A stretch of DNA of 58,005 nucleotides. Source: an uncultured Schlesneria sp. (lineage in GTDB: Bacteria; Planctomycetota; Planctomycetia; Planctomycetales; Planctomycetaceae). The translations under genes and the position numbers were made by a program. This document shows positions 1 through 58,005 of this stretch, one piece after another; position 1 is the first letter of the stretch; each line of letters starts with the position of its first letter. The stretch covers positions 1-58,005 of the forward strand of contig CAIOKO010000228.1 of the NCBI GenBank assembly GCA_903858935.1. The letters are read 5' to 3'. The notes under the pieces were generated by a model, which saw nothing but the letters and a program-made list of their open reading frames with translations, searched no databases and was not told the DNA's origin.

Positions 1-1
1 C

Positions 2-85
2 GAAACCCTGGCAAAGTACGATCGAGAACTGGTTGACTCGCTGAAGTTTGGTCCAGCACCCGCACCACGATCGGCGAACAAATGA
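2..85 (+). CDS. 3' end of an unidentified coding region
   Basis: The first 84 bases read open in frame 2 and end in TGA at 83-85, giving 27 residues that end in GPAPAPRSANK. The codon choice resembles the confirmed genes of the window and the gene would run in from the left edge. The fragment is too short to assign a family. It is listed because the other two forward frames are less convincing and because an Ala/Pro-rich tail is a plausible protein C-terminus. It could also be chance. Confidence 0.45.
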   Translation, partial: ETLAKYDRELVDSLKFGPAPAPRSANK

Positions 86-109
86 TTTCGACGCGGTTGC
101 GAGTTTTTG

Positions 110-167
110 TAGTGTGGGCTTTAGCCCGCACTAGATATTGTGTCGCACGGGTTGAAGCCCGTGCGAC
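110..167. repeat. pair of adjacent intergenic palindromes
   Basis: Bases 110-133 form an 11-bp stem (TAGTGTGGGCT, loop TT, AGCCCGCACTA, one T/G mismatch). Bases 142-167 form a perfect 10-bp stem, GTCGCACGGG and CCCGTGCGAC around TTGAAG. Both have the layout 'GGGCTTNAGCCC with variable flanks', typical of dispersed palindromic elements. They lie in a gene-free stretch (86-520) between the left-edge gene fragment and the converging ferrochelatase gene and could act as a terminator or REP-like element. Confidence 0.7.
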
Positions 168-410
168 GGGCAGTGAGTCGCCATACTCAACTTACAAAAA
201 CTGACAACCTCGGATCGATGATGAGCATGCGTCGAAAACCCTTCAAGCGTTGCCTACGCATCTTGGCAGATAAATCCGTTTGAATTTCTGATTTGGGAAG
301 GTGCGAATTGTAATTCGTCTGGTTCTCGAACAATGCTCATCACGCGGAGCGATGATGGCTACTTTGGTCGGAGGCAAAGCCTCGCTGGAGTCTTGGGAGT
401 CGCAGTGTCT

Positions 411-448
411 TTCCCTTCTGTCGTCCAATTTCCCTTCTGTCGTCCAAA
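411..448. repeat. two-copy 19-bp tandem repeat
   Basis: TTCCCTTCTGTCGTCCAA occurs at 411-428 and again at 430-447, giving a perfect tandem duplication with a 19-bp period. It sits in the non-coding stretch downstream of the ferrochelatase gene. No function is evident. The rest of 86-520 shows no convincing gene. Confidence 0.75.
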
Positions 449-520
449 GAGCACTGCTTGACCGAAGACGCTCAAGCAGTGGCACATAAGACTTTGGCGT
501 AACGAAAAAAGTGATCCGTC

Positions 521-1582
521 CTACTTTGAGGCAGGGGCCGGCGGATGGGGTCTTTGTGGGATCGTGTAAAGGCAACAATCGACGGGGCAAACATCATGAT
601 TGGGACCGAATTGCCCGATGGCCCGTTTCTCGGTACGACGGCCCAGGCGTTCTTCAACCAGTTCCCGAATACATTCAACAAAAACGGGATGGGTCCCAAC
701 GGTCTCGGAACGAGCCATTTCCATTCCGAGCCCGTCACAAATCCCCTTGGCTTCTTCATCGAGATCGAACAGAACTTCCATGTGATCCGACAGAAATCCG
801 ACCGGTGCGATGACGACGGCCTTCTGACCAGCTTCGCTCAGTTCGCGAATATAGTCGCCGATATCTGGTTCTAACCACGGGTCTCCCGGCCGACCGCTTC
901 GGCTCTGGTACACCAGACGCCAACGATTTTGAGGTATTTGAAGCTCTTGTGCGACCAGTCGACAGCATTCTTCAAGTTGCTTGACGTAGTTGCAATTGGT
1001 TGACATTGAAAGCGGAATGCTGTGCGCGGTGAACGCCAACGTCGCAGTTGACCTGTTGTCCGCAGAAAGCTTCTCAAACGCAGCCCGAATTCGGTCGACA
1101 TTGGCAGCGATGAAACCGGGATGGTTGTAGAACACACGAATCTTATCGATGGTTGGAGCGTCTGCACCCACTTCCTCGCGGGCTTTTTCAACGTTCTCTC
1201 GATATTGACGGCAGCCGGAATAAGAACTGTAAGCCGATGTCACGAACGCCAGAGCTCGCTTGATTCCATCCTGTTTCATTTGGCCAAGTGTATCGGCCAG
1301 CATCGGATGCCAATTGCGATTTCCCCAATAGATCGGCAAATAGATTTCCGATCGAGTCAATTCCGCTCCCAGGGCAGCGATAAATTCTCGCACTTGAGCA
1401 TTGATCGGACTCACACCGTTGAAATGGTGATAGTGTTCGGCCACTTCCAGCAGTCGCTCGCGCGGAACAGGTTTGCCGCGCAACACGTTTTCAAGGAAGG
1501 GAATCACATCATCTGGCTTTTCTGGCCCACCAAATGAGACTACGAGCAGCGCATCATAGGGAAGTTTTTCCGGTTCAGACAC
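521..1582 (-). CDS. hemH: ferrochelatase (heme or coproheme synthesis)
   Basis: Inserts ferrous iron into a porphyrin at the end of heme synthesis. The 353-residue length fits class I chelatases. The N-terminus (LLVVSFGGPEKPDDVIPFL) is the family opening. FTAHSIPLSMS carries the expected active-site histidine (H187), and DHMEVLFDLDEEA supplies the acidic residue (E269). The C-terminus contains a cysteine group, C332, C336 and C337 (VCPVDCC), which could ligate an Fe-S cluster as in some bacterial enzymes; that is inference. Start is GTG at 1582 with AGGA 8 bases upstream. Whether the substrate is protoporphyrin IX or coproporphyrin III cannot be told here. The only other heme gene in the window is hemD, 45 kb away. 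Confidence 0.93.
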   Translation of the reverse strand: MSEPEKLPYDALLVVSFGGPEKPDDVIPFLENVLRGKPVPRERLLEVAEHYHHFNGVSPINAQVREFIAALGAELTRSEIYLPIYWGNRNWHPMLADTLGQMKQDGIKRALAFVTSAYSSYSGCRQYRENVEKAREEVGADAPTIDKIRVFYNHPGFIAANVDRIRAAFEKLSADNRSTATLAFTAHSIPLSMSTNCNYVKQLEECCRLVAQELQIPQNRWRLVYQSRSGRPGDPWLEPDIGDYIRELSEAGQKAVVIAPVGFLSDHMEVLFDLDEEAKGICDGLGMEMARSETVGTHPVFVECIRELVEERLGRRTEKRAIGQFGPNHDVCPVDCCLYTIPQRPHPPAPASK

Positions 1583-1649
1583 AACAGGTTCCTGATGAAT
1601 TTCAGTCGAAGTTCAGTATGGTGAAGGTACGGCAGTCAGATCCAGAGCG

Positions 1650-2612
1650 TCATTTCGTCGCTGGGGGGGCTTCCGTCGAGCCTGTAATCCGATCGACATA
1701 CATTTTAGTCACGTCTTCGGGAACGACATCAGGTGGAATTTCGAATTTGAACTCTTTTTCGTCCACGGGACCGTCAAGTTCCACATTACGGAACTCAAGA
1801 TTCACCAGTGGTCTGAAAGCTTTCTTCTCAGGCTGCTTCTTCAGATACAGCAACCTTTCAGGAAAAAGTGTCTGCGCATCAACGTACAGTCGAACGAGGT
1901 CCGGCACGAACGGGGGGAGGGAATCATCCTTCCCCTTGGGAAAGCGTTGAGCGACCTCTTTTTTCCAGCGGCCCTGGAGGATTGTTCGCTGATGTCCGTC
2001 AACTTCTTCCTGTTTCATGGCATCGAACACCATGGTTCGTTCGAGCGATGCAAGAAGTGCCGTTAAACCACCCAGACCGAGCTCAACATTCAACGTTGAT
2101 TCGGGAACCCCCTTTTGATTGGCAGCAAAAGCGGCTTTCTGAATCTGAAGGACGTTTCGGTGCGTCACGCGCTTCGGCGATCCAGGAAGCGTTAACACAG
2201 TCCAAAGTTCCTTTCCGTCGCAAATTTCCAGCATTTCTCCTTCAGCCCCCTGATCGGGAACGACCAGGTAATTGAGCTTCAATTTCGTGCCTGTTGTCGA
2301 ATTACCAGACGAAAGATATTGGCCGGTGACTTTGAAGTGCTGATCTCCAATCGAAACATTCTGGCTCAAATCAGCTTTGACTGATTGGTGTGTCTGCAAT
2401 TCCTGCCGGACTCGAATCAGGAATTCTGCCGCTTCAGACCCCTGATCGTTGCTTTCCGCACGATCCTTAACCCCATCACCCGCCTGACCAGAGACGAAAC
2501 CAACTGGAGCAAAAAGAGTTACGGCAACGAAGATAAAAGCGGCGCCCAAAATCGTCAATCTAAGCAAAGTTTGTGGACGATTCGGAATATGTCGGATTTG
2601 CCAAAGATGCAA
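1650..2612 (-). CDS. exported LolA-like / DUF1571-type protein
   Basis: Likely periplasmic or membrane-anchored protein with a fold related to outer-membrane lipoprotein-sorting proteins (LolA/LolB): EFLIRVRQELQTHQSVKADL followed by alternating beta strands (FKVTGQYLSSG, LEICDGKELWTVL) and a C-terminal FEIPPDVVPEDVT. A basic stretch and a hydrophobic segment (LTILGAAFIFVAVTLFAPVGF) ending near VSGQA look like a signal peptide. The reading frame opens at GTG 2654, but TTG at 2612 is preceded by GGAAGGA at good spacing, so I prefer 2612. It is divergent from the lipoprotein gene at 2885. Exact family membership is inferred from patterns, not a search. Confidence 0.75.
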   Translation of the reverse strand: MHLWQIRHIPNRPQTLLRLTILGAAFIFVAVTLFAPVGFVSGQAGDGVKDRAESNDQGSEAAEFLIRVRQELQTHQSVKADLSQNVSIGDQHFKVTGQYLSSGNSTTGTKLKLNYLVVPDQGAEGEMLEICDGKELWTVLTLPGSPKRVTHRNVLQIQKAAFAANQKGVPESTLNVELGLGGLTALLASLERTMVFDAMKQEEVDGHQRTILQGRWKKEVAQRFPKGKDDSLPPFVPDLVRLYVDAQTLFPERLLYLKKQPEKKAFRPLVNLEFRNVELDGPVDEKEFKFEIPPDVVPEDVTKMYVDRITGSTEAPPATK

Positions 2613-2884
2613 CGCAGTTCCTTCCGAAAAGAGAAGAGCAGACCAAGGTGCCACGATGCGCCAGTCGCCACGGTGTTACGAACAAATTCGTCAGAACGCA
2701 AATCGTAACGCATGGCATTGTAACTGGAAACGGATGCACGGGTCGACGGAAAAACGTGTCACAAGGCAAATCAGAAGGGATTCGACAGGACCGGCGACGG
2801 GACGATGTGGAGAAGAGCTGGAAATGAAAAGCCAGCCATCACGATATCGACACTGTTTCGCAGCCTGTCCCGAGAGGGATCGCA

Positions 2885-4180
2885 ATGAAGCTGTACTTTC
2901 TCGCATTGGGCACGGTCGTCGTAGTGTGCGTCGGCTGCGCCATGGATGGACATCAAGGGATCAATCAAAGCTCCGGCTTGGGTGGTCCGAATCTGGCGGG
3001 GTTGAACCACTCCGGCGGAAACAAGGGGGAATACCATGCACCTCCACCCGCAATGATGATGCGGCCAGGTCCGATGGTTGACGGTCCAGGACCTGGCGTC
3101 CTGGCGATGATGGGCCCGGGGGGCATGGGTGGTGGCGGAATGGGTCCTGGCGGCAGCCGCACCTTCGCTCCGACCAGTACCCAGGTTCGATTTGTCGGAC
3201 CAGACGGGATGAACGTTGGCTGGCAGGTTCCTACGGGGTATGCCGAGCACCAGCTGGTCACTCCCGGCCGTTACAATTTCATGCAGGCCTCGACCTATCG
3301 CCTGAAATTCAGCGGGATTCCTGGTCGGGAAGGGTTGGTACTCTACCCGACGCTTCAGGTGTATCCAACACACCCGAACACCGATGCTTACCTGTCGCAC
3401 AACAGCGTCCCCATTCAGCTGACGAATGAGGACCTGGACCAGGTCGAAAGCAACAACTTCGTCACGAAAGTGATTTACCTGCCGGATGCACGGTTCCAGG
3501 AACTGGCGATTGCCAACGTGGAAACCCTGGTTTCAACAAGACTTGATCCCGGTGTCGATCCAATCCAGGAAGCCGACAAGCGGGGGACGATCATGGCCGT
3601 CATCCGAATCGGTAACATGGATCTCGAAATGCAGGGACAGGCAGGTTGCCCACCGCTCGCTTCCGGTGATGGAAGTGATGTCGAACAAGTGACCTATCGA
3701 ATCGACGGAGATCGGGGTGAAATGGTTCCGCCAATGCCAATCGGCCCCGCCGGTAACGTTGGTACTGGAACTGGCATCCCCAACGCGATGATGGTTGCGG
3801 GTTCCGGATATCCCGGTGCACCGATTTCCGGTGCCAACATGCCACCATGGGGCCAGCCGATTACGGGGACTCCGATCGGACTCGCAGGTCCTCCACACCT
3901 TCCACTCGGTGGGCCAGCAAGCCTGAAGTCTCACACGGTTCGTAACCGAACCCGAATGGACTTGCCGAAACCAGTTGATCACATGCTGGTCGATGTCCGA
4001 CATGAACCTGGACTCAGCCTGCCTGAACCAGTCCGATATGTCGAATACACCGAAAAGCACCCCGTCTATCGTCCTGGTGAACTTTCGAACCCAGCCTGGA
4101 ACGTTCCAGGTAATGGTCAAGGTTACGGCCCCGGACCAGGTTATGGTCCAGGACCAGGCTACGGCCCTCCAGGCCAGTAA
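2885..4180 (+). CDS. planctomycete-type Gly/Pro-rich lipoprotein
   Basis: A 431-residue exported lipoprotein of unknown function. A hydrophobic N-terminus ends in VCVGC, so C18 should be lipidated. Residues about 40-95 are Met/Gly/Pro-rich. A conserved domain (about 98-250) contains [20 protein letters not shown] and [12 protein letters not shown], and the next gene carries a recognisable copy of the same domain. The tail is built from GYGPGP repeats. RBS AGGGA lies just upstream of the ATG. It is the first gene of a three-gene same-strand run (2885-6637) of envelope proteins. A structural role in the cell envelope is inference. Confidence 0.85.
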
Positions 4181-4202
4181 GGTTCAGAAACATGTGACAC
4201 CA

Positions 4203-4236
4203 CTCAGCCCGGATGCCTCGTTGCATACGGGCTGAG
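4203..4236 (+). terminator. hairpin after the first envelope gene
   Basis: CTCAGCCCG (4203-4211) pairs perfectly with CGGGCTGAG (4228-4236), and ATGC/GCAT pair inside the loop. It is followed by TCCCTTCTCT rather than a clean T-run, so it may be a weak terminator or attenuator between the first and second envelope genes. Confidence 0.55.
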
Positions 4237-4344
4237 TCCCTTCTCTGACAAAACGACCGCTTCTGAAGAATCCGGGGACTCATAACGCCCGGCTCGTCAC
4301 GGACTCCTGTTACTCAGCAGCACTCTTCCAAAAGGCAGTTTATT

Positions 4345-5172
4345 GTGAAACGGATCTCGTTGATCCTCTGGCTGTCATTGATTACGACACTGACACTGCC
4401 GTGTGGAAAAGTCGCGGCACAACAGTTTCCGTCTGTGAATGGACGGCAGTTTCCAGTGAATCAGATGAGCCCACCTGGAACAGCGGCTCAATGGGCCGCC
4501 AATTCCGGTCGAGGAAATCTCGAATACTTTCAACCGGTTCGCGTTACGCTGCCAACCAGGGGGCTGGTGACATACTACGAAGGCTCGCCTCACCGTTCGT
4601 ACGACGTAAAGGCACCTGCCCAAGCCAGTCTGGTCGTCGGACAAATGTATCGCATGCGAATCAGTGCCATGCCGGAATTTCCCGGTGTCGAGTTTTATCC
4701 GTCCATTGAATTGATCGATCGGCTACACCCGCCGACCTGTCAGGTCGAAGATTTTCCGATCGAATTTGAACTCACCGAAGAAGAGTTCGAATGGGCTGCG
4801 AACGGACGACTGGTCACCAAGGTGATCTATCTGGAACAGCCCGAACGTGTTCCTGTGACGCTGCTCGACGAAAAACAACGAATCACGACGATCGAACCGT
4901 CGCAAAACGCGATCGCCGAAGCGGACATGCTGGGGCGACCGGTCGCCATTATCAGACTGGGCGGACGAACCCCTGATCCCAATCAGCCAGATCCCCGTTT
5001 TTTCGGACCTGGTGGCCCCATCAAAGTCAACCAGCAACAAATACAACAAGAGATGCAATCGGCATCGAATTCGCCTCTTAAAAATCTCGAAAATCAAACA
5101 TCGACTGTTAAAGCCCAGGCAGGCGTCGTCAGTCTCCGAAAAGGGACCGCTCGCCGGGTTGCCCAGCGATAA
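4345..5172 (+). CDS. exported protein sharing a domain with its upstream neighbour
   Basis: A 275-residue protein with a signal peptide (hydrophobic core LILWLSLITTLTLP, likely cleavage after KVAA). Residues about 60-220 match the domain of the preceding lipoprotein: MYRMRISAMPEFPGVEFYPS against [20 protein letters not shown], then RLVTKVIYLEQ against [11 protein letters not shown], and ADMLGRPVAIIRLGGR against [16 protein letters not shown]. The two are therefore paralogous in this region. Start is GTG. It lies between two lipoprotein genes on the same strand. Function is unknown. Confidence 0.85.
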   Translation: MKRISLILWLSLITTLTLPCGKVAAQQFPSVNGRQFPVNQMSPPGTAAQWAANSGRGNLEYFQPVRVTLPTRGLVTYYEGSPHRSYDVKAPAQASLVVGQMYRMRISAMPEFPGVEFYPSIELIDRLHPPTCQVEDFPIEFELTEEEFEWAANGRLVTKVIYLEQPERVPVTLLDEKQRITTIEPSQNAIAEADMLGRPVAIIRLGGRTPDPNQPDPRFFGPGGPIKVNQQQIQQEMQSASNSPLKNLENQTSTVKAQAGVVSLRKGTARRVAQR

Positions 5173-5206
5173 GCAGTGATATCCGAATTTATTTCTCGCC
5201 ATTGAT

Positions 5207-6637
5207 GTGAGTCTCAGCATGATCTCGCTATCTCGCCAACTCGGACGCAAGGTACTCGGATGGAGCGCCATCGGACTGGCGTTAAGCTGTTCGGCCTGTG
5301 CGACCGTTTCTCAGACAACGGCCCGTTCGAACTCCCCCGATGACGGCAACATCCAGGCGATTTATAACGAGGTCTCTAAACCCGGATCAAAAGAAGGAAC
5401 GGGAACGAAGACGGCACGAAAAGCTCGCGTCTCGGATATCCAGCAACTGAGCTACGAACAGCCTCAAGCAGGTACGACACAGGTCAAAAAAGACCGTTCG
5501 ATTCAGCAGGTTGCCTATGCCAAAGAAGGTCGTCCCGGCAACGGTTCCGAAGGAATTGACCAAGCGGGCTGGATTCATCGAAGACCCCGGTTTGCGGCAC
5601 CGATTGAGGCCTGTCCGAATCCGGTTGACGTCGAATGTATTCCGTGTGAACCTCGAATGCCTGCCGCCGGACCAAATCCGATGGGCCCCGGCATGATGGC
5701 CTGCGACGCCTGCAATCTTCCGTCGCCAGAAACTTATGCGGATGAATATCTGTGCGATGGTGGCGACCGAGACGTTCCCGTCCACTACGACAGAGCCTTC
5801 CGCCGTGGTCTCGACACCGAAGACACGATCATGGAATACACGGACCGCGCTGGTTTCGAACGAATGAAACCGACGAACCGTGTCTGCATTTATGCACCTC
5901 GATTTGCGTCTGTTCGTACGGTCAGCAGACCGCATGAAGAATCAATGACAGACGAAGTCGCAGGGGTCGGCCAGTTGGCAATGACGGGTGGAATCCACAC
6001 TCGATTGAAGGCCTCGAACGCCATCAAACGAGAAATGACCGGTCGACTTGCGGTTCGATCCCGTGCCAGTGGACTGGAAATGGATGCCTATCAAGGTGTC
6101 ATGTCGCAGCTTCGCAGCCCATCGGTCCACGACAAGCTGTTAAACATTTACCAAGCTTTGGCGTTTGTTAAATTCGGCCGCATCGACGATGCCGACTCGG
6201 CTCGGTTGAACTACGGATTACAGGCGGCATCACTGTGGACTCGAGAAGAGAACCCGGTCATTTCGTCGAAGACCGACATGGCCCTGGAAGGCAATTTCCT
6301 GCAGGCGACCGCAGTCATCACCGCCATCGACGAAAAGGAAAGTGAGAATCTGCGAATCGTGAAGCTGGCCGATAAGAAAACGGCCCTTCCAGGCGATCAG
6401 ATCGAATTCACCATTCGTTACGACAATCTGGGGACGCGTGAAGTCTATCACGTCCGGATTGTTGACAATCTGACTCCTCGCCTTGAGTACGTTGACGACA
6501 GTGCCACGTCCGACCGAGCTGGGCGATTGGTCCTTCAGGACAACGGAGAAGGAAGCCAGATCCTGATCTGGGAACTCGACGAACCGCTCAAAGGCAAGAC
6601 CGGCGGAGTCGTGACTTTCAAAGCCCGAGTTCGCTGA
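5207..6637 (+). CDS. lipoprotein with C-terminal DUF11 (OmcB-like) repeat
   Basis: A 476-residue putative lipoprotein with N-terminal hydrophobic stretch and LSCSAC, so C28 or C31 may be lipidated. The middle is cysteine-containing and low in recognisable motifs (CPNPVDVECIPCEPRMP). The last 100 residues read ESENLRIVKLADKKTALPGD, then QIEFTIRYDNLGTREVYHV and IVDNLTPRLEYVDDSA, which is the DUF11 'conserved repeat' beta domain found in bacterial surface proteins. Start is GTG at 5207; ATG at 5219 is an alternative. It begins only 34 bases after the previous gene and is probably co-transcribed with it. A role in a cross-linked envelope layer is inference. Confidence 0.85.
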   Translation: MSLSMISLSRQLGRKVLGWSAIGLALSCSACATVSQTTARSNSPDDGNIQAIYNEVSKPGSKEGTGTKTARKARVSDIQQLSYEQPQAGTTQVKKDRSIQQVAYAKEGRPGNGSEGIDQAGWIHRRPRFAAPIEACPNPVDVECIPCEPRMPAAGPNPMGPGMMACDACNLPSPETYADEYLCDGGDRDVPVHYDRAFRRGLDTEDTIMEYTDRAGFERMKPTNRVCIYAPRFASVRTVSRPHEESMTDEVAGVGQLAMTGGIHTRLKASNAIKREMTGRLAVRSRASGLEMDAYQGVMSQLRSPSVHDKLLNIYQALAFVKFGRIDDADSARLNYGLQAASLWTREENPVISSKTDMALEGNFLQATAVITAIDEKESENLRIVKLADKKTALPGDQIEFTIRYDNLGTREVYHVRIVDNLTPRLEYVDDSATSDRAGRLVLQDNGEGSQILIWELDEPLKGKTGGVVTFKARVR

Positions 6638-6650
6638 AAAACGCTGTCAG

Positions 6651-6679
6651 TTGTGCGAAGGTCTTCTGACCTCGCACAA
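6651..6679. terminator. bidirectional hairpin between convergent genes
   Basis: TTGTGCGAAGGTC (6651-6663) pairs with GACCTCGCACAA (6668-6679) across a TTCT loop with one bulge. It lies between the end of the DUF11 lipoprotein gene and the end of the converging Uma2 gene, a typical place for a shared terminator. Confidence 0.6.
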
Positions 6680-6717
6680 AAGCGTGACCGAAGGTCTACT
6701 CTGGTTTTCTTCCCGCA

Positions 6718-7317
6718 TCAAGTCGAAACATCTTCGGGCGTGAAATCCACCCGCTCGTAGACTTCCGCGAGCGGCAGATCGATCCCGATCGAGGAAAGCA
6801 ACGTGGCCTGATCGAGATTAGAAACTGCGGACAGGGTCCAGGTATCGTCGTCATTGCGAACGAACCGCTGCACCATTGGTTCATCTTGAGAGACCAGGAC
6901 GTATTCCCGTAGCGAAGGAATCGTGCGGTAGTGGTCGAATTTTTTGCCTCGATCATAGGCTTCGGTACTCTTTGACAATACTTCGACCAAAAGTGTCGGG
7001 TTGAGAACCGTGTCCTTGTGCTCGTCGTCAAACTCCAATTCCCCACAAAGGACGCTCGCATCGGGATACGTGTAAAGACCAGTCGGGCATTTGATCCGCA
7101 AGTCGCTATCGTATGTGGAACAGGGTTGACCTTTGAGACGGCCATTCAAATAACTGAGGACATTTGTCTTGATGCGGCTATGCCTTGCAGATCCGCCCGC
7201 CATCGCGAACATTTGCCCACGAAAATACTCGTTCCGATACGACGCAGCACGTTCGATCTTGAGGTACTCGGCAGACGTGAGGTCAGCAACTCGTTGTGGC
7301 AAACCCATGTGACTCAT
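6718..7317 (-). CDS. Uma2-family (DUF820) putative endonuclease
   Basis: A 199-residue protein of the Uma2/DUF820 family, which has a PD-(D/E)XK nuclease fold and is abundant in cyanobacteria and planctomycetes; its cellular role is not settled. Visible family features are SAEYLKIERAASYRNEYFRG near the start, the acidic pair YPDASV and LVEVLS, and KFDHYRTIPSLREYVLV. The frame is open up to 7479, but ATG at 7317 follows AAGGAG and begins just before the conserved region, so it is preferred; the extra upstream residues are not family-like. The neighbouring lipoprotein gene is divergent. Confidence 0.85.
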   Translation of the reverse strand: MSHMGLPQRVADLTSAEYLKIERAASYRNEYFRGQMFAMAGGSARHSRIKTNVLSYLNGRLKGQPCSTYDSDLRIKCPTGLYTYPDASVLCGELEFDDEHKDTVLNPTLLVEVLSKSTEAYDRGKKFDHYRTIPSLREYVLVSQDEPMVQRFVRNDDDTWTLSAVSNLDQATLLSSIGIDLPLAEVYERVDFTPEDVST

Positions 7318-7472
7318 TTCTCCTTGGCTCTGAAAAAGCCGCGTCTGTGGTGGCGACCCATCATGATCATGTCGAATACGCATTCGGAACTCAATGACGT
7401 AGTGTGGCGTCGAGTCTTCGGGGACACCGGGGACGCAGCTATTTACAGTTCTGAATGGAATATCGAGGACGA

Positions 7473-8111
7473 ATGACAAACAGGCTTTACTTTGCGGTTC
7501 TCTGGATCGCGTTGATTGCCATTGTTTCTTGTGGCTCGGCGGGGAAGAGCCCGACTGGCCGTCGTCCAGTGGAATCGTTGCCTGAATGGGAAACGAATTT
7601 CACATTCAATGGGAAGCCAATTCATCCCGCAATCATTCACCAGTTCGAAGGATGGTTAAGCGATGGAGGACCGATTGTTGTTGCAGTTGACGTTGCGGCC
7701 GCTGAAGGAACAAACCAATACGAAATCCCAGTTGACGTCTATCAGGAATTTATCAGTTGCTCATTACCGAATACTGACCCCGAAGAATCTAATGGTTATC
7801 GTTGGGTTGGACGGATGGCGGATGGCACCCACGTTGTCAGAGGAACCCTTATCACTGGAGGGACGGGGAAATTCGAGACTCTTTTCTTTTTCCGTTTTTC
7901 GGTCGACGACGGTTATGCCGTACCCGACCAGGCTCGACGGCAAAGGGTGATCCTCAATGTGACCGGGTGGCACTCCCTGGGCGACCGTGCCGATCCGAAA
8001 GTAAGTATCGTGGATGACCATGTCGATGTGATCCCCCAATCGGCTTCCGAGAACCACTTTGCCGGAAACACGACTGCCGCCACGCTCTACCCGTCTGGTA
8101 AGAAACATTGA
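7473..8111 (+). CDS. putative lipoprotein of unknown function
   Basis: A 212-residue protein starting MTNRLYFAVLWIALIAIVSCG, a lipoprotein signal with the expected modified cysteine at position 20. ATG 7473 has GAGGA just upstream and is preferred over the in-frame ATG at 7455. The mature part is beta-rich (GGPIVVAVDVAAAEGTNQYE, RYWVGRM-like segments) with no family I recognise. It diverges from the Uma2 gene, so the two may share a promoter region. It is probably monocistronic because 356 bases separate it from the PilT-like gene. Confidence 0.7.
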   Translation: MTNRLYFAVLWIALIAIVSCGSAGKSPTGRRPVESLPEWETNFTFNGKPIHPAIIHQFEGWLSDGGPIVVAVDVAAAEGTNQYEIPVDVYQEFISCSLPNTDPEESNGYRWVGRMADGTHVVRGTLITGGTGKFETLFFFRFSVDDGYAVPDQARRQRVILNVTGWHSLGDRADPKVSIVDDHVDVIPQSASENHFAGNTTAATLYPSGKKH

Positions 8112-8467
8112 CGTTACACGGGGAAATGCCAGCCGAAAGCCAACTGAAGGTCAGCCGAAAACCAGTTTCGGGACAAACACCGTTTTCCCTGACATGATAA
8201 AACCTTGAACTTGGTGAGACATAGAACGCTCTGTCGCTGTGGCGTTAAAAAAATACTCAGAAAAATCAAGATTCGAATTCTTTGTCGGGAACTCCAAACG
8301 GGCATTGGCGCTGATGTTTTTTGAATTTTCTTACGTTAATCGCCGGCTTCTGATGCTACCCTGATTCCCTGCTTTGCCGTCGTCCATTATTCTGGTGAAC
8401 CGTGCGATGAATTCGCATGTTCTCGAAATGAAATGACCGGAATTGGACTTTCACGAAAGCTCGACCA
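8112..8467. other. gene-free stretch, nothing recognised
   Basis: This 356-base gap between the lipoprotein gene and the PilT-like gene is AT-richer than its neighbours (for example TTAAAAAAATACTC near 8245). I see no palindrome, RNA gene or convincing small gene in it. It presumably holds the promoter of the PilT-like gene. Confidence 0.5.
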
Positions 8468-9556
8468 TTGTCACGAGATGACATACCGCTTAACGAATCG
8501 ATCAAACAATGGCTGACCGTTGCGGTCCAGGACGATGCCTCGGACCTGCATTTGATCGGCGGGTTTCCGCCAACCCTGCGGTTAAACGGGATCTTACGCG
8601 ACCTTGGGGAATCACCCCTGGATGCTGAATGGTTACATCAGGCGCTTGAAGAGTTCTGCCCGGTTCAATTCCAGCAACGATTAAAGGACGATAAGAGTCT
8701 CGATTTTGCCTTTGCTTTGCCCATTGATGGGCAGTCGATGCGATTCCGGGTCAATTTGTTTTACTCTGCGGGTCGACTCGGAGCTTGCTTTCGAATTATT
8801 CCCGCAGCGATCCCTGATTTCGAGTGGGCTGGTTTTCCATCAGGTCTGGCCACGCGACTGACAGCAAGTCGGGATGGCATGGTCATTCTCACGGGACCAA
8901 CGGGGTCCGGTAAGTCGACGACTCTGGCCATGCTGGTCAATCTGATTAACAAGGCGGGTGGCTGCCGTATCATCAGCATCGAAGAGCCGCTGGAATTCGA
9001 GTTTCCACGTGTGCCGAACTCGGTCGTCACGCAGCGCGAGGTCGGAATCGACGTTCCTTCGTTCGCTGAAGGCTTAAGAAACGGATTACGACAAGATCCC
9101 GATGTGATTCTTGTGGGCGAGATTCGAGACCATACGACAGCTCAGATTGCACTGAGCGCGGCGGAAACCGGTCATCTTGTCTTCACGACCTTGCATTCCC
9201 GTGATGCCAAAGGGGCCATTACAAGGTACACGGACCTGTTTCCCAACGAGGCTCAACGGGACATTCGCTCGCAACTGGCACTTTGCCTCCGAGCCATCGT
9301 TGCGCAACGTCTCCTGCCGGATATTCAACCCGGTCACAAGTGCCACCTGGCCCTGGAGGTCATGTGGAATACGTTTCCAATCGCGAGCGCCATTCGAAAC
9401 GGGAAGTTCGAATCGATCGACAACTATCTGATGACCGGTCGTGAGGAGGGGATGTTGAGTTTTGACGAGACCGTTCGGCAACTTTTCGATACGTCAAAAA
9501 TCTCGCGTCCCGTGGCGGAACGAAATGTCCGTGATCCGGCCTATTTAAATCGTTAG
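8468..9556 (+). CDS. PilT-like twitching-motility / type II-IV secretion ATPase
   Basis: Hexameric ATPase of the PilT/GspE superfamily, normally driving pilus retraction or pseudopilus assembly at the inner membrane. The 362 residues match PilT length. Walker A is GPTGSGKST (143-151), the Asp box IEEPLEF follows at about 171, Walker B is VILVGEIRD (213-221) and the His box is GHLVFTTLHS (235-244). The N-terminal domain shows ASDLHLIGGFPPTLRLNG. Start appears to be TTG at 8468 with a poor RBS. No other pilus gene is nearby, so its partner machine must lie elsewhere. The PilT rather than PilB assignment rests on length and on the lack of a cysteine zinc motif. Confidence 0.88.
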   Translation: MSRDDIPLNESIKQWLTVAVQDDASDLHLIGGFPPTLRLNGILRDLGESPLDAEWLHQALEEFCPVQFQQRLKDDKSLDFAFALPIDGQSMRFRVNLFYSAGRLGACFRIIPAAIPDFEWAGFPSGLATRLTASRDGMVILTGPTGSGKSTTLAMLVNLINKAGGCRIISIEEPLEFEFPRVPNSVVTQREVGIDVPSFAEGLRNGLRQDPDVILVGEIRDHTTAQIALSAAETGHLVFTTLHSRDAKGAITRYTDLFPNEAQRDIRSQLALCLRAIVAQRLLPDIQPGHKCHLALEVMWNTFPIASAIRNGKFESIDNYLMTGREEGMLSFDETVRQLFDTSKISRPVAERNVRDPAYLNR

Positions 9557-9672
9557 TCGGGATTGATTCATCAACCCGACGCGCAACGCTTGTCCTTACC
9601 TCCCGTCTCGTTCGCCGAAAAAACGGTCGACGATTCCCGGTCGCCAGTGCGAAAGAGAAAAAACGAACTTGC

Positions 9673-9793
9673 CACAGACGAACACTGATTCACACAGATA
9701 AATTCAAAAGAGGAAATGATCGGAACAGAGTTTTTCAACCGTTTTTCTTCGGATTTATTACTCTTGATCTGTGTGGTTCTGTGTTCATCTGTG
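9673..9793. repeat. inverted pair of 3 x 10-bp word arrays (CACAGATNAA type)
   Basis: Left arm: CACAGACGAA, CACTGATTCA, CACAGATAAA, in exact 10-bp register at 9673-9702. Right arm, on the opposite strand: CACAGATGAA (9784-9793), CACAGAACCA (9774-9783), CACAGATCAA (9764-9773), again in exact 10-bp register. The arms are separated by 61 bases. The element lies in the gene-free stretch 9557-10237 upstream of the polysaccharide exporter gene. The rest of that gap shows nothing I can name. Confidence 0.8.
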
Positions 9794-10237
9794 GCTGATA
9801 ATTCTTGATCTTAATTGTGTTCGAGTGTTGTCATCAGGAGACAACACAGGTTAACCGAAGTCGGTCAAGCCCTGGCACCCGACTTTTATTTGATCGTTCT
9901 TACGCGGGCTTCGAGCGACCTCAGTGATGCAAATGACAGCCGCAGCGGTATTTTCTTAACGATTCTTTGCCTGAAACCTGATTTTGACTTCAGTTTTCCG
10001 GACCGACGTGACTCGTCTTGACGGTTCGAGAAGCTTCTCATAGATTCCGCGCGCTTCGGCAAATCGAATTCAAACGTCGGCGGCTTCTCGCTATATCAAT
10101 ACTCCCCTTTTGGATGCCCAGAAAAAGTGACTCCCTCGGCAACACGGCCTGAGTCAGTATGGCCTCTTCCACATCTTTCGGTTGCATCGCTTCCAATTGC
10201 GGTGATGCCAGAATTGATGATGAAGAGTGATTCGAAA

Positions 10238-11434
10238 ATGCGCGCTGCGGCAATGCCGTCAACGCCTGGGCGTCGGCGTATTGCCATGCCGTTTCGAATC
10301 TTCTGTGGTTTTCTGTTGGCGCTATCGAGCTTAGGCTGTGCCACGATCAGGGGAGAAAAATACACGTTCCAGTCACTTCCTTCTCAATACGTGGCAGGAG
10401 TCCGAGAGAATCCTCAGACCATCGACCTGACTCGATTGGCGAGTGCCTCCCGCAAATCGGACGTGCTGGATCGGGGTGACGTCGTTGAAGTGACGATTGC
10501 AGCAGGTCTTAGCGAAAAAGACACGGTCAAACTTCCCGTTCGAATTGAAGAAGACGGGACTGCGAATATCCCCCAGATCGGGCGAGTGGCATTGGCTGGC
10601 TTGAAAATGGAAGCCGCCGAAGCCGCGATTGTTTATGAATGTGTTGAGCGTGGACTGTACCGCAATCCTAACGTCACAATGACGATGAAGTCCCAGCGAA
10701 CAAACCGGATTATGGTTGCAGGGGCTGTGAAAAAGCCATCCGTTTATAACTTGCCAAGAGGCCAGAGCGACCTGCTCTCCGCACTCAGCAGTGCCGAAGG
10801 GCTGGATGATGCCGCGGGAACTCAGGTCGTGATCCGAAATCCAGGCGTTAATGCCGGACTCAATTCCGGCTCGGGATCGAGCAAGGTTGCTGGAAAAAAT
10901 CGAGACGGGGTCGACCAGGTCGGACATAGCGTCGAATTGACAGGATCGTCATCGGATACGATCAAGGTTGATCTGGTTTCGGCAACAAAAAACGGGACCG
11001 GCGGCTATGAACTGGAAGATGGCGCCGTCGTCTACGTCGAAAAACGAGATCCTGAGCCTCTGCACGTTCTGGGGTTGGTTAATAAGTCTGGACGTTATGA
11101 GTTCCCAATCGCCGAAGAACTTCGCCTGCTCGATGCGATCGCACTGGCTGGTGGTGTCAGTTCTCTGGCAGCGAACAAGGTCTTCGTCATTCGCCGCAAA
11201 CCGGGAACCGAACTTGAATCGATTGATGTGAAAAAGCCTGATCGCGTCAAGACATACATCATTCAGCTCAGCCTTGCGAACGCCAAACAAAAAGCCGAAG
11301 CCAATATTCGGCTTGAGCCGGGAGATGTGGTCAGTGTCGAACAGACGCCACTGACATTCATGCTGGACCTGTTCAAACGAGTTGGTATGAATCTGGGTGG
11401 TTCGATACCTCTGGTTGGTACCCCGATATTCTAG
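10238..11434 (+). CDS. Wza-like polysaccharide export lipoprotein
   Basis: Outer-membrane-associated exporter of the Poly_export/SLBB family, which with a Wzc-type kinase moves capsular or exopolysaccharide out of the cell. The signal region FRIFCGFLLALSSLGC ends in a lipobox cysteine. The Poly_export domain follows (LDRGDVVEVTIAAG, PVRIEEDGTANIPQIGRV), then SLBB domains (IMVAGAVKKPSVYNLPRG and LHVLGLVNKSGRYEF) with an inserted Ser/Gly-rich loop. The frame is open from 10127; the start is ambiguous, with ATG 10217 and ATG 10238 both possible, and GAAGAG upstream favours 10238. The next gene follows after 130 bases and is functionally linked. Confidence 0.85.
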   Translation: MRAAAMPSTPGRRRIAMPFRIFCGFLLALSSLGCATIRGEKYTFQSLPSQYVAGVRENPQTIDLTRLASASRKSDVLDRGDVVEVTIAAGLSEKDTVKLPVRIEEDGTANIPQIGRVALAGLKMEAAEAAIVYECVERGLYRNPNVTMTMKSQRTNRIMVAGAVKKPSVYNLPRGQSDLLSALSSAEGLDDAAGTQVVIRNPGVNAGLNSGSGSSKVAGKNRDGVDQVGHSVELTGSSSDTIKVDLVSATKNGTGGYELEDGAVVYVEKRDPEPLHVLGLVNKSGRYEFPIAEELRLLDAIALAGGVSSLAANKVFVIRRKPGTELESIDVKKPDRVKTYIIQLSLANAKQKAEANIRLEPGDVVSVEQTPLTFMLDLFKRVGMNLGGSIPLVGTPIF

Positions 11435-11564
11435 TGGTTTCTCAGTCAAGCGTTGGGCCAGAAGCGATGAGGCAGGGTGGCTTGAGCGTGCGACAATCAG
11501 CAATCGCGAATTGGTCTGCGGGCATCGGCCCAGGTCACTTGCCTCCTCTAATTGGTCTTGCCGA

Positions 11565-13856
11565 ATGAATACAAACGAACGCCTGACCGGTTTGCCAGAC
11601 ATGTCGGCTAGCGGACCGAACTTACTCAACGAATCGGTTCGTTTTCTCCAGGTCGTTCGTCGCAAACTGCCAACTCTGATCATTTGCACAATTGTCGGCG
11701 GGATCATGGGAGCGGCCTGGTATTCAACGGCCACCCGCAAATACGAATCTTCGTCGGAAATCATGGTCCTCAAGACGGAAGGGAACGTCCTGAATGAAAA
11801 TAATCAGCCGAATCAACGAGCGATTCAGGACATCATGCCAACGTATCAGAGGGTTTTAACGAGTGATCGCGTGCTCGAAGGGGCCATTAAGCGTCTTCCG
11901 ACACTGCATCGGATTGATTTGAAGGGTGTCGCGAAATCGAGGTGGTCTGCCGAATTAAAGAAGAATCTTTCGGTCTCATCAACACGATTGACCAATTTGC
12001 TTGCGGTTCGCTACGTCTCTAAAAATCCCAAGACCGCGAAATTTGTCGTCGATGCGATTGTCGAATCGTACCTCGAATACATGCGTGAGATCCACAAGGG
12101 AAACTCCAAAGAAAGCCTGGTGCTGTTAAACCGCGAGAAAGCGCAAAACGAGGTCGCTTTACGAGAAAAGGAAACAGAACTTCTCAATCTGAAACGTGAC
12201 ACGGGAATTCTGCTTCAAGGTAATGACAAGAATACTCACGTCATCATCGAACAGACCGTCAAGCTGAATGACGCTCTGGTTGAGGCCCAGAAGAAAACGC
12301 TCGAATCACGAGCCTTGCTGATGTCGGTCGAACATGCACTCGCCACGGGAACCGATATTCAGCCGTACCTTCAACAAGCGGCTGGTGACATTTCACGTGA
12401 ATTCCTGATGGCGGAACTGGGCGTTGGAGCTAACGATGCTTATACCATCGCCAAACGGGAAGACGAGCTCTTAATGGATCAGGCCGAGCTGCAGAGCAAA
12501 TTGCAGACATATGGCCCCAATCACCCGCAGATCCGTCAACTCGAACAACGAATCAAGAAAAATGAAAATTGGCTCGCGGGACGAGCTCAGTCTGTCTCCT
12601 CGACTACGAAAGAGGTTCGTGAACGGGCTCTCGCCCCAAAGTTGCTCGAGATGGTCAAGCAGCGTCTCTATCAGGCGAGCGCTCATGAAGCCGCAATTCG
12701 TAACGACTTTGAAATCATCAAGAAACAGGCACTCAGCTTGAACGGCCAGATGGCACAAATCGAAATTGTCGAAATGGATTTGAAGCGTCTGCGGTTGTAC
12801 TACGATCTGGTTCTGGAACAAATGAAGAAGATCGATATCGGGTTTGACTCGGGGCTGAAGATCAGCGTCACCACGCCGGCCAAGGTCATGCCCGGTGCTG
12901 TCGCACCTAAGATTTCAACAACTGTCTTCCTCTGTACACTGCTTGGCGGAATCTTCGGACTGGGAATGATCTATGTCACGGATGTTCTTGACGATCGTTT
13001 CCGTTCGCCAGATGAACTTCAATCGCAACTTGGTCTGCCAATGCTTGCCATGATTCGTGAAATGGAACCTCTACACGGCGTCGGGCTTGACGGAATTGTC
13101 ACGTTCGCAAAACCGGATAGCCTGGAATCGGAATCCTTCCGCACGCTGCGAAGCTCGATTACATTTTCGACTTCTGACAGTCAACGGATTGTCGTGACAA
13201 GTACCGAACCGGGTGACGGTAAAACGACGACACTTGCGAACCTGGCAGTGGCATTTGCTCAGGCCAAGAAGAAGACATTGCTCATTGATGCCGACCTTCG
13301 ACGTCCAGGTATGACACAATTGCTCGATCTGAAAGGCCCGCTTGGGCTGTCCCAGATCCTGCGTGATACGAAGCCCGTCGCCGAAAGCTGCCTGGAAAAC
13401 ATTTTCAATCTTGGAATTGAAAACCTTGACGTCATGCCATCAGGGCCGCGCCCATCGAATCCATCCGAGCTACTGGCCAGCGAACGATTCAACGACATTA
13501 TCGCCTGGGCTGAATCTCACTACGAACAGATTCTTGTCGACGCGCCACCCGTCCTGGCCGTGACAGACCCGGCGATCATCGGAAGACTCGTCGACGGGGC
13601 AATCGTGGTGATCAGACCTGACAAGAACCGCCGAAAACTGGTGCTGCGAGCAGTTGAATCATTCCGATCTTCCGGGGTTCAAGTCATCGGCATCGTCGCC
13701 AATCATATCGCAAATAATAGCGGTACCGAATACGGGTACGGATATGGCTACGGCTACGGCTATGGCCACGACGACAAGACGGATATGGTCAACGAAAACG
13801 AAGACCAAAACAACGGCGAAGACGAAATCGAAGCCGAAACCCGCCTCGCCGCCTAA
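11565..13856 (+). CDS. Wzc/GumC-like chain-length regulator and tyrosine autokinase
   Basis: Bacterial tyrosine kinase that controls polysaccharide polymerisation and export. Order: Wzz domain with TM1 (LIICTIVGGIMGAAWYSTA, about 35-55), long coiled coils, TM2 (TTVFLCTLLGGIFGLGMIYV, about 454-475), then the kinase with Walker A EPGDGKTTT (about 548), Walker A' LLIDADLRRP (about 571) and Walker B ILVDAPPVL (about 655). The tail carries a Tyr cluster, YGYGYGYGYGYG (about 725-736), the likely autophosphorylation site, followed by an acidic end. ATG 11565 is chosen; the frame extends upstream to 11397 and would overlap the exporter gene. Operon partner of the exporter. Confidence 0.92.
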   Translation: MNTNERLTGLPDMSASGPNLLNESVRFLQVVRRKLPTLIICTIVGGIMGAAWYSTATRKYESSSEIMVLKTEGNVLNENNQPNQRAIQDIMPTYQRVLTSDRVLEGAIKRLPTLHRIDLKGVAKSRWSAELKKNLSVSSTRLTNLLAVRYVSKNPKTAKFVVDAIVESYLEYMREIHKGNSKESLVLLNREKAQNEVALREKETELLNLKRDTGILLQGNDKNTHVIIEQTVKLNDALVEAQKKTLESRALLMSVEHALATGTDIQPYLQQAAGDISREFLMAELGVGANDAYTIAKREDELLMDQAELQSKLQTYGPNHPQIRQLEQRIKKNENWLAGRAQSVSSTTKEVRERALAPKLLEMVKQRLYQASAHEAAIRNDFEIIKKQALSLNGQMAQIEIVEMDLKRLRLYYDLVLEQMKKIDIGFDSGLKISVTTPAKVMPGAVAPKISTTVFLCTLLGGIFGLGMIYVTDVLDDRFRSPDELQSQLGLPMLAMIREMEPLHGVGLDGIVTFAKPDSLESESFRTLRSSITFSTSDSQRIVVTSTEPGDGKTTTLANLAVAFAQAKKKTLLIDADLRRPGMTQLLDLKGPLGLSQILRDTKPVAESCLENIFNLGIENLDVMPSGPRPSNPSELLASERFNDIIAWAESHYEQILVDAPPVLAVTDPAIIGRLVDGAIVVIRPDKNRRKLVLRAVESFRSSGVQVIGIVANHIANNSGTEYGYGYGYGYGYGHDDKTDMVNENEDQNNGEDEIEAETRLAA

Positions 13857-13940
13857 CCGCCCGGCGCAGCCGCCGGCACAGCCGGTTCATGCGCGTCGCA
13901 TCATGGGTTTAGAATAGGCTGATCTTTCGCGCGTTGACCA

Positions 13941-14199
13941 GGCGAGCCGGGGTGCGTTAGCCCCCGGACTCTTCGCCCGTATGTTCGATGACGGAATTCT
14001 CCACAAAAACGCGGGGATGGTTTACATAAAACGATCGGCAGTACGTGTTCGTCGATTGAAGAGTCCGGGGGCTGACGCCCGGCTCGCCTCGTTGAGTTGG
14101 CGAGTCCAACGCATCCGCCGAGCTCACAACCCACGCCCAGGCGAACCAAACACATGCCACCCAAACCCTGGCGAGCCGGGGTGCGTTAGCCCCAGACTC
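13941..14199. repeat. three copies of a ~31-bp REP-like palindrome
   Basis: Copies at 13941-13974 (GGCGAGCCGGGGTGCGTTAG followed by CCCCCGGACTCTTC), 14058-14088 (reverse orientation, GAAGAGTCCGGGGGCTGACG followed by CCCGGCTCGCC) and 14170-14199 (forward). Each copy can fold on itself (CCGGGG with CCCCGG). Opposed copies could also pair with each other. They fill the gene-free stretch 13857-14376 between the tyrosine kinase gene and ybeY. No mobility gene is attached, so they resemble REP/REPIN elements moved in trans. Confidence 0.8.
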
Positions 14200-14376
14200 A
14201 TTCAGGGACGACCTCCCTATCCAATTATGATCGGATCTTTTTTTCCGACCCGACACGTGATTTCCGGGTGATATCCAATCGCGCACTCTTTAGCTATCAT
14301 TTCAAACTGTACTTTTTCCTTCACAACACCAGATTTGGTTAATCGGGAGCCGGACCAATCGGCCCCTTGATTTCAG

Positions 14377-14919
14377 ATGTCTAATTACTCGATCGAGATT
14401 ACCGAACAACTGCCGACATCCGATTCTGATGTCGATCATGTGTTTATTGATGTTGTGATTCGCCGAGTATTACAGGAAGAACAGATCAGCACTGCCAAAA
14501 TCAGTGTCGCCATCGTGAGCGACGCGGAAATCCATCGAGTCAATCGTGAGTTCCTTGGACACGATTATCCTACCGATGTGATCAGTTTTCTATTGAATGA
14601 ACCGTTGGGTGCGAATGCAAGAATCAACTTTGACTTGCACGATGCCGACGAACCGGATGTGTTACATCCTCCAGGAGACGATGTTGACTTATGTGATTTT
14701 CTTAACGGGGAATTAATCGTAAGTTTTGAGACCGCCATACGTGAAGCGAATGCGCATGGATGGAGTCCGCGTGCAGAATTGCTACTCTATGTTGTACATG
14801 GTTTACTGCACCTGTGCGGATACGATGATTTGACAGATGAGACGCGGCCCCTGATGCGTTCACGAGAGAGAGAATTGCTCGGTATTTGGGGTTTGTGTCC
14901 GACTGGATTGGAAATGTGA
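14377..14919 (+). CDS. ybeY: rRNA maturation endonuclease YbeY
   Basis: Metal-dependent endoribonuclease needed for 16S rRNA 3'-end maturation and ribosome quality control. The metal motif is HGLLHLCGYDD (H141, H145, then D151); in most YbeY proteins the third ligand is His, so D151 is a substitution. The upstream substrate region VNREFLGHDYPTDVISFLL is canonical. At 180 residues it is longer than E. coli YbeY (about 155), mainly through an acidic insert at about 76-107. It is followed after a single base by the CBS-domain protein gene, an arrangement seen in many bacteria where ybeY and corC are neighbours. Confidence 0.93.
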   Translation: MSNYSIEITEQLPTSDSDVDHVFIDVVIRRVLQEEQISTAKISVAIVSDAEIHRVNREFLGHDYPTDVISFLLNEPLGANARINFDLHDADEPDVLHPPGDDVDLCDFLNGELIVSFETAIREANAHGWSPRAELLLYVVHGLLHLCGYDDLTDETRPLMRSRERELLGIWGLCPTGLEM

Positions 14920-14920
14920 C

Positions 14921-16222
14921 GTGGACATGCTGCAGGTTATGGTGTTCGTGCTGATGGCGACCGCCTGTTGGAGCGCCCTCGGTTGTGATGCACTTCGTGA
15001 GTTTTCCTACAGCCGCCTGGAAGAACTTTGCGAAAAACGAGGCGTTGCAAACCGCTTTGGCGAGATCTTGAAGAAACAGGGCGAAGCCTTACTCGCCCTG
15101 GAATTTTTGCTGACGATGTCAACACTCGGCCTGGCTGCGGTACTCTGCTGCTGGATCGGCTGGCCCAATCAAACATCACCTTTCAACCAGCAGTTGCAGT
15201 TCATATTGAATTACGCGTTTTTCGCCGCGCTGGCGTTTGTCGCGGCCGACTTGCTCCCATGGACGATTGCTCGCGTGGCATCGGAACGGTTCTTGTGCTC
15301 CTGCTGGCCCGGCATCGAATTTTTGCAGACGATACTGACACCCCTGTTGTGGATCGCATTACAACTGGACCGTTACGCCCATCGAATCACGGGCCGAACC
15401 GAGCTGGAGACAGACGACACCTCGAAGATCGAAGAAGAAATTCGATCGGTGGTTGAAGAAGGGGAACGTGAAGGGGTTCTCGAATCAGGCTCGACAGCGA
15501 TGATTCAGCGAGTGATGCAACTGCAGGACGAAGATGTGGGGGCCATCTTGACGCCAAGAACAGAAATGGACTGCGTCAGTGCCGACCTGACATTGGAAGA
15601 GGCGAGAAAGCAATTGATTGAATCGGGACACAGTCGGATGCCAGTCATTGGCGACTCAACCGATGATGTACTTGGAATTCTTTACGCAAAAGACCTGCTG
15701 AAAGCACTGGCTCCGACCCGGAACGGCCATACGATCCCCGTCCTGCGCGATATCATTCGGGAACCTGTCTTTGTCCCAATGACCACAGCCATTCCGTCAC
15801 TTTTGGAACTCATGAAGCGGCAGAAAATCCATATTGCGATCGTTCATGACGAGTATGGAGGAGTCGCAGGACTGGTGACGATGGAAGATATCCTGGAAGA
15901 AATCGTCGGAGAGATTTCCGACGAATACGATGACGAGCAAGTCAGCGATGACATTCGAGAACTGAACCCGACAACAATCGAAGTTTCGGCTCGCGTACGA
16001 CTCGATGAACTCAACCGGCGATTCGATTTTGAACTTCCCGAAGACGGTGAATTCGACACAGTCGGCGGCTTTGTCTTTTCGCAAAAGGGAAGTATGCCTT
16101 CGTCGGGTGAATCATTTGCGTGGCACAAGTTGTTATTCACCGTTCTGAACGCCGACGCACGCGTCGTCAAACGATTGCGAATCGAAAGAACGCCCCTGTC
16201 TTCGAACGGCAATGGTCATTGA
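14921..16222 (+). CDS. CorC/HlyC-family CBS-domain membrane protein
   Basis: A hemolysin-C/CorC-type protein, a family linked to divalent cation (Mg/Co) efflux. Order: N-terminal membrane region with several hydrophobic segments (FLLTMSTLGLAAVLCCWIGW and YAFFAALAFVAADLLPWT), then tandem CBS domains (GHSRMPVIGDSTDDVLGILY and IHIAIVHDEYGGVAGLVTME), then the CorC_HlyC domain (FDFELPEDGEFDTVGGFVF). Start is GTG at 14921, one base after the ybeY stop; ATG 14927 is an alternative. Close coupling suggests one transcript. The cation specificity cannot be read from sequence. Confidence 0.88.
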   Translation: MDMLQVMVFVLMATACWSALGCDALREFSYSRLEELCEKRGVANRFGEILKKQGEALLALEFLLTMSTLGLAAVLCCWIGWPNQTSPFNQQLQFILNYAFFAALAFVAADLLPWTIARVASERFLCSCWPGIEFLQTILTPLLWIALQLDRYAHRITGRTELETDDTSKIEEEIRSVVEEGEREGVLESGSTAMIQRVMQLQDEDVGAILTPRTEMDCVSADLTLEEARKQLIESGHSRMPVIGDSTDDVLGILYAKDLLKALAPTRNGHTIPVLRDIIREPVFVPMTTAIPSLLELMKRQKIHIAIVHDEYGGVAGLVTMEDILEEIVGEISDEYDDEQVSDDIRELNPTTIEVSARVRLDELNRRFDFELPEDGEFDTVGGFVFSQKGSMPSSGESFAWHKLLFTVLNADARVVKRLRIERTPLSSNGNGH

Positions 16223-16606
16223 CCAGATCGATCGATTCAGAATCAAAACGAACCTGTCAGCGTCAGTTTGGGCAATTGACTCGAAGCAGTTGCTCGTTGA
16301 ATCGTTGATCTGATGCGATGACGAGCGTCGTCCCTGAGAACGGTTCGGACGCTAGCAGCGTGGGAGACGCTGCTAGCGTCGGACTGAATTGGCACTCGCG
16401 TTCCCTCGCGGTTCAGACCCCCTCGCAATATGGTGAATCGAACCATGGTCGCTTGAAAAAACCAATTTTGGCCGCCCCGAATGGGGCTTTTCTCTTTCAT
16501 TTGGTTCGTATGCTGGGGCGGAAACTGCCTCAGGCTGTATCCGGTCGCCACGATGTGGCTTAAAAATCGACTCGCGTTTTCAATGGGGGCCTCGAATCGA
16601 TTTCCA

Positions 16607-16677
16607 TGAGCACCTTCCAAACGTTAAGAACGTTGTCTTTATTGCCTGTTGACATGCGAATAAATATTTTTTATTAT
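16607..16677 (+). promoter_or_regulatory. sigma70-like promoter with conserved 24-bp upstream block
   Basis: A 24-base block starting TGAGCACCTTCCAAACG (16607-16630) is followed after 18 bases by TTGACA (16649-16654), a 17-base AT-rich spacer and TATTAT (16672-16677), close to an ideal -35/-10 pair. The same 24 bases occur at 57508-57531, again with TTGACA exactly 18 bases later. No good reading frame starts immediately downstream, so a small RNA is possible. Confidence 0.55.
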
Positions 16678-17018
16678 TTTATCGTTATTTATGTTTACAA
16701 AAGACAACTCGAATCTGGAGAATTAACCTAAAACCTCGCTTCTCTACGAGGCGCTGTTAACCGAACGTGAAAAATCCGGGGGAGCCGAAGCGGCTGGAAA
16801 ATAGTCATCAGAGAGTCGAAAGTTGATGAATCAAGGAATCGCTTTTTCTTGATCTGGTCTACTCTTGAGGAACTTGACGTCGGAAGTGTCGCCAAAGTTC
16901 CTCGGGTTCATGGAGCGGTAGCTCCTGGCGGCCCGCTTGTGGCGGCTTACCACTTTCTCCTCGACAACTCTCTAGCAACATCAGTTCGCTTGGTTTGCCA
17001 GGGAGGGATGATGTGATT

Positions 17019-17139
17019 CGAACTCGATCGAACTCGAACAAATTCGAACACCCCAAAAAAATGGGGGAAATGATCGGCAAAAGCCTATGAATTACGAGGA
17101 ACGGTCGAACTCGATCAAACTCGAACGAACTTTGACACC
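17019..17139. repeat. direct pair of 3 x 10-bp word arrays (CGAACTCGAN)
   Basis: Left cluster 17019-17052: CGAACTCGAT, CGAACTCGAA, CAAATTCGAA, CACC. Right cluster 17106-17139: CGAACTCGAT, CAAACTCGAA, CGAACTTTGA, CACC. Both are in 10-bp register and in direct orientation 87 bases apart. The spacer contains AAAAGCCTATGAATTACGAG followed by GAAC, which resembles the spacer of the next array. Confidence 0.8.
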
Positions 17140-17325
17140 CAATTTTGTGGCGGCCGGATTTTCACAAGAGGGAAGAAGATTTTTGATCAGAAGTCGACGA
17201 AGGGAAGAAAATCACATCCAGGCGGGGTGCCGTCAGAACCGTCCGGCCCGCTGTGGGCGGATGCTTGATTCTGAATCCCCTTGTTACCTCGTTAACTTCT
17301 ATTCAAAGGACTTTGTATTTCATCG

Positions 17326-17395
17326 TTGGCAAAGTTGACCAACTTCAAAACTGCGAAAATGCCTATGAAATAAGGAACTTGACCAACTTTGGCAA
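17326..17395. repeat. TTGACCAA / TTGGCAA word array
   Basis: Words TTGGCAA (17326), TTGACCAA (17335), TTGACCAA (17379) and TTGGCAA (17389) form two clusters with 9-10 bp steps. The spacer reads AAAATGCCTATGAAATAAGG then AAC, closely like the spacer of the preceding CGAACTCGA array (AAAAGCCTATGAATTACGAGGAAC). The word differs but the plan and spacer are shared. Confidence 0.7.
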
Positions 17396-17525
17396 CTTTT
17401 TTTTCAAAGTATGCAATGAATATTTTGTCTGATGTTTCGGAACGCCGTGAAGACGCCTAAGCCTTGTCGTCCGAGACCAGTGGCTGGAGGTCGCCGCTTC
17501 GGCTGGTTGGTGTCACGCACCAGAG

Positions 17526-17607
17526 TTGCGCAAACATTCAGATCCCTGACACGTTAGGAACGGCCTGGTTTCCGCCATAGTTGCGCAAAAATCCGACTGT
17601 TGCGCAA
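17526..17607. repeat. TTGCGCAA array, copy 1
   Basis: The 8-bp palindrome TTGCGCAA occurs at 17526, 17581 and 17600, so the spacings are 55 and 19 bases. The bases before the second word read TTCCGCCATAG. The same geometry recurs at 18105-18186 and, with small changes, at 18383-18478. Confidence 0.8.
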
Positions 17608-17642
17608 GTCTTTTGAAAAGTATCGATCGGAAAGAATTCAAC

Positions 17643-17735
17643 CACGGATAACGCCGATGGCCACGGATGGAAGAAGAAGAGGTTAATGTCCGGACTTTTC
17701 GCCTTTATCAGTGCCCATCCGCGTTATCCGTGGTT
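17643..17735. repeat. inverted pair of ~10-bp word arrays (CACGGATNNC type)
   Basis: The left arm (from 17641) begins ACCACGGATAACGCCGATGG, then CCACGGATGG; CGGAT-like words start at 17645, 17654 and 17664. The right arm (17704-17735), read on the opposite strand, begins ACCACGGATAACGCGGATGG, then GCACTGAT. The arms are inverted around a 33-base spacer. The design matches the elements at 9673-9793 and 34657-34938. Confidence 0.75.
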
Positions 17736-17995
17736 AAAAATCTTTTCCGATGCACTTTGCGCTGGTTCAGGTGTGCCTGGAAGGGGCTCGACAACCCGTC
17801 TCATTTGATTAAAAGCGAAAGCATTTTTCGGAAAAACAGATTCCTGCACCCCGTCAGGCGCCGCTGTGAAGGATTTTTTGCGGCGAGATTCGCGGTAAAT
17901 CAGGCGATCCGACGAAACCCTAACGCCGCCCTCGCAGCGGTGGGGTGATGCTTTGTAAAACCCTTCAGGACACTCTCATCAAACTAACTGATATT

Positions 17996-18034
17996 CCCGG
18001 GGTGACGCTCGAAGACGAGCTTGCCCCGGGCTGA
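17996..18034. repeat. 39-bp palindromic repeat, copy 1 of 2
   Basis: CCCGGGGTGACGCTCGAAGA followed by CGAGCTTGCCCCGGGCTGA folds into a stem with CCCGGGG pairing CCCCGGG. A second copy at 55508-55546 matches at 32 of 39 positions, and positions 3 and 33 change together (C/G here, T/A there), keeping the pair. Confidence 0.75.
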
Positions 18035-18104
18035 TTTCTCCTGCCCTTGAACAGGGGAGAATACCATCGGCACCTGAATCGAACGACTTAGTCGCTCACC
18101 ATAG

Positions 18105-18186
18105 TTGCGCAAACTTTCAGACCTCAAAAATGCCGAAAAAGGACTGCTTTCCGCCATAGTTGCCCAAAAATCCCATAGTTGCCCAA
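18105..18186. repeat. TTGCGCAA array, copy 2
   Basis: TTGCGCAA at 18105, TTGCCCAA at 18160 and 18179: spacings 55 and 19 bases, identical to copy 1. The spacer AAATGCCGAAAAAGGACTGC followed by TTTCCGCCATAG is nearly identical to copy 3. Confidence 0.8.
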
Positions 18187-18301
18187 GTTTAAAATCGAAA
18201 AGCACTGGCGAGTGAAGAGACACGGAAATGGCATACAACGTCATATTGATTCGTCGACCGACGACTACCGCTTCCATTGCGAATTCGTACGGGCTGCATA
18301 G

Positions 18302-18478
18302 TTGCCCAATTGCCGCCAGCGTGGATCTGCCTTGTCATCCAAGATCAGCGGTTGAAAGCCGCCGCCACGGTCTCGACCATTGTTGCGCAAAACCGTTGCG
18401 CAAGTTCACAAACTCCTGAAATGCCGAAAAAGGGACTGCTTTCCGCCATAGTTGCCCAAGAATCCCATAGTTGCCCAA
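18302..18478. repeat. TTGCGCAA array, copy 3 (expanded)
   Basis: TTGCCCAA at 18302; TTGCGCAA at 18383 and 18396; TTGCCCAA at 18452 and 18471. The last three show spacings 56 and 19, one base from the 55/19 pattern of copies 1 and 2. The spacer AAATGCCGAAAAAGGGACTG and the following TTTCCGCCATAG are shared with copy 2. A (GA)n microsatellite starts 20 bases downstream. Confidence 0.8.
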
Positions 18479-18497
18479 GTTTAAAAAAGTATAAATC

Positions 18498-18528
<31 letters not shown>

Positions 18529-18944
18529 CCGTCGCTGATACCGATCGTCACCAATCGGAAATGAAGCGGGCTTTGTCAAAAATGAGAAGGAGACATTTGG
18601 TCGCTGCCACGCGGGGTCGGGAGGCTACTCGCATAACGAAGCAGGTCAGGAAACCATTCCACGATGAACGTCGCGGCACACACCAGTCAAATTCCCGATT
18701 TTAAGAAAATCGCAAAAAAGAAGCACCTCGATTCAATCCATAGTTTCAACGATGACAAAGACTTCTCTCACATTTCCGACCAGGTGGGGTTAGCAACCGA
18801 AAATGCAGGGAACTGTGTCGGAACGCCGATTCACGATGGAATGACTGAAGAAATACCGCCATAATGACCGTCGTTGGTCAAAATGGAGTTCCGACCATAT
18901 CCAACCCGAATTGCGTCAAGCGCTGACAGGATTTCTTCCAAGTT

Positions 18945-21566
18945 ATGATCATCCGTAAGGTGCTCGCACTTCGAGGTCCTAATATCTGGTCCCGGCATAC
19001 CGTCTTGGAAGCCTGGGTTGATCTGGGTGCGCTCAAAGATACGTCGTCAGCCCAGATCCCCGGCTTTAACGACCGATTGATGACCTGGCTGCCAACGATG
19101 ATCGAGCATCGCTGCAGCGTTGGCGAAAGAGGCGGTTTTTTCCAGCGACTTCGTTGGGGAACATATCTCGCACACATTCTCGAACACACAACGCTTGAGC
19201 TGCAAACACTTTGTGGCACACCAGTTGGATATGGCCGTGCTCGAGAAACGTCCGAGGAAGGCCTTTACAAAGTCGCCATCCGATATCAGGACGAGACGCT
19301 CGGCAAGGCCTGCCTCCAGACAGCTCGCGAATTGTTGATGTCAGCTGTATTCGACCTGCCATTCGACATCGATTCGCATTTAAAGCGCCTGCGTGAATTG
19401 GCAGACCGAGTTTGCCTTGGTCCCAGCACGAACGCCATCGTCGACGCGGCCAAAGCTCGGAATATTCCTTACCGCCGATTGAATTCTGGAAGTCTGGTTC
19501 AATTTGGGCAAGGGAAGAAGCAGCGGCGAATCTGGACAGCAGAGACCGACTTTACCAGCGCCATCGCCGAATCAATCGCTCAAGATAAACAGCTGACGAA
19601 AATGATGCTGACGGCGGCAGGGATTCCGGTCCCTGAAGGTCGAGAAGTCGAAAGCCCTGAAGATGCCTGGGAAGCAGCGAAAGCGATTGAAGGACCAGTC
19701 GTCGTGAAGCCCGTCGATGGAAATCACGGTCGCGGCGTCTGCATGGATCTGACCGAAGAATCTCAAGTTATTGCAGGGTATCACGAAGCGCTCAAAGAAG
19801 GTTCAGGCGTGATCGTTGAGCGATTTGCAAGAGGTTCTGAGCATCGATTGCTTGTCGTGGGACAGAAGCTGATTGCGGCAGCAGCAGGGGATGCGGCAGC
19901 GGTCGTCGGCGATGGCAAGCATACAGTCCAGGAATTGATTGAAATCCAGGTCAACTCAGATCCTCGGCGCGGTGAAGATGAAACAAAACCGCTCGATCTT
20001 GTACGAATCATTCCTCTTACGATACTGACGCTGGCGAATCAGGGTTGTAAGCTTGAGACTGTCCTCGAGCCTGGCAAAAAAGTCATTGTTCGTCGTAACG
20101 ACAATCTCTCACGTGATGTCACCGATCTCGTCCATCCCTCCGTTGCTGAACATGCCGTTTTGGCCGCTCAAGTTGTCGGGCTGGATATCGCAGGAATCGA
20201 TCTCGTTACCGAAGACATTTCGCGTCCACTTGAAGAGCAGGGTGGTGTGATTGTCGAGGTCAACGCAGGTCCGGGACTGCTTATGCACCTCAAGCCTGAA
20301 ATTGGCAAACCACGTCCGGTTGGTGAGGCGATCATCGACCATATGTTCCCAGATCCGGCAGACAGCGGTCGAATTCCCATTTTTTCCGTCACCGGCACAA
20401 ATGGAAAGACGACTGTAGCACGCCTGGTCACGGCGGTTTTAAAAGCATCGGGACGAACAGTCGGGCTGGCATGCACGGATGGAATCATTATCGACGGGCG
20501 GACGATCGACGTCGGAGATTGCGCGGGCCCTCGAAGCGCACGCAACGTCCTGTTGAATCCGATCCTCGACGCGGCGGTATTTGAGGCAGCTCGCGGGGGG
20601 ATTTTGCGTGAGGGACTTGGTTTTGACAAATGCGACGTCGCGGTCGTCACCAATATCGGGGAAGGGGACCATCTCGGCCAGCACTACATCGATTCGCCGA
20701 GGGAAATGTTCAAGGTCAAACGAACTCCGGTTGACGTCGTCTTGCCGACCGGAACGGCGGTCTTGAACGCTACGGATCCTCTTGTCGTCGAAATGAAAGA
20801 ACTTTCGGCAGGTGGTGTGACGTTTTTTGCAATTGATCCGGCCCATCCGGTCATTCGCGAGCATCGGGGTAACGGAAAACGAGTTGTTTTCGTGCGTCAT
20901 TCCTACGTGATCCTGTGCGAAGGGGACACGGAAACTCAGCTTGTCGCGTTGCAGGACTTACCATCGACCCACGGAGGTCGAGTCGGGTTCCAGATTGAAA
21001 ATGTACTGGCTGCAGCGGCTGCGACCTGGGCTCTCGGTGTTCCGTTAAACGACATTCGCAATGGATTACAGTCGTTTCAAGGTAATTTGCAGGATGATCC
21101 CGCCCGGTTTAACGTCCTGGAGTCGGCCGAAAAGACCATTGTCGTTATGGACGGGCGAAATTTATCGGCACTACGGGCAGTGATTGCGGGAATCACTGAC
21201 TTTCCCCATTCGAAACGTTCAGTCGTCTATTCAGCAGAAGAAGACCGCCGCGATATCGATCTCGTCAATCAAGGTGAGCAGTTGGGAACCTCTTTTGATC
21301 GAGTCATTTTGTGTGAAATTGAAAAGGGAGTCGATCGGCCAGTTGGCGAGGTCACCCGGTTGTTGAGAGCAGGAGTTGAAAAAGGGACTCGAGCGAAGAG
21401 TATTTCAGAAATCCGCGACTGGTCAAATGCCGTGGATACTGGATGGCGCGAGCTGCAACCAGGGGAACTTTTGCTGATCCAGTCTTCAACAGTCCCTAAG
21501 ACAGTCAAGAAATTACAGACAATGCTCGGTTTGGAACTGGCAGAAGAAACATCGAACCAGGGATGA
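18945..21566 (+). CDS. cphA: cyanophycin synthetase, copy 1 (degenerate Mur C-domain)
   Basis: Makes cyanophycin (multi-L-arginyl-poly-L-aspartate) by two ATP-dependent steps. The 873 residues match CphA length. The N-domain opens LALRGPNIWS and keeps HILEH (H77, E80, H81), the motif of the cryptic metallopeptidase site known in CphA1 enzymes. The ATP-grasp domain has VVVKPVDGNHGRGV and VIVEVNAGPG. The Mur-like domain has VTGTNGKTT (482-490). The C-terminal lobe, however, reads VVMDGRNLSAL at 733 where canonical enzymes have DYAHNP or DYGHN, and SAEEDRRDIDL where PGDRRD is usual. The degraded C-lobe suggests it may need copy 2 or has a changed role; that is inference. Confidence 0.88.
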   Translation: MIIRKVLALRGPNIWSRHTVLEAWVDLGALKDTSSAQIPGFNDRLMTWLPTMIEHRCSVGERGGFFQRLRWGTYLAHILEHTTLELQTLCGTPVGYGRARETSEEGLYKVAIRYQDETLGKACLQTARELLMSAVFDLPFDIDSHLKRLRELADRVCLGPSTNAIVDAAKARNIPYRRLNSGSLVQFGQGKKQRRIWTAETDFTSAIAESIAQDKQLTKMMLTAAGIPVPEGREVESPEDAWEAAKAIEGPVVVKPVDGNHGRGVCMDLTEESQVIAGYHEALKEGSGVIVERFARGSEHRLLVVGQKLIAAAAGDAAAVVGDGKHTVQELIEIQVNSDPRRGEDETKPLDLVRIIPLTILTLANQGCKLETVLEPGKKVIVRRNDNLSRDVTDLVHPSVAEHAVLAAQVVGLDIAGIDLVTEDISRPLEEQGGVIVEVNAGPGLLMHLKPEIGKPRPVGEAIIDHMFPDPADSGRIPIFSVTGTNGKTTVARLVTAVLKASGRTVGLACTDGIIIDGRTIDVGDCAGPRSARNVLLNPILDAAVFEAARGGILREGLGFDKCDVAVVTNIGEGDHLGQHYIDSPREMFKVKRTPVDVVLPTGTAVLNATDPLVVEMKELSAGGVTFFAIDPAHPVIREHRGNGKRVVFVRHSYVILCEGDTETQLVALQDLPSTHGGRVGFQIENVLAAAAATWALGVPLNDIRNGLQSFQGNLQDDPARFNVLESAEKTIVVMDGRNLSALRAVIAGITDFPHSKRSVVYSAEEDRRDIDLVNQGEQLGTSFDRVILCEIEKGVDRPVGEVTRLLRAGVEKGTRAKSISEIRDWSNAVDTGWRELQPGELLLIQSSTVPKTVKKLQTMLGLELAEETSNQG

Positions 21567-21947
21567 CAGATTTTTTCATTAAGAATGTGTGCGGCCGTCG
21601 TACAGGACGTTCGCACTGTTTGATTTCGATAAGGTGATGAATTGAGATCCGTTTCTTGAACCTGAATTTATGAGGCGATTGATCGACTTAAGAATTACGG
21701 CATATCGATTGCGACGTTGATCGGTGGAGCTTCGGTTTCTCGAAGTTCAGAACGAGCGTTACGGATAAAACCGAGCGAATCGTTCAGCAGAAGTGAATGC
21801 CAAATGAACGATTCCCCGAAGTTCGGGGTGCCCGCTGGAGCGACGAGAAAACGGTGAAATCGTATTCTCGGGGCAACTGTAGTCGTGAGACTTACTGAAA
21901 TCAGGACATGTTGGCAGTAAAATATTGAACCAAAAGGGCTACGAATC
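21567..21947. other. 381-base spacer between the two cyanophycin synthetases
   Basis: No supported gene. A reverse-strand frame of 84 codons exists but starts inside the second cphA and shows no family features. AAGGG 11 bases before the ATG at 21948 is a plausible RBS. The gap is long enough to hold a separate promoter for copy 2. I see no clear terminator after copy 1. Confidence 0.5.
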
Positions 21948-24587
21948 ATGAATCTTGGGACAACGCGAGCTTTGCGAGGTCCGAATATTTGGTCTCAACT
22001 TACCGTTCTGGAAGTTGAGATCGACATGTCAGCGCACATCATGCGCTCGACGCAAGATATTGATATCATTCGATCTCGAGCCGCCAGCCTGCTGAATGGA
22101 CTGGCGACGATCTCGTCATCAACGAGCCACGACGAGCCTGCCGAAAGCTCTCATTTATCGCCAGCCATGAGTCTTTCTGAATTGCTGGCCCGGGCGATTG
22201 TCGAGTTGCAACAGCAGGCTGGGTGTGCAGTTAAGTTTGCCAGAATTGCAGAGATGAAGACTCCGGGGGTCTGCAAGATCGCCGTCCAGTATTGCGAAGA
22301 ACCTGTCGGCCGAATGGCTTTGGCAGCGGCCGCTGAACTGGTAAAGGCAGCAATTTCAGGCCAACATTTCGATGTCGCGACTCAAGTCAACGAGATTCGC
22401 AGCCTCGATCAGCAGATTCGATTGGGCCCCAGTACTGGGTCGATCGTCCGTGCAGCCACCACACGCGGCATCCCGGCGCGCCGTCTAAATGATCGCAGTT
22501 TGGTTCAACTTGGATACGGTTGTAAACAACATCGAATTCTCGCCGCCGAGACCGACAAAACTTCTGCTGTTGCAGAATCAATCGTTCAAGACAAAGAGCT
22601 TACTAAACAGTTGCTTGACGCCGTGGGTGTTCCTGTCCCTAAAGGACGACCCGTGACGAGCGCCGAGGACGCTTGGTCTGCGGCGCTGGACATCGGTGTT
22701 CCTGTCGTCATCAAACCTCAGGACGGAAACCAGGGTCGTGGTGTTGCTTGCAACCTCAACACGCGCGAACAGGTCCTAGCTGCTTATTCAGCAGCGACCG
22801 AAGAGGGAAACGAAATCATTTGCGAGAAATTCGCTCATGGGGCGGACTATCGCCTGCTGGTGATCGGGTACAAACTTGTCGCGGCAGCACGACGTGAACC
22901 ACCGCAAGTCACAGGTGACGGGCGACACACTATCACACAGTTGGTTGAAGAAGCGAATAAAGATCCAAGGCGTGGCGAAGACCATGCGACGTCACTCAGC
23001 AAATTCCGTCTTGACGAAATTGCCAAGGGCGTATTGGCCGAACAGGGGCTGACAATTGATTCGATCCCTGCAGCGGGGCAGATGGTTCTGATTCGACGAA
23101 ATGCGAATCTGAGTACCGGTGGCTCGGCAACAGACGTCACCGATCTGGTTCATCCTGAAGTCGCAGCACGAGTGATTGATGGTGTCCGCATGGTCGGCCT
23201 TGATATTGCCGGAGTCGATGTTGTCTGCCAGGACATCAGTCGACCTCTGGAGCAACAGGGCGGGATTATCGTCGAAATCAATGCCGCACCGGGACTGCGG
23301 ATGCACCTCGAACCATCCTCGGGCAAGGGGCGTCCGGTCGGTGAAGCAATCGTCGACACCATGTTCGGTGAAGGTGACGATGGCCGGATTCCGATCGTCG
23401 CGCTTTCAGGTACCAACGGAAAAACGACGACGACCAGGTTGATCAGCCACATCTTGCGATGCACAGGCAAACGGGTCGGAATGACATGCACAGACGGCGT
23501 TTACTTGAACGACCGACGCTTGGATACAGGTGATTGCAGCGGCCCTAAAAGTGCAAGAACGATTCTTGCAAACCCTGCTGTCGAAGCCGCCGTACTGGAG
23601 ACTGCACGCGGTGGAATCCTGCGTGAAGGACTTGGCTTTGACCTGTGCAATACCGCCGTCGTGACAAATATTGCTGATGGGGACCATCTGGGGATAAACG
23701 GAATCGATACTGCAGAACAACTGGCGAGAGTCAAACGAGTGATTGTTGAATCAGTCGCTTCGACAGGCTATGCCGTACTGAATGCTGACGATCCACTCAC
23801 TGCCAGCATGGCCGAATATTGCCCCGGCAAAGTCTTGTTTTTCGCGAAATCACCTGAAAACCCCTTGATCGCCGCTCATCGAGCAAAAGGGGCAAAAGTT
23901 ATCTACGTTCATAACAACTGTATTATGGCGGCGGAAGGTTCCTGGGAAGCCCGAATTGCGCTGCTTGACTCAGTTCCCCTGACTTTTGGCGGGCTGATCG
24001 GTTTCCAGGTGGAAAACGCAATGGCCGCTGCGGCAGCGGCGTGGACACTTGGCGTCCCCTTCGAAATGATCCGGCACGCGTTGGAAACTTTTGTGAATGA
24101 TACTCAGAAGGTTCCTGCTCGATTCAACGTGATTCAATTCCGTGGCTCAACAATCGTCATTGACTACGGACACAACGCTGCGGCCATTACAGCGTTGTGT
24201 GACGCATTTGAAAAAATGCCACACGAACGACGACTGATTGTTTATACAGCTGCTGGCGATCGTCGTGACGAAGACATTATTCGCCAGGGCGAGCTCATCG
24301 CGAATGCGTTTGATGTGATGTTTCTCTATGAAGACGCTTGTACCCGGGGTCGTCAGGACGGTGAGATCTGCCGACTGATGCGTGAAGGATTTCAGAAAGG
24401 GAACCGGCTACTTTCGGACAACATTGTTGAAACTCGCGGTGAAATGAAGGCGATCGAAATGACGTTGCGTCGAATGCAACCCGGCGATCTCGTCCTGATT
24501 CAAGCCGATCAGGTCGAGGAAGCGATTGTTTTCGTCCAACAGTTGCTACCAAAGTTGGCGGCAGAGCAAAAAGCTGTTTCTCGATAA
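21948..24587 (+). CDS. cphA: cyanophycin synthetase, copy 2 (lacks HxxEH)
   Basis: A 879-residue CphA paralogue on the same strand as copy 1. It opens RALRGPNIWS. At the position of HILEH in copy 1 it has LLARA (E78, A81 and R82 replace the two His and the Glu), so the primer-cutting metallopeptidase site should be dead. ATP-grasp is intact (VVIKPQDGNQGRGV, IIVEINAAPG). The Mur-like domain is intact at both ends: SGTNGKTT (487-494) and IDYGHNAAAI (738-747), then AAGDRRDEDI and ACTRGRQDGE. The catalytic core therefore looks complete. No cyanophycinase or isoaspartyl dipeptidase gene is in the window. Confidence 0.9.
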   Translation: MNLGTTRALRGPNIWSQLTVLEVEIDMSAHIMRSTQDIDIIRSRAASLLNGLATISSSTSHDEPAESSHLSPAMSLSELLARAIVELQQQAGCAVKFARIAEMKTPGVCKIAVQYCEEPVGRMALAAAAELVKAAISGQHFDVATQVNEIRSLDQQIRLGPSTGSIVRAATTRGIPARRLNDRSLVQLGYGCKQHRILAAETDKTSAVAESIVQDKELTKQLLDAVGVPVPKGRPVTSAEDAWSAALDIGVPVVIKPQDGNQGRGVACNLNTREQVLAAYSAATEEGNEIICEKFAHGADYRLLVIGYKLVAAARREPPQVTGDGRHTITQLVEEANKDPRRGEDHATSLSKFRLDEIAKGVLAEQGLTIDSIPAAGQMVLIRRNANLSTGGSATDVTDLVHPEVAARVIDGVRMVGLDIAGVDVVCQDISRPLEQQGGIIVEINAAPGLRMHLEPSSGKGRPVGEAIVDTMFGEGDDGRIPIVALSGTNGKTTTTRLISHILRCTGKRVGMTCTDGVYLNDRRLDTGDCSGPKSARTILANPAVEAAVLETARGGILREGLGFDLCNTAVVTNIADGDHLGINGIDTAEQLARVKRVIVESVASTGYAVLNADDPLTASMAEYCPGKVLFFAKSPENPLIAAHRAKGAKVIYVHNNCIMAAEGSWEARIALLDSVPLTFGGLIGFQVENAMAAAAAAWTLGVPFEMIRHALETFVNDTQKVPARFNVIQFRGSTIVIDYGHNAAAITALCDAFEKMPHERRLIVYTAAGDRRDEDIIRQGELIANAFDVMFLYEDACTRGRQDGEICRLMREGFQKGNRLLSDNIVETRGEMKAIEMTLRRMQPGDLVLIQADQVEEAIVFVQQLLPKLAAEQKAVSR

Positions 24588-24721
24588 TCCCTGGTTCGGA
24601 TCATCGGGAATTCGGGATCGCGATTGATCGCGGTGTTGTTGCATGTTAGTCTCTGCGGGGAGATCGTGCCCTTTTTTAAGGACGCGATATTGAGCGTCTT
24701 TCCATCTCGTCGGAGATACCC

Positions 24722-26449
24722 GTGACTGCGGCATTCCTTAAAGTCATTAAAGGAAGTTCAGCAGGCCAGGTCCTTGCGCTGTCCGGCGAGACTGTTATTT
24801 TGGGGCGCCATCCGTCCAGCCAGATTGTCCTCGACAACGCCTCGGTCAGTCGCCAGCATGCTCAAATCATTGAAGAACACGGTGTTTTTCTGGTTGAAGA
24901 TTTGCGTAGCCGCAATGGAACCCAGGTGAATCGGCAACCGATTCGCGGCAAGACCGAGTTACGCGATGGCGACGAGATCAAAGTCTGCGATTACGCATTC
25001 ACATTCATGCGAAAAGTAACGGGACCAGCGACTCCTGTTTCTCAAAGATCAAGCAGAATCGTCCTCGAGGATGGCTATGAGACTCTGGATGATGACGCCG
25101 AGTCGGAACCCGAGATCGAAGAATCTGAAAAATCTGTCGAGAATTCATCCGTCCTCACGTCGATTTCAGCGGGATCATCAGCACAAGGGCTGAGGCTGAA
25201 CGTTCGACCCGAGGCGAAGCTGCGAGCCATTCTTGAAATCAGCCTGGCTTTGGGCAAGGTCGTCGCTCTCTCGGACATGTTGCCTGTGATTTTGAAATCT
25301 CTTTTCAAGATTTTCCCACAAGCGGATTCCGGGTTTCTCTTGTTGAAAGAGAGTAAAACCGGAAAACTCCGCCTTCGCTGTTCGCACTCGCGCCGCAGCG
25401 AAACGGACGACGTCCCGATCAGCCAGACGGTTGTTCAACAGGCGATGGAAAGCGGCAAGGCGATCCTGAGCGCTGACGTTTGTGGGGACAGGCGTTTTCA
25501 GCACAGCGAAAGCCTCATTGATATGCAGCTGCGTTCGCTGATGTGTACACCCCTGATGGATACCAGCGGAACTGCGATGGGCGTCTTGCAGGTGAGCACT
25601 TTCGACGTAACGCAGCCATTCAATTCCGATGATCTTGACGTGCTGGTGAGCGTAGGAGCTCAAGCCGGCTTGGCGGTTGAAAATGGTGCGATGCATGAAA
25701 CGTTGATCAAACAACGTGAGTTTGATCGAGAAATGCAAATCGCGGCTCAGGTCCAATTGAGCTTTCTACCCAGTGCACCTCCTAAAATGCCAGGTTACGA
25801 GTTCGCGGACCATTACGCCGCGGCTCAAAGCATTGGAGGTGATTATTTCGACTTTATTCACCTGCCAGATGGACGAATCGCACTCATTATTGGTGATGTC
25901 GCTGGAAAGGGGATCCCTGCCGCTCTGCTTATGGCCCGGTTACATGCTTCGATCCGGTATCACCTTTTTAATGCACTCAGTGCAAATGGGGCGTTAAACA
26001 GCCTGAACTTCGAAATGGCAAGCAGTGAAATGGGGTATCGATTTATCACCCTGTCAATTGCGATCCTCGATCCGTCTCGGCATGAAATTCAATTGGCCAG
26101 TGCCGGACACTTGCCTCCGATAGTCCGTCGCGGGAATGAAGCCGAATTGATTGGCCACCGCCAGTCCGGTTTACCACTGGGGGTGATGGCAGATCAAAAG
26201 TATGAATCCCTTGCGATACAGCTTGCTCCAGGCAACTCCATCATCTTTTACACGGATGGTGTCACGGAAGCGATGAATTCTCGATCCGAGCTTTTTGCAA
26301 AAGAGCGAGTCCGCAAAGTGATTGAAGACGGCCCGGAATCGGTGGTTGAACTGATTCCCTCGCTGATCGATGCAATCGATTCATTCAGTGAAAATCTGCC
26401 TCAACGTGATGATATTTGCGTGATCGCCGTGCGGCGGACTGGCGAGTGA
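24722..26449 (+). CDS. FHA-GAF-SpoIIE/PP2C phosphatase
   Basis: Signal-transduction Ser/Thr phosphatase. Order: FHA domain (about 1-100; GRHPSSQIVLDN, SVSRQHAQI, LRSRNGTQVN) that binds phosphothreonine; GAF domain (about 165-325; SLMCTPLMDTSGTAMGVLQV); SpoIIE-type PP2C domain (about 345-573) with metal-binding acidic motifs GGDYFDF, LIIGDVAGKGIPAALLMA, IIFYTDGVTEA and QRDDICVIAV. Start is GTG at 24722 with GGAG 6 bases upstream. This fusion is common in planctomycetes and probably acts on anti-sigma-factor antagonists or in Hanks-kinase signalling; the partner is not visible here. Confidence 0.92.
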   Translation: MTAAFLKVIKGSSAGQVLALSGETVILGRHPSSQIVLDNASVSRQHAQIIEEHGVFLVEDLRSRNGTQVNRQPIRGKTELRDGDEIKVCDYAFTFMRKVTGPATPVSQRSSRIVLEDGYETLDDDAESEPEIEESEKSVENSSVLTSISAGSSAQGLRLNVRPEAKLRAILEISLALGKVVALSDMLPVILKSLFKIFPQADSGFLLLKESKTGKLRLRCSHSRRSETDDVPISQTVVQQAMESGKAILSADVCGDRRFQHSESLIDMQLRSLMCTPLMDTSGTAMGVLQVSTFDVTQPFNSDDLDVLVSVGAQAGLAVENGAMHETLIKQREFDREMQIAAQVQLSFLPSAPPKMPGYEFADHYAAAQSIGGDYFDFIHLPDGRIALIIGDVAGKGIPAALLMARLHASIRYHLFNALSANGALNSLNFEMASSEMGYRFITLSIAILDPSRHEIQLASAGHLPPIVRRGNEAELIGHRQSGLPLGVMADQKYESLAIQLAPGNSIIFYTDGVTEAMNSRSELFAKERVRKVIEDGPESVVELIPSLIDAIDSFSENLPQRDDICVIAVRRTGE

Positions 26450-26686
26450 GACATCACTCAAGATCCCAGCAATCCTAAGTACCATTCTCTTGTGACAACG
26501 TTTGCCCCGCGTTGAAGGGCATCCACCGCCAATAACGCATCAAATGATTGACATCTATTTCCGAGCCACAGTATAACGCTGTATGATACAGAGGCTTCAG
26601 CCGATGTATTCGTATGTCGAACTGCTGACAAAACTTTCCGTAGTTGAGATCGTGTTTTTCGTCCGAACGAATTGGGAGCTGAGCGT

Positions 26687-28150
26687 ATGTTTGTAATCCC
26701 CGGCCAATACGGTAAAGACAACTGCGATGGCTATAGTCGTCGGGAATTGCTTCGCGTTGGCGGCACCTCGTTATTGGGATTATCTCTACCAGCCCTTTTG
26801 CAAAGCGATAAAGCACGAGCGGCGGATGATGCCCGCTATGGGGGTGTCGGGTTCGGCAAAGCGAAACACGTGATTCTTGTCTATCTACAAGGTGGACCTA
26901 GTCATTTAGATCTTTGGGATCCGAAGACGGACGTTCCGGATAACGTCAAAAGTGTCTTTAAGCCGATTGCCACTAAGCTTCCCGGTATACAGTTTACCGA
27001 GCTGATGCCCAAGCTGGCCCAAGAACTCGACAAAACCACACTGCTGCGCGCCGTCAGTTATACGCCGAATGGATTGTTCAATCACACTGCGGCAATTTAT
27101 CAAATGATGACGGGGTATACGGCAGACAAGGTAAGCCCTTCGGGCCAGCTTGAACCACCAAGCCCGAAGGACTTTCCCAACTGGGGTTGTCACGTGATCA
27201 AGGCCCGTCCGCCAGAAGTGCCGATGCTTCCTTACGTCATGATGCCTCGGCCACTTCAGGAGAGTGGCGTTATCGGTAAAGGAGGAAACGCCGGATTCAT
27301 GGGTCGTGCGTTCGATCCATATACGCTGTACCCTGTCGGCGACGACATGGACATGACCAAGATGGAACGAATTCGTGTCGACGATCTGCAGTTACGGCCT
27401 GAGGTTCCACAAGACCGGCTTGCTCGCCGCGCCAGCTTGCGCGACACCGTGAACGCAAGTCTAAATGATCTGGATAAGGCCGTCAGCAAGTACGCTCTGG
27501 ACGAATACTATGGCAAGGCCCTTTCACTGGTCTTGTCTGGACAGGCACGTGAGGCGTTCAACCTCAACGCCGAATCAAAAGAGCTGCGTGAGAAGTACGG
27601 TAACAATACGTTCGGTCAAAGCTGTCTTCTCGCCCGCAGACTCATTGAAGCGGGAACCCGAGTCGTCCAGGTGAACTGGCCAAAAGTCGCGAATTCGGAC
27701 AATCACTCATTCGACGTCCATGCGGGACTGTCCGCCCGAATGAAGAACCAGTCGGCTCCGATGCTCGATGCTGGACTGTCGGGTTTGATCTCAGACTTGG
27801 ACGACCGGGGAATGCTGAAAGACACCCTGGTTTTAGCGATCGGCGAATTCGGTCGCAGTCCAAAACGTGGTGTCAGCACATCTGGCAATGGTAATACTGA
27901 TGATGGGCGCGATCACTGGCCTTATTGTTACACCGGGATCATGGCCGGTGCAGGAGTGAAGCGAGGCTTCGTCTGGGGCAAGTCTGATCAGACAGCATCA
28001 GCCCCTGTCGAAAACCCAGTCCATCCGATTGAACTGTTAGCCACGATCTACCACAGCGTTGGAATGAATCCTCGTCGCATGGTTTACAACCATCTCAATC
28101 AGCCACGCGAAATGGTCAGTGCTGATGCCGTGACAGGAATTCTGTCTTAA
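26687..28150 (+). CDS. Tat-exported DUF1501 protein
   Basis: A 487-residue member of DUF1501, a family related to alkaline phosphatases/sulfatases and greatly expanded in planctomycetes. It has a twin-arginine signal ([11 protein letters not shown]) followed by a hydrophobic stretch, then [39 protein letters not shown], and [11 protein letters not shown], which are family hallmarks. ATG 26687 has GGAG 8 bases upstream; an upstream TTG at 26672 is less likely. DUF1501 genes usually sit beside a DUF1549/DUF1553 cytochrome-like gene, but none is present here. Function is unknown; location is expected outside the cytoplasmic membrane. Confidence 0.9.
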
Positions 28151-28233
28151 CGCGGATGAAGTCATCTCTGCTGTCTGGCCCCTGGTACTCCCGGTAGTCA
28201 GCTGAAGAAATCGCTTTTGTAAAACATGATCGA

Positions 28234-28267
28234 GACCGCATCACCGAATCCTCTGGTGAATGCGGTC
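28234..28267 (+). terminator. terminator after the DUF1501 gene
   Basis: GACCGCATCACC (28234-28245) pairs with GGTGAATGCGGTC (28255-28267, one bulged A), loop GAATCCTCT, followed by TTTGTC. It lies about 85 bases after the DUF1501 stop and before the next gene. Confidence 0.75.
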
Positions 28268-28307
28268 TTTGTCATTGGGTTGCGTGGACTTTAAAAAGGG
28301 ACCAATC

Positions 28308-28949
28308 GTGACACCGATTGATCAGCTCATCCAAACGCTATTAGACTACGTCAAAGATCACGCGGTAAAGCTCATCACAGGCCTTGTCCTGATGGCCGTC
28401 GGCTGGTACCTGGGAAATCGTCGAGCATCTGCCGACTGGAAAAAACAAGAATTCCTTGACCGTTTAAACGTGTCTCTTAATTCCATTGACGACGGGATAA
28501 TCAAGATTCGTACTCTCAGCGAAAAGCGGTGCGAAGAAGTATTTCTTAATTCTGCTGCAGCGGAAACGGTAAAAAAAGTCGCTCGGAAAACAATTGCCGC
28601 CAACCCGATACTTCCCATTCAGATCAATGAAAACTGGTATTATCTCAATGCCGTATTGAATGACGTGTCCGAACAATTCGCCGACGGCTTTCTCAAACGG
28701 GACATGGGAGGCAATGTAACGTCTGCCACCTATTTAATTGTTCTGACATGCGAAGCCGATGGAGAAATGAAGACTCGCAAGATCCGTGCAATGGTGATCC
28801 AGAAACGGTTACTCGGCAATTTGCCGACCGAAATGCCAATTCTTCAGTCGCCGCACCATATCACTCGCTGGAAAACTCTACAGTTCCTGGCGGCTGAGTA
28901 CTCACGAGATCCCGGCCGATTCCTGGAAGTTGAACTCGCTGTTTCTTGA
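28308..28949 (+). CDS. small membrane-anchored protein of unknown function
   Basis: A 213-residue protein with one N-terminal membrane segment (KLITGLVLMAVGWYLG, about 20-36) followed by a soluble, mixed-charge domain. I recognise no family. GTG 28308 is preferred because AAAGGGA precedes it and it directly leads into the membrane segment; the frame is open from 28260, which would overlap the terminator hairpin. It converges on bamA. The anchor suggests the bulk faces the cytoplasm, with a basic stretch (GNRRASADWKK) after the segment. Confidence 0.7.
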   Translation: MTPIDQLIQTLLDYVKDHAVKLITGLVLMAVGWYLGNRRASADWKKQEFLDRLNVSLNSIDDGIIKIRTLSEKRCEEVFLNSAAAETVKKVARKTIAANPILPIQINENWYYLNAVLNDVSEQFADGFLKRDMGGNVTSATYLIVLTCEADGEMKTRKIRAMVIQKRLLGNLPTEMPILQSPHHITRWKTLQFLAAEYSRDPGRFLEVELAVS

Positions 28950-29048
28950 ATTGTGTCCTTTCAAGTGTCACCGGCACTCATGGATGACACGAAGTCTTGG
29001 TCGTCATTGCGAGCTTCATACCGAGAAATATGCAGCTTCACCCAAAGC

Positions 29049-32000
29049 CTATCGATTGACGCCGATGTAGAAAGCAAATATCTGCTGGATATCTGTTGGA
29101 TCTTTTAACACAGGTGCGGCCAGGTCCAGTGCGATTGGTACGGGGCCCATCGCTGGAATCGTGATTCGCAAACCGGCACCGACCGACAATCGAAAGTTAC
29201 TCAATGAGACCTGATCGTTGATCGTACCAAAATCCGAGAACCCGACGACCTTAACCATCTCGTTGGCCATGACCGGAAGCATGTATTCGACGCCGCCGAG
29301 GACCATGAAATTACCCCCGGTCAATACATTCCCTTGCGTCGGACTGACGCCACGGAACGCGAATCCGCGGAAAGTTTGAAACCCCCCAGCGTAGAACTTC
29401 TCGAAGATCGGCGTGTCGCTGCCCGACCAGCTTGCCTGACCGCGCAGCAATAATGTGTGTTTTCCCTGACCATCGATTCGTTGATAGGTCGTGAAGTATT
29501 GGCGTGCTTCCGCTTCAAATCGAGGGTAGTTGTATTGGCCAAACGCTTGTTCATACCCCAAATCAATGTAGTGCCCGGTCGATGACCCGAAGGCAGCGTC
29601 ACGGGTATCGTGGATGACCGAGGCGCGAACTGTCGAAAGCAGGTTATAGCCGACTGATTCCTTCAGGATTGATGGTGTTGGCACAGACGGGTTGTAGACG
29701 TCAACATCTTCCAACCGCAGCGCAAGGGCTGATGACCACCGTTGCGTCAATTGCTTTCCCAAACGGATTCGCCCACCAACACGGTTTTCATACCAGTTCC
29801 GATAATACCGGGTGAAGTAAAAACCGCTCACACCAAGATTGAAATTCGAATCCAGGAAGTAAGGATCCTGCCAGTCAACCAGGTAGCGACTGACTTGCGT
29901 TCCCGGCATTGCTTCGACTTTAAACTTCTGTCCGCCACCTCGAAATGCCGTCCCATTAATGATATCCGAGAAACTTTTCGGAGGTCTCAAAATGTCGAAA
30001 TTCTGCTCGCTTAGAACAATGTTACCCACAACTCCCGCATCGCTGTTCACACCGACACCGAACATCAGTCGGCCTGTACGGGCTTCTGACACGTACGCAT
30101 CAAGATCGATGAACTCTGGCGGCGGCATACGAGTCCAGTCGCCAGGATCGGGGTTTCGAATCGCATTTCCAAAGGGATCACCCTGGGGACTGTTATCAAA
30201 ACCGAAATTCGCAGGCGGTTGCAGGGGATCGCGACTTTGGGCACGAAAAATTGGTGTGATCGGTGAAAGTGCCGGGTCCACAACCCTCGTCGGTTGCTTT
30301 TCTGGAATCGAAATCGGTGGTGCGATCTGGTCGAAATGTGATGCCACCGTGACGAAGGGGTCACGACTTTCTTCACGCGAATCCTTCGTTCCGACCCAAC
30401 TTTGTAATCCAAACATCCCTGCAGGCTGAGTCCCTTGAGAAAACGGAGACAGGATCGGCTTGGCCGTCGACGTCGGTTTCTTGGGTGCCAATGACGAATC
30501 GCGAGGTGTCGAACGTTTCTGTCCGTCATAAGATTGACTGCGAACGACGTCGTCGTAATCGCGCTTATCAACCCAGCTATCGCCTTGGACTCTGTTTGTT
30601 TCAATGCGAACTCCGCCATCCTCTTTGGTTTCGAAGTTCTGAGACCCTTCAAGACGGCGTTTTGTCAACTGAATTTTCTTAGGATCGGCCAGATCGCCAG
30701 GCTGGATCGTTGCAATGTTACGGACGATATTTGTCCTCGTATGCGGATGATCGCCAAGGATGTGAACGTTGATACTTCTAACGCGGTAGACCTTGTCCTC
30801 TTCAATCTTGTAAACAATGTCGACAATTCCTTCCTCTTCCGTCCACCGAGGCACGGCATCGACGCGGCAGAAAAGGCGACCCTGTTCGCCATACTTGGTT
30901 TTGATCGCATCGACATCTTTATTGATATCGCGTGTGTTGTATGGAATTCCTTCGGCAACCTTCATCATCCCTCGAATTTCTTCTGCGGAAAGAATGTTGT
31001 TGCCATCAACTTCGATATTACGAATCTTGTAACGAATCCCTTCGTCGACGTCGTAATGAATCTCAACCTTCGATTTGTCTTCAGAGAACTTCAATGAATG
31101 TTTGATGTCGACGTCGAAATAGCCAAGGCTGTGGTAATACTGCTTCACCCCTTCGATGTCGTCTTTAATCGTTGAGGGATCGTACTTGCCACCAAAATAG
31201 GGGATAATCCGAACTTTTGTCCGTGTCTTCGTGGCAAGAACTCCGTCGTAAAAGTCCTTGTTTCCGTCGAATTTGACCGAGGAAACGTGAACCTTGGGAC
31301 CTTCGCTGATCAAAAAGACAACTTCACGATCTTCACGTTCGTTTCCCTTTTCAAGCTCGACCGTGGCAAATGCAAAGCCTTTGTCGTGATAGTACTCTTC
31401 AATACGACGTGCACACTCACGGTTTGAGCTGACGTCGAACGGACTACCCGGCTTAAGCTGGGTCATTGCATCGAAGACCTTTTGCTTGACCTTCTTCAAG
31501 CCCTTGTATTCGACGCGCCGAACGATCGGACGTTCCAGTACGCGAAAGACGAGAACAACACCTTCATCCGTTCGGCGAAGCGTCGGCTCGACAGTAGCAA
31601 ACCAGCGAGTTCGCACGAGCGCATCGACATCGTCCTTGATCTGCTTCTGCGTCACAGGCCGACCAGGACGAGTCTTGATGTGCTTGGCAATTTCGGGATC
31701 AGGGATTGTGGAATTCCCTTCGATGATCACGTCGCTCAACGCTTCATCGAGGTGAAACGGGCTTTCGGGCTTTCCGTCCGGTTCCTCGAAAGCAGAAACC
31801 TGTCGAATTTTTGACGGCTTCTGAGTCGCGGGTAACGTAATAGCCGACCGATCCTTTCGACTTGCCGCACTGTCGCTTATCCGTTTCGGCGTCGGCAGGT
31901 CGGGTGGCGATTCAGAATCTGAATCAGGGACACTCAAACCACTCCGCTTGGGAGGCTGAGCGTCCGCAGGTCTAACAAGAACAACATTTCCAATCAAGAG

Positions 32001-32150
32001 TGACATTATCAGCGTGAAAACCCAGCCACAGACCGGGGCCGTTAACTCTCGCTGGGATCGGCCGTGATTGTCATTTCGGCCTGTGAAAATCGATACTATC
32101 CGCGGAATTTCTTTCGAGACCTTCGGCGTGCACCTTAAAAATGCCATCAT
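29049..32150 (-). CDS. bamA: BamA/Omp85-family outer-membrane assembly protein
   Basis: Inserts beta-barrel proteins into the outer membrane. The protein has a signal region (WVFTLIMSLLIGNVVLVRPADAQ), a Ser/Asp/Pro-rich segment, POTRA domains (IIEGNSTIPDPEIAKHIKTR; VSSVKFDGNKDFYDGVLATK; IRNIEVDGNNILSAEEIRG), a long linker rich in Pro/Ser (about 150 residues), and a C-terminal barrel with FYAGGFQTFRGFAFRGVSP, the VRGF/RGFxxRG-type motif. At over 1030 residues it is much longer than E. coli BamA (810), mostly through the linker and N-terminus. The start is uncertain: frame open to GTG 32261, ATG at 32222 and 32150. Single gene; no skp or lpx genes adjoin it. Confidence 0.88.
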   Translation of the reverse strand: MMAFLRCTPKVSKEIPRIVSIFTGRNDNHGRSQRELTAPVCGWVFTLIMSLLIGNVVLVRPADAQPPKRSGLSVPDSDSESPPDLPTPKRISDSAASRKDRSAITLPATQKPSKIRQVSAFEEPDGKPESPFHLDEALSDVIIEGNSTIPDPEIAKHIKTRPGRPVTQKQIKDDVDALVRTRWFATVEPTLRRTDEGVVLVFRVLERPIVRRVEYKGLKKVKQKVFDAMTQLKPGSPFDVSSNRECARRIEEYYHDKGFAFATVELEKGNEREDREVVFLISEGPKVHVSSVKFDGNKDFYDGVLATKTRTKVRIIPYFGGKYDPSTIKDDIEGVKQYYHSLGYFDVDIKHSLKFSEDKSKVEIHYDVDEGIRYKIRNIEVDGNNILSAEEIRGMMKVAEGIPYNTRDINKDVDAIKTKYGEQGRLFCRVDAVPRWTEEEGIVDIVYKIEEDKVYRVRSINVHILGDHPHTRTNIVRNIATIQPGDLADPKKIQLTKRRLEGSQNFETKEDGGVRIETNRVQGDSWVDKRDYDDVVRSQSYDGQKRSTPRDSSLAPKKPTSTAKPILSPFSQGTQPAGMFGLQSWVGTKDSREESRDPFVTVASHFDQIAPPISIPEKQPTRVVDPALSPITPIFRAQSRDPLQPPANFGFDNSPQGDPFGNAIRNPDPGDWTRMPPPEFIDLDAYVSEARTGRLMFGVGVNSDAGVVGNIVLSEQNFDILRPPKSFSDIINGTAFRGGGQKFKVEAMPGTQVSRYLVDWQDPYFLDSNFNLGVSGFYFTRYYRNWYENRVGGRIRLGKQLTQRWSSALALRLEDVDVYNPSVPTPSILKESVGYNLLSTVRASVIHDTRDAAFGSSTGHYIDLGYEQAFGQYNYPRFEAEARQYFTTYQRIDGQGKHTLLLRGQASWSGSDTPIFEKFYAGGFQTFRGFAFRGVSPTQGNVLTGGNFMVLGGVEYMLPVMANEMVKVVGFSDFGTINDQVSLSNFRLSVGAGLRITIPAMGPVPIALDLAAPVLKDPTDIQQIFAFYIGVNR

Positions 32151-32510
32151 CGACCGCGCAGCGTTTACGCCTGTTCGCAGCCAAGTGACATTGGAGGTTT
32201 TACGACCGGGGTGCTGGATCATACGATCTGTTCTCACGGGCACGAGCACGAGGCATTGCACCGAATTTCGAGCACGGAAATGACAACTTTTGACATGAAT
32301 TTTGCGAAAGGAAGCAGGGTTTTACGGATCATCGAATCACCGGCGAATCCTGCGCGGGGGGACAATTAGCCGAAATTTTAAATCAAGACAAGACGAATCG
32401 GAGTCAGAAACGGTAAAACAATTCCCTTCAGAATCAGGCAACCGATTCAAGAATCGAAATTCGATGACAATCCAGAAAGTCTTAAAACGTTGTTCTTAAA
32501 AGATCTGCAG

Positions 32511-33428
32511 ATGTACGGCCCCGAAAACACCGGGGCAATCAAACTTATCAACCGACACGAGGCCGAAGCCTATTGCCGGAAACTCGCAACATCGCACTAC
32601 GAGAATTTCCCACTGGTTTCGTGGCTGCTTCCCAAAGGTCTTCATCAACACTTTTATAACGTTTACGCGTATTGCCGCTGGGCCGATGATCTCGGTGACG
32701 AAATCGGCGATACCGCGAAATCACTCGAACTTCTAAGCTGGTGGCGCAGTGAGTTGAAGGCCTGCTACGCCGGCGAATTACGGCATCCAGTCTTCATTGC
32801 ACTGAAACCGACGATCGACGAATTCACAATTCCACAGGATCCGTTTCTGGATCTCCTCTCAGCCTTCGAGCAGGACCAGACCGTCTGCGAATACAAAACC
32901 TTTGACCAGTTACGCGACTACTGCCGACGCAGCGCCGATCCCGTCGGCCGCCTGGTACTTCATTTTTGTCGCGAACATACCGACGAGAACCTTGTCTGGT
33001 CCGATTCAATTTGTACCGGATTACAATTGGCGAATTTCTGGCAGGATGTGGCTCGCGACTTTAAGATCGGTCGAATCTATCTCCCACAAGAAGATTACGA
33101 ACGATTTGGCTACCAGCGCGAGGATTTCAATTCTCATCTCATCAACCCAGCGTTTCTCGAATTAATGAAATTCGAAGTCGACCGGGCACGTCAGTTTCTG
33201 GTCGACGGCCTGCCGCTGATCGAACACCTGCCCGGCCGATTACAAGTCGACATCGATCTCTTCGCCCACGGCGGCCTCCGCATCCTGGAACGCATTGAAT
33301 CGATCGGTTACCGAGTCTGGGAAAATCGCCCCAAGGTCACAAAATTCGATGCGATCGGACTGCTAACTGGCGCTCTCTGGCGAAAAATATTCCGACGCAC
33401 TAATCCCAAATCCACGGCCTCCAATTAA
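32511..33428 (+). CDS. hpnC: squalene-pathway enzyme HpnC
   Basis: Member of the trans-isoprenyl diphosphate synthase (squalene/phytoene synthase) family; HpnC converts presqualene diphosphate to hydroxysqualene in the HpnCDE route. The two Asp-rich metal sites are visible: YCRWADDLGDE and NFWQDVARDFKIGRIYLP. The start HYENFPLVSWLLP is typical of HpnC. About 305 residues. ATG 32511 is used; TTG 32490 is possible. The next gene, hpnD, lies 223 bases downstream on the same strand. hpnE, the FAD enzyme completing squalene, is not in the window, and no hopene cyclase gene is either. Confidence 0.88.
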   Translation: MYGPENTGAIKLINRHEAEAYCRKLATSHYENFPLVSWLLPKGLHQHFYNVYAYCRWADDLGDEIGDTAKSLELLSWWRSELKACYAGELRHPVFIALKPTIDEFTIPQDPFLDLLSAFEQDQTVCEYKTFDQLRDYCRRSADPVGRLVLHFCREHTDENLVWSDSICTGLQLANFWQDVARDFKIGRIYLPQEDYERFGYQREDFNSHLINPAFLELMKFEVDRARQFLVDGLPLIEHLPGRLQVDIDLFAHGGLRILERIESIGYRVWENRPKVTKFDAIGLLTGALWRKIFRRTNPKSTASN

Positions 33429-33651
33429 TTTCAACGCAATTGACATCGCAAGAATGCATATAAATTCGATCGAAGTGGATCGGAATTTATTTTTTCTAAT
33501 CGTCGCCTAATGCTATGCAAAACCTGCGGTGGGTTTGCAAATTGGTTTGTTGTAGGCAGAATTGGGGCCGACAATTCCCGTGAACCTTTTTTGCCAACTT
33601 ACCAATCCCCTCGCCCGTGCTGCGGATGGGGAGCCCGTGCGATAATTCCCT

Positions 33652-34632
33652 ATGCCCTCATTGACCGAGTCGTACAAATACTGCCATGAGCTGACCCAGC
33701 GGACTGCGCATAACTTTCGATTTTCGTTTCTGACTCTTCCACCCGATAAACGTCGCGCCATGGATGCGCTTTATGCGTTTAACCGCATCACGGACGATTT
33801 GGGCGACGAAGAAGATGTCGCAGTCGAGCTGAGACGAACTCGGTTGGCCGCCTGGCGTGCGTCACTTCGGTTTGTGTTGAATATTCGAGCAGGTCACGAT
33901 CGGCATTTGGCAACAGGAATGACTGAATCTGCGTTGTCGGACGGACCGAAGCCCATCCTACGAATCCATAACGCTGAGAATCACGGAGCGCCAGGGACAG
34001 ATGTTATCGGGACCTTTTCAGATCACCCGGCTCATGCGGCAATTGCTGATATGGTGGCTCAGTACAAGATCCCTCACGAATATCTCTTCGCTGTCATCGA
34101 TGGCGTGGAAATGGACCTGTACCCGACCGAGGTTGCCAAGTTCGACGATCTTCAGCGTTACTGCTACCACGTCGCAGGCGCCGTGGGTTTATGTTGTATT
34201 CATATCTGGGGCTTCCACGATGAAAGGGCGATCCCTCTGGCGAGTGATTGTGGCCTGGCATTGCAGCTGACAAATATCCTGCGAGACATCGGCGAAGACG
34301 CAGATGTCGGCAGAACCTATCTGCCTCGAGAGGATCTGGATCGGTTCGCCTATTCACCCGACGATCTTCGCAACCGTGTGGTGAATGATCAGTTTTTCAG
34401 CTTAATGCGATTCCAGACTGAGCGTGCGAAATCGTATTACGCAAAGGCAGAGCAATTGTTTGCCTATCTGGAACCGCCAGGGAAACCGATCCTGAGAGCG
34501 ATGATCGACATCTATGGAGGTTTGCTGCGCGAGATCGAACGCCGAAACTTCGATGTCTACTCAAAACGTGTGTCGCTGCCGAAATGGAAAAAGTTGTGGT
34601 ACGCCACTCGAGCTATGATCTATTCGAGGTGA
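33652..34632 (+). CDS. hpnD: presqualene diphosphate synthase HpnD
   Basis: Joins two farnesyl diphosphates to presqualene diphosphate, the step before HpnC. 326 residues. The Asp-rich motifs are NRITDDLGDEED and NILRDIGEDADVGRTYLP, and YCYHVAGAVGLCCIHIWG is a family signature. ATG 33652 begins directly before the conserved region. An insert at about 85-130 (SDGPKPILRIHNAENHGAPG) is longer than in typical HpnD. Paired with hpnC in the usual order. The product is probably used for hopanoids or other squalene-derived lipids. Confidence 0.9.
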   Translation: MPSLTESYKYCHELTQRTAHNFRFSFLTLPPDKRRAMDALYAFNRITDDLGDEEDVAVELRRTRLAAWRASLRFVLNIRAGHDRHLATGMTESALSDGPKPILRIHNAENHGAPGTDVIGTFSDHPAHAAIADMVAQYKIPHEYLFAVIDGVEMDLYPTEVAKFDDLQRYCYHVAGAVGLCCIHIWGFHDERAIPLASDCGLALQLTNILRDIGEDADVGRTYLPREDLDRFAYSPDDLRNRVVNDQFFSLMRFQTERAKSYYAKAEQLFAYLEPPGKPILRAMIDIYGGLLREIERRNFDVYSKRVSLPKWKKLWYATRAMIYSR

Positions 34633-34656
34633 CAGATTCAAGAGAAGAATTTGGAA

Positions 34657-34938
34657 CACTAATCAGCACTAATTTTCGCTAATTAGAAAAAGCTATCGCA
34701 TGCTCTCGGTTAAAAGCGTCTCGAAGAGAAGCGAGCCAGCCGGCCTGATGGCAAAATCCGAGGCGTCATCGCCTATTTCGCCATTACGATTCTCTTATTT
34801 CATTGACCTCAATTAATGCCCCGTGACGGTTGCAGAGACCAGCCGAATGTCGATCCGACGGCGCCGATGGCTGCGGGTTAAACGAAGAATATGTATTCGT
34901 TACTTTCTTATTATTGCAGATTAGCCAAGATTAGCATT
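34657..34938. repeat. inverted pair of 10-bp word arrays (CACTAATNNN type)
   Basis: Left arm: CACTAATCAG (34657), CACTAATTTT (34667), CGCTAATTAG (34677), in exact 10-bp register. Right arm on the opposite strand, 34909-34938: TGCTAATCTT, GGCTAATCTG, CAATAATAAG, also 10-bp phased. About 220 bases separate the arms. The element fills the gap between hpnD and the converging aminotransferase gene (34633-34978). No gene seen inside. Confidence 0.75.
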
Positions 34939-34978
34939 CCCACCTCTTCGTTTTTTCTTCTTCGTTTTTCTCGTGAAT

Positions 34979-36088
34979 TTAACTGCGAACAAGTCGTTTT
35001 AAGACTTCGACACCGCGTTCCAGTGTTGCGTTCTCGGCTGCGAAGCTGACGCGGAAGTGCGTGTCCTTTTGGCTGAATACTTCGCCGGGAATAACCAGCA
35101 GCCCGCTATCGATCGCTCGCCTGGTAAATTCGGTCCCAGTGCCACGAGGTGATTTGATGAACAAATAGAACGCTCCACCACTTCCACGAATTTCGTAGTC
35201 ATTCCCTAGTTCATTCAACAGAAATTGACGTTTCTTGGCGTAATCAGCCACTCGATCGCTCACATCGCAGTCCATGGCAGCCAGCCCCGCCCATTGCACG
35301 GGTTGTGGCGCACAGACAAAGGTAAACTGCTGCAGCTTGATCATCTGCTGGATGATATGTGCCGGCCCGTGAGCGAACCCCAACCTTAATCCGGTCATCG
35401 AGTGGGACTTACTGAACCCGTCAATCACGACCGTCTGGTCATTCCATCTGGCGGGGCTGACGAATTGACGTTCGTAACTGAAAACACGATAGATTTCATC
35501 ACTGATCAGACAGACGTTTTTCTCTGCCGCAAGTTCGGCGAGTCCTTTCATTTCCTCTTCGGTCGCAACATATCCCGTCGGATTACATGGGCTGTTGCAG
35601 AGGATGGCTTTTGTTTTTGGTGTGATGGCATCGCGGACTTTATTGAGGTCGATACGAAAATCAGGGTAGGTATCAATCTGTCGGCAAGTCCCTCCCGCCA
35701 GCGTGACCAGATGCTTATACATGACAAACCACGGATCAAAGGCCACGACCTCGTCGCCCGGGTTCACCAGGACAGACAAAGCAAGCAGCAACCCACCGCT
35801 GGTTCCACTCGTGATAAACGTCTGCCGGTCAGGGTGGCCGAGTTCTGCCGTCACGCGCGACTGCAGCGCATCACGAAGTGGCGGAATCCCCTGTGTGACC
35901 GTATAGACATTTTTACCCGCTTCGACGGCCGAAATCAGCGCCTGTTTGACACTCGTCGGAGTATCGAAGTGGGGTTGCCCGATACTCAGATTTATCGGGT
36001 TCTTCATAGTCGCCGCGAGGTCGAACACCTTGCGGATTCCAGAGGCATCGATCTGATGCATCCGGTCGGCAATCCAGGATTCTGACAT
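34979..36088 (-). CDS. class I pyridoxal-phosphate aminotransferase
   Basis: PLP-dependent transaminase of fold type I, aspartate-aminotransferase-like. 369 residues from ATG 36088. The PLP lysine lies in GFSKSHSMTGLRLGFAHG. NSPCNPTGYV carries the conserved Asn, LISDEIYRVFSYE the Asp/Tyr, and HFRVSFA the substrate-carboxylate Arg. The frame extends to 36217 but the extra residues are not family-like and would run into a terminator hairpin, so 36088 is used. The substrate cannot be fixed from sequence. It lies between the 10-bp-phased repeat and the P-loop NTPase gene, both on the reverse strand side. Confidence 0.88.
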   Translation of the reverse strand: MSESWIADRMHQIDASGIRKVFDLAATMKNPINLSIGQPHFDTPTSVKQALISAVEAGKNVYTVTQGIPPLRDALQSRVTAELGHPDRQTFITSGTSGGLLLALSVLVNPGDEVVAFDPWFVMYKHLVTLAGGTCRQIDTYPDFRIDLNKVRDAITPKTKAILCNSPCNPTGYVATEEEMKGLAELAAEKNVCLISDEIYRVFSYERQFVSPARWNDQTVVIDGFSKSHSMTGLRLGFAHGPAHIIQQMIKLQQFTFVCAPQPVQWAGLAAMDCDVSDRVADYAKKRQFLLNELGNDYEIRGSGGAFYLFIKSPRGTGTEFTRRAIDSGLLVIPGEVFSQKDTHFRVSFAAENATLERGVEVLKRLVRS

Positions 36089-36200
36089 AATTTCAATTTC
36101 AGTTTTCGGAACACTGTGTTCAACTCGACCTTTTGCGGAAAGCCGAAAAGGCCTAGCAGGATAACCGATGCAGGCGGCGTTGCCGAGTGAATTCGGGGTA

Positions 36201-36246
36201 TGAAAAGAAAAAGCCACGGCATTGAAGATGACTCCAATACCGTGGC
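36201..36246 (-). terminator. Rho-independent terminator of the P-loop NTPase gene
   Basis: On the reverse strand GCCACGGTATTG pairs with CAATGCCGTGGC (36213-36246, one mismatch) and is followed by TTTTTCTTTT (36212-36203). It sits just downstream of the NTPase gene and upstream of the aminotransferase start, so the two are separate transcripts. Confidence 0.85.
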
Positions 36247-36360
36247 GCTCTAGTCTGGTACCGATTTTAAGAATTTTTCACGGCGATGCCCGAGACCACG
36301 CCAGAATGAGGAAATCCCCTTGCTGGCACGTCGAGTCATTTACTGTTGTTCAACCCGTGT

Positions 36361-37857
36361 TCAACCCGTTCCCAGACCGCGGTCATAGGCTTCAAGATCT
36401 CGCATGTAAACCGCGAGCGTCGACTGAAGCGTTTCGCGATTAATCTTCCATTGGGGAGACTCATCGGTATATCGATGACAGTGTTCGACGAGTAACCGAT
36501 GTATGAACTTGAACAGATGGCGAGGAACACGCAGACGGGCCAGCGTACCGACAAGCTCCGATTCACTGATCGAATCGTCAAACCAGTTCTTGATCGAAAC
36601 AGACTTATCCGATTCCTTTGAGCACGCTCGAGCCCGGTCATTGGCCAGATCAAACAGCGATTCCCCGGTCCATTCCAGCGTCCGAATCAGATTCTGTTTG
36701 TCGAGTCGTGATTTTTCGTAAAACTCTTTGTCTTCTCGCGTCAGGTAGAAACTGACTTCGACAGGCAGCAACAGCTTAAAGCCAATTCCTGCATGTTTCA
36801 GAAACTTGTTATCAAACATAGACCACAACAAGGCTTTCATCCGCTCAGGCGAGCCGTTGATCAGATGCGGTTCGTCAACGCGGTCAACCAGAACAGTGAT
36901 CGAGTCGAAACCAAGTGATTCAAGGATATTCTGCAGCTTTGTCAGCAGTTCATAACGATCATCACTTCTTTCGCGAGCAGGAATCGGCTGACCAAGGAGA
37001 TCCTTGGGATCAAAGTTCGAAAGAATCGAACGCAGTTGATTCACCGGTCGATCGAGTACTCGAATCTGTCGAGAGACCTTCCATGCCAACAGCGCCATTT
37101 TCGATTGATGCCACAACCAAGGAGCCCAACCTGCCAGCAGGACGAGCCATGGCCAGAAGCGCCCGAGTTGCGGCAATTTGTCGAGATAGGCGAGAAGGCC
37201 GAACAGCACAGCCGTCGTCGTGACCCCGATCGAGAAATCACAATAACTTCGCCAGTTGGAGAGACCTAATTTGCGGCGGAGACTGACCCAGCGATGCTGC
37301 TGGGCATTGTCACTGCTATGGTCGTAGAACGAGGCGAGAAGCAACAGGTCTCGCTTGTTCGTCGCGTTCAGGCTCGGAACCTTTTCCGTCGCGACTTGAA
37401 ATGGGCCGACATCGCCATTGCTTTTCCCCGCAATAATGTCGTCGACCAGATTTGTTGTGGCCAACGAAAGGATACAATCAATGTGGTCCCATAACCGCCA
37501 TTTCGAAAGGGTCTTTTCAGGCCGGGCGCCGGTCCAGCCAACCTTCTCGTTAAACGAATCGAGGAAGGGATTGAAGTCGTCGTAATCGACGATAAAGACG
37601 CGATGATCAGGATGTTCTTTGTTATATTTGGAGGTCGATTCGACAATCTGCAGCCTTAGTGCGGTTTTACCACTTCCCTTTTCCCCAAAAACGACGGCGG
37701 TCGAAGGCGTTGCGGGGTCACCGTAGATCTTTTCCCATGCCGGATGGAATGTGCCATCGGCACCGAGCTTTTGAAAAAGAGGATCGGTCTGGGCATCTTC
37801 CTGACTGAACGGGTTCTGCGTAAGGCCGTGGTGTTCGAGAAAAAGTTGGACTTTCAT
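36361..37857 (-). CDS. membrane-embedded P-loop NTPase (KAP/ORC-CDC6-like)
   Basis: A 498-residue NTPase. Walker A is GEKGSGKTALRLQ (about 58-70). A Walker-B-like stretch is ITVLVDRVDEPHL. Two hydrophobic segments in the middle (GVTTTAVLFGLLAYL, about 211-225; WLVLLAGWAPWLW, about 237-249) split the NTPase fold, a layout typical of KAP-family P-loop NTPases. ATG 37857 has GGAAG just upstream; the frame extends to 38013 without family-like residues. It has its own terminator and no clear partner gene. KAP-like NTPases occur in several defence systems, but nothing adjacent supports such a role here. Confidence 0.75.
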   Translation of the reverse strand: MKVQLFLEHHGLTQNPFSQEDAQTDPLFQKLGADGTFHPAWEKIYGDPATPSTAVVFGEKGSGKTALRLQIVESTSKYNKEHPDHRVFIVDYDDFNPFLDSFNEKVGWTGARPEKTLSKWRLWDHIDCILSLATTNLVDDIIAGKSNGDVGPFQVATEKVPSLNATNKRDLLLLASFYDHSSDNAQQHRWVSLRRKLGLSNWRSYCDFSIGVTTTAVLFGLLAYLDKLPQLGRFWPWLVLLAGWAPWLWHQSKMALLAWKVSRQIRVLDRPVNQLRSILSNFDPKDLLGQPIPARERSDDRYELLTKLQNILESLGFDSITVLVDRVDEPHLINGSPERMKALLWSMFDNKFLKHAGIGFKLLLPVEVSFYLTREDKEFYEKSRLDKQNLIRTLEWTGESLFDLANDRARACSKESDKSVSIKNWFDDSISESELVGTLARLRVPRHLFKFIHRLLVEHCHRYTDESPQWKINRETLQSTLAVYMRDLEAYDRGLGTG

Positions 37858-38342
37858 CGGTTCTTCCGTGGCAAATCCCGGATTCGCCGCATGTGATCGG
37901 GCGAATCGGAACATGAGGGTGAAATTGTCAAAATCCTTTAGTCGCGGACTGCCAGATGCGATCGAAATCTCACCGACCACCTCCGCGGCACAACGGAAGG
38001 CAAACTGCGACACTGAAGACTCTAAGCGCGAAACATCGCGTCGTCCACCCAGTCTACCGAGATTCGATGTTTACGAATTTTTTGTGAAGCCTTCAGGTAC
38101 GGTTTCGTACCTATGCTTGCCCGTCGGCAGCCAAGTAGTGCTCTTCGATTTTGGTTAAGAAAACAATGAAAACACAGCATCGAAAAAGTCTCCGATACAG
38201 TGGCAGGAACTGCAAACCAAGGTTAGTTCCTTTGCTTCGCCGATGTGAACATCTAGAATACCGGACGAAAAGTTCGTACTCGACCGACTGTCAGTACGCG
38301 ATTGCAACTTGTTCGAACCCACGCCTTCTTCAGGAGAGTATC

Positions 38343-38954
38343 ATGGCTTTTGTTCTGCCACCGCTTCCGTACCCTACCAACGCATTGGAACCGTTTATCG
38401 ATGCGAAGACGATGGAGATTCATCACGGAAAGCACCACCAAGCCTACATCAATAACGCCAACGCAAAGCTCGAGGGACATCCAGCTCTCACGAGCAAATC
38501 TGCCGAAGAGATCATCAGCAATCTGGCCGCGGTTCCTGAAGACATCCGCACGGTGATTCGCAATAATGCCGGGGGGCATGCGAATCATTCGCTGTTCTGG
38601 ACTATTCTTGCCCCACATACAGGCGCTGAGCCAACGGGTGAACTGGCCGCTGCAATTAACAGCACATTCGGATCATTCGCAACGTTTAAAGAGAAATTTG
38701 CGGCCGCCGCAACAACGCGATTTGGCAGCGGATGGGCTTGGTTGTCGTCCGACAAAGGCAAACTGCTAATCGAGAGCACGCCAAACCAGGACAGCCCGTT
38801 GATGGAAGGACGAACTCCATTGCTCGGACTCGACGTTTGGGAACATGCGTACTACCTCCACTATCAGAACCGCCGACCTGATTACATTGCGGCGTTCTGG
38901 AACATTGTAAACTGGCCAGAAGTCGCTCGCCGTTACGCCGAAGCGAAGAAATAA
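38343..38954 (+). CDS. sodA: superoxide dismutase (Mn-type)
   Basis: Converts superoxide to hydrogen peroxide and oxygen. 203 residues from ATG 38343, which follows AGGAGAGTATC; the frame extends to 38151 with unlike-family residues. Metal ligands are H27, H82, D164 and H168 ([33 protein letters not shown]). [19 protein letters not shown] and TPNQDSPLM favour a Mn or cambialistic enzyme over Fe. No signal peptide, so cytoplasmic. Single gene followed by a strong terminator. Confidence 0.95.
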
Positions 38955-38984
38955 GTGATCGGAAACTGACGGAATTGAAAACTG

Positions 38985-39026
38985 GCACGCTTGGTCCTTG
39001 TCGACCAAGCGTGCTGTTTTGTGTAT
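38985..39026 (+). terminator. Rho-independent terminator of sodA
   Basis: GCACGCTTGGTC (38985-38996) pairs perfectly with GACCAAGCGTGC (39003-39014), loop CTTGTC, followed by TGTTTTGTGTATTT. It lies 30 bases after the sodA stop. Confidence 0.9.
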
Positions 39027-39137
39027 TTCACTTCCGGAGCCGTCCACAGGAACTTAGAATCTGACATCCGTTGAAACGAAATTTGGAGTCACTTCGACGG
39101 ATGTTCGTAAAAGGACTCTGCAAAGGCAGGATGCGAC

Positions 39138-41753
39138 ATGCAACAAATGCGAATTGACCGATGGTCTGTGATCGTCTTGATTGCCAGCTTGGCATTGATG
39201 GCCGCTGAAGAACGAAGAATCGACGCTCAGGATTTGAATCCAGGCACAAAACCCAAATCGCCTGCAAATCGTCTGGCGAAAGAAAGCAGTCCTTACCTGC
39301 TATTGCATGCTCACAATCCAGTCGACTGGTATCCTTGGGGGCCTGAGGCTTTTGAAAAAGCAAAAAAAGAAGGAAAGCTGATCTTTCTTTCGGTCGGATA
39401 CAGCAGTTGCTACTGGTGTCACGTCATGGAGCGAAATGTCTTCACGAACGAGACGATCGCTAAAACACTGAACGAAAACTTTGTCTGTATCAAAGTTGAT
39501 CGCGAAGAGCGACCAGATATCGACGACATCTACATGACGGCCCTTCAGGTCTACTACCAAATGATCGGATCACCGTCGAATGGTGGCTGGCCGCTTTCAA
39601 TTTTTATGACTCCCGAAGGTAAGCCGGTCGCTGGCGGAACCTATTTCCCCCCCGAAGACACCAACGGGAGTCAGGGATTCTCATCTGTCCTAGATAAACT
39701 GATGGACTTGTGGAAAAACAAGCACGACCAGATGGAAGGAAATGCAGACATCCTCGCCAAGGAAACGCGTCGACTGATGCGGCCCAAGGTTTCATTGAAA
39801 CAGGTACCGGTCGATGAGAAACTGGTGGAAACAGCGTTCCTCGCCATCAGTTCAAGTTTCGATCCTGAATTTGGCGGGATTGATTTTAGTCCCAAAAGAC
39901 CTGAAGGACCAAAGTTTCCAACTCCTACCAAACTGACCTTTATTCAACACTCGCTTCAACTCACGCCCAATGCTGAAATTGCACAGCAATTGGATTTAAC
40001 GTTGATGCAGATCGCCTGCGGGGGGATTCGAGACCATGTCGGAGGTGGTTTCCATCGCTATTCTGTCGACCGCCGCTGGGATGTCCCTCATTTTGAGAAG
40101 ATGCTCTACGACCAGGCACAACTTGCAGACGTCTACGTCGAAGCCTATCGCATGACTTCTCAAACGCCAAACAAACCAATGTTGCTCTATAAACAAGTTG
40201 CCGAAGAGCTTTTTCAATTTGTTGCACGAGAAATGACATCACCCAATGGCGGCTTTTATTCAGCGCTCGATGCTGAAACGGATGGAATCGAAGGGGAGTA
40301 TTTCGTCTGGGACGCGACCGAAATTGATAAAGTCTTAGGAACAGCCGCAAAAAGTTTCAAGGAGGCATATCGAATCAAGGACTTATCAGACTTTGAACAC
40401 GGCAATGTCCTCAGACTTTCACCGAAACGACTACCTAAGCCGATCGCCTCTGACAAGTTGCCAGGCGTTAAAAGGCACGGCGATTCTGCTGAGACACTCG
40501 TAGGCTCGGAATTTGACGAATTCTCGATTTCCCGTGAAAAACTTCTCGAAGTTCGTAACAAACGAAAAAGACCTTTACGCGATGAGAAGATTTTAACCTG
40601 CTGGAATGGGTTAATGATCAGTGCCTACGCCCGCGCTGCAGCTCCACTTCAGCATCCGGAATATATCGCTATCGCCGAAAAAGCGGCCAACTTTTTGCTG
40701 TCGAATTTGCGCGATCCGCAAGGCCGATTGCTGCACACATATACCAACGGACACGCTAAGCTCAATGCCTATCTCGATGATTATGCATTTCTCATCGACG
40801 GCTTGCTGTCGTTGCATGATGCGACTGAAGACACCAAGTGGCTGAAGGCCGCAAAGCAGTTGCAGGACGAGCAGCTTCGATCGTTCATGGATGAAACCAA
40901 CGGCGGTTTCTTTTTCACATCGCACCATCATGAAGAGTTAATAGCGAGAACAAAAAATTCATACGATGGTGTTTTACCGGCAGGCAACAGTGTCAGTGCA
41001 CGAAATCTGATTAAGCTGGCCAAAGTGACAGGGATCAGCGCTTACCGTGAGGAAGCGCGAGCAACGATCGAATTATTTGCATCAAATATCGAACAAACAC
41101 CGCGCGGGCTGGCAAATCTGGCTTTGGCAGCAATGGAATTACTGGAGTCTGAAGCGGGCCCGAAGGGGACGTCGCGTAATGAACGAAGTCAGGTCATCCC
41201 CGCCGGTGTTTCCGATGAAAAGAAGGTGCCCAATGAACCACTTGTCGTTTTCGCCGACAGTAAGGTCCAGAAAAATGACGAACTGGTGACCGGGCGAGCC
41301 TATCTTTCAACCGACAAGCTTCCAGCGGGAAGCACGTGCAAGCTGATCGTTCAGCTGGATGTGAAAGAAGGTTGGCACATCAATCAAAATCCCCCGGTGC
41401 CAAACCATTTGATCCCCACAAAAGTTTCTTCCAAATCCAAACTTGGCGTGAAATTATCAGACCCCAAATACCCGGAAGGGCATGGCTTCAAGTTTGACGG
41501 AGAAGAAATGGAAGCCATGGTATACGAAGGGGAAGTCATCATTCGAGGAACACTTACGGTCCCGGAATCCGCCGCAGGTCAGACTGATGAACTGGAAATC
41601 TCAATCACTTATCAAGCGTGTAATGACACTGGCTGTCGTCCACCTAAAACGATCAAATTGATGAACAAACTGGCGGTATCGAATCGAGGTGACACCATCA
41701 AACCGGTCAATGCTCGTTTGTTTAAAGAAGTGCCTAAGGCAAATAAACAATGA
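39138..41753 (+). CDS. exported DUF255 thioredoxin-like protein with DsbD-like C-terminus
   Basis: An 871-residue protein with an N-terminal signal-like segment ([15 protein letters not shown]), a DUF255/YyaL thioredoxin-like domain with C91-YW-C94 ([10 protein letters not shown], preceded by [20 protein letters not shown]), a long alpha-toroid region ([37 protein letters not shown]), and a C-terminal domain like the N-terminal domain of DsbD ([18 protein letters not shown]) with paired cysteines [12 protein letters not shown]. The two ends could form an internal thiol relay. Fusion of DUF255 with a DsbD-alpha-like domain is the unusual point. Function is unknown; a redox or carbohydrate role is inference. 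ATG 39138 is the first start; ATG 39147 is possible. Confidence 0.88.
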
Positions 41754-41858
41754 TTGAACAGCGTATAGCGGCGGTTTCCAGTCGCCGGCGGTATTCGGAA
41801 ATTTTTGTTTGCCTGAATCGACCAATGAGTAGGCAATCCACAGCAGCCTGAAAGCAAT

Positions 41859-41901
41859 GAAATCGTTTCGCGGCGGCTGGAAGCGGCCGCGAAACGATTT
41901 C
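41859..41901. repeat. 16-bp perfect hairpin before tsaD
   Basis: GAAATCGTTTCGCGGC (41859-41874) and GCCGCGAAACGATTTC (41886-41901) are perfectly complementary around an 11-base loop. No T-run follows, so it is not a clear terminator. It lies between the DUF255 gene and tsaD. A looser GGCGGNTGGAANCCGCC-like core recurs elsewhere (near 47535 and 54533). Confidence 0.8.
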
Positions 41902-41955
41902 ACTAATGGCAAAAACACAGTGACAACGTACTGAAATCCGAAACAAAATCTCAAC

Positions 41956-43053
41956 ATGGATACAATGGAGTCATTAGTGTCCAAAACGATCGAAACGCAG
42001 ACAGGAAAATTCCTCCTGGCGATCGAATCCTCTTGCGATGAAACGGCGGCCGCCGTCATCGATCGCGACCGTCGAGTGCTGTCCAGCGTTGTCGCCACCC
42101 AACACGAATTGCACGAACGGTTTGGTGGAGTTGTTCCCGAAATCGCGTCACGAGCGCACCTCGAACGAATTCTTCCTGTCATTGACGAAGCCCTTCGTCG
42201 TGCCAATCTCCGCCTGGTGGATCTTGATGCGGTTGCCGTTGCTACCCATCCGGGCCTGGTGGGCTCGTTGCTTGTCGGGCTGACTGCCGCCAAGACGCTG
42301 GCATTGGTCCTGGATATCCCGCTCTTCTCGATCAATCATATTGAAGCGCACGTTTATGCCTGCCGCATGGCGGCGGGTCGTGACGTATTTCCCGCCGTGG
42401 GATTCGTTGTCAGCGGCGGTCATTCAAATCTTTACGATTGTGCATCGCCGGTCGAATTCGAACTGCTTGGTTCGACTACCGATGATGCTGCAGGCGAGGC
42501 ATTTGACAAAGTGGCCCAGATCCTTGGCCTGGAATATCCTGGTGGTCCGCAAATTGAAGTTATCGCAAGACAAGGGGATCCCAAAGCAATTCATTTCCCG
42601 CGAACGTTTCTAAATGATGCAAGACTCGATTTCAGTTTCAGCGGCCTCAAGACGGCGGTGCTTTACGCAACAAGAGGTACGCCGGGTGCCCGAGCCCAAC
42701 CACTCCCTTTGACACCACAGCGCGTCGCAGATCTCGCAGCCAGCTTTCAAGCCGCTGTGATTGATATTCTGATCGGGAAATGCGATCAGGCACTCCGCCG
42801 TACCGGAAGAAACACGTTGCTGGTAGGAGGTGGTGTCGCGGCCAATTCTCTGTTCCGACAGCGACTGTTCGAACTCGCGAGCCATCGTAAAATCGAATTG
42901 ATTGTTGCCGAAAAGGAACATTGCACCGATAACGCCGCAATGGGCGCACTCGGCTGGGAATTGTGGGAACGGGGCTTGACTTCTCCGCTGGATCTGGACG
43001 TGAAACCGGGCCTGGTTCGAAAAAAAGCCACACCCAAACCCGGTATCATCTGA
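41956..43053 (+). CDS. tsaD: tRNA threonylcarbamoyltransferase TsaD
   Basis: With TsaB and TsaE, transfers threonylcarbamoyl to A37 of ANN-decoding tRNAs. 365 residues; ASKHA fold. [15 protein letters not shown] opens the fold, NHIEAHVYA supplies the metal-binding Hx[11 protein letters not shown] and [15 protein letters not shown] are the phosphate and active-site motifs, and [13 protein letters not shown] and HCTDNAAM complete it. ATG 41956 is the first start; ATG 41965 is also possible. tsaB and tsaE are not adjacent. Followed by gmhA-like after 188 bases. Confidence 0.95.
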
Positions 43054-43241
43054 CTGGACACGATTGAAGCGGACATCGTGACCCAGATGACAAAACGACA
43101 TCTTTTCCCCCGTCAAAATGATCAGGTCGGCAGTGATTTTTGACGACTGCGATTGACGAACAATTCGGCCTTCGACGAAACTCTGAATCGACGGACCTTT
43201 TTGAGTGACGTCTCCTATAAAAACTCCGTAGAAGAACAAAC

Positions 43242-43850
43242 ATGCTCGGTACAGAACTGACTCCACCCCAATACCTGAAGCGTTGTGCTGAAGTCTTCGA
43301 AACACTCGATGTTTCTCAGATTGAAGGCCTCGCAAATGATATTTTTTCCGCTTACGAAGAAGGGCGATTTGTATTCCTGATCGGAAACGGTGGAAGCGGT
43401 TCCAATTGCTCGCACTTCGCAGAAGACCTCGGCAAAAGTACGCTCGACCGAAAAGACTTCAATAACGACTCAGTCAAGCGGCTGAAAGTACTCAGCCTGA
43501 CAGACAATACGCCTTACATTCTCGCATGGGGCAATGACGAGGGATTCGACCAGGTCTTCGTCCAGCAGTTGAAAAACTTTGCGTCACCTGGCGACGTTTT
43601 AATTGCCATCAGTGGCAGCGGTAACAGCCCTAACATCCTGAATGCAGTTGATTGGGCGAATCGCAAGGACTTGACCACCTGGGGAATCACAGGTTATTCA
43701 GGCGGCAAATTGAAGTCCCTGGGTAAAAAGAATCTTCATGTTCCACTGAACGACATGGGAATGGTCGAATCAGTGCACCTTGTCGCTTTCCACTGGATCC
43801 TGAACGACATCCATGGCCGGATTAACCGAGTTGGACGATACAAGAACTAG
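43242..43850 (+). CDS. gmhA: GmhA-like SIS-domain phosphoheptose isomerase
   Basis: SIS-fold sugar isomerase; GmhA turns sedoheptulose 7-phosphate into D-glycero-D-manno-heptose 7-phosphate for LPS core or surface glycans. 202 residues. Signature pieces are [39 protein letters not shown] and [17 protein letters not shown] 43242 is used. It is 3 bases from rfbC, so the two are co-transcribed. Together they point to a deoxy-sugar or heptose used on the cell surface. The GmhA versus DiaA-like SIS distinction is not certain; the active-site fit is typical of GmhA. Confidence 0.82.
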
Positions 43851-43853
43851 ATT

Positions 43854-44396
43854 ATGAAGATTATTCCAACCGAGATTTCCGGCCTGATCCTTGTCGAACC
43901 AAAGTCGTTTGGCGATGCGAGGGGCTTTTTCTTCGAGAGCTTCCAGATCAACCGATACCGCGACGCGGGGATCACCGAGAACTTTGTGCAGGACAATGTG
44001 TCTCGGTCGAGCAAGGGAATACTGCGCGGGTTGCACTACCAGTTGGTCCAGCCACAAGGAAAGCTCGTCTACGTGACGCGCGGCGAAGTATTCGACGTCG
44101 CCGTGGATTTAAGGCGCAGTTCGTCAACGTTTGGCCGCTGGTTTGGTGTTTTACTTAACGACGAGAATCATCGGCAACTGTATGTTCCGCCGGGTTTCGC
44201 ACATGGATTTTATGTCACGAGTGAAACGGCGGACTTCTGTTACAAATGTACCGATTTCTACAATCCGTCACATGAGCGAACGTTGTTGTGGAATGACCCG
44301 ACCGTGGGAGTCGAGTGGCCACGTCTCGATTTACCAATTCTTTCAGCAAAAGACCAGCAAGGTCGATTGCTTGCTGATCTCGAGACTTACCAGTGA
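43854..44396 (+). CDS. rfbC: dTDP-4-dehydrorhamnose 3,5-epimerase
   Basis: Epimerase of the dTDP-L-rhamnose or related deoxy-sugar pathway; cupin fold. 180 residues. Motifs: FFFESFQINRY, FVQDNVSRSSKGILRGLHYQ with the catalytic His in RGLHYQ, LVYVTRGEVFDVAVDLRRSS, and YVPPGFAHGFYV. Starts 3 bases after the gmhA-like gene and its stop overlaps the pdxA start by 4 bases (GTGA), so the three form one operon. rfbA, rfbB and rfbD are not in the window. Confidence 0.93.
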   Translation: MKIIPTEISGLILVEPKSFGDARGFFFESFQINRYRDAGITENFVQDNVSRSSKGILRGLHYQLVQPQGKLVYVTRGEVFDVAVDLRRSSSTFGRWFGVLLNDENHRQLYVPPGFAHGFYVTSETADFCYKCTDFYNPSHERTLLWNDPTVGVEWPRLDLPILSAKDQQGRLLADLETYQ

Positions 44397-45427
44397 CAAA
44401 ATTACTTCCGCGAATCGCGTTGACCGTTGGAGATGTCGCGGGAATTGGACCAGAAGTTGTTGCTCGAGCCATCGCTGAACAGCAGTTGACGGAGTTCTGT
44501 CGCCCGCTGGTGATCGGACATCCAACTGTTGTGAAACGAGCGAAACAACTGATCGGTGGAACGTTCGACGTCACCGAAGTCGCATCGCTGAACGAGATTG
44601 ATTGGTCGAGCAAATCGGTTCCATGCTGGAATCCTTCAATCGCTAATGCCGAAGATGTTCCAGTTGGCCAAACAGATTCCCGCGCGGGACGAGCGGCCTA
44701 TGACTATCTCGTTGCCGCAACGCGAGCGGCCCTTCGAGGTGAGATCGAAGCCATTACAACGGCACCACTGAATAAAGCGGCCTTGCATGCAGCCGGGCTG
44801 AATTTCCCAGGCCACACGGAAATCCTTGCTCATGAATGCGGCGTCCAAGATTTTGCCATGATGCTTTACCTTCCTGCTGGAAGTCAATTACCGAAAGGGG
44901 AGTTTGGACTTGGCGTGGCCCACGTCACACTGCACACATCAATTCGAAGCGTACCGGGCCTGCTGACGACTCCGCATATCTACGAAACGATTCAGCTCGT
45001 GTCTGACTTTCTTAAGCGAGTTGGCTGCCAGTCACCTCGCGTTGGCGTTTGTGCCTTGAATCCCCACGCTGGCGAAGAGGGATTGTTCGGCGATGAAGAG
45101 TCGACGCTGATTGCCCCTGCAGTGGAAGAAGCTCGAAATATTGGGATTGATGCGACAGGGCCCGTTCCCGCAGACGCTCTATTACGTCGAGCGGTCTATG
45201 GTGAGTTTGATGGAGTTGCCGCGATGTACCACGATCAAGGGCATATCGCGTTGAAGCTAATCGGGTTTGAACGAGCAGTGAACATCACGCTTGGTCTTCC
45301 GATTATTCGCACCAGCCCAAGTCATGGCACCGCATTTGACATTGCCTGGCAAGGGAAAGCTCGAGCCGAAGGATTGGTTGAGGCCGTTCGAACAGCAGCG
45401 TTACTGGTCCAATCGAAAAAGGGTTAA
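44393..45427 (+). CDS. pdxA: 4-hydroxythreonine-4-phosphate dehydrogenase
   Basis: Oxidises 4-phosphohydroxy-L-threonine in the DXP-dependent route to pyridoxal phosphate. 344 residues match the family. Motifs: IALTVGDVAGIGPEVVARAI at the start, TTAPLNKAALHAAG, GHTEILAHECG, GVAHVTLHTSI, LNPHAGEEGLFGDEE, and the metal-binding MYHDQGHIALKL. The start is GTG at 44393, overlapping the rfbC stop in GTGA, so translational coupling is likely. Pairing of a vitamin B6 gene with sugar-nucleotide genes has no obvious metabolic reason; it may just be operon accretion. The aminotransferase at 34979 is a PLP user but is distant. Confidence 0.94.
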   Translation: MTKLLPRIALTVGDVAGIGPEVVARAIAEQQLTEFCRPLVIGHPTVVKRAKQLIGGTFDVTEVASLNEIDWSSKSVPCWNPSIANAEDVPVGQTDSRAGRAAYDYLVAATRAALRGEIEAITTAPLNKAALHAAGLNFPGHTEILAHECGVQDFAMMLYLPAGSQLPKGEFGLGVAHVTLHTSIRSVPGLLTTPHIYETIQLVSDFLKRVGCQSPRVGVCALNPHAGEEGLFGDEESTLIAPAVEEARNIGIDATGPVPADALLRRAVYGEFDGVAAMYHDQGHIALKLIGFERAVNITLGLPIIRTSPSHGTAFDIAWQGKARAEGLVEAVRTAALLVQSKKG

Positions 45428-45705
45428 TCTTAAGGTTTTTTGCGAATTTCAAACTAACCTTGGGTGCCCCTTTTTTAAAGTTCGAAATCCCCAGAATAAA
45501 CAGGTAAGCTAATCAGAAATCATTTGACCCGCCAGTTGCGCCATGTCACAAAAGCAACACACAATGATCAAACGATAACCGCAATCGCCAAAAGAATCCG
45601 GATCAGCAAAGCATCGCTGATCTGAACGTACAGCGCGATCGTCACGGATTTACCATCCAGTATGTTTTCACCCGGTATTAAACGCGAATCAAAGATGTGG
45701 ACTTG

Positions 45706-46194
45706 TTACTTCTTTCCAAGCGCTCGCTGTTGAGCGAAGAATTCTTGCAGGATGCCTCGACAATCGTCTTGCATCACGCCGCCCAGGACCGTGGCGCGAT
45801 GATTCAGCCGAGCATCGTCCGTGATCTGATAAAGAGTATGACACGCCCCCGCCTTGGGATCGGTCGCACCGTAAACCACGACGGGAATCCTCGCTTGAAC
45901 GATCGCGCCGGCACACATAGGGCAGGGCTCCAAAGTACAATACAGCGTACAATCGAGTAACCGCCACGAACCGAGTGCTTCAGCCGCTTGCGTGATGGCA
46001 ATGATTTCGGCGTGAGCAGTCGGATCTTTCAACTGTTCGCGTTGATTGCCTGCCGCAGCGATCAGCCGTTCGTTATGAACGATGACGGCGCCGATCGGGA
46101 CTTCGCCCTCGTCGAACGCCTGCCGAGCCATTTCCAGAGCCTCGTGCATCCAGCGGCCATGCGGCTGAAGCGGGTCATCGGTCACGAATTCCAT
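45706..46194 (-). CDS. tadA: tRNA adenosine deaminase
   Basis: Deaminates A34 to inosine in tRNA-Arg(ACG). 162 residues. The zinc site is HAEIIAI and PCPMCAGAI, and [10 protein letters not shown] is family-typical. ATG 46194 is used because GGAG lies about 10 bases upstream and the sequence from there is family-like; the frame extends to 46260. It converges on the pdxA operon and is upstream of hemD on the same strand, 375 bases away. That gap has no convincing gene. Confidence 0.93.
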
Positions 46195-46569
46195 TCGGGC
46201 GAGTCTCCAGCCAAAGAAAACCAGCGGCAGAACGCTACCCCTTCCACACCCAAGACTCACACTTATGGCTGCTCCAGTTACGGCCTGACCCGGTTCATGG
46301 TCATCCCGCCGCAGAAGAGGTAGCGTTTCACCGCCGGAACGCTTTAGTATCGGGCTTGGCCCGCTGAAGTCAAGCGAGCGTCAAAGAATGGGAAAATATC
46401 ACGTTCAAAAGCGATTTAATGCTGGGGTTGGGTCGTCCGTACTACAAAATTGGGCGTGTGATGCTCTGGGTTCGTGCGTTCAATTTTCAAAATTGCCCCA
46501 TCCAGCGATTTCCATCAAAATATCGATCCCAACGGCCAATTTCGAAATTTGAACACCCGAACCCTTCTT
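46195..46569. other. gap between tadA and hemD
   Basis: 375 bases without a gene. A GC-rich, imperfectly repeated stretch lies near 46300-46380 (CGCCGCAGAAGAGGTAGCG). I see no RNA gene and no good terminator. It should hold the tadA promoter. Confidence 0.45.
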
Positions 46570-47409
46570 CTACACCCGTCCCGTTAAAAGAACCGCTGCT
46601 CTGGCAATTGACTCCTTCACAAGCGACCCCATCGTCGGATGTATCGGCTCCAGATCAACGCGCAACCCGGCCGAGGTTAATGTCTCTGTCGCTGTCGGAC
46701 CAATCGATGCAATCACGCAAAGTCGATTGGCCGCCTGGAGCCACTTATCCCGAAGCCCTTCCTGCTCCGCGACTTGCAACACGTTGTGAAGCTGCTGAGC
46801 ACTCGTAAACATCAGGATGTCAAACTCACCGGAAATCGTCTGCTGCACAGCGGTGCGCACGGGCTCGATGTCCAATGGAAGAGCCCAGCGATACACCGGA
46901 ACGGGAAGCACGGTCGCCCCCTTGGATTCAATCGCCTGATAAAATTCGACGCTCGGTTGTCCATATTCTTGCACGGCGACGCGACGATCCGCCAAAGGGA
47001 CCAACTCATCAAATATCCCCAGGACTTCGCGCCAGGTGTTTGGTTCGGGAGCACGATGATCGATGCGAATGCCCCAACCTCGCAGTACCGCAAATGGCTT
47101 GGGACCGCGAACAATAACCAACGTCCGTTCTAACGCGGCGAAAAACTCGGTTCGCGAATGTCGCGTCTCTATTGTTTCGAGCAACGCCGTGGCACCCACA
47201 CCTGTCATAAAAATCATGACATCGACCTTTCCAGCCAACAGTTCATCAGCAAACGCAAATGCGTCTGGATTTTCATCAAGTGAGATTTCACGCATGGAAG
47301 GAGCGATTGTGGCAATCGCACTGCTTCGTTCGATTAGCGACTTCATTTCGGCAGCACGGCGACTTTCAAAGCTGCAAACTCGCAGAGGTCGATCAGATAT
47401 TGGCGGCAT
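46570..47409 (-). CDS. hemD: uroporphyrinogen-III synthase
   Basis: Cyclises hydroxymethylbilane to uroporphyrinogen III, the shared precursor of heme and cobalamin. 279 residues, a poorly conserved family. Typical pieces are the start LRVCSFESRRAAEMKSLIE, VDVMIFMTGVGATALLE, LERTLVIVRGPKPFAVLRGW, RVAVQEYGQP, GATVLPVPVYRW, FDILMFTSAQQLHNVL and CVIASIGPTATETL. ATG 47409 is the start. No other heme gene adjoins it; hemH lies 45 kb away. Confidence 0.88.
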   Translation of the reverse strand: MPPISDRPLRVCSFESRRAAEMKSLIERSSAIATIAPSMREISLDENPDAFAFADELLAGKVDVMIFMTGVGATALLETIETRHSRTEFFAALERTLVIVRGPKPFAVLRGWGIRIDHRAPEPNTWREVLGIFDELVPLADRRVAVQEYGQPSVEFYQAIESKGATVLPVPVYRWALPLDIEPVRTAVQQTISGEFDILMFTSAQQLHNVLQVAEQEGLRDKWLQAANRLCVIASIGPTATETLTSAGLRVDLEPIHPTMGSLVKESIARAAVLLTGRV

Positions 47410-47529
47410 TGAGGATCACTTATGTGGTTTGGAAAAAACGAGATTCTGCTCGATCGACATCGAGCGTTATTCACGTAGCGGCATCTTCGGTCTTATAGCA
47501 GTGGAATTTTGACAGTAACTTATTAGATC

Positions 47530-47640
47530 GGCAGCTGGAAGCCGCTGATCCCGTCCGAATTGACGCGCGAATTACAGACCTGTTCTGAACCCTTCGTGCG
47601 ACGCGTACAAACCGGCTCGAACCTGTCGCTATGAGCACAA
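47530..47640. repeat. dispersed repeat, copy 1 of 2
   Basis: A stretch of about 100 bases with GGCAGCTGGAAGCCGCTGAT, then GACGCGCGAATTAC, a short variable part, CGACGCGTACAAACCGGCT and CGCTATG. A similar series (GGCAGCCGCATTC, CAACGCGCGAACG, CGACGCGCACAAACCGGCT, GGCTATG) occurs at 54520-54605. Both copies lie in gene-free DNA. This one sits in the 465-base gap between divergent hemD and the ABC transporter genes. Confidence 0.6.
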
Positions 47641-47874
47641 ACATTCCCGCCATCGTAACAAGTCACGCTCTGCTTGCGGTTTGACTCGTAAAATCGTTAT
47701 CTTCAGACATCCCGTCTGCCAACCATTATCTGCCTGTGAAAGTCTGAGTCACGAACGATCGGGACGGACTGATGGCAGTACCTAATTTTGGCGCAAACTT
47801 GTTAATAAATCCGAAAAACAGTCGACGTGTTAATACGACGCGAACTCGACACGACTTACTCTGAAAGGCTCGGC

Positions 47875-48807
47875 ATGCTGGCAGTCGATGTGCAGGAGCT
47901 GAAAGTTCGGTACGGGAAGCTTGAAGCGGTCAAAGGAATTTCGCTTCAGATTCCGCCTGGCGAAGTCTTCGGGTTTATAGGACCAAATGGTGCTGGAAAG
48001 TCGTCAACGATTCGGGTGTTGGCAACCTTGCTGCCTGATTTTCTCGGTAGCGCCAAAATCATGGATTTGAGCATTCGGTCTCAGCCTCAACTGGTGCGAG
48101 AGCAGATTGGATATGTACCCGATTTTTTCGGAGTCTACGAAGACCTGACCGCACGAGAATATCTTCATTTCTTCGCAGCCGCCTATCGCTTGCCAATGTC
48201 CCGACGCAAAGCCGTTGTCGACGACGTGCTGCAATTAACGGATCTAACAGGAAAGATCGATTCACAGGTCGACGCACTGTCGCGAGGGATGAAACAACGG
48301 CTGTCACTGGCTCGTGTGTTATTGCACGACCCTGCGGTCCTGCTGCTCGACGAACCCGCTTCGGGCCTGGACCCACGGGCGCGAATTGAGATGCGAGAGT
48401 TACTGAAAGCTCTGAAGGAAATGAGCAAGACGATCATCATCTCGAGCCATATTCTGCACGAACTGGCACAACTGTGTACCCGAATCGGCATCATCGAGAC
48501 AGGAAAAATGGTGGCGCAAGGCTCCGTCGCCGAGATCTATCAAAGACTGGGTGTGCTGAAAATTGTACACGTGCAGGTCGTCAATCAATCACCAGAATTG
48601 ATTGCGAAACTTCGTGTAATGCCCGGTGTCACACATGTCGACGATCAGGTTGATCGAATTTCCATTCGCTTTGAAGAAGGGAAGCTCGAAGTCGAAGACC
48701 TGCATGACTTCATCCACGCTCAAGGGGTCAGAATTCGGATGTTCCAGCCCGAAGTCATGGATATGGAAACGGCGTTCATGAAGCTTACCGAAGGTCAGAC
48801 AGCGTGA
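47875..48807 (+). CDS. ABC transporter ATP-binding protein
   Basis: ATPase of an ABC-2-type exporter. 310 residues. Walker A GPNGAGKSS, Q-loop region IGYVPDFFGVYEDLTAREYL, signature LSRGMKQRLSLA, Walker B VLLLDEPASGLDP, and H-loop IIISSHILHE. ATG 47875 follows GAAAGG at good spacing; the frame is open from 47827. The stop overlaps the permease start by 4 bases (GTGA), so the two are translationally coupled. The cargo is not known. Confidence 0.93.
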   Translation: MLAVDVQELKVRYGKLEAVKGISLQIPPGEVFGFIGPNGAGKSSTIRVLATLLPDFLGSAKIMDLSIRSQPQLVREQIGYVPDFFGVYEDLTAREYLHFFAAAYRLPMSRRKAVVDDVLQLTDLTGKIDSQVDALSRGMKQRLSLARVLLHDPAVLLLDEPASGLDPRARIEMRELLKALKEMSKTIIISSHILHELAQLCTRIGIIETGKMVAQGSVAEIYQRLGVLKIVHVQVVNQSPELIAKLRVMPGVTHVDDQVDRISIRFEEGKLEVEDLHDFIHAQGVRIRMFQPEVMDMETAFMKLTEGQTA

Positions 48808-50558
48808 ATCTTCTCGAACGTTACAGCCTGCCGCTGCTGACAAAAGAGCTGATCGAGCAGGCAAACAGTAAGCGCACGTATATTCTGCGAGTTGTTTACG
48901 CCGTGGTGCTGTATGGCGCCGCCTTGTGGTATTACAGCGACCTGAACAACGGCGGAGCAGCCGCTGGATTAGTGAACCTTGGGAAAGGGCGAGCCTTTTT
49001 TCAATTGCTGGTCAACGTCCAGACATTTGCAATCATTTTTCTGCTGCCGGCGATTACTTGCGGCGCCCTGACAGTCGAAAAAGAAAAAGATACGCTCGCA
49101 TTGCTGCTGCTCACCAAACTCAGTTCGTGGACGATTGTATTTGAAAAACTGGTCAGTCGAGTCCTGGCCATGGGAACCTACCAGCTTCTGTCGCTCCCGT
49201 TGTTTGCGATCGTCTACGGGATGGGGGGCGTCGAATTAAGCGGGATTATTCACGCGGTCATCAGCTTATTGGCTTTGACGATTGTCGTCGCCTCGGTCTC
49301 GATCCTGTGTTCGACGTGGTTTCGCACGACTTCGGAAGCGTTCATTCTTTCCTATGTCATCCTGTTTTTTTTCGGTTGTTGCCACGCATTTGCCATCGAA
49401 TTGATGTACGTTCAGACCTTGAGGATGAATCAACGCAACTGGCCGAATATCTCACAAGGTCAATCCTTCTGGCAGGCGATCACCGCTGCGTTTTCCACAG
49501 ACACCGCGATATCATTGCAAGCACTTGCCATCTGTCTGGCGAGCGTACTGATTGCATCAAAGGTTCTGTTCGCCAGGGCGTTTGTGCCGCCGAGAAACAT
49601 TATTTTAGAGCTGTTCCAACGAGCAGACCGCTTTTTCAACGAATTGAATGAGTCGACAACGGGCGGGATCGTACTGGTTCCAGACCGCGAAACACTGCCG
49701 ACTTTTCAACCGATCACCTGGCGCGAAACTCGAAAGAAATCACTGGGGACGTTTCGCTATCAATTCCGAATTTTGATGTTCCTGTTAGCACCGCTGGTGC
49801 TTGTCATTGCCGCGATATTGAGTGACGGTCGAAACGATTTCACCAGTCCCTTTCGGGGTTTTCCAGCGTTCTTCTGGTTTGTTTCTGTGATCTGCCTGAC
49901 AATCCATGCGACGGGTGTCATTGCGGCGGAACGAATTCGCCAGACGCTGGATGTTTTGCTGGTTTCCCCACTGACTCCCACTGAAATCGTGCTGGAAAAG
50001 CTGTCGGGAGTCCGTCGTCTGATCAAGATTTTAATGGTTCCATTCGCTGTGCTGGTTCTGTTCCAAGCCATCTGGACCGGCTACGTTCTTCAAGGGGCTC
50101 TGCAGGCAAAGCAACGGAGCGTCGATTTCTGGCTGGAACTGGTCACCGCGACGTTGGTGCCGGTCTTCTATATGCCGATCATCATGTGGGTTGGCTTCCA
50201 GTTTGGTCTTCGTGCACGAACCCAGATTCAAGCGATTCTGGCGACCTTAACAACAGTCGTTTTAGCGTGCATCATCCCCATTGTGTTCGTCAGTACTTTC
50301 AGCGTCATGTATCAACGAGTCTTCTCGTTGATACTCTGGGTCAGTCCACTTCAAATGGCTTTCCCAACATCTGTTTTCGGACCGGGGTATAACCTTTTCC
50401 AGGAAAATACGAAGTTGGCATGGATTGTCGTCGTTGTCCATTTCGCCTTGTATGGAATTATCTGGTGGTGGCTGCGAAAGAACGCACTGCAATCGTTTTC
50501 AAAGGTCGTGCGTCGCATGGAGCCAGGCAGCAGGAACCGACAGAGCGAGGCCAGATAA
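48804..50558 (+). CDS. ABC-2-type transporter permease
   Basis: A 584-residue integral membrane protein with about a dozen hydrophobic segments (for example VNVQTFAIIFLLPAITCGAL and VSVICLTIHATGVIAAERI). The first half has the ABC-2 pattern LTVEKEKDTLALLLLTKLSS, and an equivalent AERIRQTLDVLLVSPLTPTE occurs in the second half. That repeat suggests a duplicated half-permease in one chain, so it may be a full-size permease for the 47875 ATPase. GTG start overlaps the ATPase gene stop. The substrate is unknown; drug, lipid or polysaccharide export are all possible. Confidence 0.88.
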   Translation: MNLLERYSLPLLTKELIEQANSKRTYILRVVYAVVLYGAALWYYSDLNNGGAAAGLVNLGKGRAFFQLLVNVQTFAIIFLLPAITCGALTVEKEKDTLALLLLTKLSSWTIVFEKLVSRVLAMGTYQLLSLPLFAIVYGMGGVELSGIIHAVISLLALTIVVASVSILCSTWFRTTSEAFILSYVILFFFGCCHAFAIELMYVQTLRMNQRNWPNISQGQSFWQAITAAFSTDTAISLQALAICLASVLIASKVLFARAFVPPRNIILELFQRADRFFNELNESTTGGIVLVPDRETLPTFQPITWRETRKKSLGTFRYQFRILMFLLAPLVLVIAAILSDGRNDFTSPFRGFPAFFWFVSVICLTIHATGVIAAERIRQTLDVLLVSPLTPTEIVLEKLSGVRRLIKILMVPFAVLVLFQAIWTGYVLQGALQAKQRSVDFWLELVTATLVPVFYMPIIMWVGFQFGLRARTQIQAILATLTTVVLACIIPIVFVSTFSVMYQRVFSLILWVSPLQMAFPTSVFGPGYNLFQENTKLAWIVVVVHFALYGIIWWWLRKNALQSFSKVVRRMEPGSRNRQSEAR

Positions 50559-50769
50559 TCAGTGCTCGTTGAATTGAATGAGGACACTGAGTCGCAGAAG
50601 ACTCCGAAGAGGCTTCCGGCTCAGATCAAAATCGCCGTCTCGCTCTGCCGGGGCGATCGCCGAATTGCATCAGACCTCAACTGACGCTTGAAAGCCCCGA
50701 TGGATCACAAGGTCAATGGCAAATCGGTTTTCTTCTCGGCGGAGCAAGAAGACGACTTTGGCAGAATGC

Positions 50770-50800
50770 TTGAAACTTGATTCATCGAGTTAAGTTTCAA
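50770..50800. terminator. hairpin between convergent genes
   Basis: TTGAAACTT (50770-50778) pairs with AAGTTTCAA (50792-50800). It lies in the 304-base gap between the permease stop and the converging lipoprotein gene. The T-run is weak, so terminator function is likely but not certain. The rest of the gap holds nothing I recognise. Confidence 0.5.
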
Positions 50801-50862
50801 ACCTGAAGAACTCGGATGACGTGGCACAAAAGCTAAACTTTCGCCGAGACCACAAGCTGCTT

Positions 50863-52149
50863 TCATCCACCCAAAGGAAGTGTCAACAACGGACCCGCTG
50901 GCTTACCGTCTGCTTCCTGAACAGCAAATAGGATCTCGTAAATCGCCATTACTGCGCGAGAATTGACATCGTTTGGTGCGACATAGAACCAGTAGCCTCG
51001 GTACTTCACTGCAATTTCTGATTGTTTTGGCCGATGTCGGCTGCAACAAACCTGAAACAACCCCCGCGTCACCTGTGTCCAATCGTAAAGTTCACCAGTT
51101 TCATCGGGCGTCATCGGCGCGATCCCGCACGTCACGTGATCATCGGGAACGCAGACTCCTTTTGACAAAAATACCCCAATTTGAAGCATCGAACGCATGT
51201 TGACGTAAATCGTGTCACCGGAACCGATATCAACTTCTTCCGGCACACCAGGTCTTCGGTCTGGGTGGTCTCCGCTCAATTCCGATTTGATTTTGTAGAC
51301 CGTCAATCCTGGTTTCAGCCGAAAAATTCGAGCAAACTCCAGAATTTCCGGTGCGTGTCGATCTTGTTCACGGACTCGCAAAATCAGCGTCCGCTCTCTT
51401 TTTCTGACGGTCATTCGATTGTCGTCATTTTTGCGGAAGACGTAATTTTCCTTGGCCGCACTCACCAGGTCGCCACCACAGACCCGCTCAATCGGAATCG
51501 GATCAGAGGCATCGTCGGTGTCTTCAAATTTTCGCACGGTCAACTCGATAGCCCCGCGATGTTCGAGTGCCGACAAAAGCTGCACGCCGCGGCGAAACTC
51601 ATCGTTATTATCGGGCGAACTCGGCATCATGGCGATGGCCCGAGTCGCGTTGGGAACGTCGTTAATGTCGTTAACCGCCATCAGAAAGAACTGCTCGACA
51701 TTCGCGCCCGCATTCACCACGCTGAATAATTCGGCCGAAAGAGGTGTCAGTAACGCTTTCGCAATTTCCTGGCCGCTCCGCGGATGAAAACTGAGTGTGG
51801 GGGCATCGCGCACAAACAGATCGCCCAGTCCTAGGTTACTAAAACCGGGACCGCTACCATCCAGGCCGTAGCTGTAATTGCCTCGACCCGAGACCTCGAA
51901 CTGACTGGTGATATTGTTAAGGTCGATGAAAATTGGCGAATCGGCGTAACGCAATCGAACAATGTTCAGCAAGATCTGTTCGTCGTTGGTTTTCCGATAG
52001 GCTTCGTTGTATCGAGTACGGGTCAGGCTGACTGCCGCCGGCCCCAGACATCCGCTCGATAAAATCGAAACACCAACCATGAGAGCCAGACCGAGGATGG
52101 TGCCACCGGGCTTGCGATTAAGTCGAGGTTCGAATTTCTGTTGGGACAT
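50863..52149 (-). CDS. lipoprotein of unknown function (RYNEAYRKTNDEQILLNIVR family)
   Basis: A 428-residue putative lipoprotein. ATG 52149 precedes KPGGTILGLALMVGVSILSS then GC, a lipobox. The mature N-terminus RTRYNEAYRKTNDEQILLNI is a pattern I associate with conserved proteins of unknown function in proteobacteria and planctomycetes. Two pairs of cysteines occur near the end (VCVPDDHVTC, VCCSRH). The frame extends to 52320 without family-like residues. It is divergent from the acidic repeat protein gene, with the promoter of that gene between. Confidence 0.72.
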   Translation of the reverse strand: MSQQKFEPRLNRKPGGTILGLALMVGVSILSSGCLGPAAVSLTRTRYNEAYRKTNDEQILLNIVRLRYADSPIFIDLNNITSQFEVSGRGNYSYGLDGSGPGFSNLGLGDLFVRDAPTLSFHPRSGQEIAKALLTPLSAELFSVVNAGANVEQFFLMAVNDINDVPNATRAIAMMPSSPDNNDEFRRGVQLLSALEHRGAIELTVRKFEDTDDASDPIPIERVCGGDLVSAAKENYVFRKNDDNRMTVRKRERTLILRVREQDRHAPEILEFARIFRLKPGLTVYKIKSELSGDHPDRRPGVPEEVDIGSGDTIYVNMRSMLQIGVFLSKGVCVPDDHVTCGIAPMTPDETGELYDWTQVTRGLFQVCCSRHRPKQSEIAVKYRGYWFYVAPNDVNSRAVMAIYEILFAVQEADGKPAGPLLTLPLGG

Positions 52150-52537
52150 GCGGCGATACCAATCGGTTGAACCGTTCTGCTGAACCGTTCGGGCATGTTC
52201 ACCGGGACTGAGTTCGCACATCGCGCTAAAAAAGAAACCGTCTCTCCTTATGTCGTCAGACTGACTGAAAAACTTGACTCGATCGGCATTATTTGCATTA
52301 TCCCTATAACCAGACCTCAACTTGACTGGTTGACGGGACGACCATAACGATCCTGAGTCCCATTCAACAATTTCATGACTTGACTCGACAAGTCTATGTG
52401 ATGTTGTCGAATTCTGGTTTCCAGAAACGCCGATTGAGAATCTAACTGTAAAATTCGCCCCGGCCTTTTTGTGGCGGGAAATATGTCAATGACGTCATCA
52501 AACGCGGAATTTAAATTTTTTCATCAAAGTCTGGTTT

Positions 52538-52566
52538 TTGACCCCTTGGTGTTGTCAGAATAAACT
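52538..52566 (+). promoter_or_regulatory. sigma70-like promoter upstream of the acidic repeat protein
   Basis: TTGACC (52538-52543), a 17-base spacer and TAAACT (52561-52566) match -35/-10 consensus well. A start near 52573 would give about a 60-base leader before ATG 52635. An 8-bp palindrome TGACGTCA lies upstream at about 52487-52494. The stretch 52150-52634 between the divergent genes holds nothing else I can name. Confidence 0.5.
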
Positions 52567-52634
52567 TGTGATGTCGGCCGAAGTTCGCCGACCAGTCGCC
52601 AACCCTGATTTTTGTATCGAGCGGAGTTCGACAG

Positions 52635-54404
52635 ATGGCCCCGAATAAGAAATACCTGAGCCTGGAAGAAGCTGCTGCTCAGATCGGGATCAAGACAGAA
52701 GATTTAATCCGCCTGCGTGAAAAGGGTGAGGTTCGGGGTTTTGCTGATCGGGGTACCTGGAAGTTCAAGGCGGACGACGTAGCCGAGTATCGCCGCCGTC
52801 AACAACCGGACTCAGACCCCGACCTTCAAATCATCGACGACTTTAGTGAGTCTGAAAGCGATGACGTTGGCAAACAGGCCACAGTGATTCGTAAAGGTGG
52901 TCCGGCAAAATCAGATAGTGACGTACGTTTGGTTACAGACGACCCAGATCAGAAGAAAAATCGCCTGACGGGAAGTAGCGATGAACTCCCTTCTGTCGGA
53001 CTTCACGATTCAGACAGCGACGTTCGTCTTGTTGAACCTTCTAAAGGGATCGAGCAGGGAAGTGATAGTGATGTCACGCTTGTCGTCCCACGAAAAGATT
53101 TGAAGTCGGATTCAGACAGCGACGTTCGCATGGTCGACATGCCAGAATCTCGCAATGATTCGAAATCACGCTCGAAAATCGATTCGGACAGCGACATTCG
53201 TTTGTCCCCGTTCTCGGACAGCGACAGCGACGTCCAACTAATCGGACCGAAATCAAAAGATGGCAACCCAGGAAGCGATAGCGACGTTTCTTTATTTTCA
53301 AATCGCTCCAAGACCTCGGCTAAGTCCAATAGCAGTGATAAAACCCTGGACATGGGTCCGGCGAGTTCCGGCATCGATTTTGATCTGGTCGACTCGAGTC
53401 GCTCGGGATCGGCCCTGCATGAGGGAGACGATTCGTCGATTACACTCGCTGGTGATAGCGGAATTCAGTTGGCTGGGGCCGATAGTGGAATCCGTCTGAG
53501 TGGCGATAGTGGTATTCGGTTGGGGGGAGATAGCGGAATTCGACTGGGAGTCGACAGTGGAATTCGACTCGGCGGCGACAGTGGGATTCGGCTGAGCGAC
53601 GATAGCGGTGTGCAGCTCAAGAAACCTGCAGACAGCGGAATTTCGCTGGAAGGAGCCGACAGCGGCGTTCGACTTGCCGACAGTGGAATCAATTTGGGTG
53701 AAGAAAGCGCCATCCGAATGAAACCCACCAGCAGCAAGATCAAGAAAGGTGGCAGCAGCAAGAACCTGAAGGGGTCGAAAAAGCCCGCTGAAGACGATCT
53801 TGAAGCGACCTTGCCAATGCATCTTGATTCGTTGAGCGACGATGATCTGAGTTCGTCGACAGCCCCGTTCTTGTCATCGATCAGCGATGATGATTTGAAT
53901 ACGTCGGATCTCGATGCGTTCAATCCCGGCGACACCTCCGAACTTCAGTCGATGGGCGACCTGGAACAAAATGTCGTCATGTTCGACGACGATGAAGAAG
54001 ATGCACCTCCCGTTTCCAGTAAGAAGAAACAGAAGACGGTTGAAGAAAGCATCTTTGAAATCGACGAAGTCGAAGATGGTTCCATGGAGGAACTGGAAGT
54101 CTCGGACGAAGATCTCAGCGGCGAAAATGAGATCGATGATCTGGCGTTTGATGACGACGATATCGAGTCCGAGGACGGTTTCTCCGGGTCGAGCAAGCTT
54201 GGGATGGGGAGCGGGCAAAAGGTCCCCGTCGCACAAGAGGCTGAATGGACTGCCGGGTTCTTGTCGCTACTGTTCGCATCACTGCTGTTTCTGGTCGCAG
54301 GATCATGGATGGCGGCAGACTTGCTGCACAATGTCTGGTCAAAAGGCGAAGAATCACCCATTAACCCAGGCATCGCGGGAATCCTGGCATCTCTATGGAA
54401 GTAA
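52635..54404 (+). CDS. membrane-anchored HTH protein with DSDSDV and DSGIRL repeats
   Basis: A 589-residue protein. Residues about 5-55 (YLSLEEAAAQIGIKTEDLIR then LREKGEVRGF) look like a MerR/excisionase-type helix-turn-helix. Next come about 7 Ser/Asp units of the form SDSDVRLV (residues about 90-230), then about 10 units of DSGIRLGG form (about 265-355), then a Lys-rich piece (SSKIKKGGSSKNLKGSKK) and a very acidic segment. A single hydrophobic helix (GFLSLLFASLLFLVAGSWMA) lies near the C-terminus. DNA binding and an inner-membrane tether are thus suggested on one chain. The repeats may be phosphorylation targets or FHA ligands; this is inference. I know no characterised protein like this. 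Confidence 0.85.
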   Translation: MAPNKKYLSLEEAAAQIGIKTEDLIRLREKGEVRGFADRGTWKFKADDVAEYRRRQQPDSDPDLQIIDDFSESESDDVGKQATVIRKGGPAKSDSDVRLVTDDPDQKKNRLTGSSDELPSVGLHDSDSDVRLVEPSKGIEQGSDSDVTLVVPRKDLKSDSDSDVRMVDMPESRNDSKSRSKIDSDSDIRLSPFSDSDSDVQLIGPKSKDGNPGSDSDVSLFSNRSKTSAKSNSSDKTLDMGPASSGIDFDLVDSSRSGSALHEGDDSSITLAGDSGIQLAGADSGIRLSGDSGIRLGGDSGIRLGVDSGIRLGGDSGIRLSDDSGVQLKKPADSGISLEGADSGVRLADSGINLGEESAIRMKPTSSKIKKGGSSKNLKGSKKPAEDDLEATLPMHLDSLSDDDLSSSTAPFLSSISDDDLNTSDLDAFNPGDTSELQSMGDLEQNVVMFDDDEEDAPPVSSKKKQKTVEESIFEIDEVEDGSMEELEVSDEDLSGENEIDDLAFDDDDIESEDGFSGSSKLGMGSGQKVPVAQEAEWTAGFLSLLFASLLFLVAGSWMAADLLHNVWSKGEESPINPGIAGILASLWK

Positions 54405-54519
54405 TGTGACTTTCCTAGCAGCGGCTACCAGCCGATGCTACAAGTCGGAGCCGCGCTCACCGATTTCAGGTGTCAGCGATAAATTCATGGCTGATTTCAC
54501 GCAGGCGGCTCCGGCAGCC

Positions 54520-54605
54520 GCATTCTCCTCCCGATCAACGCGCGAACGATAATCCTATTCTTAACCCGTCGTCCGACGCGCACAAACCGGCTGTGCCGGC
54601 TATGG
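54520..54605. repeat. dispersed repeat, copy 2 of 2
   Basis: Similar order of blocks to 47530-47640: GGCGGCTCCGGCAGCCGC, CAACGCGCGAACG, CGACGCGCACAAACCGGCT, GGCTATG. It lies between two convergent genes (HTH repeat protein and the 54600 gene). Identity by eye is about 70 percent over the conserved blocks. Confidence 0.6.
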
Positions 54606-55136
54606 CAGAAATCCCTTTTCGCGCAGTTCCTGAATGTTATCAGGCGCGCTTTGCATGATCCGCTCAGACGCGTACCTCAGCACGGCAAAACCAGCAAGCG
54701 GGGCAGGGGCTGCCAGGATCGCGACCCGATCCTCGTCTTCGGTATCTAGCTGTCGGCCAAGCTTGGCAATCGATTCTTCCACGCTGTCACTGACGATCTG
54801 CTTTATCCCCGCCTGATTCCTCAGCCTCAAATTCGAGAACGACGCCGTTCTGGACAAGATAAATTGCGCCAGATCCTGATCATCCGCATCATCAAAAAAA
54901 TCTTCGAACTCCGGAATTCCGCTGTCAGGTGTGATGATTCTGGGACGTGCCACTTTGACATTCCCCCGCACGATGCTGACCGCCTGATCCTCTTTCGGCC
55001 CTGAGAGAACGAGATAATAGGGAAGGTCAGTCTCACCGAAAGTAAACAGAGAGTACCTGACTCCTCGGGCGATTGTCACAGCTTCCCAAGCCGCACGAAA
55101 ACGACGTTCGTTTGAAAAACTATCCATCGGAAACAC
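54600..55136 (-). CDS. small protein of unknown function
   Basis: A 178-residue soluble protein with no signal peptide or membrane segment. It has a mixed-charge beta-rich N-terminal half (VRYSLFTFGETDLPYYLVLS) and an acidic middle (EFEDFFDDADDQDLAQFIL). GTG 55136 follows AGGAG with 8-base spacing and is preferred; ATG 55127 is also possible. I do not recognise the family. It converges on the HTH repeat protein gene, and its neighbours give no hint of its role. Confidence 0.7.
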   Translation of the reverse strand: MFPMDSFSNERRFRAAWEAVTIARGVRYSLFTFGETDLPYYLVLSGPKEDQAVSIVRGNVKVARPRIITPDSGIPEFEDFFDDADDQDLAQFILSRTASFSNLRLRNQAGIKQIVSDSVEESIAKLGRQLDTEDEDRVAILAAPAPLAGFAVLRYASERIMQSAPDNIQELREKGFLP

Positions 55137-55794
55137 AACCGACTCTCCTCTTGCGGACCAATGTCAATTCGCTTGTTGCCATACCACTAAACCGGCGCCG
55201 CATCAGCCAGATACAACACAATGATCGCTACTCTGACGAAGCAAAAAAACATGAAGCATGGAATTGTCAGCCAAACACAATAAAGGTTTCGACTGGCTGA
55301 TATAGTTGAGCCGAACGGGCACATGAAAACAAGCGCCATTTGTAATTCGCAAGCATGCCACTGGAGGGCGAAGTCGGACGCCGGTGGCAAATTTCGAAAG
55401 TGTTGGAATTTTTGGGTGTTGTTTTAGTGTCCTGGTTTTCGTGTATTTTTTTGACGGATCGGTTTCCCTTGCCCTTTCAGGTGATTCCCCGGTTATCTGG
55501 AAGAATACCTGGGGCGGCGCTCGAAGCCGAGCGTGCCTCAGGCTGAAAATTCGAAAACGCTTGTTTGTCCACATCGACTTTAATATCTGAAATGAAGTCA
55601 TAAATTGCTTTCTTTCCCTTCAAAACAATCCTGAGTCCCGGATCGATTTAGTCGAAACCTATTTGGCAATTTTCTGGCGAGTCTCGCTGATGCTATTGTA
55701 GACTGTCGCTTTCACGTCGGCCGTTGTTAGTCGCCTTGCCAGAGCAGGGGACAGGCGGCCCGTCCTCGACTTTCTTCGTTGGGGAACTAAAAAT
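55137..55794. other. 658-base gap with one palindromic repeat
   Basis: Short frames occur but none is convincing. The stretch contains the second copy of the 39-bp palindromic repeat (55508-55546). The GGGGAA upstream of ATG 55795 is the RBS of the next gene. Confidence 0.5.
55508..55546. repeat. 39-bp palindromic repeat, copy 2 of 2
   Basis: CCTGGGGCGGCGCTCGAAGC followed by CGAGCGTGCCTCAGGCTGA, matching copy 1 (17996-18034) at 32 of 39 positions. CCTGGGG pairs with CCTCAGG (one G/T), and the positional change at 3 and 33 preserves pairing. Confidence 0.75.
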
Positions 55795-56145
55795 ATGAAG
55801 AAAACAGCCCGCGACTTGTTGAACTCACTGTTCATGGGCACCGAATCACGGACGAAACAACTTTCCGTCGAAGAAGCCGAGATCGAGTTTTCAGTTGCCT
55901 TAGACTGGGGCGGGCCAGAACCGATTCCGTTCGGAGCACTCTTTCCACAATGGCAACAACTGAAAGCAAAGATAAAACCGACTGACGAATTGTGGGAGTT
56001 TCGCACGATGTTTCCGAGAGGCGACGGCGTGCGTGGAATCAAAATTATTCGCATAGGAAAAGTGATTGATACAATCGGAGCGGTCTGGATACCGGATCAA
56101 AATACGGCACCAAAGAGGCGGGCTGCGAGCAAAAAACAGCGGTAA
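55795..56145 (+). CDS. small protein of unknown function
   Basis: A 116-residue soluble protein, with GGGGAA 9 bases before ATG. Mid-protein it reads PIPFGALFPQWQQLKAKIKP and WEFRTMFPRGDGVRGIKIIR; the end is Lys/Arg-rich (PKRRAASKKQR). No family recognised. It may be a real gene because of the RBS and codon use, but its size leaves doubt. The decayed RDD gene lies downstream on the same strand. Confidence 0.6.
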   Translation: MKKTARDLLNSLFMGTESRTKQLSVEEAEIEFSVALDWGGPEPIPFGALFPQWQQLKAKIKPTDELWEFRTMFPRGDGVRGIKIIRIGKVIDTIGAVWIPDQNTAPKRRAASKKQR

Positions 56146-56285
56146 AAAGAGAGAAACGAAAGAAGCCTGACGTGGACCAGGAGGACCATAAATGAGGCTG
56201 GAAAGTCCTGCTTCAACGGACGTCGGAATCCTAGTGTCAGCTCGAAAACTCCCTCTGTTACTTCGGTACGCCTTCTAATTTCACA

Positions 56286-57365
56286 GTGACAATTTCTGAG
56301 CAAGCCAGCCATTTACTGCTGACTTCGATGAGCGGTTTGTACACCGGATATCGATCGGGTTTCGAGTTTGGCGACGAATTCGCCAATTGCGCTTCCGCAA
56401 TGGCGCCCGAAAACGCGCCACACGACGTCTCTGGATGGGTACCAATCGTTTGGGTTCAAATCGCAAGCGATCGGCACGGCCTATTACTCATTAGCAACAA
56501 TGAGTCCATGCGTTTTGTCCGACAATACCCAGATGGACGCGTTGCCTGACTCGTCGATGACACCACCGCCAACAGCGACGATCATTCTCCCTGGATCGTG
56601 GCGAATTCTTCGGAAGACATTTCTTATGTCATCGCCGACGATCAGAACTGGGGTTCGGCTACGATTCGACGAATCGAGGGAGAAACAGTGCACCCGCTGC
56701 ATCTGTTCATCCCTGGCTTCCAACAGGTGTATCTTGACCGCTGGAAATGGGTCATGTTGCGACTGGCAAGCGTCTGGATTATACCGATGGCCGTTTTGCT
56801 GGCGTGTACCAGTTTTTTGACACGATGCGTGGCGCTCACTCCATTCGAGTCCAATCGTGCACAAGCGTTGCTCCCACCAGTTTGGCATCGCGATCTGGCT
56901 CTCGTGATTGACGTGGCGTTTGTGTTCGCGGTTTAATTTTTAATGTGGCGAGTCTACTAGGCGAGTTTTGGATTGCAATGGCCAACTCCCGAGAAACCAG
57001 GTCTGGCCGATTCGCTCGTCGGCATGGAATGGGGGATTCGCACGGGAGAACTCTTTGACGCATACATCAGCCTCTCCTTTTCACCCCTGAATTGGATCAC
57101 ATTACCGTTTGACCTTCATTTTTCCTTCTTTGGAATTCTCGTCGCATTGATCCTGCCACCGTGCGCGTTGAAGGTCTATCTCGAAAGTCAATCTGGCCAA
57201 TCGCCGGGCAAATGGATTTTAGGAATTCGTACCGTCCAGACAACCCTGAAACCAAGCGGTTTTGCCAGCGTGCTCGTCCGCAATCTGTTGTACTGCGTCG
57301 ATATCCCGCTCATGTTGACGCCGATTCCCGCCGCCATCAGCTTGATGCTGTCGAACCGACTTTAG
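56286..57365 (+). pseudogene. RDD-family membrane protein gene with three in-frame stops
   Basis: The same reading frame continues through three internal stops: TGA at 56547-56549, TAA at 56934-56936 and TAG at 56958-56960. Between them the translation stays protein-like (ISNNESMRFVRQYPDG; VMLRLASVWIIPMAVLLAC; HRDLALVIDVAFVFAV). The last part, SGQSPGKWILGIRTV and LVRNLLYCVDIPLML, is a typical RDD domain. Since the frame is never shifted, the gene decayed by point substitutions, one of each stop type. Recoding is unlikely because all three stops are used. The original start is unclear; GTG 56286 is the first available in the open frame. Length is about 360 codons. Confidence 0.82.
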
Positions 57366-58005
57366 CGGTGAGGCGACCACGTCGCGGATACAATCGTGAT
57401 TCGATCGTAGTGTGAAATCACTTTTCGCCGTTGACCTAATATCCTTACACCACAAGTGTTAACAACAAATACATGATGGCGTGATAGGCTCGCACAAAAT
57501 TATCCCTTGAGCACCTTCCAAACGTTAAGAAACTTCCGCGATTTTGTTGTTGACACGCCATATGACAACTCGTGTTTTTATGTCGTTTTTACTACTACGC
57601 TAAAACAATGATGTCACCAGGCTTGGCTGGGCTGGAGAACAAGACGGGAATGGCACTTCGACGATCGACGCCATTCTCGGTTTTGTGATGCACTGCAACG
57701 AACTCAATCTTTGACAACTTGGAATGAATTGAAAATGGATCGCCCCCGCAGATGCTTCAAGGTGAGGGCTTATCCGTACGGGTTCGTTGTTTGAAGGTAG
57801 GGATCGGTCGAATTCTTTGAGATCCACAATCAGTTGGAAAGATGGTGGGACTCGAAGACTCGACCCCACCCTGATATGGAAGGACCAGTCAATCGATAAA
57901 AAAAGAATTCTAAAAATTCTTTTGAACGGCGATCGTATTTGTCAGTGCATGGTTTGTTGTGCGGTTTCCGAGGCGTCGGCGGCTTTGAACGACTATTGAT
58001 CAGAC
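57366..58005. other. 640-base gene-free right end
   Basis: No supported gene. It contains the second copy of the 24-base block (57508-57531) plus TTGACA (57550), and an imperfect palindrome near 57846-57871 (GGTGGGACTCGA with TCGACCCCACC). Short frames at either strand show no family features. Confidence 0.5.
57508..57578 (+). promoter_or_regulatory. second copy of the 24-bp block with -35 box
   Basis: TGAGCACCTTCCAAACG plus 7 more bases match 16607-16630 exactly. TTGACA follows after exactly 18 bases (57550-57555), as at the first copy. The expected -10 region (57573-57578, TGTTTT) is poor. Downstream there is no good reading frame. Confidence 0.45.

What the first reader, a model, noticed from the sequence alone, without database searches (positions are those of the whole stretch)
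17019..18478. Paired arrays of short words at helical spacing, with changing words but a shared plan
Seen directly: CGAACTCGAN x3 at 10-bp steps twice in direct orientation (17019, 17106); TTGACCAA/TTGGCAA at 9-10 bp steps twice (17326-17395); TTGCGCAA or TTGCCCAA at spacing 55 then 19 bases in two copies (17526, 18105) and 56 then 19 in a third (18396). The spacers of the first two are alike (AAAAGCCTATGAATTACGAG against AAAATGCCTATGAAATAAGG, each then ending GAAC or AAC) although the words differ. Words spaced one or two DNA turns apart would present the same DNA face to a protein. Inference: a family of protein-binding or mobile elements whose recognition words diversify while the scaffold is kept, placed upstream of the cyanophycin synthetase pair. 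I cannot name a described element of this kind.
Basis: partly seen in the sequence, partly recalled or inferred. Interest (0 to 1): 0.8.

Follow-up and report, generated by a model that had tools for sequence, protein, structure and literature searches.

The report
Polar intergenic arrays of palindromic words
The paired word arrays are real and belong to a family of modular repeats between the genes of a few Schlesneria bacteria, which in every sampled site all point one way and mostly run in one order, and whose short two-fold-symmetric words look like docking sites for a paired protein that has not been found.

Summary
The gap 16223-18944 holds five units of three related types: C (TCGNNCRA words, 10-bp step), A (TTGNNCAA, 9 bp) and B (TTGNNCAA, mostly 19-20 bp), each with a core beside the arrays. 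The type C core was found only in the window's genome and four sister genomes of 170 in the order; the type A core in the same five of 15 genus genomes and, as an exact pattern, only in Schlesneria MAGs. In the own-genome sample all 124 neighbouring unit pairs share orientation, and 23 of 27 multi-type clusters run C, A, B (0 of 5000 label shuffles as ordered). Words next to the core show dyad conservation T-Y-G-n-n-C-R-A with a free centre; outer words less so. At one orthologous site three species keep units but use different words. Folding is not the conserved feature; gene strand is irrelevant in the own genome. Best reading: a clade-restricted, BOX-like modular repeat whose words are sites for an unidentified dimeric protein. 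The repeat is well supported; the protein is inference.

The parts
17018..17052 (+). Type C unit, left word array (10-bp steps, TCGNNCRA + AC)
   Evidence: Sequence; repeat family D2; type C profile hit 17011-17144
17079..17104 (+). Type C core (AAAAGCCTATGAATTACGAGGAACGG)
   Evidence: Core pattern with up to 3 mismatches: 83 hits in the own genome, hits in 4 sister genomes, 0 in the 165 others of the order, 0 in the reversed control
17105..17137 (+). Type C unit, right word array
   Evidence: column profile of 61 such arrays
17138..17215 (+). Type C tail that leads towards the A unit (approximate limits)
   Evidence: Homologous C-to-A spacers in other own loci
17326..17345 (+). Type A unit, left word array (TTGGCAA, TTGACCAA)
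17346..17378 (+). Type A core (CAAAACTGCGAAAATGCCTATGAAATAAGGAAC)
   Evidence: Profile hit 17340-17381, E 7.5e-11; core pattern match at 0 mismatches
17379..17402 (+). Type A unit, right word array ending in a T run
17521..17615 (+). Type B unit 1 (CAGAG/CATAG TTGCGCAA words, spacing 55 then 19)
   Evidence: families D1, D3, D4; type B profile
18100..18194 (+). Type B unit 2 (TTGCGCAA, TTGCCCAA, TTGCCCAA)
   Evidence: stretches 18091-18486 are 68-75% alike to three tandem units upstream of the orthologous cyanophycin synthetase gene in G145
18297..18309 (+). Single extra type B word (CATAGTTGCCCAA)
   Evidence: Family D1
18378..18486 (+). Type B unit 3

Best explanation
A clade-restricted modular interspersed repeat. 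Each unit is a conserved core of about 25-30 bp with short word arrays beside it; units of three related types are joined in one orientation and mostly in the order C, A, B. Shown: the family, its restriction to five genomes of one genus within what was searched, its polarity and order in the sampled loci, homologous spacers, changes in unit and word number, and shared position at some orthologous sites. Inferred: (1) an ancestral composite spread to many intergenic sites and units then multiplied in place, which explains the polarity without any present-day directional process; (2) the words (T-Y-G-n-n-C-R-A, free centre) are sites for a homodimeric DNA-binding protein that binds side by side along the array, the core positioning or nucleating the complex; (3) because the centre is little read, words can drift between loci and species while the half-sites stay. 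What the complex does (chromosome organisation, mobilisation, other) is open.
For: Range: A core own 47, G142 20, G144 14, G145 32, G146 49, the ten other genus genomes 0, reversed control 0 (genus only); C core own 83, G142 45, G144 1, G145 63, G146 36, 165 others 0; C words alone, without the core, in 4 of 170 genomes (own 42, G142 20, G145 9, G146 16), all core-bearing; exact A pattern: 56 stretches, all titled uncultured Schlesneria. Polarity: own 124 of 124 neighbouring pairs, other genomes 154 of 154 (some of these loci overlap), order in 23 of 27 and 31 of 39 clusters, 0 of 5000 shuffles each. Homologous spacers. Dyad profile: first right word of type C, entropies 0.53, 0, 1.57, 1.15.12.56, 0 over 61 units; inner words of type A alike in shape over 80 units. 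Palindromic centres in type C 39 of 61 against 27.7 (0 of 5000) and 31 of 61 against 21.2 (2 of 5000). Word shift at one site: G000 TTGCCCAA x16, G146 TTGCGCAA x11, G145 mixed. Word number varies by 9-bp steps in G144 units. Position shared at the AKR2 site with G145 and G146 and at the AKR1 site with G146.
Against: No protein is known; RHH_1, the family I first thought of, has no match in the own genome and in only 2 of 15 genus genomes. The outer words of type A do not show a clean dyad profile (left outer .92, 1.08, 1.18, 1.27, 1.03, 1.23.19.42; right outer .19.96, 1.23, 1.17.99.47.83.34). Type A has no excess of palindromic centres (61 of 80 against 58.4; 55 of 80 against 56.3), and its centre changes are mostly transitions, as plain mutation would give. 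Pairing between positions 2 and 7 of the word is not significant (p 1.0 and 0.41). The linker AC after the first type C word is as conserved as the half-sites, so the unit could equally be CRA-AC-TYG with two free bases. Exceptions to the order: 4 of 27 own and 8 of 39 other clusters. Common descent inflates every column statistic; units at least 88% (A) or 90% (C) alike were removed, no more. Upstream of the cyanophycin synthetase gene the units are not conserved: the flank held of G142 has none, and G146 shows only a remnant word beside the shared flank.
Confidence: 0.47

Rival explanations
1. A selfish or neutral composite repeat with minisatellite-like words and no binding protein; words are homogenised within a locus by slippage and unequal exchange.
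For: Word number changes by single units; long homogeneous arrays of 20-bp units at L007; within-locus centre identity 0.92 against 0.62 between loci for own type B words (374 and 2866 pairs); no relation to gene strand; outer type A words lack the dyad profile.
Against: Neutral drift does not predict conservation of T.G..C.A with a free centre in words with different linkers, nor an excess of palindromic centres in type C. Adjacent type C words are not more alike than across units (17 of 61 against 14.6, 1111 of 5000).
Confidence: 0.3
2. A miniature mobile element whose arrays are transposase or recombinase binding sites, moved by a partner protein encoded elsewhere.
For: Many dispersed copies; 24 closely similar units of about 105 bp in G144, with abrupt ends in an alignment of 6 of them; type A arms are partly inverted repeats.
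Against: No target duplication seen by eye in G144 flanks, and many of those copies share a loose 5' flank; some positions are shared by sister species; the 8 Y1 transposase loci of the own genome that were examined (of 13 matches) carry other repeats and no type A unit at E 0.01.
Confidence: 0.13
3. A transcribed hairpin RNA or terminator, the two arrays being the arms of a stem and the T run its end.
For: Some units fold well alone (z -5.11 for L079, -3.55 for L049, -4.06 for the window's type C); a T run follows the right array in many type A units; type A left and right centres are complementary in 50 of 80 against 41.7 (24 of 5000).
Against: RNAalifold finds no pair on 80 units; covariation 0.099 against 0.098 shuffled (225 of 500); a type B unit z +1.73 and type A L009 z +1.20 (8 sequences folded in all); swapped arms pair nearly as well (112 of 2000 shuffles as good); no Rfam match; orientation unrelated to genes in the own genome.
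Confidence: 0.06
4. Operators that regulate the neighbouring genes, such as the cyanophycin synthetase pair.
For: In G144 the gene on the 3' side is on the same strand in 9 of the 11 copies with both neighbours called (OS 5, SS 4, SO 1, OO 1; of 24 copies, 10 lay too near an end of the stretch and 3 inside a called frame).
Against: In the own genome the four strand classes are about equal (21 gaps), 10 neighbour proteins are of varied families and units lie up to 1.8 kb from the next called gene.
Confidence: 0.04

Closest known systems
BOX elements of streptococci (PMC3049150, passages seen)
   Same: Composite intergenic repeat made of modules, with a variable number of tandem copies of a module
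   Different: Range and phylum differ; here several module types each multiply and carry dyad-word arrays. BOX is predicted there to fold if transcribed; here folding is not the conserved feature. Box sequences were not compared
REP repeats with RAYT transposases (PMC3733652, passages seen)
   Same: Many short palindromic repeats between genes; reported to occur in Planctomycetes too
   Different: No conserved stem-loop; the GTAG/CGTC tag was not searched for; none of 8 examined Y1 transposase loci has a type A unit
Centromere arrays of plasmids: parS of pSM19035, parH of TP228 (PMC5016525, passages seen), parC of R1 (a title in its reference list); MetJ met boxes and pSK41 repeats are recalled
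   Same: Tandem short words bound by a centromere-binding protein; R1 parC has ten direct repeats flanking a promoter
   Different: Here 130 core hits in one genome assembly (47 A and 83 C), and RHH_1 is absent from the own genome; no partner operon was found beside them, but only 10 neighbour proteins were scanned
CRISPR or integron attC arrays (recalled)
   Same: Polar arrays of a repeated unit
   Different: Spacers are homologous between loci, and no cassette genes were called in the element gaps read; cas genes and integrases were not searched for

Membership tests
BOX elements | Ordered modules with a variable number of inner modules | tested here: met
   Order C, A, B in 23 of 27 own clusters; unit numbers vary
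BOX elements | boxA, boxB and boxC sequences | not tested
   No box model was run; range limited to Schlesneria makes identity unlikely
BOX elements | Predicted folded form shared by members | tested here: not met
   No consensus pairs and no covariation in 80 type A units
REP/RAYT | Association with a Y1 (PF01797) transposase gene | tested here: not met
   8 of 13 own Y1 places examined; best type A profile hit there E 0.71
REP/RAYT | Conserved imperfect stem-loop | tested here: not met
   Type A stem not conserved by covariation
REP/RAYT | GTAG or CGTC tag at one end | not tested
   Not searched for
MITE | Terminal inverted repeats | tested here: inconclusive
   Type A arms are partly complementary, as palindromic words must be; termini of types B and C not examined
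MITE | Target site duplication or empty site | tested here: inconclusive
   None seen by eye in G144 flanks; orthologous sites were occupied, cut by contig ends, not syntenic or changed
RHH-bound centromere/operator array | Tandem short words with dyad symmetry | tested here: met
   Type C words and inner type A words; outer type A words only partly
RHH-bound centromere/operator array | A ribbon-helix-helix protein in the genome (RHH_1, PF01402) | tested here: not met
   0 matches in the own genome, 2 of 15 genus genomes; other RHH families not tested
Structured RNA family | Match to a described family or covarying stem | tested here: not met

The most novel reading that the evidence does not exclude
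A dedicated chromosomal recognition system of one bacterial clade: one dimeric protein family reads over a hundred polar arrays per genome through half-sites TYG/CRA, and the free two-base centres and word choice shift between sister species, so that arrays act as a fast-changing centromere-like or chromosome-organising address.
Probability: 0.12. Interest if true: 0.82.

Novelty: new variant of a known kind. Interest (0 to 1): 0.5.

Why it matters
Bacterial intergenic repeats are mostly known as single palindromes or simple mobile elements (recalled). A composite with fixed polarity and a preferred order, whose symmetric words change between sister species at the same site while scaffold and half-sites stay, offers a clean test of whether a repeat is kept by a binding protein or merely copied. 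Such clusters may also explain some assembly breaks in these genomes, as a number of them sit near contig ends.

Tried and rejected
Hairpin or RNA reading: at first type A looked like a long stem with compensating words; the alignment test removed this. Coding reading: frames through the units were tried by eye on the G144 copies; word changes would fall on first and second codon positions, and core lengths vary by one or two bases in A1, so it was dropped without a test of selection. RAYT link. Replication-strand link: clusters on one contig point both ways (C27, C16, C14, C234), so it was dropped without a skew analysis. Plasmid and phage origin: one 101-base type A query, no match in either collection; one exact type A and one exact type C pattern in viral contigs, no match. 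Neighbour genes: 10 flanking proteins, varied families, two with PSCyt2/PSD1. A remark in notebook entry 3 that G142 has a Y1 transposase upstream of the cyanophycin synthetase gene is not confirmed: a 100-residue piece gave no Pfam match.

Literature: searches. One search (Schlesneria and repeat) found 22 papers, 10 listed; none was opened. I saw no listing that names such a family; that is all that can be said.

Superseded steps: gene caller (faulty, replaced; the caller is home-made); type C part (filter error, redone; runs of N, redone). Rows dropped: units at least 88-90% alike; 3 of 64 type C rows; 7 own and 17 other unclassified units. L055 and L286 overlap, so a few own type C pairs count twice; several other-genome loci overlap too. 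Part of the own sample was fetched because it held hits.

It also left out the weak profile of outer type A words, the raised lags 8 and 18 and the missing units upstream of the cyanophycin synthetase gene in G142 and G146. For these the main odds went from 0.50 to 0.47, the neutral rival from 0.27 to 0.30 and the novel case from 0.13 to 0.12.

Full report
What is there. The gap between the CBS/CorC gene (14927-16222) and the first cyanophycin synthetase gene (18945-21566; Pfam) holds, all on the + strand, one type C unit (17018-17137), one type A unit (17326-17402) and three type B units (17521-17615, 18100-18194, 18378-18486).

A family. The window is contig C228 of a 7.93-Mb, 280-contig genome. 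TTGCSCAA pairs 10-13 apart give 81 hits there (both strands; a TTGCGCAA pair counts on both) with 0 in the reversed control; of the 169 other genomes of the order only G145 (17) and G146 (51) have more than two. The type A core with up to 3 mismatches has 47 hits in the own genome and occurs in 4 of the 14 other genus genomes (not searched beyond the genus in this form). The type C core has 83 and occurs in the same 4, with none in the other 165 of 170 genomes of the order. The window's organism is therefore inferred to be a Schlesneria. Viral contigs, phages and plasmids gave nothing.

Anatomy. Type A: GAAGTTGGYCAAGTTGGCCAACTTCAAACCTGCGAAAAAGCCTATGAAAYANGGAACTTGGCCAACTTKGCCAACTTTTTT, with variation. 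Type C: words TCGNNCRA joined by AC, a variable middle with an A run, core CCTATGAATTACGAGGAATGGTCGAAG, more words, then a tail TGACACCAAATTTCGCGGCGGC...GAACAGAAGG...ACGAAGG that in many loci runs into the A unit. Type B: TTGNNCAA preceded by CATAG or CAATG, spacing about 47 then 12 between words, or plain tandem 20- and 35-bp arrays. A and C intergrade in some units. In G144 the element is a repeat of about 105 bp with two cores, each followed by 2 to 5 words; word number changes by 9 bp between copies (24 loci of that genome, read; abrupt ends in an alignment of 6).

Polarity and order. After strict classification the own sample (1,668,256 bases; partly chosen by hits, partly by place) holds 61 A, 63 B and 50 C units, and 7 unclassified that were left out. 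All 124 neighbouring pairs within 2 kb share a strand (34 of them of different type); in sister genomes 154 of 154, with some loci overlapping. Order C, A, B is complete in 23 of 27 own and 31 of 39 other multi-type clusters; 0 of 5000 label shuffles reach the observed score in either set. An earlier, looser count gave 206 of 206 pairs. Spacers between types are homologous across own loci. This is what descent from one composite with later unit multiplication predicts. Clusters on one contig point either way, and strand relative to neighbouring genes is free in the own genome (21 gaps; 165 of 171 units outside called genes). In G144 9 of 11 copies have a same-strand gene on the 3' side, which is the one hint of a link to genes.

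Words. Columns were anchored on the core, not on the words. In 61 type C units the first right word has entropies 0.53, 0, 1.57, 1.15.12.56, 0 and the second 0, 1.1.79, 1.54, 1.44.33.91.56; the centres are palindromic more often than chance (39 of 61 against 27.7; 31 of 61 against 21.2). In 80 type A units the half-sites of the inner words are conserved and the centre freer (left .10.36.17.76.60.33.10.34; right .17.56.38.80.70, 0, 0, 0), but the outer words lack a clean dyad profile and there is no palindrome excess. Own type B words keep TTGC.CA with the fifth base freest (110 words). So one rule, T-Y-G-n-n-C-R-A, covers three families with linkers of 2, 1 and about 12 bp. That is the signature expected of a homodimer's site; it is not proof of one.

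Words change, scaffold stays. Upstream of the YjeF-type gene, between shared flanks, G000 has 16 TTGCCCAA (and 9 TTGCCCAT/C), G146 11 TTGCGCAA and 2 TTGGCCAA, and G145 a mixture led by TTGCCCAA 11, TTGCTCAA 9, TTGGCCAA 6 and TTGGTCAA 4; G142 ends at a contig end there. At the second aldo/keto reductase site (AKR2) units lie on the same side and in the same sense in G145 and G146 with changed numbers; in G142 they lie on the other side of the gene. At the first one (AKR1) G146 has C, A, A, A where G000 has C, C, A, B; G145 ends at a contig end and G142 shows no unit and no further synteny. Upstream of the cyanophycin synthetase gene G145 has three type B units, the flank held of G142 has none, and G146 has a single remnant word beside the shared flank. 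So some sites are old and shared, others have been lost or rebuilt.

What it is not. The arms of type A pair in 83.4% of cells, but shuffled partners do as well (83.5%), the covariation score is 0.099 against 0.098, and RNAalifold predicts no pair. Fold z-scores of 8 sequences range from -5.11 to +1.73. No Rfam family matches. The own Y1 transposase loci examined carry other repeats (8 of 13). RHH_1 is absent from the own genome.

Judgement. The repeat family, its clade within what was searched, its polarity, its preferred order and the word rule next to the cores are shown. The binding protein and any function are inferred. In architecture it works like a BOX-type modular repeat; in word layout like an operator or centromere array bound by dimers; it is filed as a member of neither.

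Noticed in passing
window 17637-17738: Inverted repeat (arms 32 nt, 88%; AACCACGGATAACGCC... / ...GCGTTATCCGTGGTT) after a type B unit; similar pieces follow type B units at L011 and L013.
   Followed up: no
window 219-498 and 16858-16959: Members of other intergenic repeat families. In the first own sample 55,227 of 238,426 intergenic bases matched another intergenic region.
   Followed up: partly
window 18498-18523: Perfect (AG)13 tract shortly after the last type B unit.
   Followed up: no
L007 5747-6560 and L010 9898-10534: Long type B arrays: about 40 units of 20 bp, and alternating 14- and 21-bp steps.
   Followed up: partly
L146, L151: Y1 transposase genes flanked by other repeats, as expected of REP/RAYT pairs; 13 PF01797 matches in the own genome.
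   Followed up: partly
L185-L236 (24 G144 loci): Most units of G144 end in one of two forms...CCAACGTTTTTTCACAAAATCG or ...CCAAGCAAATTTGCAAAAAAT, and many share a GC-rich 5' flank.
   Followed up: partly
loci L036-L075, intergenic: Repeats at lags 8 and 18 that the A/B/C units do not explain.
   Followed up: no
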